A stretch of DNA of 43,137 nt from Klenkia soli (GTDB lineage: Bacteria > Actinomycetota > Actinomycetes > Mycobacteriales > Geodermatophilaceae): contig NZ_FNIR01000020.1 in NCBI RefSeq assembly GCF_900103975.1, positions 22,597-65,733 on the forward strand, read 5' to 3'. Shown in pieces: positions 1-43,137 of this stretch (positions are counted from its first letter, which is position 1; every line of letters begins with the position of its first letter). The position numbers were made by a program, and so were the translations under genes. A model generated the notes under the pieces. It was not told where the DNA came from. It made no database searches and was given only the letters and a program-made list of their open reading frames with translations.

Positions 1-805
1 TCGGTCGGGGTGGCGGTGACCGCGGTCGACGCCGCGGACCGGTTGCCGTGCGTGTCGACGGCGACCAGCCGGTAGGCGTAGGCCTGGTCGTTCGTGAGCC
101 CGGAGTCGGTGTACGCCGTCCCGGTGACCGTGGCGACCTCCGTGCCGTCGCGCAGCACCCGGTAGGACGCGAGGTCGGACTCGGTGTTCGCCGTCCAGCT
201 CAGCGCGACCTGGCCGTCGCCGCGGACGGCCGCGAGCCCGGTCGGGACCGCGGGCGGGGTCAGGTCGGTCGGGGTCGCGGTGACGGCGGTCGAGCCGAGC
301 GACCGGTTCCCGTGGGTGTCCACCGCCACGACGCGGTACGCGTAGTCGGAGTCGTTGGTCAGCCCGGTGTCGGTGAACGACGTCCCGGTGACCGTGGCGA
401 CCTCCACGCCGTTGCGCAGCACCCGGTACGAGGCCAGGTCCGGCTCCGAGTCGGCCGTCCACGAGACCGTCACCCGGCCGTCACCGCGCACCGCGGTGAC
501 CCCGCTGGGCACCGCGGGTGGGGTGAGGTCGGTCGGGGTCGCGGACACCGCGGCGGTGGCCGCGGACCGGTTCCCGTGCGTGTCCACGGCCACCAGCCGG
601 TAGGCGTAGGCCTGGTCGTTGGTCAGCCCGGTGTCGACGTAGGAGGTCCCGCTGGTCACCGTCGCGATCTCGGTGCCGTCGCGCAGCACCCGGTACGAGG
701 CCAGGTCCGCCTCGCCGTTCGGCTGCCAGGACAGCGTCACCTGGTGCTCACCGCGCGCGGCGGCCAGGCCGGTCGGCACCGCGGGCGGGGTCAGGTCGGT
801 GGGGG
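1..805 (-). repeat. Tandem coding repeats of FN3 modules, period 264-267 bp
   Basis: The 10-mer TCGGTCGGGG (plus strand) recurs at 1, 265 and 529, with a variant at 796. This gives repeat units of 264, 264 and 267 bp. The units encode FN3 domains 3-5 and the start of the next one. Nucleotide similarity between units is high, which suggests recent expansion by unequal recombination. Confidence 0.75.
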
Positions 806-1499
806 TGGCGGAGACCGCCGGCGCGGAGCTCGCCGACCAGTTCCCCGACGTGTCGTGGGTCTGCACCCGGTAGTCGTAGGTCTGGTCGTTGGTCAGGCCG
901 GTGTCGGTGTGCGACGTCCCGGCGAGCAGGCCGGTGACCACGGCACCGTCCCGCAGCACCCGGTAGCCGTCGACGTCGTACTCGGTCCCGGCGGTCCAGC
1001 TCAGCGCCACCTGGCGCTCCCCGCGGGTGGCGGTCACGCCGGTGGGCGCCGCGGGTGGGGTGGCGTCGCGCGGGGTGCCGACCACGGGGGAGGAGGCCGT
1101 CGAGCCCGTGTTGGTGGTGCCCGCCAACGTCGTCCGCGTGCGCACGGTGACGGTGTAGGCCCGGCCGTTGACCAGGCCGGAGACCGTGGCCGACGTCCCG
1201 GTGCCGGAGGTGGTCGTGACGACGGAGCCGTCGACGAGCACCTGGTAGCCGCTGACCAGAGCCTCGCCGGGCGCCGTCCAGGAGACACCCAGGCCACGGT
1301 CGGCCGCGGAGGTCGTCACGTCGGTCGGCGGGGCCGGGTCGCTGAAGCTGGCCGTGCGCAACGCACCCGACGACGGCGCCGGGTCCGCGCCCGGTGACGA
1401 CGTCAGGACGACGCCGAGCGCCCCGACCACGAAGGCCGCACGCACCGCCCACCCGGTCGCTCGTCGTGCGCCGGTCAGCTGTCGATCCACGTGGAACAT
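1..1499 (-). CDS. Exported fibronectin type III repeat protein (C-terminus beyond window)
   Basis: The reading frame runs leftward off position 1, leaving 499 codons. The N-terminus is basic, followed by one hydrophobic segment at about residues 17-34 (WAVRAAFVVGALGVVL), read as a signal peptide or anchor. From about residue 55 come five consecutive fibronectin type III domains of about 88 residues. Domains 3-5 are very similar and are joined by the linker DLTPPAVPTG; each carries the strand motif YRVLRDGTEVATVT and the tail YAYRLVAVDTHGNRSA. Such domains usually act as spacers in cell-surface proteins or secreted hydrolases, so a catalytic or binding domain may lie beyond the window. The ATG at 1499 has GGGAG directly against it; a GTG at 1490 has better spacing (9 bases), so the start could be three codons later. 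A parS-like site overlaps this start. The specific function is unknown. Confidence 0.8.
   Translation of the reverse strand, partial: MFHVDRQLTGARRATGWAVRAAFVVGALGVVLTSSPGADPAPSSGALRTASFSDPAPPTDVTTSAADRGLGVSWTAPGEALVSGYQVLVDGSVVTTTSGTGTSATVSGLVNGRAYTVTVRTRTTLAGTTNTGSTASSPVVGTPRDATPPAAPTGVTATRGERQVALSWTAGTEYDVDGYRVLRDGAVVTGLLAGTSHTDTGLTNDQTYDYRVQTHDTSGNWSASSAPAVSATPTDLTPPAVPTGLAAARGEHQVTLSWQPNGEADLASYRVLRDGTEIATVTSGTSYVDTGLTNDQAYAYRLVAVDTHGNRSAATAAVSATPTDLTPPAVPSGVTAVRGDGRVTVSWTADSEPDLASYRVLRNGVEVATVTGTSFTDTGLTNDSDYAYRVVAVDTHGNRSLGSTAVTATPTDLTPPAVPTGLAAVRGDGQVALSWTANTESDLASYRVLRDGTEVATVTGTAYTDSGLTNDQAYAYRLVAVDTHGNRSAASTAVTATPT
1484..1497. promoter_or_regulatory. parS-like site, 13 of 14 bases
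   Basis: GATCCACGTGGAAC on the plus strand differs at one base from the perfect palindrome GTTCCACGTGGAAC found twice elsewhere in this window. It overlaps the first codons of the FN3 gene. Its flanks are not palindromic. Confidence 0.45.
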
Positions 1500-1607
1500 C
1501 TCCCGCCCCGGGTCCGGGCGGACCCACCACGGTCTTCGGCAGATCGGGCGAATGGTTGTGCCCGATCTGGTTCCGCTGACCCGATGGTGCGAGTGCGTCA
1601 TTTTTTG

Positions 1608-1636
1608 TTGAGAGTTCATGCATATGGGCGTACGGT
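1608..1636 (+). promoter_or_regulatory. Promoter for the dioxygenase gene, probably leaderless
   Basis: A -35 box TTGAGA (1608-1613), a 17-base spacer and a -10 box TACGGT (1631-1636) can be read. Transcription starting 7 bases after the -10 box would begin on the A of the ATG at 1643. No Shine-Dalgarno sequence precedes that ATG, which supports a leaderless message. Confidence 0.55.
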
Positions 1637-1642
1637 CACCCC

Positions 1643-2524
1643 ATGACCTCGATCTTCGACCCGCGGGTGCCGGCCGGCGCCTTCGACGACTTCCTCGTCG
1701 ATGCGCTGCCCGCGGCCCGCGAGCAGCGCAGCTGGACCGCCGCCGACGGCGCCCTGCCGAGCACGTACCTCAGCCACGGCGCGCCCCCGCTGTTCGACGA
1801 CGGCCCGTGGATGCGCGACCTGCACACCTGGGCGCTGTCGATGCCCAAGCCCAAGGACGTGCTGATCGTCAGCGCGCACTGGGAGTCCGCCCCGCTGTCG
1901 ATCTCCTCGTCGGCTGCGCACACCCCGCTGGTCTACGACTTCGGCGGCTTCGCCCGGCGCTACTACGAGATGACGTACGCGACGCCGGACGCCTCCGACC
2001 TCGCCCGCCGGGTGGCCGGGGCCATGCCCGACTCCGAGCCGGTCCACGAGCACACCCGCCGCGGGCTCGACCACGGCGCCTGGGTGCCGCTGAAGGTCAT
2101 GTACCCCCTCGGCGACGTCCCGGTCCTGCAGCTGTCGCTCCCCACCCACGACCCGCACCGCCTGCTCGACCTGGGCCGGCGGATCCGCGAGCTGCGCCAG
2201 GAGGGCACCCTGGTCATCGGCTCGGGCTTCATGACCCACGGCCTGCCGTTCCTGACCCGGGAGTCGATCGCCTCGGGCCAGGTGCCGTCCTGGTCCCGGG
2301 ACTTCGACGCCTGGGCCGCCGAGCTGCTGGCCGCCGGCGACGTCGAGGGCCTGGCCCGCTACGCCGCCGAGGCCCCCGGGCTGCCCTACGCCCACCCGAC
2401 CGTCGAGCACCTCAGCCCGCTGTTCGTCACCCTCGGTGCCGCCGACCAGCCCGAGCAGCCGGTCACCACCACCGTCGACGGCTGGATGATGGGCCTCTCC
2501 CGCCGCTCCTTCCAGGTTCAGTAG
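1643..2524 (+). CDS. LigB-type extradiol ring-cleavage dioxygenase (DODA family)
   Basis: This 293-residue protein matches the class III extradiol dioxygenase family that includes E. coli YgiD (4,5-DOPA dioxygenase). These are cytosolic, non-haem Fe(II)- or Zn-dependent enzymes that open catechol rings. Visible family motifs, in order, are TYLSHGAPP near residue 41, SAHWES near 77, LDHGAWVPL near 142, GSGFMTHGL near 193 and [10 protein letters not shown] near 253. These supply the conserved histidines of the metal and catalytic site. Length is somewhat above the usual 260-270 residues because of an N-terminal extension. The gene stands alone, with a probable leaderless promoter. Its 3' end overlaps the convergent chemoreceptor gene by 7 bases. 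The substrate cannot be told from sequence. Confidence 0.85.
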
Positions 2525-4131
2525 CGGAAGGCGCTGACGGCCGCACGCAGGTCCCGGGCCATGGCAGCCATCTCGCCCACGGCGACCTGGCTACGACCCA
2601 GGGCCTGCGTGGTCGACCCGGCCGCCCCGGACACCTCGGTGATGTTCGAGGTGATGTCGGAGGTCCCCGCGGCGGCCGCGGAGACCGATCGGACCATCTC
2701 CTGCGTGGTGGCGGTCTGCTCCTCCACCGCACTGGCGATGGTCAGCTGGTAGTCGTTGATCCGCTCGATCACCGCGCCGATCCGGCCGATCGCGTCGACG
2801 GCGCCCCCGGTGTCGGTCTGGATGGCCGTCACCCGCCGGGTGATCTCCTCGGTCGCCCGCGCGGTCTCCTGGGCCAGCTGCTTGACCTCGTCGGCCACCA
2901 CGGCGAACCCCCGGCCCGCCTCCCCGGCCCGGGCCGCCTCGATCGTCGCGTTGAGCGCCAGGAGGTTGGTCTGCCCCGCGATGGCGGAGATCAGCTTCAC
3001 CACGTCGCCGATCTCCCGGGACGACGCACCCAGCCGGCCGATCGTGGCGTTGGTGGTCGCTGCCTCGCCGACCGCGCCGGCCGCCACCCGGGCGGCCTCG
3101 TTCGCGTTCTGCGCGATCTCGCGGATCGAGGCGCCCATCTGCTCGGCACCGGCGGACACGGTCTCGACCGACCGCGAGACCTCCTGCGCTGCGGTGGTGG
3201 CGGCTGCCGACCGGACCGCGGTCCGCTCGGCACCCGTCGAGATCTCCGCGGAGGACTCCGCGAGGCCCGCGCTGGCCGACGCCACCGCATCGGCCGACCG
3301 GGCGACCGACCCGATGAGGTCGCGCAGCGAGGCCTGGGCCACCTGCAGCGCCCGACCCATCTGACCGATCTCGTCGGTGCCCCGCACCCCGAGGTCCACC
3401 GTCAGGTCACCGTCCGCCAGGGCTTCCAGCCCCACCCGCAACCGGCCCACCGGACGGACGATCGAGAGGTAGGTGTCCCGGCCGACCTTGCCGACCGCGA
3501 GCAGGCCGAGCAGCGCGACCAGGGGCCCCGCCCAGGTGGTGACCAGCACGGTGCGGTCCTGCGCGGCACGGGCCTCGGTCAGCTGCGTGTCCAGTGACCG
3601 GGCCGCCGCCGCGAGGGCCTCGTCGGCGGTGTCCTCGGCGGTCTGCACCTCCCTCCATCGCCCCTGCGCCGCATCCTGGTCGGTGACGGCGTCGGCCACG
3701 AAGGCCCGCACCGTGTCGGTGAAGCCGGGCAGCGAACGGACCACCTCACCGATCACCGGATCGGCGTCCCCGCCCGACGTCGTGCGCTCGAGGCGGACCA
3801 CCAGCTCGCCGACCTCTGCCGCCAGGGAGTCGACCCGACCCTGCTGGCTCTGCGGATCCACGCGGACGAGCGACTCGTAGGCCTCGACCTGCAGATCCCG
3901 GATCCGCAGGCCCAGGGTGAGGACATCGGCCCGGACCGCGGAGAGCTCCGCCGACCGGGCCGACGACGCCGCCGTGGTGGAGTTCCCCACGACGAGAGCG
4001 GCCAGCAGACCACCGACGGCGAGCAGGAACACCCCGCCGAGCACGAGCCCCTTGAAGCGCAGGGACCGGTACGCCAGCCCGCGGCGCCGGCGGACCTGTC
4101 GCGCTGCCCCGACCGCCCTCGACCCGGTCAT
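2518..4131 (-). CDS. Methyl-accepting chemotaxis protein 1
   Basis: A 537-residue transmembrane chemoreceptor. A basic N-terminus leads into TM1 (about 28-48). An extracytoplasmic helical ligand domain of about 145 residues follows, then TM2 (about 196-215), a HAMP linker (about 216-268) and a coiled-coil signalling domain. The hairpin tip motif [20 protein letters not shown] marks where the family contacts CheA and CheW. No CheR/CheB-docking pentapeptide is seen; the protein ends SAFRY. It is the most diverged of the three receptors here. Its start lies 4 bases after the stop of receptor 2, so the two are probably co-transcribed, and it lacks an upstream region of its own. No cheA, cheW or motility gene is in the window, and the ligand is unknown. 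Confidence 0.92.
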
Positions 4132-4135
4132 CGGG

Positions 4136-5713
4136 TCACCAGGTGAAGGTGCCGACGGTCGTGCGGAGCTCGCCGGCCATGCGGGCCAGCTCGTCGACGG
4201 CGACCCGGGTCTGCCCCAGCGCCTGCGTCGTCGAGCCCGCCGCGCCGGACACCCCGGTGATCGTCGCGGCGATCTCCGTCGTCCCGCCCGCGGCCTCGGC
4301 CACCGACCGGGACATCTCGTTCGTCGTCGCCGTCTGCTCCTCGACCGCGCAGGCGATGGTCAGCTGGTAGTCGTTGATCTGGCCGATGACGCTGCCGATC
4401 CGCCCGATCGCCTGGGTCGCGCCCTGCGTGTCGGCCTGGATCGCCTCCACGCGGCGGGCGATGTCCTCCGTGGCCCGGGCGGTCTCCTGCGCGAGCTCCT
4501 TGACCTCGTTGGCCACCACGGCGAAGCCCTTGCCCGCCTCACCGGCCCGGGCGGCCTCGATCGTGGCGTTCAGCGCCAGCAGGTTGGTCTGCTCGGCGAT
4601 GCTCGTGATCACCTTGATCACGTCACCGATCTCCTTGGAGGAGACCCCCAGCTTGGTGATGGTGGCGTTGGTGGCCTCGGCCTCGCTGACGGCCTCCGCG
4701 GCGACCCGGGCGGCCTCGTTGGCGTTCTGCGCGATCTCCCGGATCGAGGCGCTCATCTGCTCCGCACCCGCAGCCACCGTGGCCACGCTGCGCGACACCT
4801 CGTCCGCCGCACCGGACACCGCACCGGACTGCACGCTGGTCTGCTCCGCCGACGCCGCGATCTGCGCCGCCGAGGCCGACAGCTCCTCGCTCGAGGCGGC
4901 CACCGCGTCCGCGGACCCCACCACCGACGACATCAGCGACCGCAGCTGCGCCTGCGCCGCGGCCAGTGCCTCGGCCATGCGGCCCAGCTCGTCCCGCGAG
5001 TGCACGGTCGGGGCGACCGTGAGGTCCCCGCGCTCGAGCGCCTCCAGCGACCCCTGCACCGAGCGGACCGACCGGCGGATGCCCCGGACGACGGCCCAGG
5101 CGATGCCGGAGCCGAGCAGCACCATCGCGACCAGCCCGCCGACCATCGTCCACAGGGCCTGCTCCGCCTTGGTGTCCACCTCGGCGATCTGGCTGGCGGC
5201 CTCGGCGCTGGACCGGTCGGCCTCGGCCGAGAAGTCGTCCATGACCGCGTCCACGGCCGACTGCAGCGAGCCGGTGAGCACCGTCGCGACACCCGCCTGG
5301 TTCCCGGCGTCGGCCGCGGGGACCAGCTGCTGGGTGGCGATCGTGTAGTAGGTCGTCAGGTCCGACCGGAACTGGGCCCAGGCGGAGGCGTCCTTGGCCA
5401 GCGGGCCGTAGTCCTCGATCTTCTGGGTGATGTCGGTGCGCCGGTCGGCCAGCTCGGAGACCATCGTCTGGCGGTCGGCGTCGTCGAGCAGGGCGTAGCC
5501 GGCGTACCGGGCGCGGTCCCCCTGGTAGGCGCGCTGCAGCTCACCGAGGGCGGCGAGCTGGACGACGTGTCCGTCGTAGATGTCGTTGATCTCGGCCCGC
5601 AGGTACGACAGGCGGGAGACGGCCAGCCCGGTGAGGGCCGCGGCCAGCACGCAGACGACGGCGACCACGGCGCCGATCTTGACGGAGACGGATCTGTCGG
5701 TGAACCAACGCAC
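4136..5713 (-). CDS. Methyl-accepting chemotaxis protein 2
   Basis: A 525-residue chemoreceptor starting at GTG 5713, with GGAG six bases upstream. A longer open frame to 5905 exists, but its extra 64 residues have no family character and run into a terminator stem. TM1 spans about 12-32. A four-helix-type sensor domain (motif [19 protein letters not shown], like 4HB_MCP) precedes TM2 (about 188-209), HAMP and the signalling domain. From [15 protein letters not shown] to the C-terminal GTFTW it is nearly identical to receptor 3, while the sensor domains are unrelated in detail. One oddity is a cysteine in TIACAVEEQ where receptor 3 has serine. It is probably transcribed from its own upstream region and co-transcribed with receptor 1. 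Confidence 0.92.
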
Positions 5714-5745
5714 GGTGGACTCCAGGGCGACGAGCCGGCTGGGGT

Positions 5746-5868
5746 GCCGGTCACACCCGTCACTACGGCCCCACCCGTCCCGGCTTGAGCCGCGTACGCC
5801 CTTCGTCACCGAACTGCGCCCTGACCTGCGGGTCGTCGTCCCGGAACGGTCGAGATGTCGATCCGGGA
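5746..5868 (-). promoter_or_regulatory. Upstream region of chemoreceptor 2, homologous to that of chemoreceptor 3
   Basis: Two blocks match the region before receptor 3. One is GCCGGTCACACCCG (plus strand, 5746-5759; 7573-7586 in the other copy). The other spans 5804-5834 and matches 7632-7662 at 28 of 31 bases. Distances to the two start codons are 33 and 36 bases. At the far end lies an interrupted palindrome, CCCGGA and TCGA mirrored around 5840-5867. Conservation outside coding sequence suggests a shared promoter or leader. I do not recognise the sigma factor. Confidence 0.45.
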
Positions 5869-5886
5869 CCGCGCCCCGCAGACGCA

Positions 5887-5921
5887 CCTGCCCCCGGACC
5901 CGCATCGGGTCCGGGGGCAGG
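5887..5921 (-). terminator. Terminator hairpin after chemoreceptor 3
   Basis: A perfect 16-bp GC-rich stem (left arm CCTGCCCCCGGACCCG) with a 3-base loop CAT lies 21 bases past the stop of receptor 3. No T-run is evident, as is common in high-GC actinobacteria. It separates receptor 3 transcription from receptors 2 and 1. Confidence 0.75.
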
Positions 5922-5941
5922 CACGTGCCGGCGCGGGTCGG

Positions 5942-7537
5942 TCACCAGGTGAAGGTGCCGACCGTCGTGCGCAGGTCGCCGGCCATGCGGGCCAGCTCGT
6001 CGACGGCCACCCGGGTCTGCCCCAGCGCCTGCGTGGTCGCCCCCGCTGCACCGGACACCCCGGTGATCGTCGCGGCGATCTCGGTCGTCCCACCCGCGGC
6101 CTCGGCCACGCTGCGCGACATCTCGTTCGTCGTCGCCGTCTGCTCCTCCACCGCGGAGGCGATCGTCAGCTGGTAGTCGTTGATCTGCCCGATCACCTCA
6201 CCGATCCGCCCGATCGCCTGGGTCGCGCCCTGCGTGTCGGCCTGGATCGCCTCCACGCGGCGGGCGATGTCCTCGGTCGCCCGGGCGGTCTCCTGCGCCA
6301 GCTCCTTCACCTCGTTGGCCACCACGGCGAAGCCCTTGCCCGCCTCGCCGGCCCGAGCGGCCTCGATCGTGGCGTTCAGCGCCAGCAGGTTGGTCTGCTC
6401 GGCGATCGAGGTGATCACCTTGACGACGTCGCCGATCTCCTTGGACGACAGCCCCAGCTTCTGGATCGTCTGGTTCGTCGCCTCGGCCTCGGTCACCGCG
6501 CCGGCGGCGACCCGCGCGGCCTCGTTGGCGTTCTGCGCGATCTCCCGGATGGACGCCGACATCTGCTCCGCACCCGCAGCCACCGTGGCCACGCTGCGCG
6601 ACACCTCCTCGGCGGCACCGGACACCGCACCGGACTGCACGCTGGTCTGCTCCGCCGACGCCGAGATCTGCGCCGCCGACGCCGACAGCTCCTCGCTCGA
6701 GGCAGCCACCGCGTCCGCCGAACCCGCGACGGACCCGACCAGTCGGCGCAGCGAGTCCTGGGCGTCCACGAGGGAGGCCGCCATGGTCCCGATCTCGTCC
6801 TTGCTGTCCACCTCGGGGGAGACGGTCAGGTCGCCGCCGGCCAGGGCCTGCAGCGCACGCTTGACCCGCTCCACCGGCCGGGTGATCGACCGCATGATCG
6901 CGACCAGCGCCGCGGCGATGACCAGCACGCCCACGACGCAGACCAGCAGGACGGTGGTCCGCATGCCGTCGACGGCCGCGTTGAAGTCCGCCACGGCCGT
7001 CTGCCGGTCGGCGGTCAGGGTGTCGACCGCGTCGCCGACGGCTCCGTCGGTGAGGTCGTTGGCGTTCTGCACGTCCTCCCAGCTCGTGCGCGCCCCGGCC
7101 TGGTCGTCGACCGCGCCCTGGACGACGGCGGTGACCGCCGTGAAGTAGGCCGCGTAGCCCGTCTCCAGGTTCGCCACCGCCGTGGCGCTGTCGGCCGGCA
7201 GCGTGATGGTGTCCAGCTCGTCGAGCATCCCCTGGGGGGTGTCGATGTCGTCGGCCAGCTCGGCGAGCTGGTCGGCCGGGTTCTCGCGGACCATGGCCTT
7301 GTAGCCGTCGACCTTCAGCTCGCTGGCCCGTGTGTCCAGCTGGAGCACGAGGACCAGCGCCCGGGTCAGGTCGGTCAGCTTCGCGTCCTGCCGGTGCACC
7401 GCGGCCGCGCTCGTCGTGGTGGTGACGCCGAGGGCGACGAAGGCGAGCAGGACGATGAACCCCACCATCCCGAAGCGGGCGGGCAGGGAACGGTCGGCGA
7501 ACCAGCGCGCGCGACGACCGGGGGACGGTGCGGACAT
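5942..7537 (-). CDS. Methyl-accepting chemotaxis protein 3
   Basis: A 531-residue chemoreceptor starting at ATG 7537, with AGGAG six bases upstream. TM1 lies at about 21-42, followed by a mostly helical sensor region ([18 protein letters not shown] and onward). TM2 (about 193-215), a HAMP linker beginning with the typical [14 protein letters not shown], and the signalling domain come next. The signalling half is almost the same protein as that of receptor 2, in DNA as well as protein (compare 5950-6720 with 4150-4900), so one arose recently from the other or they undergo gene conversion. It is followed by a strong terminator hairpin. Confidence 0.93.
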
Positions 7538-7572
7538 CAGATCTCCTGGCAGGACGGGGACCCGGCCGTGCG

Positions 7573-7692
7573 GCCGGTCACACCCGTACTGACGGCCGGG
7601 GACCGCTGGATTTCAAGCCGCACCGGTCCGCCGTCACCGAACCGCGCCCCGACCGGCGGGTCACCCACCCCGGACGGTCGACACGTCGACCG
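7573..7692 (-). promoter_or_regulatory. Upstream region of chemoreceptor 3, with an 18-bp inverted repeat
   Basis: This is the counterpart of the region before receptor 2 (28 of 31 identical bases at 7632-7662). At its far end CGGTCGAC-AC-GTCGACCG (7675-7692) is a perfect 8-bp inverted repeat. The repeat also lies 5 bases after the usp stop, so it could be the terminator of the tct-usp operon, an operator for receptor 3, or both. Confidence 0.45.
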
Positions 7693-7696
7693 CCGG

Positions 7697-8104
7697 TCAG
7701 GCCTCCCGGGGGGAGCTCTTGACGCCCAGGACCGGGCAGTCGACGTCGAGCAGGATGCGCTGCGCCGCCGAGCCCATCAGCAGCTTGCCCACCGCCGAGC
7801 GCTTCTTCAGCCCGATGACCAGCAGTTCCGCGCCGGTCTCGGTGCAGACGGCGCTCAGCTCCTCGGCGACGTCCCGGCCACGGACGGGCTGGCGCACCTC
7901 CGTGCGCAACCCCGAGGCCGACAGCTCGTCGTGCAGTGCGCGGAGCTGGTCACCGCGGAGGAACTCCTCGTCGACCAGGGCGTCGCCGCGGGAGGAGTTG
8001 ACCACCACCAGGAGCGCATCCCGCCGGTGCGCCTCGAGGACGGCGTGCTCGAGGGCGGCCCGTCCCCGGGGGTTGGGCACGTAGCCCACGACCACGACGC
8101 TCAT
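7697..8104 (-). CDS. Universal stress protein, UspA family
   Basis: A 135-residue single-domain Usp fold protein. It opens with the first strand [10 protein letters not shown] and contains [15 protein letters not shown] followed by [20 protein letters not shown]. The latter is the nucleotide-binding glycine loop and dimer strand of ATP-binding UspA proteins. Its ATG overlaps the tctA stop (ATGA), so it is the last gene of the tct operon and is probably translationally coupled. Members of the family bind ATP and help cells endure starvation or stress. A Usp fixed to a carboxylate transporter suggests local regulation of uptake, but that is inference. Confidence 0.85.
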
Positions 8105-9669
8105 GAACTGGCACCCCAGTCACCGGTGCCGGCTGCCCTCTGCACCTCTCGATCCTCCTCCTGCTCCCGCTGGACCTCGGCGGGGGTGGGCCGACGGCCG
8201 CGCACGGCGCGCAGGACGACCGGCCCGACCAGGGCGAGCAGGGCCAGCCCCAGCACGACGCGGCTGAACCAGCTGTCCACCAGCACCGACAGGTCGCCGT
8301 CGCTGATCGCCAGCGCCCGGCGCAGGTTGGTCTCGGCGATCGGGCCCAGGATCAGCCCGATGACCGCCGGGGCGACCGGCCAGCCGAACCGCCGCATCGC
8401 GAACCCGAGCAGGCCCAGCGCGAGCAGGATGACCAGGTCCAGGGGATCGGCGTTGACCGCGAACGAGCCCAGCGACGCGAAGGTGAGGATGCCGGCGTAC
8501 AGGTAGGGCCGCGGGATGCGCAGCAGCTTCACCCACAGCCCGACCAGGGGCAGGTTGAGCACCAGCAGCATGGCGTTGCCGATGAACAGCGACGCGATGA
8601 GCGCCCAGACCAGCGGGCCCTCGGTGGTCAGCAGCGTCGGGCCGGGCTGGATGCCGTAGCCCTGGAACGCGGCCAGGATGATCGCCGCGGTGGCCGAGGT
8701 CGGGATGCCCAGGGTCAGCAGCGGCACCAGCACCCCGGCGGCGGAGGCGTTGTTGGCCGCCTCGGGCCCGGCGACGCCCTCGATGGCGCCGTGGCCGAAC
8801 TCCTCGGGGTGCTTGGTCAGCTTCTTCTCGGTGGCGTAGGAGAGGAAGGTCGGGATCTCGGCGCCGCCGGCGGGCATGACGCCGAAGGGGAACCCGAACG
8901 CGGTGCCGCGCAGCCACGGCTTCCAGGAGCGCCGCAGGTCCTCCCGGGTCATCCAGCTGCCCTTGTGGTCGATGACCTGCACCGACCCCTTGCGCAGCCG
9001 GCTGGCCACGTACAACGCCTCGCCGACGGCGAACAGCGCCACCGCGACCACGACGACGTCGATGCCGTCCGAGAGCTGCGGGATGCCCAGGGTGAAGCGC
9101 TCCTGGCCCGAGAGGACGTCGGTGCCCACCAGGCCCAGGTACAGGCCGAGGCACAACGCCGCGAGGCCGCGCAGCGGCGAGGACCCCAGCACGCTGGCCA
9201 CCGCCACGAACGCCAGGACGGCGAGGGCGAAGTAGTCGGCCGTCGTCACGTTGATCGCGACCTCCACCAGGGTCGGCGCGACCAGGGCGAGCAGCAGGGT
9301 GGCGATGGTGCCGGCGACGAACGAGCCGATGGCGGCCGTGGCCAGTGCCGCGGACCCGCGGCCGGCCTTGGCCATCTTGTTGCCCTCGAGCGCGGTCATG
9401 ATCGACGCGGACTCACCGGGGGTGTTGAGCAGGATCGACGTGGTCGAGCCGCCGTACATGCCGCCGTAGTAGATGCCGGCGAACATGATCAGCGCGCTGG
9501 TCGGCTCCAGCACGTAGGTGGCCGGCAGCAGCAGCGCCACCGTCATGGCCGGGCCGATGCCCGGCAGCACGCCGACGGCGGTGCCCAGCAGGACGCCGAG
9601 CAGGGCGAAGAGCAGGTTGACCGGCGTGATCGCGTCGGCGAACCCGCCGAGCAGGTCGGAGATGGCCAT
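8101..9669 (-). CDS. tctA: Tripartite tricarboxylate transporter, large membrane subunit TctA
   Basis: A 522-residue polytopic membrane protein, the normal length for TctA. It carries the family hallmarks [17 protein letters not shown] near residue 33 and [20 protein letters not shown] near 65, plus a later [17 protein letters not shown]-type loop ([17 protein letters not shown]) near 317. TctA forms the substrate channel with TctB and uses an ion gradient to import a carboxylate delivered by TctC. Its ATG directly follows the tctB stop with no gap, and its stop overlaps usp. Substrate specificity (citrate, other di- or tricarboxylates, aromatic acids) cannot be read from sequence. Confidence 0.95.
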
Positions 9670-10227
9670 CTAGAACCAGCTCGTCAGGAACTCGAGGACG
9701 ATCCCGCCCGGCAGCGCCACGTCCAGCGCCTTGACGAAGATGATCCAGACGACGCAGCCCACGGTCAGCCCGACCAGGAACGGCCGGACGGCGGCCTGCG
9801 GCGTGAGCCGGCCCTGCAACGTGGTGGCCACCGCGGCGAACATCAGCGCGACGGCCAGCGGCCAGCCGACCACGTTGATCAGCAGCGCGTGCGCGACGAA
9901 CGCGACGGAGATGACCGCCACGGCCCGCCAGTCGGTCGGGGCGTCGGGGTCGACGTCCTCGCCGTCGTCGGCCGGGCCGCGGTCCCCGCGCAGCACCCGC
10001 AGGGCCAGCAGCGCGCCGGTGGCCACGCTCAGCCCGCCGACGGCGTAGGGGAAGAACCGCGGGCCCACCGTGTTGCTCGACCCCGGGATCGCGATCGCGC
10101 CGGCGTCGACCAGCAGGTAGACGCCCAGCGCGGCCAGCAGCACCGCACCCACCAGCTCGCCGCTGAACCCCCGTGGCCGCTGGGCGGCTGGGGTCTCGGA
10201 CGCGACCGACTCCTCCGCCTCGTTCAT
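9670..10227 (-). CDS. tctB: Tripartite tricarboxylate transporter, small membrane subunit TctB
   Basis: A 185-residue protein with four predicted membrane segments. The pattern is [21 protein letters not shown], then [20 protein letters not shown], then two later hydrophobic helices ([20 protein letters not shown] and a final one near [20 protein letters not shown]). The motif VGPRFFPY is typical of TctB. The start is ATG 10227, which overlaps the tctC stop (ATGA); a longer open frame upstream is only the shadow of tctC. TctB is an accessory membrane subunit of the TctA channel. Confidence 0.9.
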
Positions 10228-11219
10228 CCCTGGATCAACCCGATCTCCGTGAGGACCTGGCGCACGCGGGTCTCCTCCTCGGCGAGGAACTCGCCGTACT
10301 CGTCGCCGGTCTGGAAGGTGTCCAGCCAGCCGTTGGCGTCCAGCGCCTCCGCCCACTCGTCGGTGTCGTGCGCGTCTGTGACCAGCGCGATCAGGTCGTC
10401 GCGGGCGCCGTCGGACATGCCCGGCCGGGCCATCAGCCCGCGCCAGTTGGTCACCTCGACGTCGAAGCCGCTCTCGATGATCGTGGGGACGTCGGGCACC
10501 TGGTTCGACCGCTCGGCGGTCGAGACCGCGATGCCCTTGAGGTCACCGCTCTGCACCTGCGGGCCGTAGTCGGCGGTGCCGGAGATGCCGGCGGCCACCT
10601 GGCTGCCCAGCAGCGCGGCCAGCGACTCGCCGCCACCGGAGTAGGCGATGTAGTTGACCTCGATCGGGTCGATGCCGGCGGCCTGGGCCAGCAGCCCGGC
10701 CAGGATCTGGTCCGTGCCGCCGGCCGAACCGCCCGCGATCGGGGTGCCCCGCGGGTCGGCGGCCCAGCCGGCCACGAAGTCCTCGAGGGTGTCGTAGGGC
10801 GAGTCCGCCGGGACCACGATCAGCTCGGTCTCGGCGATCAGCTGGGCGATCGGGGTGACGTCGTCCAGCCGGGTGGTCGAGTCGTTGGTGTCGATGGCGC
10901 CCACCATGACCAGGCCCATCATCATCAGCAGGGCGTCGTCGTCCTCGCGGGCGAGCTGGCCGATGCCGATCGTGCCGCCGGCGCCCTCGACGTTGAACAC
11001 CTGCACGTTGCGGGCGATGCCGGTCTGCTGGATGACCCGCTGCAGCGTGCGGGCGGTGGTGTCCCACCCGCCGCCCGGGCTGGCCGGGACCATCATGCGC
11101 AGCCGGGAGAGGTCACCGGGCTGGACGACGGTGCCCGCGCAGGCGGCCACGGTGGACAGGGCCGGGAGGGCGAGCGCACCCGCCAGGAACCCCCGGCGGG
11201 TCAGCGGCACGAGGGCCAC
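10224..11219 (-). CDS. tctC: Tripartite tricarboxylate transporter, substrate-binding lipoprotein TctC
   Basis: A 331-residue binding protein of the Bug/TctC family. The N-terminus has both a twin-arginine motif ([14 protein letters not shown]) and a lipobox-like STVAAC, so the product is probably exported folded and lipid-anchored at Cys27. Family features include [16 protein letters not shown] near residue 42 and [17 protein letters not shown] near 163. The start is GTG 11219 (GTG at codon 4 is an alternative; neither has a strong ribosome-binding site). It is the first gene of tctC-tctB-tctA-usp. A possible -10 TACGGT lies about 30 bases upstream without a good -35. No tctDE-type two-component system is adjacent. 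Confidence 0.93.
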
Positions 11220-11301
11220 CCGGGATGGTTGCCGTTCACACCCTGGACCGTAGGTGAGCGCGGGCTGTGCGTCACATGTTCGTCGTGCACCAGATGGTCG
11301 A

Positions 11302-12029
11302 TCAGCCGCCGAGCGCGGCCGCCAGCTCCTCGAGCAGGTCGCGGACGCCGTCGAGGTCGGCCACCCGCACGCGGGCAGCGGTGTCGCCGTCGCCCACCTT
11401 GACGGTCAGGGCGCCCGGTCGGTCGGCCAGCGCGGTGAAGGCGTCCTCGTCGGTGACGTCGTCGCCCAGGTAGACCACGCCGTCGGCGCCCAGCTGCTCG
11501 GCCAGCCGGAGCACCGCCGTCCCCTTGTCGGCGTCGGTGACCGCGATCTCCAGGACGTCCTTGCCGGGCTTGGCCGTGTGGTGCGGGCCGGCGGCCGCCG
11601 CGGCGCGCTCCAGCAGCGCGGCCGCCGCGGGCCGGTCGGCGACGGTGCGCACGTGCACGGCGACCGCGGCCGGCTTGACCTCCAGCCGGGCGCCGGGGAC
11701 GGCGTCGACCAGCGGCTGCACGGCGTCCACGAGCAGGTCGCGCTCGGCGGCCACCGCGGGGTCCAGCCCGTCGTCGTACTCGGCGCCGTGGCTGCCGACG
11801 AACCGGAACGGCTCGCCCAGCCCGGACGTCGTCCGCAGGTCGTCGACCCCCCGGCCGCTGACCAGGGCGACCGTGACGCCCTCGGCACCGGCCAGCCGCC
11901 GCAGCAGGTCCGGGGCCCAGTCCTCCAGGACCGCCTCACCGGGGACGTCGCGCAGCCGGGCGAGGACGCCGTCGTAGTCGCTGGCCACCAGCACCGGCCG
12001 ACGGTTCGCGAGGTCGGTCAGGTCGGCGC

Positions 12030-12033
<4 letters not shown>
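11302..12033 (-). CDS. otsB: Trehalose-6-phosphate phosphatase OtsB
   Basis: A 243-residue HAD-superfamily phosphatase that converts trehalose 6-phosphate to trehalose. HAD motif I is DYDGVLA (Asp19 nucleophile, Asp21 acid/base), with Val where Thr is usual. Motif II is VSGRGVDDL (Ser59), the lysine is Lys170 in DADKGTAV, and motif IV is [10 protein letters not shown] (Asp191, Asp192). [10 protein letters not shown] and GSHGAEY are typical of OtsB cap and core loops. The GTG start overlaps the otsA stop by 4 bases (GTGA), so OtsA and OtsB are translationally coupled, which fits two consecutive steps. The product protects against osmotic and desiccation stress. Confidence 0.93.
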
Positions 12034-13436
<1,403 letters not shown>

Positions 13437-13476
13437 ACCGACCTCGAACCTACTGGGCACCGGTGCCGGGCGCAGA

Positions 13477-13830
13477 TCAGCGGACGATCGAGTACCCGAT
13501 CGTCGCCGCGGCGACACCGAGCAGCAACGACCCGGCCAGGTACGCCAGTGCCCGGCCCACCCGTCGTTCCTCCACCAGCCGGACGACGTCGTACCCGAAG
13601 GTGGAGAAGGTGGTCAGCGTGCCGCAGAACCCGGTGCCCACCAGCGCGACGACGGCCGGGGAGAGGCCACGGGACCCGAGGACGACGCCCAGCACCAGGC
13701 TGCCGACGACGTTCACCGCCAGGATCCCCACCACGCTGCCCGCCCCGCGCCACCGCACCGCCAGCCGGTCCGCGGCCAGCCGGGCCGGCGCCCCGACCAG
13801 CGCGCCCAGCACCACCCACAGCGCCGTCAC
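13477..13830 (-). CDS. crcB: Fluoride channel CrcB/Fluc, second of pair
   Basis: A 117-residue protein with four predicted membrane helices. It has the Fluc signature [17 protein letters not shown] near residue 65, with the TTFSTF segment that lines the pore. Fluc proteins export fluoride as dual-topology dimers. Actinobacteria often encode two co-operonic genes whose products form a heterodimer, as here. The GTG start overlaps the stop of the upstream crcB by 4 bases. A much longer open frame in the same phase (to 14265) is the shadow of that neighbour. Confidence 0.9.
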
Positions 13831-14252
13831 GACCGGTCCTCCCCGGCCTCGAGCGCGTCGGCCGCCGAGGCCCGGGAGCCGGCCAGCGCCCGCCCGGCCA
13901 CCAGACCGAGGACGACGGCGGCGAGCCCGCCCACGACGCTGACCAGCACGTACCCCACCGCGACCGGCCACCGCCCGGCGTCGGCGAGCTGCACGGCGTC
14001 GACCGCGAACGTCGAGAAGGTGGTGTACCCGCCCAGCACCCCGGTGGCCAGGAACGGCCGCAGCCACGGGTGGTCGGGGTACCGCGCCAGCAGGACGGCG
14101 AGCAGCACACCGATCACCAGGCAGCCGGTCACGTTGACGGTGACCGTGGCCCAGGGCCAGGCACCGGGGACGTGCGGCAGCCCTCGCGAGACCCCCCACC
14201 GGGCCAGCGCCCCGAGGGCCCCGCCGAGGGCCACGACGAGGTAGGTCCGCAC
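13827..14252 (-). CDS. crcB: Fluoride channel CrcB/Fluc, first of pair
   Basis: A protein of about 141 residues with four membrane helices and the Fluc motif ATGVLGGYTTFSTFAVD. A charged C-terminal tail ([20 protein letters not shown]) is longer than in the partner. The first helix begins RTYLVVALGGALGALARWG, so the start is taken as GTG 14252; a GTG six codons earlier is possible and no clear ribosome-binding site decides. The two paralogues are expected to face opposite directions in the membrane. I looked for a fluoride riboswitch upstream and saw none; a long inverted repeat is there instead. Confidence 0.88.
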   Translation of the reverse strand: MRTYLVVALGGALGALARWGVSRGLPHVPGAWPWATVTVNVTGCLVIGVLLAVLLARYPDHPWLRPFLATGVLGGYTTFSTFAVDAVQLADAGRWPVAVGYVLVSVVGGLAAVVLGLVAGRALAGSRASAADALEAGEDRS

Positions 14253-14296
14253 GGTGCGGCAGCATGCCACCGAGGGCCGCACCACCCGGACCGAAC

Positions 14297-14360
14297 GCGG
14301 CAAAGGAACCTCTGCACCCCCGTCTCAGCCAGGAAGGGGGTGCGAAGGATCCTTTGCCGC
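14297..14360. repeat. 64-bp interrupted palindrome between divergent crcB and racemase genes
   Basis: The outer arms GCGGCAAAGGA and TCCTTTGCCGC (11 bp) and the inner arms GCACCCCC and GGGGGTGC (8 bp) are perfectly complementary. They are separated by 6-base imperfect segments and a 14-base loop. The element sits between two gene starts, where an ordinary terminator is not expected. Its AAAGGA/TCCTTT arms look unlike the surrounding DNA. It may be a dispersed palindromic repeat or a regulatory element. Confidence 0.6.
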
Positions 14361-14415
14361 ACAGGGGCCGGCCCGGGTCGGGGGTGGCTCATCCGACGAG
14401 CGGGAGGACGGCGAC

Positions 14416-15516
14416 GTGGCCGGACCGTTGCAGGGCGTACGGGTCGTGGAGTTCGCCGGGCTGGGCCCCGGGCCGTTCTGCGGGATGCTGCTGGCCGACC
14501 TGGGCGCCGACGTCGTCCGGGTCGACCGGCGCTCCCGCGGCACCGGGCTGGTCGGTGCGCTGGGGGCCACCTCGCTGCTGGACCGCGGCAAGCGCTCGAT
14601 CGCCCTCGACCTCAAGGACGACGCCGACCTGGCCGTCGTCCGGGCGCTGGTGGCCCGGTCCGACGTGCTGCTCGAGGGCTTCCGGCCCGGGGTCATGGAG
14701 CGGCTGGGCCTGGGCCCCGAGCAGGCGCACGAGCTCAACCCGGCGCTGGTCTACGGCCGGATGACCGGGTGGGGGCAGACCGGTCCGCTGGCGCACAGCG
14801 CCGGCCACGACATCGGCTACATCGCGCTCACCGGCGCGCTCGGGGCGACCGGTCGGCCCGACGAGCGGCCGGCGCCGGCGCTCAACCTGCTCGGCGACTT
14901 CGGCGGCGGCGGGGTCTTCCTCGCCCTGGGCGCGGTCGCCGCGTTGCTGCACGCCCGGGCGACCGGCGAGGGCCAGGTCGTGGACGCCGCCATCGTCGAC
15001 GGGACGGCGGTGCTCACCACGATGATCCACGGGATGCTCGACACCGGAGCGTGGACCGACGCGCGCGGGGCGAACCTGCTGGACACCGGTGCGCCGTTCT
15101 ACGACGTGTACCGCTGCGCCGACGGCACCTTCCTGGCGGTGGGCGCGCTCGAGGAGCAGTTCTACGCCGCGCTGCTCACCGGCCTGGGCCTGGCCGGGGA
15201 CCCGACCGTGCCCGATCGCGCGGACGTGGCGGCCTGGCCCGCGCTGCGGGCGCGGTTCGCCGAGGTCATCGGGTCACGCACCCGGGCCGAGTGGTGGCAG
15301 GTCTTCGCCGGCACCGACGCCTGCGTCGCGCCGGCCTGGTCGCTGCTGGAGGCCACCACCGACGAGCACAACCGCGAGCGCGGGGTGTTCGTCGAGGTGG
15401 ACGGGGTGGTGCAGCCCGGTGTCGCACCGCGCTTCTCGGTCACCCCGGGCTCGGTGGGCGGGGTGCCGGCGGTCGGCCAGCACGACGCCCAGGTGCGGGC
15501 CGAGCTGGGCATGTAG
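14416..15516 (+). CDS. mcr: Alpha-methylacyl-CoA racemase (class III CoA transferase family)
   Basis: A 366-residue CaiB/BaiF-fold protein. The catalytic His, Asp and Glu of the M. tuberculosis racemase MCR (His126, Asp156, Glu241) appear here with the same spacing at His131 (GHDIGYIALTGAL), Asp161 (NLLGDFGGGG) and Glu246 (GALEEQFYA). This favours a racemase over a CoA transferase. The enzyme inverts the 2-methyl centre of branched acyl-CoAs so they can enter beta-oxidation. The start is GTG 14416, with GGGAGGA about 8 bases upstream; the frame is open further upstream but without family similarity. It stands alone, ending in a shared terminator with bcp. Confidence 0.9.
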   Translation: MAGPLQGVRVVEFAGLGPGPFCGMLLADLGADVVRVDRRSRGTGLVGALGATSLLDRGKRSIALDLKDDADLAVVRALVARSDVLLEGFRPGVMERLGLGPEQAHELNPALVYGRMTGWGQTGPLAHSAGHDIGYIALTGALGATGRPDERPAPALNLLGDFGGGGVFLALGAVAALLHARATGEGQVVDAAIVDGTAVLTTMIHGMLDTGAWTDARGANLLDTGAPFYDVYRCADGTFLAVGALEEQFYAALLTGLGLAGDPTVPDRADVAAWPALRARFAEVIGSRTRAEWWQVFAGTDACVAPAWSLLEATTDEHNRERGVFVEVDGVVQPGVAPRFSVTPGSVGGVPAVGQHDAQVRAELGM

Positions 15517-15522
15517 CAGAAC

Positions 15523-15557
15523 CCGGCCGGGCGGGGGAGTGGCCACCGCCCGGCCGG
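15523..15557. terminator. Bidirectional terminator between racemase and bcp
   Basis: A perfect 12-bp stem CCGGCCGGGCGG / CCGCCCGGCCGG with an 11-base loop lies between two converging stop codons (15516 and 15562). Confidence 0.75.
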
Positions 15558-15561
15558 AGCC

Positions 15562-16011
15562 TCAGGAAGGAGCGAGCGCCGAGAGCGCCTTGCCGGCGTG
15601 CTTGGCGAAGGAGAACTCGCTCTTGATGACGTCGCGCACGACGCCGTCGGTGCCGATCACGATCGTGTGGCGCTTGGTCGGCGCCGCCTTCCAGCCGCGG
15701 TTGGTGCCGTAGGCCGTGCACACCGAGCCGTCGGCGTCCGAGAGCAGCGGGTAGTCGAACCCGTTGCCGTCGGCGAAGGCCTTCTGCTTGGCCACGGAGT
15801 CCTGGCTGATGCCGACCCGCTGGGCCCCGACCGCGGCGAACTGCGCCGCCTCGTCGCGCACCGTGCACATCTCGGTCGTGCACCCGCCGGAGCTGGCCAG
15901 CGGGTAGAAGAAGAGCACCACCGGGCCGCTCTGCAGCATCGTGGACAGCTTGCGGGGCGTGCCGTCCTGGTCCGGCAGCTCGAAATCGGGGGCGACGTCA
16001 CCGGTCTTCAT
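15562..16011 (-). CDS. bcp: Peroxiredoxin, PrxQ/BCP type
   Basis: A 149-residue thiol peroxidase that reduces hydrogen peroxide and alkyl hydroperoxides in the cytosol. The peroxidatic Cys44 and resolving Cys49 form the C-x4-C pair of PrxQ (SSGGCTTEMCTV), with APDFELPDQDG at the N-terminus. The usual TPGCT or TKGCT reads SGGCT here, so the Thr of the classical TxxC active-site motif is replaced by Ser41. The start is ATG 16011, preceded by AGGAG at 4 bases. It lies downstream of the secreted peptidase, separated by a 40-bp palindrome, so it is probably a separate transcript. Confidence 0.92.
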   Translation of the reverse strand: MKTGDVAPDFELPDQDGTPRKLSTMLQSGPVVLFFYPLASSGGCTTEMCTVRDEAAQFAAVGAQRVGISQDSVAKQKAFADGNGFDYPLLSDADGSVCTAYGTNRGWKAAPTKRHTIVIGTDGVVRDVIKSEFSFAKHAGKALSALAPS

Positions 16012-16035
16012 GGCTCTCCTTCGTTCCGGGGGGCC

Positions 16036-16075
16036 CGGGCGGTTCACCGTTCCACGTGGAACGGTGAACCGCCCG
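16036..16075. promoter_or_regulatory. parS-like core in a perfect 40-bp palindrome
   Basis: The centre (16049-16062) is GTTCCACGTGGAAC. It matches the general parS consensus GTTTCACGTGAAAC except for one symmetric base pair. The symmetry continues outward for 13 more bases on each side (CGGGCGGTTCACC and its complement) without a mismatch or loop. It starts 6 bases after the stop of the subtilase gene, so the transcript would form a 20-bp hairpin in terminator position. Confidence 0.65.
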
Positions 16076-16081
16076 TCGGTG

Positions 16082-17563
16082 TCAGTCGGCGAGCAGGGCC
16101 TGCACCGCGGCGACGACGTCGACCAGGCCGGTGCCCTTGTCGAACGACGTCGTGCGGTCGCCGACCGTCTGGTAGGCCGCACCGTCGGTGTACCGGTACG
16201 CGGTGCCCACCAGGGCGGCCTCGACCTCGGCCGGGGTGGCGGTCGGGTCGGCCTGGAACAGCTGGGCCACGATGCCGGCGATGTGCGGTGCGGCCATCGA
16301 CGTCCCGCTGATCGTGTTGAACGTGCCGACGTCCAGCGGTCCGGGGCCGTTCTGCGGCTGCAGGCCGGTCGCGCAGATCGGCAGGTACAGCCGGCAGGAC
16401 GACGTGATGTCCTCACCGGGCGCGGACAGATCCGGCCAGGTCGAGGCATCGGTGGACAGGCCCCGCGAGGAGTACTCGCTGACCGCGCCGTCCCGCGTTC
16501 CGGTGGCCTCGTCGTAGTACGACGCCACCGAGATGATCCCGCCGGTCGGGTCCTGGCCGGGCGGGTTGGTCAGCGACGCCGAGCCGTCGCCGCCGTCGTT
16601 GCCCGCGGCCCAGACCGTGACGACGCCCTCGTCGGCCAGCGCGCGCTGCAGCTTGACCGTCGCCGAGTTCGGGTCGAACGCGCCGCCGCCGGTCGGGCCG
16701 TAGGAGTTGTTGGTGACCTTGATCGGCGGGCACACGTCGGCGCTCACGCCCTCGCCGCACGGGTGGTCGTGGTTCTCCAGCACCCAGTTCAGCGCGGAGT
16801 CCGCGCCGACGATGAGGAGGACGGCGCCGGTCGAGATCGAGACCAGCGAGGCGCCCGGGGCGGCGCCCTGCAGCTGGGTGCCGTCGGTCAGCGTGGTGGG
16901 CCGGCCGGCGACGATGCCGTTGACGTGCGTGCCGTGCCCGCCGCCCGAGAGGGTGTCGGTGTCGACGATGGTCGGCACCGGGACCACGCAGTCGGTGGTG
17001 GTGGTCGACTCGTCGAGGCAGACGCTCTTCAGGCTGGCCACGACGGCGTCGGTGCCGTCGGCGTCCTGCAGGTAGGGGTGGGTCGGGTCGACACCGGAGT
17101 CGATGACGGCGACCGAGACGCCGCTGCCGTCCAGCGCCGGGCCGTTCGCGCCGGTCAGCGTGTCGACCGCCTCGGCGCCCCGGGTGGCCAGGTTCGACGT
17201 GGAGTCGGCGAAGGAGATCGGGGCGTTGCCCTCGAGGTAGGTGACCCCGGGCTCGCCGCGGGCCGCGGTGACCTGGTCGGCCGTGCCGCGGGCGACCACC
17301 ACGCCGATCTGCTCGAACTCGGTGGTGGTGCTCATCCCGGTCGCCGCCACGGCGGAGCGGGCGGCGGCGATGTCGGTGCCGTGCACCAGCACCGTGGTCG
17401 GGACCGCGGCGGACAGGGTGCCGAGCTGGTCGGCCAGGAACGCCTGGACGGGGGCGAGCGCGCTGGGTGCGGGTGCTGCGGTGGCCGGGGTGCTGGTGGC
17501 GACGACGCCGGCCACGAGGGCGGCACCCCCGACCAGTCCGACGGCTCGGCGGAACCTGTTCAC
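16082..17563 (-). CDS. Secreted subtilisin-like serine protease (S8)
   Basis: A 493-residue precursor. A signal peptide (FRRAVGLVGGAALVAGVVA, likely cleavage near ATAA-PAPS at about residue 30) is followed by a propeptide-like region of about 100 residues. The S8 catalytic domain has Asp155 in AVIDSGVDPTH, His210 in GHGTHVNGIVAG and Ser422 in SGTSMAAPHIAG; NNSYGP and WAAGNDGG carry the oxyanion-region asparagines. Several cysteines (181, 192, 269, 278, 390, 397) could form disulfides outside the cell. The start is GTG 17563, preceded by GAGGAG at 6 bases. No cell-wall anchor is seen, so it is probably a free extracellular protease. Confidence 0.92.
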   Translation of the reverse strand: MNRFRRAVGLVGGAALVAGVVATSTPATAAPAPSALAPVQAFLADQLGTLSAAVPTTVLVHGTDIAAARSAVAATGMSTTTEFEQIGVVVARGTADQVTAARGEPGVTYLEGNAPISFADSTSNLATRGAEAVDTLTGANGPALDGSGVSVAVIDSGVDPTHPYLQDADGTDAVVASLKSVCLDESTTTTDCVVPVPTIVDTDTLSGGGHGTHVNGIVAGRPTTLTDGTQLQGAAPGASLVSISTGAVLLIVGADSALNWVLENHDHPCGEGVSADVCPPIKVTNNSYGPTGGGAFDPNSATVKLQRALADEGVVTVWAAGNDGGDGSASLTNPPGQDPTGGIISVASYYDEATGTRDGAVSEYSSRGLSTDASTWPDLSAPGEDITSSCRLYLPICATGLQPQNGPGPLDVGTFNTISGTSMAAPHIAGIVAQLFQADPTATPAEVEAALVGTAYRYTDGAAYQTVGDRTTSFDKGTGLVDVVAAVQALLAD

Positions 17564-17723
17564 GTGGGTCTCCTCGACGGCGGGGCGCGACGACGGTGTC
17601 GCGCCGGCTGTGGATGCGCTGTGCCGGGTTGAACGAGCCGGCCCCCGGTCGGTTACCCGTGGACACAGGTACCGGCGTGTCGCCCGCGACCGGCCAGCCC
17701 GGGCACGCTGGGAGGATGACCGC

Positions 17724-18089
17724 GTGAGCACCCCCCTCGTGGCCCTGGCCAGCGCCGTGGCGCTGGTGGTCGCGGTGCTGGGCGGGCTGTCCACCGCGCT
17801 GCGCCGGCGCACCGGGCTGGCCCACCTGGTCGCGGCCGGCGTCCTCGAGGCGGTGCTGCTGGTCCAGTTCGGCCTGGTCGTCGTCGCCCTGGTCGGCGGG
17901 GAGCGCCCGCCCGAGACCGCGACCTTCCTCGCCTACCTGGTCAGCGTCGTCCTCGTGCCGGTCGCCGGGGTGCTCTGGTCGCGCACCGAGCCCACCCGGT
18001 GGGCCGGCACCGTGCTGGCGGTGGCGGCCCTCGTGGTGGCGGTCATGGTCTGGCGCCTGCTGCAGCTGTGGGAGGCCACCGGTGGCTGA
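17724..18089 (+). CDS. Small four-helix membrane protein, function unknown
   Basis: A 121-residue protein made almost entirely of four hydrophobic segments (about 5-24, 34-58, 68-88 and 94-116) with short charged loops (RRR at about 27-29). The start is GTG 17724 with GGGAGG about 8 bases upstream. It overlaps the next gene by 8 bases, so the two are co-translated and may form one membrane complex. I do not recognise a family with known function. Confidence 0.75.
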   Translation: MSTPLVALASAVALVVAVLGGLSTALRRRTGLAHLVAAGVLEAVLLVQFGLVVVALVGGERPPETATFLAYLVSVVLVPVAGVLWSRTEPTRWAGTVLAVAALVVAVMVWRLLQLWEATGG

Positions 18090-18555
18090 CCGGCTGGGTG
18101 CCCCCGCGGCGGGCGGCGACGACGCCGGCAGCACCGCGCGCGGGCCCGGCCGGGTGCTGGTCGCCCTCTACGGCGTCTTCGCGCTGGCCGCCGGCGCCCG
18201 GGCCGCCGTCCAGATCGCCGTCCAGTTCGACGAGGCCCCGGTCGCCTACCTGCTGTCGGCGTTCTCCGCCGTCGTCTACCTGGTCGCGACCATCGGGCTG
18301 GCCCGCGGCGGCCGGTCGGGGCGCCGCACCGCGGTGGTCGCCTGCGCGGTCGAGCTGGTCGGCGTCCTCGTCGTCGGCACCCTGTCGCTGGCCGACCGCG
18401 CCGCGTTCCCCGACTCGACCGTCTGGTCGGTGTACGGGCAGGGCTACGGCTTCATCCCCCTCGCGCTGCCCGTGCTGGGTCTGCTCTGGCTGCGCCACCT
18501 GGGCGACCTCGAGCGGGAGGGCGACCCCGACACCGACGGGACGACGGGCGGCTGA
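18082..18555 (+). CDS. Four-helix integral membrane protein, function unknown
   Basis: A 157-residue protein. A disordered, glycine- and alanine-rich N-terminus of about 20 residues precedes four predicted membrane helices. The last is in a stretch YGQGYGFIPLALPVLGLLWL that resembles conserved actinobacterial hypothetical membrane proteins. The C-terminal tail is acidic (DLEREGDPDTDG). The start is GTG 18082, with GGGAGG seven bases upstream inside the preceding gene. No function is assigned. Confidence 0.78.
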   Translation: MADRLGAPAAGGDDAGSTARGPGRVLVALYGVFALAAGARAAVQIAVQFDEAPVAYLLSAFSAVVYLVATIGLARGGRSGRRTAVVACAVELVGVLVVGTLSLADRAAFPDSTVWSVYGQGYGFIPLALPVLGLLWLRHLGDLEREGDPDTDGTTGG

Positions 18556-18612
18556 CCACCCCGGACGGGTGGTCCACGGATCGGGCCACCCGGGTCCGTC
18601 GTGCCCCACCGG

Positions 18613-18618
18613 TAGGCT
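18613..18618 (+). promoter_or_regulatory. Candidate -10 box for the LOV phosphatase, leaderless
   Basis: TAGGCT lies 6 bases before the GTG at 18625, the spacing expected if transcription starts on the start codon. The only Shine-Dalgarno candidate (GAGG) is 2 bases from the GTG, which is too close. No convincing -35 box is seen. Confidence 0.35.
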
Positions 18619-18624
18619 GAGGAC

Positions 18625-20949
18625 GTGTCGCAGGTCCCTGACGCCGCCGGGTCCGGCGCTGCCGACGTGCCGGCCGAGGCCGCCGCCCTGGTCTCCGGGG
18701 TGCCGGCCGACCGCGGCACCGACCACCGCACCGACCACCAGGCCGAGCACCAGGCCGACGCCGTCGGTGCCGCCTCCGCCGTCGTGTCGGGCACCGACCC
18801 GGCGGGCGCGCGGTCCGCGCTGCCCGGCGTGCTGGCCGACGTCCCGGTGGCCATCCTGGTCATCGACCGCACCGCGGGCACGGTGGTCTTCGCCAACACC
18901 GCCGCCGTCGACCTCGCCGGCAGCGTCCGGCTCCCGGTGCCCATCGACGAGTGGGGCGCCTCCGCCGGGCTCACCGACCTCTCCGGTGCCCCGCTGGCCA
19001 GCTCCACCAACCCGCTGTCCCAGGTCGCCGACGGCGCCCCGGTCTCGGGTGAGGCGGTCCGGCTGGCGCCCAGCGGCGCCGACGACGTGGGGCAGCCCCT
19101 CTGGGTCACCGGTTTCCCGCTGTCGCAGGACCCCGCGATCGACCAGCTGGCGCTGATCGTCTTCCTGCAGATCGACGCCGACCGCGGCGACCCCGAGAGC
19201 CGGCTGCAGGCGCTGCGCGACCGGGCCGTGCTGGCCACCGACATCTGCTTCACCATCACCGACCCCCGCCGCGAGGACCACCCGCTGGTCTGGGTCAACC
19301 CCTCGTTCACCCGGGTCACCGGCTACAGCGCCGAGGACTCCGTGGGGCGCAACTGCCGCTTCCTGCAGGGCCCGGCCACCGACCGGGCCACCGTGGCGCT
19401 CATCCGCTCGGCGCTCGCGGACCGCCGGCCGATCACCGAGACGCTGCTGAACTACCGCAAGGACGGCACCGCGTTCTGGAACCAGCTGTCGATCAGCCCG
19501 GTGTTCGACGGCGCCGGCGAGCTGGTCAGCTTCGTCGGCGTGCAGAGCGACGTCACCGAGCGGGTGCGGGCCGAGGGCGAGCGGGCGGCCGCCTTCGCCG
19601 CCGAGCAGGTCGCCCGCCGCGAGGCCGAGCTGGCCCAGGCGGTCGCCGAGCAGGCCCAGGCCGACGCCGAGCGCGCCCGCGAGGAGGCCGAGCTGGCCCA
19701 GAGCCGGCTGGCGCTCATGGCCGAGGCCACCAGCTCGCTCACGGCCACGCTGGACATGACCGAGCTGCTGGACCGCCTGGCCGCGCTGTGCGTCCCCCGG
19801 CTGGCCGACTGGATCTTCGTGACCGTGGTCGACGCGCACGGCGAGGTCGTGCGCACCGCTGCCCGGCACCGCGGCGGGCACGCCGAGGAGCTCGGCACGG
19901 TGAGCTCGCAGCACGCGATGCACCTGACCCCGGCGTCCCCGAGCCGGCGGGCCATGGAGACCCGGCAGCCGGTGCTGCTGCAGGGCCTGACCGACGCCCA
20001 GCTCGACGAGGTGTTCGCCCACCCCGCGGCCCGCGGCGCCTACGACCGGCTCGGCGGCCGGGAGGTCCTCGCGGTGCCGTTGATCGCCCGCCGCCGGGTG
20101 CTGGGCTCGATGGCCCTGGTCGCCATCGGCGCGGACAACGGGTTCGACGAGGACGACGTCGACCTGGTGCAGGACCTCGCGCGCCGCGCCGGCCTGGCGC
20201 TGGACAACGTGCGGCTCTACCAGGCCGAGCACCAGGTGGCCGAGACGCTGCAGCGCTCGCTGCTGCCGCAGCTGCCCGACATCCCCGGCGTCACCGCGGC
20301 CGCCCACTACGTGAGCGCCTCGACCGCCGCCGACGTCGGCGGCGACTTCTACGACCTGCTGCAGCTGCCCGACGGCGCGATCGGCGTGGCCATCGGCGAC
20401 GTCGTGGGCCACGACGTGGCGGCGGCCGCCGCGATGGGCCACCTGCGCGGGCTGCTGCGGGCCTGCATGTGGGACCCGACCGACCCCGACCCCGGCGCCG
20501 TGCTCGGCCGGGTGGACCGCCTGGTCCAGGGCCTGCACGTCGCGTCGATGGCCACCATGGCCTACGTGCGGGCCGTGCCCCCCGAGGGCGAGGGGCGCCC
20601 CTGGCAGCTGGTCGTGGCCAACGCCGGCCACCCGCCGCTGCTGCTGCGCCTCCCCGACGGCCAGGTGCAGGTGCTCACCGAGCCCACCGGGCTGCTGGTG
20701 GGGGTCGACGGCGACACCCGCCGCACGAGCGTGCACCTGGAGGTACCGGCCGGCACCACGCTGGTCGGCTACACCGACGGCCTGATCGAGCACCCCGGCG
20801 CCGACCTCGACGAGGGCATCGCCGCGCTGGTCCAGCGGCTGCGCGACGCCCCGGTCGACGCACCCCCCGCCGACCTGTGCACCCACGCGGTCGACACCGA
20901 CCTGGACCGCCGGGACGACGTCGCCCTCATCACCGTCCGCTTCGGCTGA
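18625..20949 (+). CDS. PAS-LOV-GAF-PP2C protein phosphatase, predicted blue-light sensor
   Basis: A soluble 774-residue signalling protein. After a disordered 60-residue start come a PAS-like domain (about 65-185) and a LOV domain (about 200-315). A coiled coil rich in Ala and Glu (about 316-365), a GAF domain (about 370-530) and a SpoIIE/RsbU-type PP2C domain (about 540-774) follow. The LOV core GRNCRFLQG holds the photo-adduct Cys244. The other flavin contacts are present: Asn243, Arg245, Gln248, Asn276 (LLNYRKDG), Asn286 (FWNQL) and Gln307 (GVQSDVT). The phosphatase metal ligands are present as Asp574 (VGGDFYD), Asp592 (IGDVVGHD), Asp718 (YTDGLIE) and Asp764/765. It should dephosphorylate an anti-sigma antagonist (STAS protein) under light or redox control. 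No partner gene is adjacent. Confidence 0.92.
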   Translation: MSQVPDAAGSGAADVPAEAAALVSGVPADRGTDHRTDHQAEHQADAVGAASAVVSGTDPAGARSALPGVLADVPVAILVIDRTAGTVVFANTAAVDLAGSVRLPVPIDEWGASAGLTDLSGAPLASSTNPLSQVADGAPVSGEAVRLAPSGADDVGQPLWVTGFPLSQDPAIDQLALIVFLQIDADRGDPESRLQALRDRAVLATDICFTITDPRREDHPLVWVNPSFTRVTGYSAEDSVGRNCRFLQGPATDRATVALIRSALADRRPITETLLNYRKDGTAFWNQLSISPVFDGAGELVSFVGVQSDVTERVRAEGERAAAFAAEQVARREAELAQAVAEQAQADAERAREEAELAQSRLALMAEATSSLTATLDMTELLDRLAALCVPRLADWIFVTVVDAHGEVVRTAARHRGGHAEELGTVSSQHAMHLTPASPSRRAMETRQPVLLQGLTDAQLDEVFAHPAARGAYDRLGGREVLAVPLIARRRVLGSMALVAIGADNGFDEDDVDLVQDLARRAGLALDNVRLYQAEHQVAETLQRSLLPQLPDIPGVTAAAHYVSASTAADVGGDFYDLLQLPDGAIGVAIGDVVGHDVAAAAAMGHLRGLLRACMWDPTDPDPGAVLGRVDRLVQGLHVASMATMAYVRAVPPEGEGRPWQLVVANAGHPPLLLRLPDGQVQVLTEPTGLLVGVDGDTRRTSVHLEVPAGTTLVGYTDGLIEHPGADLDEGIAALVQRLRDAPVDAPPADLCTHAVDTDLDRRDDVALITVRFG

Positions 20950-20960
20950 CCGAGCCGGCG

Positions 20961-21476
20961 TCAGGCGCCAGCGGGCGGGACGACCGCCGACTGCAGGCCG
21001 TAGGCGCCGCGGTGGAAGACCAGCGGGGTCTTCTCCGCCGTCGCGCCCAGGTCGAGCACCCGGCCGACGACGATCGTGTGGTCGCCGCCGTCGTGCTCGG
21101 CGTACAGCTCGCAGTCGATCCAGGCCACCACGCCCTCGAGCACCGGCGACCCGTGCGCGGACGGCGACCAGGAGACCCCGGCGTACTTGTCGGTGCCCGA
21201 GCGGGCGAACTGCGAGGAGAGCCCGTCCTGGTCGTCGGCCAGCACGTTCACGCAGAACCGGCCGATCTCGCGCAGCCGCGGCCAGGTGGTCGAGGTGCGG
21301 GCGGGGGCGAAGGCGACCAGCGGCGGCTCGAGCGACAACGAGCTGAACGACTGGCAGGTGAACCCGATCGGTCCGTCCTGCCCCTGGGCGGTCACCACCG
21401 TGATGCCCGAGGCGAAGTGGCCCAGCACGTCCCGCATGACGCGGGGGTCGACGATCTCCTGCGGCTGCTCGCTCAT
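20961..21476 (-). CDS. Flavin reductase domain protein
   Basis: A 171-residue protein of the HpaC/HsaB-like flavin reductase family, which supplies reduced FMN or FAD to a partner monooxygenase. Characteristic segments are VLGHFASGITVVTA near residue 17, GFTCQSFSSLSLEPPLVAFA near 38 and FCVNVLADDQ near 74, with HTIVVGRVLDL near 132 and FHRGAYG near 155. The start is ATG 21476, overlapping the stop of the lyase gene (ATGA), so it is coupled to it. No monooxygenase is in the window, so its partner is unknown; a steroid or aromatic pathway is possible but unsupported. Confidence 0.87.
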   Translation of the reverse strand: MSEQPQEIVDPRVMRDVLGHFASGITVVTAQGQDGPIGFTCQSFSSLSLEPPLVAFAPARTSTTWPRLREIGRFCVNVLADDQDGLSSQFARSGTDKYAGVSWSPSAHGSPVLEGVVAWIDCELYAEHDGGDHTIVVGRVLDLGATAEKTPLVFHRGAYGLQSAVVPPAGA

Positions 21477-22411
21477 GCCGGCTGGAACGCCCCGCGCGGC
21501 GCGTTCTTCCCACCTGCCCGGTACAACGACGAGGGCAGCGGCCGCCCGACGGACCGCTCCGTCACCGCAGCGGCGGCCAGGACGGCGTCCAGGTCGATGC
21601 CGGTGGCCACCCCGGAGTCGGTGAGCCAGTAGACGAGCTCCTCGGTGGCGATGTTGCCGCTGGCGCCGGGGGCGAACGGGCAGCCGCCCAGGCCGCCGAC
21701 CGAGGAGTCGAGCTGGGTGACCCCGGCCTGGACCGCGGCCAGCGCGTTGGCCTGGCCGGTGCCGCGGGTGTCGTGGAAGTGCGCGCCCAGCGGGACACCG
21801 GGGGAGACCCGGCGCACCTCGTCGAGCAACCGGACCACCCGCAGCGGGGTCGTCGTCCCGATGGTGTCGCCCAGGCAGAGGGCGTCGGCGCCGGCGGTGA
21901 CCGCGGCCCGGGTGACGTCGACCGTGCGGTCGACCGCGGTGCGGCCGTCGAAGGGGCAGTCCCACGCCGTCGCCACGATCACCTCCAGCGATCCGCCGGC
22001 GCCGTGGGCGAGCGCCGCGATGTCGGCCACCGCGGCGACCGCCTCGGACGTCGACCGGCCGGCGTTGGCCCGGGAGTGCGAGTCGGCCGCGCTGACCACG
22101 TACTCGAGGTCGGCGATGCCGGCGTCGACCGCGCGCTGCGCCCCGCGCAGGTTCGCGACCAGCGCCGAGAACCGCACCCCGGTGAACCGGTGCAGCTCCG
22201 CGGCCACCTGGTCGGCGTCGGCCAGGGCCGGCACCGCCTTCGGCGAGACGAACGAGGTGACCTCGATGCGCTGCACCCCGGTGGCGACCAGGGCCTCGAG
22301 CATCGCCAGCTTGCCCGCCAGCGGCACCGGCTCCTCGAGCTGCAGGCCGTCGCGCATGCCCACTTCGCGGACGTCGACGGCGGGGGGCAGGACCAGGTCG
22401 AAGTCGTTCAC
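21473..22411 (-). CDS. Hydroxymethylglutaryl-CoA lyase family protein
   Basis: A 312-residue TIM-barrel enzyme of the HMGL-like family. The catalytic motif REVGMRDGLQLE provides Arg20 and Asp21. The metal-binding histidines lie in GAHFHDTRG (His211, His213). The flexible catalytic loop GLGGCPFAPGASGN holds Cys244. These match HMG-CoA lyases of leucine breakdown, which split HMG-CoA into acetyl-CoA and acetoacetate. GLQLE replaces the usual GLQNE, so a related acyl-CoA substrate is possible. The start GTG 22411 overlaps the upstream stop by 4 bases; the longer open frame upstream is a shadow. No acyl-CoA carboxylase genes accompany it. Confidence 0.87.
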   Translation of the reverse strand: MNDFDLVLPPAVDVREVGMRDGLQLEEPVPLAGKLAMLEALVATGVQRIEVTSFVSPKAVPALADADQVAAELHRFTGVRFSALVANLRGAQRAVDAGIADLEYVVSAADSHSRANAGRSTSEAVAAVADIAALAHGAGGSLEVIVATAWDCPFDGRTAVDRTVDVTRAAVTAGADALCLGDTIGTTTPLRVVRLLDEVRRVSPGVPLGAHFHDTRGTGQANALAAVQAGVTQLDSSVGGLGGCPFAPGASGNIATEELVYWLTDSGVATGIDLDAVLAAAAVTERSVGRPLPSSLYRAGGKNAPRGAFQPA

Positions 22412-22848
22412 GCCCCGATCATGCCCCCGCCGTCTCGGTCGCGGGGAGCGGCGGTGATGTTGAACATCCAGGGGGTGCCGAACCGGTCGACCATGGCGCC
22501 GTACTCGTCGCCCCACATCTGCACGGCCAGCGGCATCTGCACCTCGGCGCCCTCGGCGAGCGCCGCCCACCAGCCGCGCAGCTTCTCGGTGTCGGTGCCG
22601 CTGATGCACACCGTCGTCCCCGCGGCCTTCTCGAAGCCCATGCCCGGGCCGGTGTCCGAGCCCATGAGCAGGATGCCGTCGGGGGTGTCGAGCTGGCTGT
22701 GCATGATCCGGTCGGCGTCGGGGCCGTCCATGCCGAACTCGGCGAAGGTGTTGACCGTCAGCTCGCCGCCGAGCACGCGCTGGTAGGTCTCCATGGCCTC
22801 GCGGGCGGTGCCGTCGAAGCTCAGGTAGGGGCACAGGTTCGCAGTCAT
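22408..22848 (-). CDS. PhnB-like VOC-superfamily protein
   Basis: A 146-residue glyoxalase/bleomycin-resistance fold protein of the PhnB-like group. It begins with CPYLSFDGTAREAMETYQRVLGG and carries GMGFEKAAGTTVCISG, WWAALAEGAEVQMPL and WGDEYGAMVDRFGTPWMFN. This family (3-demethylubiquinone methyltransferase-like in many databases) mostly lacks a proven function. The start is placed at ATG 22848, because the conserved PYLSFDG follows it. An ATG at 22881, which overlaps the upstream stop (ATGA) and adds 11 residues, is also possible. Confidence 0.82.
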   Translation of the reverse strand: MTANLCPYLSFDGTAREAMETYQRVLGGELTVNTFAEFGMDGPDADRIMHSQLDTPDGILLMGSDTGPGMGFEKAAGTTVCISGTDTEKLRGWWAALAEGAEVQMPLAVQMWGDEYGAMVDRFGTPWMFNITAAPRDRDGGGMIGA

Positions 22849-22877
22849 GCCGTGAGGACGTCGACCGGGCGCAGAAC

Positions 22878-23624
22878 TCATCGGCCGCCGAGGAACGAGC
22901 CCAGCGCGCCGCCGAGACCGCCCTCGCCGGACTGCTGACCCGACCCCTGCCCGCTGATCGCGCTGACCGGCGGCTCCTCGGAGGCCTGGACGACGACGAA
23001 CCCCTGACCCGAGAACGAGAGGGTGAACCGCTCGCCGGTGGTGCGCCCGATGAGGGTGCCCAGGCCGAAGGAGTCGTTGGACTGCAGCCCGGTCTGCAGG
23101 GACGACGACCACGCGACGGCCGCCTGCGGGTCGGCGAACGTGGGCTGGTTGACCGCCAGCACGACCGGCTGGCCCTTCGTGGTGATCGCGATCCGGCCCA
23201 CCCCGGTGAAGACGCAGTTGAACAGCCCGGCGTTGCTGCCCATGCCGGCGCCGGAGACGCGGCGGATGTCGTAGGACAGCGTGGGGTCGAAGGCCAGCAC
23301 GTTGGCGCCGTTGATGGTCAGCCCGTCGGAGCCGTCGAGGTCGATGATGTGGACGTCCTGCGCGGCGTCGGCCAGGAACAGGTCGCCCTGCCCGCGCACC
23401 TTCATCAGCGGTACGCCCTCGCCGGTGAGCTTCTGCTTGAGGAACCCGCCGATGCCGCCGGAGCCCATGGCGTCGAAGGTCAGGTTGCCCTGGTAGGCCA
23501 CCATCGAGCCGGCCCGGGCGAACACCTCGCCGTTCAGCCCGACCCGGCACATCTTGCCGCCCTGCTTCTGGATCCCGGCCGCCTGGCTCTCGGCGAACTC
23601 GGGGGCGAACAACTCGCTGCGCAT
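22878..23624 (-). CDS. AIM24 family protein
   Basis: A 248-residue protein of the AIM24 (formerly DUF124) family, a beta-rich fold found in bacteria and mitochondria with no settled biochemical role. Visible landmarks are GSMVAYQGNLTFDAMGSGGIGGFLKQKLTGE (residues about 40-70), FLADAAQDVHIIDLDG, and FNCVFTGVGRIAITTKGQPV. A glycine- and serine-rich tail (SGQGSGQQSGEGGLGGALGS) replaces a folded end. The start is ATG 23624, with GGAGGAG seven bases upstream. It is the first gene of a tight four-gene minus-strand cluster ending in the flavin reductase. Confidence 0.85.
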   Translation of the reverse strand: MRSELFAPEFAESQAAGIQKQGGKMCRVGLNGEVFARAGSMVAYQGNLTFDAMGSGGIGGFLKQKLTGEGVPLMKVRGQGDLFLADAAQDVHIIDLDGSDGLTINGANVLAFDPTLSYDIRRVSGAGMGSNAGLFNCVFTGVGRIAITTKGQPVVLAVNQPTFADPQAAVAWSSSLQTGLQSNDSFGLGTLIGRTTGERFTLSFSGQGFVVVQASEEPPVSAISGQGSGQQSGEGGLGGALGSFLGGR

Positions 23625-23688
23625 CCTCGGTCTCCTCCGTGGTGGTCCCCGTGGCACGGCCATCCTGCCGGGGCCCCGGCCCGGTGGC

Positions 23689-23694
23689 TACGGT
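23689..23694 (+). promoter_or_regulatory. -10 box for the epimerase gene, leaderless
   Basis: TACGGT lies exactly 6 bases before the ATG at 23701, the same box and spacing as before the dioxygenase gene at 1643. There is no Shine-Dalgarno sequence. Confidence 0.45.
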
Positions 23695-23700
23695 CGGGCG

Positions 23701-24912
23701 ATGACCTCCCCGGAGACCCCCGAGCTGGACCGGCTGCTGACCACCGCCGCGGCCGCCGCCGACCCGGCCGGCGGGTTCGGCTGGCTGGACGAGCACGGGC
23801 AGCGGACGCCGGGGAAGGTCCCCGAGACCTGGGTCGTCGCCCGGATGACCCACGTCTTCGGCCTGGCCGCCGCGTGGGGCCGACCGGGCGCCGCCGAGCT
23901 GGCCGAGCACGGCCGGCAGGCCCTGGTCGGCATGCTGCGGGACGACGAGCACGGCGGGTGGTGGTCCGACGCCCACCGGACCGGGCCCAAGCAGGCCTAC
24001 GTGCACGCCTTCGTCGTCCTCGCCGGCGCCACCCTCACCCGGGTCGGCCTGCCCGGGGGTCCCGAGCTGCTGGCCGATGCGCTGCAGGTCTGGGACGAGC
24101 ACTTCTGGGACGACGACGCCGGGGCCGCCGTCGAGGAGTGGGACGCCGCGTGGACCACGTGCTCGGACTACCGCGGCGCCAACGCCAACATGCACGGCGT
24201 CGAGGCCCAGCTGGCCGCCGCCGACGCCCTGGCCTCGCGGGGGGACGACGCCCGCGCCGCGCAGCTGCGGGACCGCAGCCGGCGCATCACCGAGCGGCTG
24301 GTCGGCGAGGCCCGCGACCGCGACTGGCGGCTCCCCGAGCACTACGACCCCGCCTGGACGGCGCTGCCGGAGTTCAACCGGGATGCTCCGGCCGACCCGT
24401 TCCGGCCCTACGGGGTGACCGTCGGGCACCAGTTCGAGTGGGCGCGGTTGATCGCCCACCTGGGCACCGTCGTCGACCTCGAGCCGTGGCTGCTCGACGC
24501 CTCGACGCAGCTGTACCGGGTGGCCGTGCAGCGCGGCGGGGCACCCGACGGCCAGCCCGGGTTCGTCTACACCCTGGACTGGGCCGACCGCCCCGTCGTC
24601 ACCGCCCGCATGCACTGGGTCATGGCCGAGGCGCTGGCCGCGGCCGCCGTGCTGGGTGCGGTCACCGGCGAGGCCGGGTACCGCGCCGACCACGAGCACT
24701 GGTCGAACCTGGTCGAGCTGCTGGTGCTGGACACCCGCACGGGCAACTGGCACCACGAGCTCACGCCCGAGGGCCAGGTCGGGCACACCACCTGGACCGG
24801 CCAGCCCGACGCCTACCACGTCGCGCAGGCCCTGCTGCTGCCCCGGCTGCCGGTCACCAGCTCCGTCGCCGAGTCCGTCGTGCGGGCAGCGGGCGTCAAC
24901 CCAGCGCGGTGA
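23701..24912 (+). CDS. N-acylglucosamine 2-epimerase (AGE) family sugar isomerase
   Basis: A 403-residue (alpha/alpha)6-barrel protein. Conserved AGE/YihS features are TWVVARMTHVFGLA near residue 43 (Arg48), GANANMHGVEAQLAAADAL near 159 (His165), VGHQFEWARLI near 241 (His243, Glu246), RMHWVMAEAL near 303 and NWHHELTPEG near 349. These histidines correspond by motif to the acid/base residues of YihS-type aldose-ketose isomerases. Candidate reactions are mannose-fructose, sulfoquinovose or N-acylglucosamine isomerisation; the sequence does not decide. The start is ATG 23701 after a -10 box at leaderless spacing; the frame is open upstream but unlike the family. Its 3' end overlaps the convergent beta-lactamase gene by 17 bases. 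Confidence 0.87.
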   Translation: MTSPETPELDRLLTTAAAAADPAGGFGWLDEHGQRTPGKVPETWVVARMTHVFGLAAAWGRPGAAELAEHGRQALVGMLRDDEHGGWWSDAHRTGPKQAYVHAFVVLAGATLTRVGLPGGPELLADALQVWDEHFWDDDAGAAVEEWDAAWTTCSDYRGANANMHGVEAQLAAADALASRGDDARAAQLRDRSRRITERLVGEARDRDWRLPEHYDPAWTALPEFNRDAPADPFRPYGVTVGHQFEWARLIAHLGTVVDLEPWLLDASTQLYRVAVQRGGAPDGQPGFVYTLDWADRPVVTARMHWVMAEALAAAAVLGAVTGEAGYRADHEHWSNLVELLVLDTRTGNWHHELTPEGQVGHTTWTGQPDAYHVAQALLLPRLPVTSSVAESVVRAAGVNPAR

Positions 24913-25828
24913 GCACGGCCGCAGCGGTGCGGGCGACGACCGCGTCCTCGTAGGCGGCCGTCGGGTCGAGCTCCTCGGTGAGCACGGTGACCAGGACCGG
25001 GTCGCGCCCGGGTGGGGTGACCACCGCGATGTCGTTGCGGATGCCGCCGGCGCCCCCGGACTTGTCGGCGACGACCCAGCCCGCGGGCGCACCGGCCCGC
25101 ACCAGCGTGTCGCCGGTGGCGTTGCCGCTCATCCAGGACAGCAGCGTGGACCGGTCCGCGTCGGTCAGTGCGCCCGGTGCCAGCAGGGCGCGCAGCCCGT
25201 CGGTGAAGGCCGCGGGGGTGGTGGTGTCGGCGGTGCTCGTGGCCGGGTCGACGTCGTTCAGCGCCGGCTCCTCGTGCACCACGTCGGTGGTGGTGTCGCC
25301 GAGGTCGGCGAGGGCGGCGTCCAGCCCGGCCGGTCCACCGAGGAGGTCGAGGACCAGGTTCAGCGCCAGGTTGTCGCTCTGCCGCACCGCCGCCTCGGCC
25401 AGCTCCGCCGCGGTCAGCCCGGTCGCGACGGCCGCGCCCGTCACCGGGGCGTAGCCGGCCGCGTCGACGTCGGTCTGGCTCCAGGTGACGAGCCGCGCAC
25501 GGTCGGCGGAGGGCACCTCGCGCAGGAAGACGCCCGCGGCGAAGGCCTTCAGGGTCGAGGCGTAGCCGAACCGCTCGTCGGCGCGGTGCTCGACCCGGGT
25601 GCCGGTGCCGGTGTCCACGGCGGACACCCCGATGCGCACGTCGTACTCCTGCTCGAGGGCGGCGAGCTCGGCCGACACGTCCACCGTGGCCGCCGTCGTG
25701 GAGGACGGGGCCGTCGCCGAGGACGACGACGACGTGCCCTCGGCCGGGGTCGAGGAGGTGCACCCGGCCAGGACCAGCGCACCCAGGACGGCGACCGCGA
25801 CCCGCAGCCGCAGCCGCACCGGCGTCAC
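24896..25828 (-). CDS. bla: Class A beta-lactamase, lipoprotein
   Basis: A 310-residue protein with a signal sequence and lipobox LVLAGC (lipidated Cys23), then a Ser/Thr-rich linker (about 24-50) and a serine beta-lactamase domain. All class A motifs are present: Ser91-T-L-Lys94 (YASTLKA), Ser151-D-N153 (QSDNLAL), the omega-loop Glu187-P-A-L-Asn191 and Lys256-S-G258 (VADKSGG). The omega-loop glutamate distinguishes it from penicillin-binding proteins. It should hydrolyse penicillins outside the membrane. The start GTG 25828 overlaps the stop of the M20 peptidase by 4 bases; GTG three codons later is possible. No BlaR/BlaI regulator is adjacent, so it looks chromosomal and constitutive, not mobile. 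Confidence 0.9.
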   Translation of the reverse strand: MTPVRLRLRVAVAVLGALVLAGCTSSTPAEGTSSSSSATAPSSTTAATVDVSAELAALEQEYDVRIGVSAVDTGTGTRVEHRADERFGYASTLKAFAAGVFLREVPSADRARLVTWSQTDVDAAGYAPVTGAAVATGLTAAELAEAAVRQSDNLALNLVLDLLGGPAGLDAALADLGDTTTDVVHEEPALNDVDPATSTADTTTPAAFTDGLRALLAPGALTDADRSTLLSWMSGNATGDTLVRAGAPAGWVVADKSGGAGGIRNDIAVVTPPGRDPVLVTVLTEELDPTAAYEDAVVARTAAAVLTALG

Positions 25829-26904
25829 CGGCCCCACCGGTCGACCACCTCGCCGAACACCTGCACGGCGTGGGTGAGCTCGGCGACCTCCACGTACTCG
25901 TCGCGGGCGTGCATCACCGCGGGGGTGCCCGGGCCCCACACCACGATCGGGGCGCCGTCGGCCAGCGGCCCGAGCACCGAGCCGTCGGTGAAGTAGGTGG
26001 CCGGCTCGGGCCGGACCACGGCGGGCAGGCCGCGCACCCACGGGTCGTCGCCCGGCGTCAGCAGCGGCGGCAGGTCCACCCGGACCTCGACCTCGGCGAC
26101 CTCCGGCTGCGCGCGCCACCAGGCCTGCAGAGCGGCGCCGTCGCGCACGGTGCGCATGTCGACGACGACCTCGGCGGTGTCGGGGACGACGTTGGGCACG
26201 GTGCCGCCGCTGATCACCCCCGGGTTCCAGGTCTCGGCGCCCAGGAACTCCTCGTGCGCCAACGGCAGCTCCACCCCGGCCCGGGCCAGCACGGCGACCA
26301 GGTCCAGCACCGCGTTGTGCCCGAGGTGCGGGGTGCTGCCGTGCGCCGCCCGCCCCGCGGCCCGGACGGCGAGCCACAGCGCACCCCGGTGCCCGAGCAC
26401 CACCTCGTTGCCGGTGGCCTCCGGGACCACGACCGCCCCCGTGCGCGTGCCCGCCAGCGCCCGCGCCGCGACCTGGGCGCCGGTCGAGCCGATCTCCTCG
26501 TCGCTGGTCAGCAGCAACCCGACCGGGGTGTCCGGGTCGGCGGCGGCGAGCGCGGCGACGGCGGCCACGAGCCCGGCCTTCATGTCCGAGCCGCCGCGGC
26601 CCCAGACCCGGCCGTCCTCGTGGTCGGCGCCGAACGGGTCGCGCTGCCAGGCCCGGGCGTCGGCGGCCGGGACGGTGTCGACGTGGCACGCGAATACCAG
26701 CCGGGGCCGCTCCGGGTCGGTGGGCGTGGTGAGGAGGCACCAGGGCTGGTCGGCGTCCTCGCCGGCCCGGCGCTGCAGGTGCGGCGCCTGCCCGGTGAGC
26801 ACCTCGGTGACCACGCCCATCACGTCCCGCTGGGGGCGGGGGTCGCCCGAGACGGTGGGACGGCGGACCAGCTCGCGCACGAGCTCGACGGGATCGAGGG
26901 CCAT
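25825..26904 (-). CDS. M20 family metallopeptidase / deacylase (ArgE-DapE-CPG2 type)
   Basis: A 359-residue zinc hydrolase. Metal and catalytic motifs are FACHVDTVPA near residue 71, GRGGSDMKAGL near 101, the general base pair in SDEEIGSTGA near 133 and GHRGALWLAV near 168, where the lid domain starts. A C-terminal HARDEYVEV supplies the last metal-binding histidine. Members cleave acyl or peptide bonds of acetylornithine, succinyl-diaminopimelate or dipeptides. The true DapE (dapE) is possible, but no lysine or arginine genes are near. The start is ATG 26904; a GTG immediately upstream at 26907 is equally readable. It is coupled to the beta-lactamase behind it. Confidence 0.85.
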   Translation of the reverse strand: MALDPVELVRELVRRPTVSGDPRPQRDVMGVVTEVLTGQAPHLQRRAGEDADQPWCLLTTPTDPERPRLVFACHVDTVPAADARAWQRDPFGADHEDGRVWGRGGSDMKAGLVAAVAALAAADPDTPVGLLLTSDEEIGSTGAQVAARALAGTRTGAVVVPEATGNEVVLGHRGALWLAVRAAGRAAHGSTPHLGHNAVLDLVAVLARAGVELPLAHEEFLGAETWNPGVISGGTVPNVVPDTAEVVVDMRTVRDGAALQAWWRAQPEVAEVEVRVDLPPLLTPGDDPWVRGLPAVVRPEPATYFTDGSVLGPLADGAPIVVWGPGTPAVMHARDEYVEVAELTHAVQVFGEVVDRWGR

Positions 26905-26910
26905 CACCCC

Positions 26911-26942
26911 ACCCTGCCGGTTCCACGTGGAACCGGCAGGGT
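26911..26942. promoter_or_regulatory. parS-like core in a perfect 32-bp palindrome
   Basis: The same 14-bp core GTTCCACGTGGAAC (26920-26933) is extended by a further perfectly symmetric arm of 9 bases (ACCCTGCCG) on each side. The arm sequence is unrelated to that of the palindrome at 16036. The last base is part of the stop codon of the proline-rich membrane protein gene, so on the minus strand it is in terminator position. It lies 7 bases before the M20 start. Confidence 0.65.
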
Positions 26943-27613
26943 CACCAGCCGGACGGGGCCTGCGGCGGGGGCGTGACCTGCGGGGAGGTGGTGCCCCGGA
27001 CGTGCTCGACCCAGCCGCCGACCGCCGGGAGCCCGGCCAGCACCGCCGCCACGACCGGCACGGGGAGCAGGAGGACGACCAGGAACGCCTGGCCGAACGC
27101 CGACCCGTACGACGTGGCCGCGCTGACCACCGCCTGGGTCAGCACCGCGACGCCGAGGGCCGCACCGCCGCCGACCACGAACCAGCGGTCTGCGCCGGCC
27201 AGCAGCCGGGTGCCGCCGACGATCAGGGCCACCCCGGCCGGGAGCCCGACGACCACGCCCAGCCAGGTCCCGGTGCCGCCGTCGGACCCGGCGAGCAGCA
27301 CGATGCCGACCAGCCCCCACAGCAGGGCCATCCCGCCGGCGATGAAGCCCAGCACGGCGGCCGCCCCGGCCTGCTGCGGCCGACCGGGCCCGCGCGGCCA
27401 GGGCGCCGGCGGCGGGGTCGGCGGGGTCCACCAGCCCGGCTGGGCCCCCCACGGCTGCTGCGCCGCGGGGTAGGGCGCGGGGCCCCACGGACCGGGCAGC
27501 GGGGCCGCCGCCGGGTAGGGCCGGGGCGGTGCGGGTTGCGAGGGCGGCGGACCGCCGTACCCCTCGGACCCGCTCGCCGCCCAGCCCTGCCCGCCGTCCC
27601 CTGGTCCGCTCAC
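26942..27613 (-). CDS. Proline-rich membrane protein, function unknown
   Basis: A 223-residue protein. About 80 N-terminal residues are cytosolic, disordered and rich in Pro, Gly, Ala and Trp (PGPWGPAPYPAAQQPWG). Membrane segments follow at about 84-108, 116-135, 143-165 and 172-197, with a short hydrophilic tail ending PPPQAPSGW. This layout is common in actinobacterial DUF4190-like proteins of unknown role. The start is GTG 27613. The stop coincides with the edge of a 32-bp palindrome. Confidence 0.75.
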   Translation of the reverse strand: MSGPGDGGQGWAASGSEGYGGPPPSQPAPPRPYPAAAPLPGPWGPAPYPAAQQPWGAQPGWWTPPTPPPAPWPRGPGRPQQAGAAAVLGFIAGGMALLWGLVGIVLLAGSDGGTGTWLGVVVGLPAGVALIVGGTRLLAGADRWFVVGGGAALGVAVLTQAVVSAATSYGSAFGQAFLVVLLLPVPVVAAVLAGLPAVGGWVEHVRGTTSPQVTPPPQAPSGW

Positions 27614-27656
27614 CCGCCCAGTCTCGCCGATGACCCGGCCGATCCCCGACAGGCGG

Positions 27657-29963
27657 TCACGGCCGGGAGCCCTGCGCCTCGTGCGCCCCAGGCCGGTCGC
27701 CGGGGTGCACCACGGCGGTCAGCGTGCCCGGCTGCCCCTCCGGGGCCTCGTGCGCACCCCGCGGCGGAGGCACGGCGCCGGCGTCCAGCTTCGCGCCCTC
27801 GACGTCCAGGTCGGGCAGCACCTTCTCCGCCCAGCGCGGCAGCCACCAGGCCGACCGGCCCAGCAGCACCAGCACGGCCGGCACCAGCGTCATCCGGACC
27901 AGGAACGCGTCGGCCAGCACCCCGACCGCCAGCCCCAGCGCGATGGACTTCACCACCGGCTCGTCGATGGTGAGGAAGCTGGCGAACACCGAGAACATGA
28001 TCAGCGCAGCGGCCGTGACCACCCGGGCCGCGTGCCGCATCCCCTCCACCACCGCCTCGCGCGGCGAGGCACCGTGGACGTACGCCTCGCGCATCCGGGA
28101 GACCAGGAAGACCTCGTAGTCCATCGCCAGCCCGAACAGCACCGCGATGAGGATGATCGGCATCAGGCTGACCACCGGACCGGTGCTCGAGACGCCGACG
28201 AGGTCGATCAGCCAGCCCCACTGGAACACCGCGACGACGGCCCCGAAGGCCGCGACGACCGAGAGCACGAACCCCAGCGCGGCCTTCACCGGCACCAGGA
28301 CCGACCGGAACACCAGCAGCAGGAGGACCACCGACAGGCCCACCACGACCAGGCCGAACGGCAGCAGCGCCGCACCCAACGTGCTGGACACGTCGATGGC
28401 CACCGCGGTCAGGCCGGTGACCGCGAGGGTGCCGCCGGTCTGCTGCTCCAGCTGGGGTGCGAGGTCGCGGATGTCGCCGACCAGGGTGCGGGTGGCCTCG
28501 TCCTGCGGCCCGCTCCCGGGGATGACCTGGATGATCCAGGTGGTGTCGCCGACCTGCTGCGGCGCGGCGTACAGGACGTCGTCCAGACCGCCGGTCGTGC
28601 TGCCGGGCAGCAGGCCCGGGGTGCCGCCGATGGCCGCGGCGACGGTGTTCGCGGCGTCCTGGCCCGTCGCCGGGTCGACGCCGTCCAGGAGCACCACCAG
28701 CGGCCCGTTCAGGCCCGGGCCGAAGAACTCGTCGACGGCGTCGTAGGTCTCGCGCTGGGCGCTGCCCTCGGCGGCCGTGCCGTTGTCGGGGAGCGCCAGC
28801 TCGAGCTTCGCGGCCGGCAGCGCCACCACCAGCAGACCGGCGAGCACGACCAGCACGGTGAGCCAGGGCTTGGCCGTCACCAGCGCGGCCCACCGCACCC
28901 CGAGCGACCGGCCCCCACCGGCACTGGCCGCCTCCAGCCGGGCGGCCCGGCTGCCCGGCCTCGGTGTCAGCCGCTCCCCGGCGAGGCCCATCAGCGCCGG
29001 CACCAGGGTCAGCGCGACGGCGACCGCGACCACCACGGTGCCGGCGGCACCCAGACCCATCACGGTCAGGAACGGGACCCCCACCACCGACAGCCCGGCG
29101 AGGGCGACCACGACGGTCAGCCCCGCGAACACCACGGCCGACCCCGCCGTCCCGACCGCCCGGCCGGCGGACTCCTCGGGGTCGCCGCCGGCGGCGAGCT
29201 GGGTCCGGTGGCGGGTCAGGATGAACAACGTGTAGTCGATGCCGACGGCCAGGCCGATCATCAGCGCCAGGGTGGGGGCCGACGACGACAGCGTGGTGAA
29301 GCTGCCGACCGCGAGGAACCCGGCGAGCCCGACGGCCACCCCGACCAGGGCGGTGAGCAGGTTCATCCCCGCGGCCAGCAGCGAGCCCAGCGCGACGGCG
29401 AGCACGAGCACGGCGACCGCGACCCCGATGAACTCCAGCGGGCCGACCGTCACCGAGGTGAGCTGGAAGGCGTTGCCGCCGACGTCCACGGTCAACCCGG
29501 CGTCGGCGGCCGGCGCCGCGGCGTCCTGCATCTGCTGGAGCGCGTCGTCGGCCAGGCGGGTGTTGTCCACGTCGTACTGCACGTTGGCCAGCGCGGCACG
29601 GCCGTCGGGGCTGACCGCCCGGGTCTGGAACGGGTCGAGGACGGCGCCGACGTCGGCCACCTGCCCCATGGCGGTGATCGACTGCGTGATCGCCGCGGCG
29701 AAGGCCGGGTCGGTGACGCTCTGCCCGTCGGGGGCGACGAACACCACCTGCGCGCTGGCCCCGGCGGCCGCCGGGGAGACCTCGGCCAGCCGGTCCAGCG
29801 CCTGCTGGGACTCCGAGCCGGGGATGGTGAACCGGTCGTCGAAGGACAACCCCCGCAGCAGGACCGCCGCCACGACGCCGGCCAGCACGAGGACCCAGAT
29901 CCCGACGACGGTCCAGCGGTTCCGGAACGATGCTCGGCCCAGGCGCTGCAGCAGGGTGGACAC
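27657..29963 (-). CDS. MMPL/RND-family transporter
   Basis: A 768-residue inner-membrane exporter with the two-fold repeat of MMPL proteins. One helix near 18-36 and an extracytoplasmic domain precede a block of helices, and the pattern repeats from about residue 370. The proton-relay signatures are GLAVGIDYTLFILTRHR in the first half and GLAMDYEVFLVSRMREA in the second, each with the Asp-Tyr pair. The C-terminal 60 residues are hydrophilic and Pro-rich. Family members export lipids, drugs or siderophores using the proton gradient. The GTG start is 9 bases behind a TetR gene, so it is probably the efflux target of that repressor. Confidence 0.92.
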   Translation of the reverse strand: MSTLLQRLGRASFRNRWTVVGIWVLVLAGVVAAVLLRGLSFDDRFTIPGSESQQALDRLAEVSPAAAGASAQVVFVAPDGQSVTDPAFAAAITQSITAMGQVADVGAVLDPFQTRAVSPDGRAALANVQYDVDNTRLADDALQQMQDAAAPAADAGLTVDVGGNAFQLTSVTVGPLEFIGVAVAVLVLAVALGSLLAAGMNLLTALVGVAVGLAGFLAVGSFTTLSSSAPTLALMIGLAVGIDYTLFILTRHRTQLAAGGDPEESAGRAVGTAGSAVVFAGLTVVVALAGLSVVGVPFLTVMGLGAAGTVVVAVAVALTLVPALMGLAGERLTPRPGSRAARLEAASAGGGRSLGVRWAALVTAKPWLTVLVVLAGLLVVALPAAKLELALPDNGTAAEGSAQRETYDAVDEFFGPGLNGPLVVLLDGVDPATGQDAANTVAAAIGGTPGLLPGSTTGGLDDVLYAAPQQVGDTTWIIQVIPGSGPQDEATRTLVGDIRDLAPQLEQQTGGTLAVTGLTAVAIDVSSTLGAALLPFGLVVVGLSVVLLLLVFRSVLVPVKAALGFVLSVVAAFGAVVAVFQWGWLIDLVGVSSTGPVVSLMPIILIAVLFGLAMDYEVFLVSRMREAYVHGASPREAVVEGMRHAARVVTAAALIMFSVFASFLTIDEPVVKSIALGLAVGVLADAFLVRMTLVPAVLVLLGRSAWWLPRWAEKVLPDLDVEGAKLDAGAVPPPRGAHEAPEGQPGTLTAVVHPGDRPGAHEAQGSRP

Positions 29964-29972
29964 GCAGGACTC

Positions 29973-30587
29973 CTACGAGGTCGGGGCGGGGACGGTGACC
30001 CCGCGGAGCAGGGCGAGCAGGGCGGACCGCTCGAGGGCGGCGGGGGCGCCGGGGTTGCTGGCCGCGCCGAGCGCGAGGCCGTGGTGCAGGGCGAGGAAGG
30101 CGTGCGCGACCTCGGCGGGAGGCACGGCGAGGTCGACCCCGGCGGTGCGGGTGGCCCGGACGACGACCGCGGCGACCTGCTCGGCCACGCCGGCCCCGTG
30201 CTCGGCCAGCAGCGCAGCCGCGGCGGGGTCGCGGGCGGCAAGCAACTGGTACTCGGTGAGCACCAGGGTCCAGGTGCGGCTGGCGGCGAGCAGGCCGGTG
30301 ACCCGGTCGACCGCGGCGGCGAGCGGGTCGGGTGCCCCGGCCACGTCGGCCAGCAGGCGCTCGGCGTCGGCCAGGTGCCGGGCCATCTCCCGGGTCATCA
30401 GGGCCGCGAACAGCTCGTGCTTGGTGCTGAAGCTGGAGTAGAAGGCGCCGCGGGTGAACCCGCCGCGCCGGCAGACGTCCTCGACGCTGGCCGCCGCGAA
30501 CCCGGTGTCGGCGAAGGTCTCCAGCGCCGCGTCCAGCAGCCGCTCAACGGTCACCTCGCGGCGGCGCTTCGCGGGCGTGACGGTCAC
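29973..30587 (-). CDS. TetR-family transcriptional repressor
   Basis: A 204-residue repressor. The N-terminal helix-turn-helix (about 13-60) contains RLLDAALETFADTGFAAASVEDVCRRGGFTRGAFYSSFSTKHELF-type sequence, typical of AcrR/TetR proteins; key residues are the GFTRGAFYSSF recognition helix. The C-terminal part is a helical ligand domain (TetR_C-like). The start is GTG 30587. A 33-bp nested palindrome begins on the base next to the start codon, indicating autoregulation. It forms an operon with the MMPL transporter, so the ligand is likely a transported compound. Confidence 0.92.
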   Translation of the reverse strand: MTVTPAKRRREVTVERLLDAALETFADTGFAAASVEDVCRRGGFTRGAFYSSFSTKHELFAALMTREMARHLADAERLLADVAGAPDPLAAAVDRVTGLLAASRTWTLVLTEYQLLAARDPAAAALLAEHGAGVAEQVAAVVVRATRTAGVDLAVPPAEVAHAFLALHHGLALGAASNPGAPAALERSALLALLRGVTVPAPTS

Positions 30588-30620
30588 GATGCAGAACTGT
30601 ATTGGATACAGCCCTGCATC
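30588..30620 (-). promoter_or_regulatory. Nested palindromic operator of the TetR-MMPL operon
   Basis: The outer arms GATGCAG and CTGCATC enclose the inner arms CTGTAT and ATACAG, with a TGG centre and two unpaired bases on each side. The site directly abuts the GTG at 30587. A possible -10 box TACAGT (minus strand) lies inside it, so bound repressor would block transcription. Confidence 0.7.
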
Positions 30621-30626
30621 GCGGCG

Positions 30627-31079
30627 TCAGATGGTGGGGAGCACCTTCGTCATCTGCTCCTCGGTGTCGCTGCCGAGCTTCTCCAGCGCCGGCTTGAGCA
30701 GCGGACCGGCGACCGCGGCGACCCCGTGGAAGTCGAAGTCCACGTGGTAGGTGATCTCGGTGGTCCGGGCGTCCACGGCGCGCAGCGAGATGTCGTCGGT
30801 GGAGGTGACGGTCTTGTTCTCACCGATCAGCGTGAGGTGGTCGGGCTCCCAGCGCTCGAGCCGGTACTCCAGCTCGGTCTCCCGGCCCATGAACTCGCTG
30901 ACGTTCTTCCAGCGGGACCCCACCTGGACCGGCTGGCCGTCGATCGGCGTGCAGGTCTTCGTGCCCGGGTCCCAGGCTTCGGCGTTGGCGAAGTCGGCCA
31001 GGTAGGGCCCGACCTTCTCGATCGGTGCGGAGACGGTGAACGTGCGCTCGACGGTCGGCATGGGGCAGGGGTGCCCCAT
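30627..31079 (-). CDS. SRPBCC-fold protein (polyketide cyclase/START-like)
   Basis: A 150-residue single-domain protein with a helix-grip fold pattern: TVERTFTVSAPIEKVGPYLADFANAEAW-type opening (residues about 9-36), GRETELEYRLERWEPDHLTL, and a C-terminal long helix GPLLKPALEKLGSDTEEQMTKVL. This family binds hydrophobic ligands in a central cavity; the ligand is unknown. The start is ATG 31079 (GAGG about 9 bases upstream) or ATG 31061. Both ATGs lie inside a 16-bp stem that also fits a terminator for glpD, so expression may be low or controlled. It ends just before the TetR operator. Confidence 0.82.
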   Translation of the reverse strand: MGHPCPMPTVERTFTVSAPIEKVGPYLADFANAEAWDPGTKTCTPIDGQPVQVGSRWKNVSEFMGRETELEYRLERWEPDHLTLIGENKTVTSTDDISLRAVDARTTEITYHVDFDFHGVAAVAGPLLKPALEKLGSDTEEQMTKVLPTI

Positions 31080-31087
31080 GCCGACCG
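31052..31087 (-). terminator. Long hairpin after glpD that covers both possible starts of the SRPBCC gene
   Basis: The arms CGGTCGGCATGGGGCA and TGCCCCATGCCGACCG are a perfect 16-bp inverted repeat with a 4-base loop. It begins 3 bases after the glpD stop (terminator position) and contains one candidate ATG of the next gene in each arm. Confidence 0.65.
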
Positions 31088-31090
31088 ACC

Positions 31091-32821
31091 TCACACCAGC
31101 GCTCGGCCCACCGCCACCGCTCGGGTGTCCGGGGCGGCCACCCGGACGGCGTCGGCGGCGCGGTCGTCGGCCTCGGTCTGCGAGCGGCGCTCGGCCTCGA
31201 CGCGGGCGGCGTAGGAGGCAACCTCGTTGGTCACCCGCTCGTCGTCCCACCCGAGGACGCCGGCCACGGCCTCGGCCACGGCCTGCGCGCTCTCGGTGCC
31301 CCGGTGGGGGGTCTCGATCGAGATGCGGGTGCGACGGGCCAGCAGGTCGTCCAGGTGCAGCGCGCCCTCGTGCGCGGCACCCCACACCATCTCGACCATG
31401 AGGTACTCCTCGGCGCCGGGCACCGGCTTCAGCAGCGACCGGTCGTCGGCGGCCAGGGCCAGGACGTCGGGGGTCAGCGAGCCGTACCGGTTGAGCAGGT
31501 GCTCGGCGCGGTACTTGCCGATGCCCCAGGTGTCGGCCAGCCGGTCGAGGGAGTTGACCATGGCGTGGTAGCCCTCGGCCCCGACCAGCGGGATGTCCTC
31601 GGTGACGCTGGCCGGCACGGCGCGGGTGACGTCCTCGGCCACGGCGTCGACGGCGTCGGCGGCCATGGGCCGGTAGGTCGTGTACTTGCCGCCGGCGACG
31701 GAGATGACGCCGGGCGAGGGCCGGGCGACGGCGTGCTCGCGGGAGAGCTGGCTGGTGTCCTCGGACTCACCGGACAGCAGCGGGCGCAGGCCGGCGTAGA
31801 CGCCGGAGATGTCCTCGTGCACCAGCGGGGTGGTCAGCACCTTGTTGACGTGCTCGAGGATGTAGTCGATGTCGGCCTTCGACGCCGCCGGGTGCGCCTT
31901 GTCCAGGTCCCAGTCGGTGTCGGTGGTGCCGACGATCCAGTGCGAGCCCCACGGGATGACGAACAGCACCGACTTCTCGGTCTTGAGGATCAGGCCGGTC
32001 TCGCCGTTGATCCGGTCGCGCGGGACGACGATGTGCACGCCCTTGGAGGCCCGCACGTGGAACCGGCCGCGGCCGCCCACGAGGGTCTGCAGGTCGTCGG
32101 TCCACACGCCGGTCGCGTTGACCACGACCTCGCTCTTGACGTCGATCTCCTGCCCGGTCTCGACGTCGCGCACGCGGGCGCCGACGACGCGACCGCCCAC
32201 CCGGGTGAAGGAGACGACCTCGGCGGAGTTCAGCACGGTGGCGCCGTACTTGGCCGCGGTGAGGGCGACGGTGAGGGTGTGCCGGGCGTCGTCGGCCTGG
32301 GCGTCGAAGTAGCGGACGGCGCCGACCAGCGCGTCGGGCTTGAGCGCCGGGAACAGCTTGCGGGCGCCGGTGCGCGAGAGGTGCTTCTGCGACGGCATGG
32401 GCTCGGACAGCGCGCCGAAGCGGGCCAGGCCGTCGTAGAGCGCGAGGCCGGCGGTGACGTAGGGCCGCTCCCACACGCGGTGGGTCAGCGGGTAGAGGAA
32501 CGGCAGCGGCTTCACCAGGTGCGGGCTGATCCGGTTGACCGCGAGGTCGCGCTCGTGCAGCGCCTCGCGGACCAGGCCGAAGTCGAACTGCTCCAGGTAG
32601 CGCAGACCGCCGTGGAACAGCTTCGACGAGCGGGACGACGTGCCGGAGGCGAAGTCGCGGGCCTCGACCAGCGCGGTCTTCAGGCCACGGGTGGCGGCGT
32701 CCAGCGCGACGCCGGCGCCGGTGACACCGCCGCCGACGACCAGGACCTCGAACTGCTCGGCGGCCAGCGCGGCCCAGGCCTGCGCCCGCGCCTCGGGACC
32801 CATCGGGGGGACGGCGGACAT
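31091..32821 (-). CDS. glpD: Aerobic glycerol-3-phosphate dehydrogenase GlpD
   Basis: A 576-residue membrane-associated flavoprotein that oxidises glycerol 3-phosphate to dihydroxyacetone phosphate and passes electrons to quinone. An FAD-binding motif VVGGGVTGAGVALDAATRG lies near residues 28-46, and the family motif SGTSSRSSKLFHGGLRYLEQ follows near 59. FVIPWGSHWIVGTTDTDW and ISVAGGKYTTYRPMA are typical GlpD segments, and the C-terminal DAO_C domain extends to the end. The start is ATG 32821, with GAGGAG six bases upstream. It follows glpK1 by 122 bases with its own promoter region and a GylR-type operator. Confidence 0.95.
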   Translation of the reverse strand: MSAVPPMGPEARAQAWAALAAEQFEVLVVGGGVTGAGVALDAATRGLKTALVEARDFASGTSSRSSKLFHGGLRYLEQFDFGLVREALHERDLAVNRISPHLVKPLPFLYPLTHRVWERPYVTAGLALYDGLARFGALSEPMPSQKHLSRTGARKLFPALKPDALVGAVRYFDAQADDARHTLTVALTAAKYGATVLNSAEVVSFTRVGGRVVGARVRDVETGQEIDVKSEVVVNATGVWTDDLQTLVGGRGRFHVRASKGVHIVVPRDRINGETGLILKTEKSVLFVIPWGSHWIVGTTDTDWDLDKAHPAASKADIDYILEHVNKVLTTPLVHEDISGVYAGLRPLLSGESEDTSQLSREHAVARPSPGVISVAGGKYTTYRPMAADAVDAVAEDVTRAVPASVTEDIPLVGAEGYHAMVNSLDRLADTWGIGKYRAEHLLNRYGSLTPDVLALAADDRSLLKPVPGAEEYLMVEMVWGAAHEGALHLDDLLARRTRISIETPHRGTESAQAVAEAVAGVLGWDDERVTNEVASYAARVEAERRSQTEADDRAADAVRVAAPDTRAVAVGRALV

Positions 32822-32882
32822 GGCGCACTCCTCGGTTCGGTGCGGCCCGGGAGCTTCGGTGCGTCCCGGACGCTCGTCGTCC

Positions 32883-32888
32883 ACGGTA
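32883..32888 (-). promoter_or_regulatory. -10 box of the glpD promoter
   Basis: TACCGT on the minus strand lies 61 bases before the glpD start, so the message should have a leader of about 55 bases. No clear -35 hexamer is seen; the operator at 32918-32938 is centred about 50 bases upstream of the expected transcription start. Confidence 0.4.
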
Positions 32889-32917
32889 GGTGCGCGCCCG
32901 GACCCCTGCGATCCGAT

Positions 32918-32938
32918 CCGTACGACGATGTCGGACGG
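32918..32938. promoter_or_regulatory. Operator for the IclR/GylR regulator upstream of glpD
   Basis: The core GTACGACGATGTCGGAC (32920-32936) is an inverted repeat GTACGAC-N3-GTCGGAC, with CC and GG extending the symmetry. The same site with its half-sites swapped lies before gylR and glpF. Confidence 0.65.
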
Positions 32939-32943
32939 TGGTG

Positions 32944-34449
32944 TCAGCCATCACCCCAGGCGATCGACAGCCGCACGGCCTTCTCCCAGGTCGGGTACTC
33001 GGCCGAGAGCTGGGCGGCCCGCGCCGGCACCGGGCTCCACTGGGCCGAGCGGTGCCAGTTGCGGCGCAGCGCCTCGACGTCGGCCCAGAGGCCCACCGCG
33101 AGCCCGGCGGCGTAGGCGGCACCGAGCGAGACGGTCTCGCCGACCATCGGCCGGACGACGGGGGTGTCCAGCGCGTCGGCCACGAACTGCATGAGCAGGT
33201 TGTTGGTGGTCATCCCGCCGTCCACCCGCAGGGCCGGCAGCTGCAACCCGGAGTCCGCGGCCATCGCGACCACGACGTCCCGGGTCTGCCACCCGGTCGC
33301 CTCCAGCACGGCCCGGGCGAGGTGGCCCTTGGTCACGTATCCGGTCAGCCCCGCGATCATGCCGCGGGCCTCACCCCGCCAGTGCGGTGCGAGCAGCCCG
33401 GAGAACGCGGGGACGACGTAGCACCCGCCGTTGTCCTCCACCGTGCGCGCCAGCGTCTCGACCTCCGGGGCCGTGGCGATGAGGCCCAGGGCGTCGCGCA
33501 GCCACTGCACCAGGGCCCCGGCGACGGCGACCGACCCCTCCAGCGCGTAGTGCACCGGCTCGCCGGTCAGCTGGTAGGCGACGGTCGAGATCGACCCGGA
33601 CCGGGTGTGCACCAGCTCGGTGCCGGTGTTCTGCAGCAGGAAACTGCCGGTGCCGTAGGTGCACTTGGCCTCGCCGGGGGCGAAGCAGGTCTGGCCGAAC
33701 AGCGCGGCCTGCTGGTCGCCCAGGGCGCCGGTGATGGGGATGGGCTGCCCCAGCGCGGACGCCGTCCCCAGGACGCCGACCGACGGGCGGATCTCGGGGA
33801 GCATCGTCTCCGGGATGCCGAAGAAGGCCAGCAGCTCGGGGTCCCAGCGGCAGGTGCGCACGTCCATCAGCGAGGTGCGGCTGGCGTTGGTCACGTCGGT
33901 GACGTGCACGCCGCCGTCGGTGCCCCCGGTGAGGTTCCAGATCAGCCAGGTCTCCATCGTGCCGAACAGCAGCTCGCCGCGGTCGGCGCGCTCGCGGGCC
34001 CGGGGCACGGAGTCCAGCACCCAGCGCAGCCGGGGGCCGGCGAAGTAGCCGGCGATGTCCATGCCGCTGCGCTCGCGGACCACGCCGGCGTCGGGCCGTG
34101 CGGCCAGCCGGGTCACCAGGTCCGCCGTCCGGGTGTCCTGCCAGACGATCGCCCGGGTGATCGGTCGGCCCGTGGCGCGCTCCCACACGACGGTCGTCTC
34201 GCGCTGGTTGGCGATGCCCACGGCGACCACCTCGCCGGCGCTGGACGCCGCGTCGCGCAGCGCCTGGGCCGCCGTCCGCTGGGTGTTGGCCCAGATCTCC
34301 ATCGGGTCGTGCTCGACCCAGCCCGGCCGCGGGAACCACTGCCGGTGCTCGCGCTGGCGCACCGACACCATGCGGCCGCTGCGGTCGAAGACGATCGAGC
34401 GGGTCGACGTCGTCCCCTGGTCGACGGCGAGCACGTAGCGGTCAGCCAT
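32944..34449 (-). CDS. glpK: Glycerol kinase, paralogue 1
   Basis: A 501-residue FGGY-family kinase that phosphorylates glycerol to glycerol 3-phosphate. Motifs are [15 protein letters not shown] near residue 8, [15 protein letters not shown] near 79, VWQDTRT near 101, the catalytic Asp in GALGDQQAALFGQ near 243 and YGTGSFLLQNTG. It is shorter and more diverged than the glpF-linked copy; for example SGMDIAGYFAGPRLRW replaces the common GLPLATYF or GLPLSPYF. Its ATG lies inside the end of the regulator gene (8-base overlap), so it is co-expressed with gylR. It is active by motif, but a different polyol substrate is possible. Confidence 0.9.
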   Translation of the reverse strand: MADRYVLAVDQGTTSTRSIVFDRSGRMVSVRQREHRQWFPRPGWVEHDPMEIWANTQRTAAQALRDAASSAGEVVAVGIANQRETTVVWERATGRPITRAIVWQDTRTADLVTRLAARPDAGVVRERSGMDIAGYFAGPRLRWVLDSVPRARERADRGELLFGTMETWLIWNLTGGTDGGVHVTDVTNASRTSLMDVRTCRWDPELLAFFGIPETMLPEIRPSVGVLGTASALGQPIPITGALGDQQAALFGQTCFAPGEAKCTYGTGSFLLQNTGTELVHTRSGSISTVAYQLTGEPVHYALEGSVAVAGALVQWLRDALGLIATAPEVETLARTVEDNGGCYVVPAFSGLLAPHWRGEARGMIAGLTGYVTKGHLARAVLEATGWQTRDVVVAMAADSGLQLPALRVDGGMTTNNLLMQFVADALDTPVVRPMVGETVSLGAAYAAGLAVGLWADVEALRRNWHRSAQWSPVPARAAQLSAEYPTWEKAVRLSIAWGDG

Positions 34450-35158
34450 GCCAGCCCAGCTCCCGCGACACCGACTGCGCGGACTCCACCACCATCGCGA
34501 CCAGCCGGCCGCGGGGTCGGCGCGCGCCGTCCAGCACGGCCTCCGGCGGGCCGGTGATGCCCAGGGCGGCGACCACCAGACCGGTCGAGCCGCGCACCGG
34601 GGCGGCCAACCCGACGGTGCCGGGCAGGTGGCCGTCCTCGACCGCCCAGCCCTGGGTGCGGACGGCGGTCACCTCGGCCCGGCCGCCGTCGACCACCCCG
34701 CGCACCGACCGGTGCGGGGCGAAGGCGACCAGCACGCGGCCCAGCGCCGTCCGGTCGGCCGGCAGCACGGTGCCCACGTCGAGCACCTGCACCGAGTCGT
34801 CGGGCCGGAACACGTGGTGGACGACGACCACCCGGTCGCCGTCCAGGGTGGCCAACCGGACCGCCTGACCGCTGCGGGAGGCCAGCGCGTCGGCCCAGTT
34901 CGAGGCACGCGACCGCAGCTCGTTGACGTCCAGGTGGCCCGCGCCCAACCGCAGCAGGCCCTGGCCGAGGGCGTAGCGGCCCTGGTGGTCCTGCTCGACG
35001 AAGCGGACGCCGAGCAGGGTGCGCAGCAGGCTGTGCGCGGTGGTCTTGGGCAGGCCCACGGCGGCGGCGATGTCGGTGACGCCCAGCGTGCCGCCGCTGC
35101 CGGCGACCACCTGCAGGATCGCCGCCGCGCGCTCGAGGGACTGCACGCTGCCCGGCAC
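34442..35158 (-). CDS. gylR: IclR-family regulator of glycerol genes (GylR type)
   Basis: A 238-residue regulator. The N-terminal winged helix (about 5-65) includes LGVTDIAAAVGLPKTTAHSLLRTL, and the C-terminal IclR effector domain contains TVLPADRTALGRVLVAF and GTVGLAAPVRGSTGLVVAALG. In Streptomyces the IclR protein GylR controls the glycerol operon, and the context here (glpK and glpD behind it, glpF and glpK divergent) supports the same role. The start is GTG 35158, 7 bases after a TACCGT box; the longer open frame upstream would cross the promoter region. A palindromic operator lies just upstream, suggesting autoregulation. Confidence 0.85.
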   Translation of the reverse strand: MPGSVQSLERAAAILQVVAGSGGTLGVTDIAAAVGLPKTTAHSLLRTLLGVRFVEQDHQGRYALGQGLLRLGAGHLDVNELRSRASNWADALASRSGQAVRLATLDGDRVVVVHHVFRPDDSVQVLDVGTVLPADRTALGRVLVAFAPHRSVRGVVDGGRAEVTAVRTQGWAVEDGHLPGTVGLAAPVRGSTGLVVAALGITGPPEAVLDGARRPRGRLVAMVVESAQSVSRELGWHG

Positions 35159-35165
35159 ACCGCGG

Positions 35166-35171
35166 ACGGTA
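35166..35171 (-). promoter_or_regulatory. -10 box of gylR, leaderless
   Basis: TACCGT (minus strand) lies 7 bases before the GTG at 35158, the same box and spacing as before the SNF2 gene. No Shine-Dalgarno sequence is present. The operator is centred about 45 bases upstream of the start. Confidence 0.45.
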
Positions 35172-35193
35172 GGCCATCCGGCACCGATTGGTC

Positions 35194-35214
35194 CCGTCCG
35201 ACGATGTCGTACAC
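35194..35214. promoter_or_regulatory. Operator for the IclR/GylR regulator between gylR and glpF
   Basis: The core GTCCGACGATGTCGTAC (35196-35212) is an inverted repeat matching 15 of 17 bases of the glpD site as written, and fully matching it when the half-sites are exchanged. It sits between the divergent promoters. A possible glpF promoter follows, with -10 TAGCGT at 35245-35250. Confidence 0.65.
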
Positions 35215-35339
35215 ACCCGCTTCCGCCCGGTGACGGGCGACACCTAGCGTCCAGGCGCCAGGGTGATCGGGGACACAGGCGGGACCCTTGGCACCGAACC
35301 GGCCCGCACCGCCGCGGGTTCACGAACAGGAGCAACCCC

Positions 35340-36080
35340 TTGGACCAGACCACCAGTCTGCTGACGGTCTTCGGCAGCGAGGTCACCGGCACGGCGATCC
35401 TCATCCTGCTGGGCGTCGGCGTCGTCGCGAACGTGCTGCTCGCCAAGTCCGGCGCACTCGGCGGCGGCTACATCGTGATCATCTTCGGCTGGGGCCTCGC
35501 GGTCTTCGCCGGTGTCTACGCCGCGGCGAAGTCCGGCGCCCACCTCAACCCGGCCGTCACCATCGGCCTGCTCGTGGGCCCGGGGGACACCTACGCCACC
35601 GGGGTACCCATCACGGTGGCCTCGACGTTCACCTACTTCGCCGGTGAGCTGGTCGGCGCCTTCATCGGCGCCGTGCTGGCCTGGCTGGCCTTCCGCAAGC
35701 ACTACGAGGCCGAGACCGACCCCGGCACCATCCTGGGCACCTTCTCCACCGGCCCGGCCATCAAGAGCTACGTCGACAACGTCATCACCGAGGCCATCGG
35801 CACGTTCGTGCTGGTCTACATCGTGATCCGGTTCGGCGACACCCCCACCATGATCGGCCCGCTGGCCGTCGCCCTGCTCGTCGTCGGCATCGGCGCCTCG
35901 CTCGGTGGCCCCACCGGGTACGCCATCAACCCGGCCCGCGACCTCGGCCCCCGCATCGCGCACGCCCTGCTGCCCATCAAGAACAAGGGCGCCAGCAACT
36001 GGGGCTACGCCTGGGTGCCGATCGTCGGCCCGATCATCGGCGCAGTGCTGGCCGGCCTGTTCGCGCACGTCGCCGTCTGA
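35340..36080 (+). CDS. glpF: Glycerol facilitator GlpF (MIP family)
   Basis: A 246-residue aquaglyceroporin with six membrane helices and two half-helices. The two NPA boxes are in GAHLNPAVTIG (near residue 75) and GYAINPARDLGPR (near 195). The Asp in NPARD is typical of glycerol-conducting channels rather than water-only aquaporins. The start is TTG 35340, with AGGAG seven bases upstream; there is no in-frame ATG or GTG near the conserved N-terminus, so the rare TTG start is well supported. It is the first gene of glpF-glpK2, divergent from gylR. Confidence 0.93.
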   Translation: MDQTTSLLTVFGSEVTGTAILILLGVGVVANVLLAKSGALGGGYIVIIFGWGLAVFAGVYAAAKSGAHLNPAVTIGLLVGPGDTYATGVPITVASTFTYFAGELVGAFIGAVLAWLAFRKHYEAETDPGTILGTFSTGPAIKSYVDNVITEAIGTFVLVYIVIRFGDTPTMIGPLAVALLVVGIGASLGGPTGYAINPARDLGPRIAHALLPIKNKGASNWGYAWVPIVGPIIGAVLAGLFAHVAV

Positions 36081-36116
36081 CCCCCCACCACCCACTCAGA
36101 GCTGAGGAGACACCCC

Positions 36117-37637
36117 ATGGCAGGGAAGTACGTCGCCGCGATCGACCAGGGCACCACCAGCACGCGCTGCATCCTCTTCGACCACGACGGCAAGATCGTC
36201 GCGACCGGGCAGAAGGAGCACGAGCAGATCTTCCCGCGGGCCGGGTGGGTCGAGCACGACGCCACCGAGATCTGGGCCAACACCCGCGAGGTCGTCGGCC
36301 AGGCGCTGGCCCGGGGCAACGCCTCGACGTCGGACGTCGTCGCCGTCGGCATCACCAACCAGCGCGAGACCACCGTGGTCTGGGACAAGACCACCGGCCA
36401 GCCGGTCTACAACGCGATCGTCTGGCAGGACACCCGCACCGGGAAGATCTGCGACGAGCTCGCGGCCCTGGGCGGGGGCGCCGAGCGGTACAAGGACCGG
36501 GTCGGGCTGCCGCTGGCGACCTACTTCGCCGGCCCCAAGGTCCGCTGGATCCTGGACAACGTCGACGGCGCCCGCGAGAAGGCGGAGTCCGGTGACCTGC
36601 TCATGGGCACCATCGACTCCTGGCTGATCTGGAACATGACCGGCGGCACGGACGGCGGCAAGCACCTCACCGACGTCTCCAACGCCAGCCGCACCATGCT
36701 CATGGACTACCGCACGCTGGAGTGGCTGCCCGACATCGCCGAGGAGATGCAGATCCCGCTCTCCATGCTCCCGGAGATCCGGTCGAACTCCGAGGTCTAC
36801 GGCGAGGGCCGGGCGGCCGGGTTCCTGGCCGGGGTGCCCATCTCGGGTTCGCTGGGCGACCAGCAGGCGGCCACGTTCGGCCAGGTCTGCTTCGAGAAGG
36901 GCATGGCCAAGAACACCTACGGCACGGGCAACTTCATGCTGCTCAACACCGGCGAGGAGGCCGTCCCCTCGGAGAACGGCCTGCTCACGACGCTGTGCTA
37001 CAAGCTCGGCGACGCCAAGCCGGTGTACGCCCTCGAGGGCTCGATCGCCGTCACCGGCTCGCTCGTGCAGTGGCTGCGCGACAACCTGGGCATGATCAAG
37101 GACGCCCCCGAGATCGAGACCCTGGCCGCCGGTGTCGAGGACAACGGCGGGGCCTACATCGTCCCGGCGTTCTCCGGCCTGTTCGCCCCGCACTGGCGCT
37201 CCGACGCCCGCGGCGCCCTGGTCGGGCTCACCCGGTTCGTCAACAAGGGCCACATCGCCCGCGCCGTCCTGGAGGCCACCGCCTTCCAGACCCGCGAGGT
37301 GCTCGACGCCATGAACGCCGACTCCGGGGTGGACCTCACCGAGCTGCGCGTGGACGGCGGCATGGTCGGCAACGAGCTGCTCATGCAGTTCCAGGCCGAC
37401 GTGCTCGACGTCCCCGTCATCCGGCCCGAGATCGTCGAGACCACCGCCCTGGGTGCGGCCTACGCGGCCGGTCTCGCGGTGGGCTTCTGGTCCGACCTCG
37501 ACGAGCTCACCGCCAAGTGGGCCGAGGACAAGCGCTGGGAGCCGCAGATGGACTCCGACGAGCGCGAGCGCAACTACCGCAACTGGCAGAAGGCCGTCAC
37601 CAAGACCCTCGACTGGGTCGACGACGACGTGTCCTGA
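36117..37637 (+). CDS. glpK: Glycerol kinase, paralogue 2
   Basis: A 506-residue FGGY glycerol kinase. It has the same motif set as paralogue 1 but is closer to the family norm: [16 protein letters not shown] near residue 7, [15 protein letters not shown] near 80, the catalytic Asp in [12 protein letters not shown] near 248, [14 protein letters not shown], and [15 protein letters not shown]. The start is ATG 36117, with GAGGAG seven bases upstream, 36 bases after glpF, so the two form the uptake-and-trap operon for glycerol. It is probably the main glycerol kinase. A strong terminator follows. Confidence 0.96.
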
Positions 37638-37644
37638 GCCCCAT

Positions 37645-37730
37645 CCCCCCAGCGTTGATCAGGGGGGTGCACGAAGCTCCGGCCCCCTCCACCAGATCTG
37701 GTGGAGGGGGCCGGACTTCGGTGCAGGGAG
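37645..37730. terminator. Bidirectional terminator between glpK2 and pgm
   Basis: A perfect 38-bp palindrome (37678-37715, centre AGATCT, arms of TCCGGCCCCCTCCACCAGA) is flanked by weaker pairing of TGCACGAAG with CTTCGGTGCA. A smaller hairpin of six C and six G (37645-37650 with 37662-37667) precedes it. The element lies between converging stop codons. Confidence 0.8.
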
Positions 37731-39365
<1,635 letters not shown>

Positions 39366-39481
39366 GGGGTGATCCTCGCGCGCGCTACCCCCTGGTGGCG
39401 ACAGGAGCCGCCCCGCTGTCCACAGATCCGGGTGTCCTCCACAGATCGCGCCGACGCGCCCGGGGTGTCGGTGGGCGTGGC

Positions 39482-39487
39482 TACCGT
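39482..39487 (+). promoter_or_regulatory. -10 box for the SNF2 helicase gene, leaderless
   Basis: TACCGT lies 7 bases before the GTG at 39495, as for gylR. No Shine-Dalgarno sequence is present. The rest of the divergent pgm-SNF2 intergenic region (39366-39481) shows only two CTCCACAGA/CTGTCCACAGA-like stretches. Confidence 0.4.
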
Positions 39488-39494
39488 CGTCGTC

Positions 39495-42400
39495 GTGACC
39501 GCAGCACTGGCCCTCCCGCTCGACGAGGACTTCCTCGCGTCCTGCTTCGGCGACGCTGTGGTCTTCCGCGGGCGGGCCTGCGTCCGCGAGCGGCGGGTCC
39601 GCTCGGTCACCGTGCAGGGCACCGACCAGGTGTCGGGCACCGTCGTCGGCACCGCGGGCGAGCTGTACTCGGTCACCGCCTTCGCCGACGTGCAGGAGTG
39701 GGTGGGCCGGTGCAGCTGCCCGGTCACCACCGACTGCAAGCACGCCGCCGCCGTGCTGCTCACCCTCGGTCCCGACGGCCAGGGCACCGCGCTGGACCAG
39801 GTGGGCGCGGTGGTCGAGGCCTGGCCGCCGGCCGCGCCCCGGGTGGCCCCGAAGCCGGCCCGGCCGGCCTGGGAGACCGCGCTGGCCGACCTGACGCCGA
39901 GCTCGGCCACCACCGACCTCGTGCCGGTCGGCCTGCAGTTCGAGCTCAACGCGCCGACTGGCCGGGCGGGGCAACGGGTGCCGGTGCAGGTCCGGCTGCG
40001 GCCCGTGGTGCCCGGCCGCGCCGGTCGCTGGGTGCGCACCGGCGTCTCCTGGCGCGACCTCCCCTTCGAGCACGGTCCGGTGCGGCGGGTGCCCGAGCAC
40101 CGCGACGTCCTGGTCGAGCTGTACCGCGCCGCGCAGACCGCCGGGTCCTCCGGCTACGGGTACTACGGCACCACCGACGCCGTGTTCCTCGACGACGTCG
40201 GGCCCCAGCTGTGGCGGCTGCTGGGCGAGGCCCAGCGCGCCGGGGTCACGTTCGTCACCGCCAAGACGCCGGCCGACCGGGTCGTGCTCGAGCAGAAGGC
40301 CGCGCTGCGCATGCAGGCGACCGCGAACCAGCGGGGCGACCTGCTGCTCGAGGCGGTGGTCGACCGCGCGGCGGGGCTGACGCCCGTGGCCGGGCTGACC
40401 CTCGTCGGCACCCCGGTGCACGGCGCCTTCGTCGTCGACGGCGACGCGCTGCGGCTGGTGCCCTTCGCCGCCCGGGTCCCTGCCGAGCTCTCCCGCATGA
40501 TCGCCCGCTTCCCCCGCCTCGAGGTGCCCGCGGCCGACGTCGAGCGGGTGCGCACCGAGCTGGTCCCGGCGCTGCAGCGCATGGTCGAGCTGGTCTCGCC
40601 CGACGGCTCGGTCGAGCTGCCCTCGGTCGAGCCGCCCGTGCTGGCGCTGACCGTCAGCCACGCCGAGGGCGCCCGCCTCACGCTCGACTGGTCGATCGTC
40701 TACCCCTCCGGCCCGCCCGAGGGCGACGGCGTCCCCGGGGGGCGGCGGGTGCCCCTGCACGGTGCCGCCGCCGACCCCGGCCGCGACGACCGCACCGAAC
40801 GGGTCCTGCTCACCGGGTTGGTGCTGCCCGACGGCCGGTTCCCGCAGCTGCGCCAGGCCACGGTCCAGCGCGGGCTCGCACCCACCGTCGAGCTGCGCGA
40901 GCTCGACGCCGCCGTCTTCTGCGAGGGCGTGCTGCCCTCCCTGCGCGCCCAGGGCGTGCGGGTCACCGAGCTCGGCGACGCCCCCGACTACCGGGCGGCC
41001 ACCTCGGCGCCCGTGGTGAGCGTCTCGGTCACCGACCCCGCGGTCGACGACGCCGACTGGTTCGACCTGGGCATCACCGTCACCGTCGACGGCCAGGACG
41101 TCCCCTTCGCCCACCTGTTCCGCGCCCTGGCCACCAAGCAGACCCACCTGTTCCTGCCCGGGGGCACCTACTTCCCGCTCGACGGGCCCGAGTTCGCCGT
41201 CCTCGCCCAGCTGATCGCCGAGGCGGGCGCGCTCGAGGACCGCCGCAAGCCGCCCACCCGCATCAACCGGTGGCAGGCCGGGCTGTGGGGCGACCTCCGG
41301 CAGCTGGGCGTGGTCGCCGAGCAGAGCGCCCGCTGGGAGCGCAGCACCGCGGCGCTGCTCGAGCTCGACGAGCTGCCGGTGCCCGAGGTGCCGCCCGGCA
41401 TCACCGCGCAGCTGCGGCCCTACCAGCTCGAGGGCTTCCGCTGGCTGAGCTTCCTCTGGGACCACGACCTCGGCGGCGTGCTCGCCGACGACATGGGGCT
41501 GGGCAAGACCCTGCAGGCGCTGGCGATGCTGCAGCGGGCCAAGGACGCCGGCCAGCTCACCGAGCCCGTGCTCGTCGTGGCCCCCACCAGCGTGATCGGC
41601 AACTGGCTGGCCGAGGCGGCCCGGTTCGCCCCCGGCCTGGTCTGCACCGCCGTCGAGGAGACGTCGGCCAAGGCCGGGGTGCCGCTGGCCACCCGCATCG
41701 CCGGGGCCGACCTGGTGGTCACCTCCTACACGCTGCTGCGCCTGGACGAGGACGAGTACGCCGGGGTCCGCTGGCGCGGCATGCTGCTCGACGAGGCCCA
41801 GTTCGTGAAGAACCGGCAGGCCAAGGCCTACCGCGCCGCCCGCACCGTCGACGCCCCGTTCAAGCTGGCCATCACCGGCACGCCGATGGAGAACAGCCTG
41901 ATGGACCTGTGGTCCCTGCTGTCGATCTGCGCGCCGGGCCTGTTCCCCGACCCCGAGGGCTTCAACGAGCAGTGGCGGCGGCCGATCGAGCGCGGCACCG
42001 ACCCCGGCCGGCTGGGCACCCTGCGCCGTCGGTTGCGGCCGCTCATGCTGCGGCGCACCAAGGAGCTGGTCGCCGCCGACCTCCCGGCGAAGCAGGAGCA
42101 GGTGCTCGAGGTCCGGCTGACCGGCCGGCACGAGACCCTCTACCGCACCGCGCTGCAGCGCGAGCGACGCAAGGTGCTGCGGCTGGTCGAGGACATGGAC
42201 GCCCACCGCTTCGAGATCCTGCGCTCGCTGACCCTGCTCCGGCAGCTGGCCCTCGACCCCGCCCTGGCCGACCCCGAGCACGACACCGTCCGCTCGGACA
42301 AGACCGAGGCCTTCCTCGAGCACCTGCGCGAGGTCACCGCCGAGGGCCACCGCGTGCTGGTGTTCAGCCAGTTCACCGGCTACCTCGCCCGCATCCGCGC

Positions 42401-42797
42401 CCAGCTCGACGCCGAGGGCATCGGCTACGCCTACCTCGACGGCTCCACCCGGCAGCGGCCCGCGGTGATCGCCAGCTTCACCGAGGGCGACGTCCCGGTG
42501 TTCCTGATCAGCCTCAAGGCCGGCGGCTTCGGGCTCAACCTCACCGCCGCCGACTACGTCTACGTGCTCGACCCGTGGTGGAACCCCGCCGCCGAGGCCC
42601 AGGCCGTCGACCGGGCGCACCGCATCGGGCAGACCCGGCACGTGATGGTCTACCGGCTGGTCGCCAAGGACACCATCGAGGAGAAGGTGATGGCCCTCAA
42701 GGCCCGCAAGCAGGCCATCTTCGACCAGGTCGTCGACGAGGACGGCGTGCTGTCGGCCCCGCTCACCGCCGAGGACATCCGCGGCCTGTTCAGCTAG
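39495..42797 (+). CDS. SWIM zinc finger SNF2-family helicase
   Basis: An 1100-residue DNA-dependent ATPase. A SWIM zinc finger lies at the N-terminus (Cys73-x-Cys75 ... Cys81-x-His83, [11 protein letters not shown]), followed by about 520 residues of a bacterial SNF2-associated region. The SNF2 motor comes next: Walker [11 protein letters not shown] near 665-674, the Walker B box LLDEAQF near 766 (DEAQ, not DEAH), [14 protein letters not shown], and the second lobe with [18 protein letters not shown] and [10 protein letters not shown] near 1040. Such proteins translocate on duplex DNA and remodel protein-DNA complexes; this bacterial subgroup has no settled role. The start is taken as GTG 39495 after a -10 box; in-frame GTGs 6 and 8 codons upstream are possible. 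An insertion sequence begins immediately after its stop. Confidence 0.92.
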
Positions 42798-42857
42798 CTG
42801 TGATGTCCAGGGACGTTGTCCCGAGCTGAGGTGATCGGGGACTGTCGTTGAGATGGG

Positions 42858-42917
42858 GAGGGCCCCCGGGTGTGAAGTGGAGCTGTCTAGGAACCGCTTC
42901 ACAGACCGGAGGCCCTC
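42858..42917 (+). promoter_or_regulatory. Hairpin covering the ribosome-binding site of the IS transposase
   Basis: The arms GAGGGCC / GGCCCTC, CCGG / CCGG and TGTGAAGTGG / CCGCTTCACA pair in order around a 13-base loop. The stem runs up to the base before the GTG at 42918 and includes the Shine-Dalgarno GGAGG. A transcript reading in from outside would fold this way and hide the start. Confidence 0.55.
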
Positions 42918-43137
42918 GTGTCCCACGCTAACGCTGCCTTGACCCCACGTGCCCGGTTGCGGCTGGCTCGGTTGATCGTGGTCGAGCAGTGGCCGGTGGC
43001 GGCGGCCGCGGAGATGTTCATGGTCGATCCGTCCACGGCCCGAAAATGGGCTCACCGCTACCGCGCCGAGGGCCCGGCCGGCATGGCCGACCGCAGCTCA
43101 CGACCCCACCGCCAGCCGACCCGGACGTCGCTGGTGA
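42918..43137 (+). CDS. IS481-family transposase, N-terminal fragment (cut by window end)
   Basis: The first 73 codons are in the window. [40 protein letters not shown] and [20 protein letters not shown] match the N-terminal helix-turn-helix region of IS481 transposases. The DDE catalytic domain would follow beyond the window. The start is GTG 42918, with GGAGG five bases upstream inside a hairpin. Codons such as CGA, AAA, TTG and GCT are more frequent than in neighbouring genes, consistent with recent arrival. Confidence 0.85.

Follow-up and report, generated by a model that had tools for sequence, protein, structure and literature searches.

How does one 14-bp sequence come to lie, twice within a single stretch of bacterial DNA, at the exact centre of a perfect palindrome just behind a gene, with arms that differ between the two places? 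Two such elements are found in the DNA analysed here, a window of 43,137 nucleotides from Klenkia soli (contig C25, positions 22597-65733; the genome comprises 4.76 Mb in 25 contigs). An initial annotation had described two exact copies of the 14-mer GTTCCACGTGGAAC inside perfect palindromes of 40 and 32 bp with unrelated arms. Both are confirmed at their coordinates with zero mismatches, and the arm pairs of the two sites have no sequence relation to each other. The features are as follows.

15562-16011, minus strand: peroxiredoxin gene (AhpC-TSA), downstream of site 1
16036-16048, minus strand: apparently conserved arm of site 1, on the peroxiredoxin side, with TGAACCG
16036-16075, unstranded: perfect palindrome of site 1, 40 bp, half-arm 20
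16049-16062, unstranded: predicted parS core of site 1, GTTCCACGTGGAAC, exact, 0 mismatches; one of 15 copies
16063-16075, minus strand: apparently derived arm of site 1, on the subtilase side, with the 7-mer CGGTTCA
16082-17563, minus strand: subtilase gene (Peptidase_S8), upstream of site 1; start uncertain, open frame to 17812
25825-26904, minus strand: M20-family peptidase gene, downstream of site 2
26911-26919, minus strand: apparently conserved arm of site 2, reaching into the M20 leader; GGCAGGGTGGG at 26908-26918
26911-26942, unstranded: perfect palindrome of site 2, 32 bp, half-arm 16; covariation in eight genomes
26920-26933, unstranded: predicted parS core of site 2, GTTCCACGTGGAAC, exact, 0 mismatches
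26934-26942, minus strand: apparently derived arm of site 2, overlapping one stop-codon base; ACCCTGCC
26942-27613, minus strand: membrane-protein-like gene, upstream of site 2; no Pfam family matched, and uncertain whether the start is at 27355 or 27613

At site 1 the palindrome begins 6 bp beyond the minus-strand stop codon at 16084-16082, and at site 2 palindrome and stop codon (26944-26942) have one base in common. Read from the minus strand, the site 1 RNA is predicted to form a hairpin whose loop is ACGU, at -40.5 kcal/mol including flanks (z -5.07); the predicted RNA fold of site 2 has -31.1 kcal/mol including flanks (z -4.97). Both sites thus have a stable hairpin just downstream of a gene, as intrinsic terminators do. 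The elements had been described as lying in terminator position. This is only half right, because the palindromes adjoin minus-strand stops but the next start codons in the same direction follow only 24 nt past the site 1 palindrome and 6 nt past that of site 2. There is no U-tract after the hairpin in the minus-strand flank of either site (GGGCCCCCCGGAAC and GGGGTGATGG).

What is the core? The genome has 15 copies of GTTCCACGTGGAAC, on just three of the 25 contigs (C18, C19 and C25). A single variant, GTTTCACGTGGAAC, is found at a distance of 36 bp from the one at C19:184038 and brings the total to 16 sites; a reversed control pattern has no match in the genome. The pair on C19 is immediately upstream of a ParA gene, after which comes ParB, and dnaA is about 4 kb away. 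The chromosomal parS sites of ParABS systems are mainly TGTTNCACGTGAAACA (PMC7022226), and GTTCCACGTGGAAC differs from this consensus by one symmetric base pair, as the initial annotation had it. In most genera of Geodermatophilaceae the core with this altered pair prevails, and GTTYCACGTGRAAC is matched in 59 of the 60 genomes examined, this one included. In a relative assembled as one contig of 4,594,226 bp (G005), 12 sites fall within 436 kb, with a probability of 7e-11 under uniform placement. In that genome about 62 kb separate the ortholog of site 2 from the parA-upstream pair; in G006 the orthologs of sites 1 and 2 are about 66 and 58 kb from it. The origin-proximal position that had been proposed is supported through relatives, by orthologs 58-66 kb from the parA-upstream pair, the window contig not being joined to the dnaA contig. 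The copies cluster near oriC and parAB, as is characteristic of chromosomal parS, and the genome-wide search and mapping gave none of the scatter over the whole chromosome that the initial annotation had named as evidence against its reading.

Could the 14-mers instead be another palindromic motif, or a product of chance? The inner bases do depart from the usual consensus by that one symmetric pair, but the confinement of 15 copies to three contigs with an empty reversed control, the pair beside parA-parB and dnaA, the conservation of positions in relatives and the near-ubiquity of GTTYCACGTGRAAC reduce the probability of this to almost nothing. By sequence and place, the identification of the window cores as chromosomal parS, and so as putative ParB loading sites, is well supported.

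The arms are another matter. We scored a site as long-armed when pairing was perfect over at least 6 bp per arm beyond the parS core. In this genome only two of the 16 sites qualify, and nine of the 16 are inside genes. Of the 15 copies of the 14-mer, the two in the window lie after stop codons within long palindromes, and the other 13 lack long arms. Since 14 of 16 sites do without them, arms are not a requirement of parS. An extended parS consensus with fixed flanks was likewise rejected, there being no arm sequence common to different sites.

How general are the arms? The family sample comprised 294 parS sites from 28 Geodermatophilaceae genomes including this one, 270 of them with symmetric cores; G025 contributed 7 of its 8 sites, and eight small-genome MAGs were counted apart. 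Long arms are present at 18 of the 270 symmetric sites, in 15 of the 28 genomes, where 1000 shuffles of the right arms gave 1.7 on average and 8 at most, kinship between sites being ignored. Orthologous sites are not independent, and the 18 belong to at least seven groups in our own clustering, which merged several positions into one large group. Between genes, with the parA-upstream pair excluded, 17 of 107 sites have long arms (null 0.6, maximum 4), against 1 of 127 inside genes (null 2.5); the parA-upstream pair (0/32), gene-edge overlaps (0/4) and the MAGs of the family (0/15) have none. A more distant genus, probably Streptomyces, was represented by three genomes with 21-26 sites each, and 11 of its 63 symmetric sites have long arms (null 0.6, maximum 4), with half-arms of up to 26 bp. 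Among 35 loci from other Actinomycetes, some of which (L317-L335) may be further members of the same genera, 1 of 47 sites is long-armed. The feature is thus recurrent in two families and not universal.

Chance is ruled out as the source of the arms by the shuffles together with controls on other palindromic cores: between genes, extension by at least 4 bp per arm is found for 37 of 2759 6-mers and 18 of 851 8-mers, compared with 22 of 107 parS sites. Among perfect palindromes of any sequence whose half-arm is at least 7, 13 of 412 extend to 11, compared with 26 of 270 parS sites (p = 0.0006). When only DNA between genes is considered, 14-bp palindromes reach 22 bp in 10 of 37 cases without parS and in 22 of 107 with it (p = 0.49), the comparison palindromes having been chosen for being palindromic while parS cores were not chosen for extension. 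In this comparison parS has no advantage, palindromes without it being long just as often, and long arms may therefore be common to palindromes in such gaps generally. We still read the parS result as real, because the cores were not selected for being extended, and the process may be a general one. On these comparisons the arms are non-random and restricted to DNA between genes.

Might the arms serve the DNA itself, by aiding ParB loading, clamp closure or cruciform formation? Their perfect symmetry on both strands, centred on a putative ParB site and free of G-U pairs, would suit such a role. Yet long arms are missing from 252 of the 270 family sites and from 14 of the 16 in this genome, arm sequences are unrelated between sites, and the parA-upstream pair has no long arm at all. 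We regard a function of this kind as very improbable.

Relatives reveal how the arms change. At site 2, aligned in eight Klenkia genomes, the five core pairs are invariant, while all five arm pairs show a two-sided change in at least one genome and none a one-sided change; only 2 of 80 cells are unpaired. GGCAGGGTGGG is found upstream of the M20 gene in seven of the eight. Two of these, G004 and G005, have it beyond the hairpin and build their arms from other sequences, and its complement ACCCTGCC is confined to G000 and G007. For site 1, the neighbouring subtilase shares 90% identity with its K. brasiliensis counterpart and 89% with that of K. taihuensis over the best segments. At this site the downstream-side TGAACCG is found in 6 of 10 relatives, three of these six without an intact parS, while CGGTTCA is found in none of the 10 in the 80 nt that precede the peroxiredoxin start. 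Only TGAACCG was counted, because the shorter GAACCG shares bases with parS in G006 and G008. G006, the closest relative by its peroxiredoxin (97%), has CGGGCG directly against parS; the site 1 arm here reads CGGGCG plus a copy of the other flank, GTTCACC. At both window sites, therefore, the arm towards the downstream gene is by sequence comparison the conserved one, and the other is apparently derived.

The same behaviour is seen at greater distance. A single convergent gap in three Streptomyces-like genomes (G073:C1:4462858, G089:C3:184797 and G102:C1:4875999) has arms of 11, 18 and 8 bp that are largely different and each perfect. Across these orthologous sites 8 of 16 pairs have changed on both sides and none on one side. 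The arm sequences evidently turn over while the pairing stays, and the recurrence of the arrangement with different arms in relatives looks like a recurring feature, not coincidence. A conserved arm, a derived arm and two-sided change together fit with template switching at a quasi-palindrome. Such switching is described as creating and maintaining RNA stems (PMC8794818), is reported to be stimulated by protein-DNA crosslinks (PMC6357072) and is also treated in PMC7202029. We infer that the arms were made by template switching around the fixed parS palindrome. The initial annotation, in holding ordinary terminators alone to be an inadequate explanation, had left out this source of arms.

Are the hairpins, then, a mutational by-product, arising by template switching wherever the sequence is free and serving nothing? 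Several observations would be expected of this: arms are nearly absent from genes (1/127 sites), stems are mostly perfect (29 of 33 without mismatch), one arm is conserved and the other derived, changes are two-sided only, and palindromes without parS are long just as often between genes. Where the arms are kept speaks against it. They are concentrated in the convergent gaps of one genus, and the convergent gap described above retains long arms at all three orthologous sites despite their turnover. The parA-upstream pair is also between genes and has no long arm at any of its 32 sites, which promoter constraint could explain. Overall we consider it unlikely that the hairpins lack a function.

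The placement can be examined further, though genes were called by a simple script and the gap classes are approximate. In the Streptomyces-like genus, perfect long arms are found at 10 of 28 sites in convergent gaps and at 1 of 35 others (p = 0.0015); G089:C3:306967, an eleventh convergent site scoring at least 6, is an artefact of neighbouring parS copies, and the 10 perfect ones were used. In the family, 14 of the 18 long-arm sites are in tandem gaps, frequently no more than about 20 bp from the stop codon. Hairpins without parS, under strict criteria, are in tandem or convergent gaps in 63 of 63 cases, most commonly with a loop of 4 (26/63); under looser criteria they occur in divergent gaps too, in 7 of 93 for the family and 1 of 15 for the Streptomyces-like genus. 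Comparing gene-end with divergent gaps, parS arms are present at 28 of 134 and 2 of 31 sites respectively (p = 0.07), and p moves to 0.018 if the G028 site, called divergent though a subtilase stop adjoins it, is reassigned. The subtilase gene in G001, G002 and G003 has a separate hairpin of its own of 13-15 bp, where here the parS hairpin is found instead. Where the parS arms are long, 2 of 27 gaps contain a second, independent hairpin, and where they are short, 18 of 80 do (p = 0.09), so that replacement of a separate terminator by the parS hairpin is a trend only.

These data bear on a simpler account, that the elements are plain dual-purpose terminators in which an RNA hairpin is maintained by selection through compensatory point mutations, parS providing the loop and upper stem. 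Its strength is the gene-end placement, with 10 of the 11 perfect long arms of the Streptomyces-like genus between convergent genes, the ordinary hairpins sharing both the gap types and the loop of 4, and the parS hairpin standing where three relatives have a separate one behind the subtilase gene. Against it, neither alignment contains a one-sided (G-U) pair change, where compensatory point mutation is supposed. Nor is there a G-U signature of RNA selection, the first sense-strand mismatches being G-U in 8 cases and C-A in 7; this absence is not decisive, because ordinary gene-end hairpins show little of it too (3 of 11 tandem mismatches being of G-U or C-A types in total). Further points against it are that the U-tract is missing, the start codons are close behind, and hairpins without parS can, under the looser criteria, also lie in divergent gaps. 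Site 2 is an odd place for a terminator, as its gap is 37 bp and short tandem gaps (below 60 bp) without parS have hairpins in just 3 of 125 cases. We find this account rather doubtful as a full explanation, though it is the most credible of those set against ours.

The initial annotation had proposed a ParB core combined with a terminator. Its functional half agrees with the context, most clearly at the convergent gene pairs of the distant genus, but is weakened by the lack of a U-tract and the close starts. Overall a 3′-end role for the parS hairpins is likely on sequence grounds; it is less certain for site 2, where one arm reaches into the leader of the gene that follows.

We therefore favour, at somewhat better than even confidence, a joint reading in which parS cores have acquired template-switched arms that are retained at gene ends as 3′-end or terminator-like hairpins. 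It is favoured too by imperfect stems being rarer among parS-centred hairpins (4 of 33) than among the other hairpins at gene ends (20 of 63, p = 0.047). ParB would keep the 14-bp palindrome constant, and now and then one flank would be copied, reverse-complemented, to the other side by replication template switching at the quasi-palindrome. The outcome would be perfect arms in non-coding DNA, differing in sequence between species, while coding sequence would forbid such copying inside genes. Near gene ends the arms would be retained more often, probably as a 3′-end or terminator-like hairpin or in place of one; we infer that the 3′-end role is the reason for retention. One stretch would then be both a centromere site and an RNA 3′-end structure.

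A broader proposal is tentative, and we hold it with much less confidence than the joint reading: ParB-bound parS may stand in the way of replication and at the same time be a fixed palindromic pivot. Actinobacterial centromeres would then repeatedly generate hairpin terminators, segregation sites and gene ends would merge, and the arms would be renewed while ParB pins the tip. That ParB itself stimulates template switching at parS is speculation. If true, these sites would be a natural record of the birth and replacement of perfect stems, and because the tip is pinned by a DNA-binding protein, many species would allow arm turnover to be followed about one fixed position. Some bacterial centromere sites would be built into the ends of transcription units, linking ParB loading to transcription.

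How does the arrangement compare with known systems? In the literature on parS and ParB, terminators and palindromes, and template switching, with subscription journals mostly outside its scope, we found no paper that places parS at the tip of a terminator-like hairpin; passages of PMC7083940, PMC7022226, PMC4852455 and PMC8743542 were among the material covered. The sites resemble the chromosomal parS of PMC7022226 in core, palindromy, the several copies near the origin and the pair adjacent to parAB. They differ from the usual parS described there in having a symmetric G-C pair inside the half-site, and in that some are extended by long perfect arms whose sequence is site-specific. With intrinsic terminators, and with the other gene-end hairpins of these genomes, they share a strong G+C-rich hairpin after a stop codon. 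Unlike intrinsic terminators they are without a U-tract, a predicted protein-binding DNA site makes up their loop and upper stem, and at the window sites a start codon follows after 24 or 6 nt. With the template-switch mutations of PMC8794818, PMC6357072 and PMC7202029 they have in common putative reverse-complement copying, perfect stems and apparently concerted multi-base changes. What sets them apart from the known cases is that the putative events are repeatedly centred on one conserved protein-binding palindrome.

Both the sequence and the number of parS sites, the 14-bp palindromic ParB-site cores, shift within the Geodermatophilaceae. The eight small-genome MAGs assigned to the family (loci L035-L042) have just one or two sites each, of sequence GTTTCACGTGAAAC, whereas the other genera examined have 7-16 sites that are mainly GTTCCACGTGGAAC.

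Klenkia species have both lost and gained parS sites, as seen at the peroxiredoxin locus next to site 1 of the window.

L277, L278 and L280 (genomes G002, G003 and G007): parS remnants upstream of the peroxiredoxin gene
Window 16036-16048, also upstream of the peroxiredoxin gene in the related loci L276-L285: TGAACCG, near position -35
Window 1484-1497: near-parS sequence GATCCACGTGGAAC, one mismatch to the parS core

The degraded sites of the three genomes differ from parS by one or two changes, while other species have an unaltered site at the same position. Near -35 of the same gene, TGAACCG is present in Klenkia soli and in six of ten relatives, and is perhaps a promoter or operator element. 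Elsewhere in the Klenkia soli genome GATCCACGTGGAAC is one of 12 one-mismatch sites, spread over contigs C16, C18, C19 and C25.

Two directly adjoining parS are found at the position grouped with the parA-upstream pair in all 28 genomes surveyed (L170, L177 and other loci), and none of the 32 symmetric sites there has perfect 6-bp arms. In G005 the cluster around the pair is asymmetric.

G005, C1:1708064-2144189: parS cluster, asymmetric about the parA-upstream pair

Here seven parS reach ~352 kb to one side of the pair, and three reach ~84 kb to the other.

Some parS-centred palindromes at convergent genes extend into the genes, and some long ones come in pairs.

L044:1501 and L139:1522: near-perfect palindromes reaching into convergent genes at their 3′ ends
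L360:14586 and 14631; L354:1554 and 1611; L367:16398 and 16454: paired long palindromes in convergent gaps

At the first two loci the stop codons of the convergent genes fall inside the palindrome arms. The pairs belong to a distant genus, probably Streptomyces, in which each of the three genomes has one pair, with a spacing of 45-57 bp.
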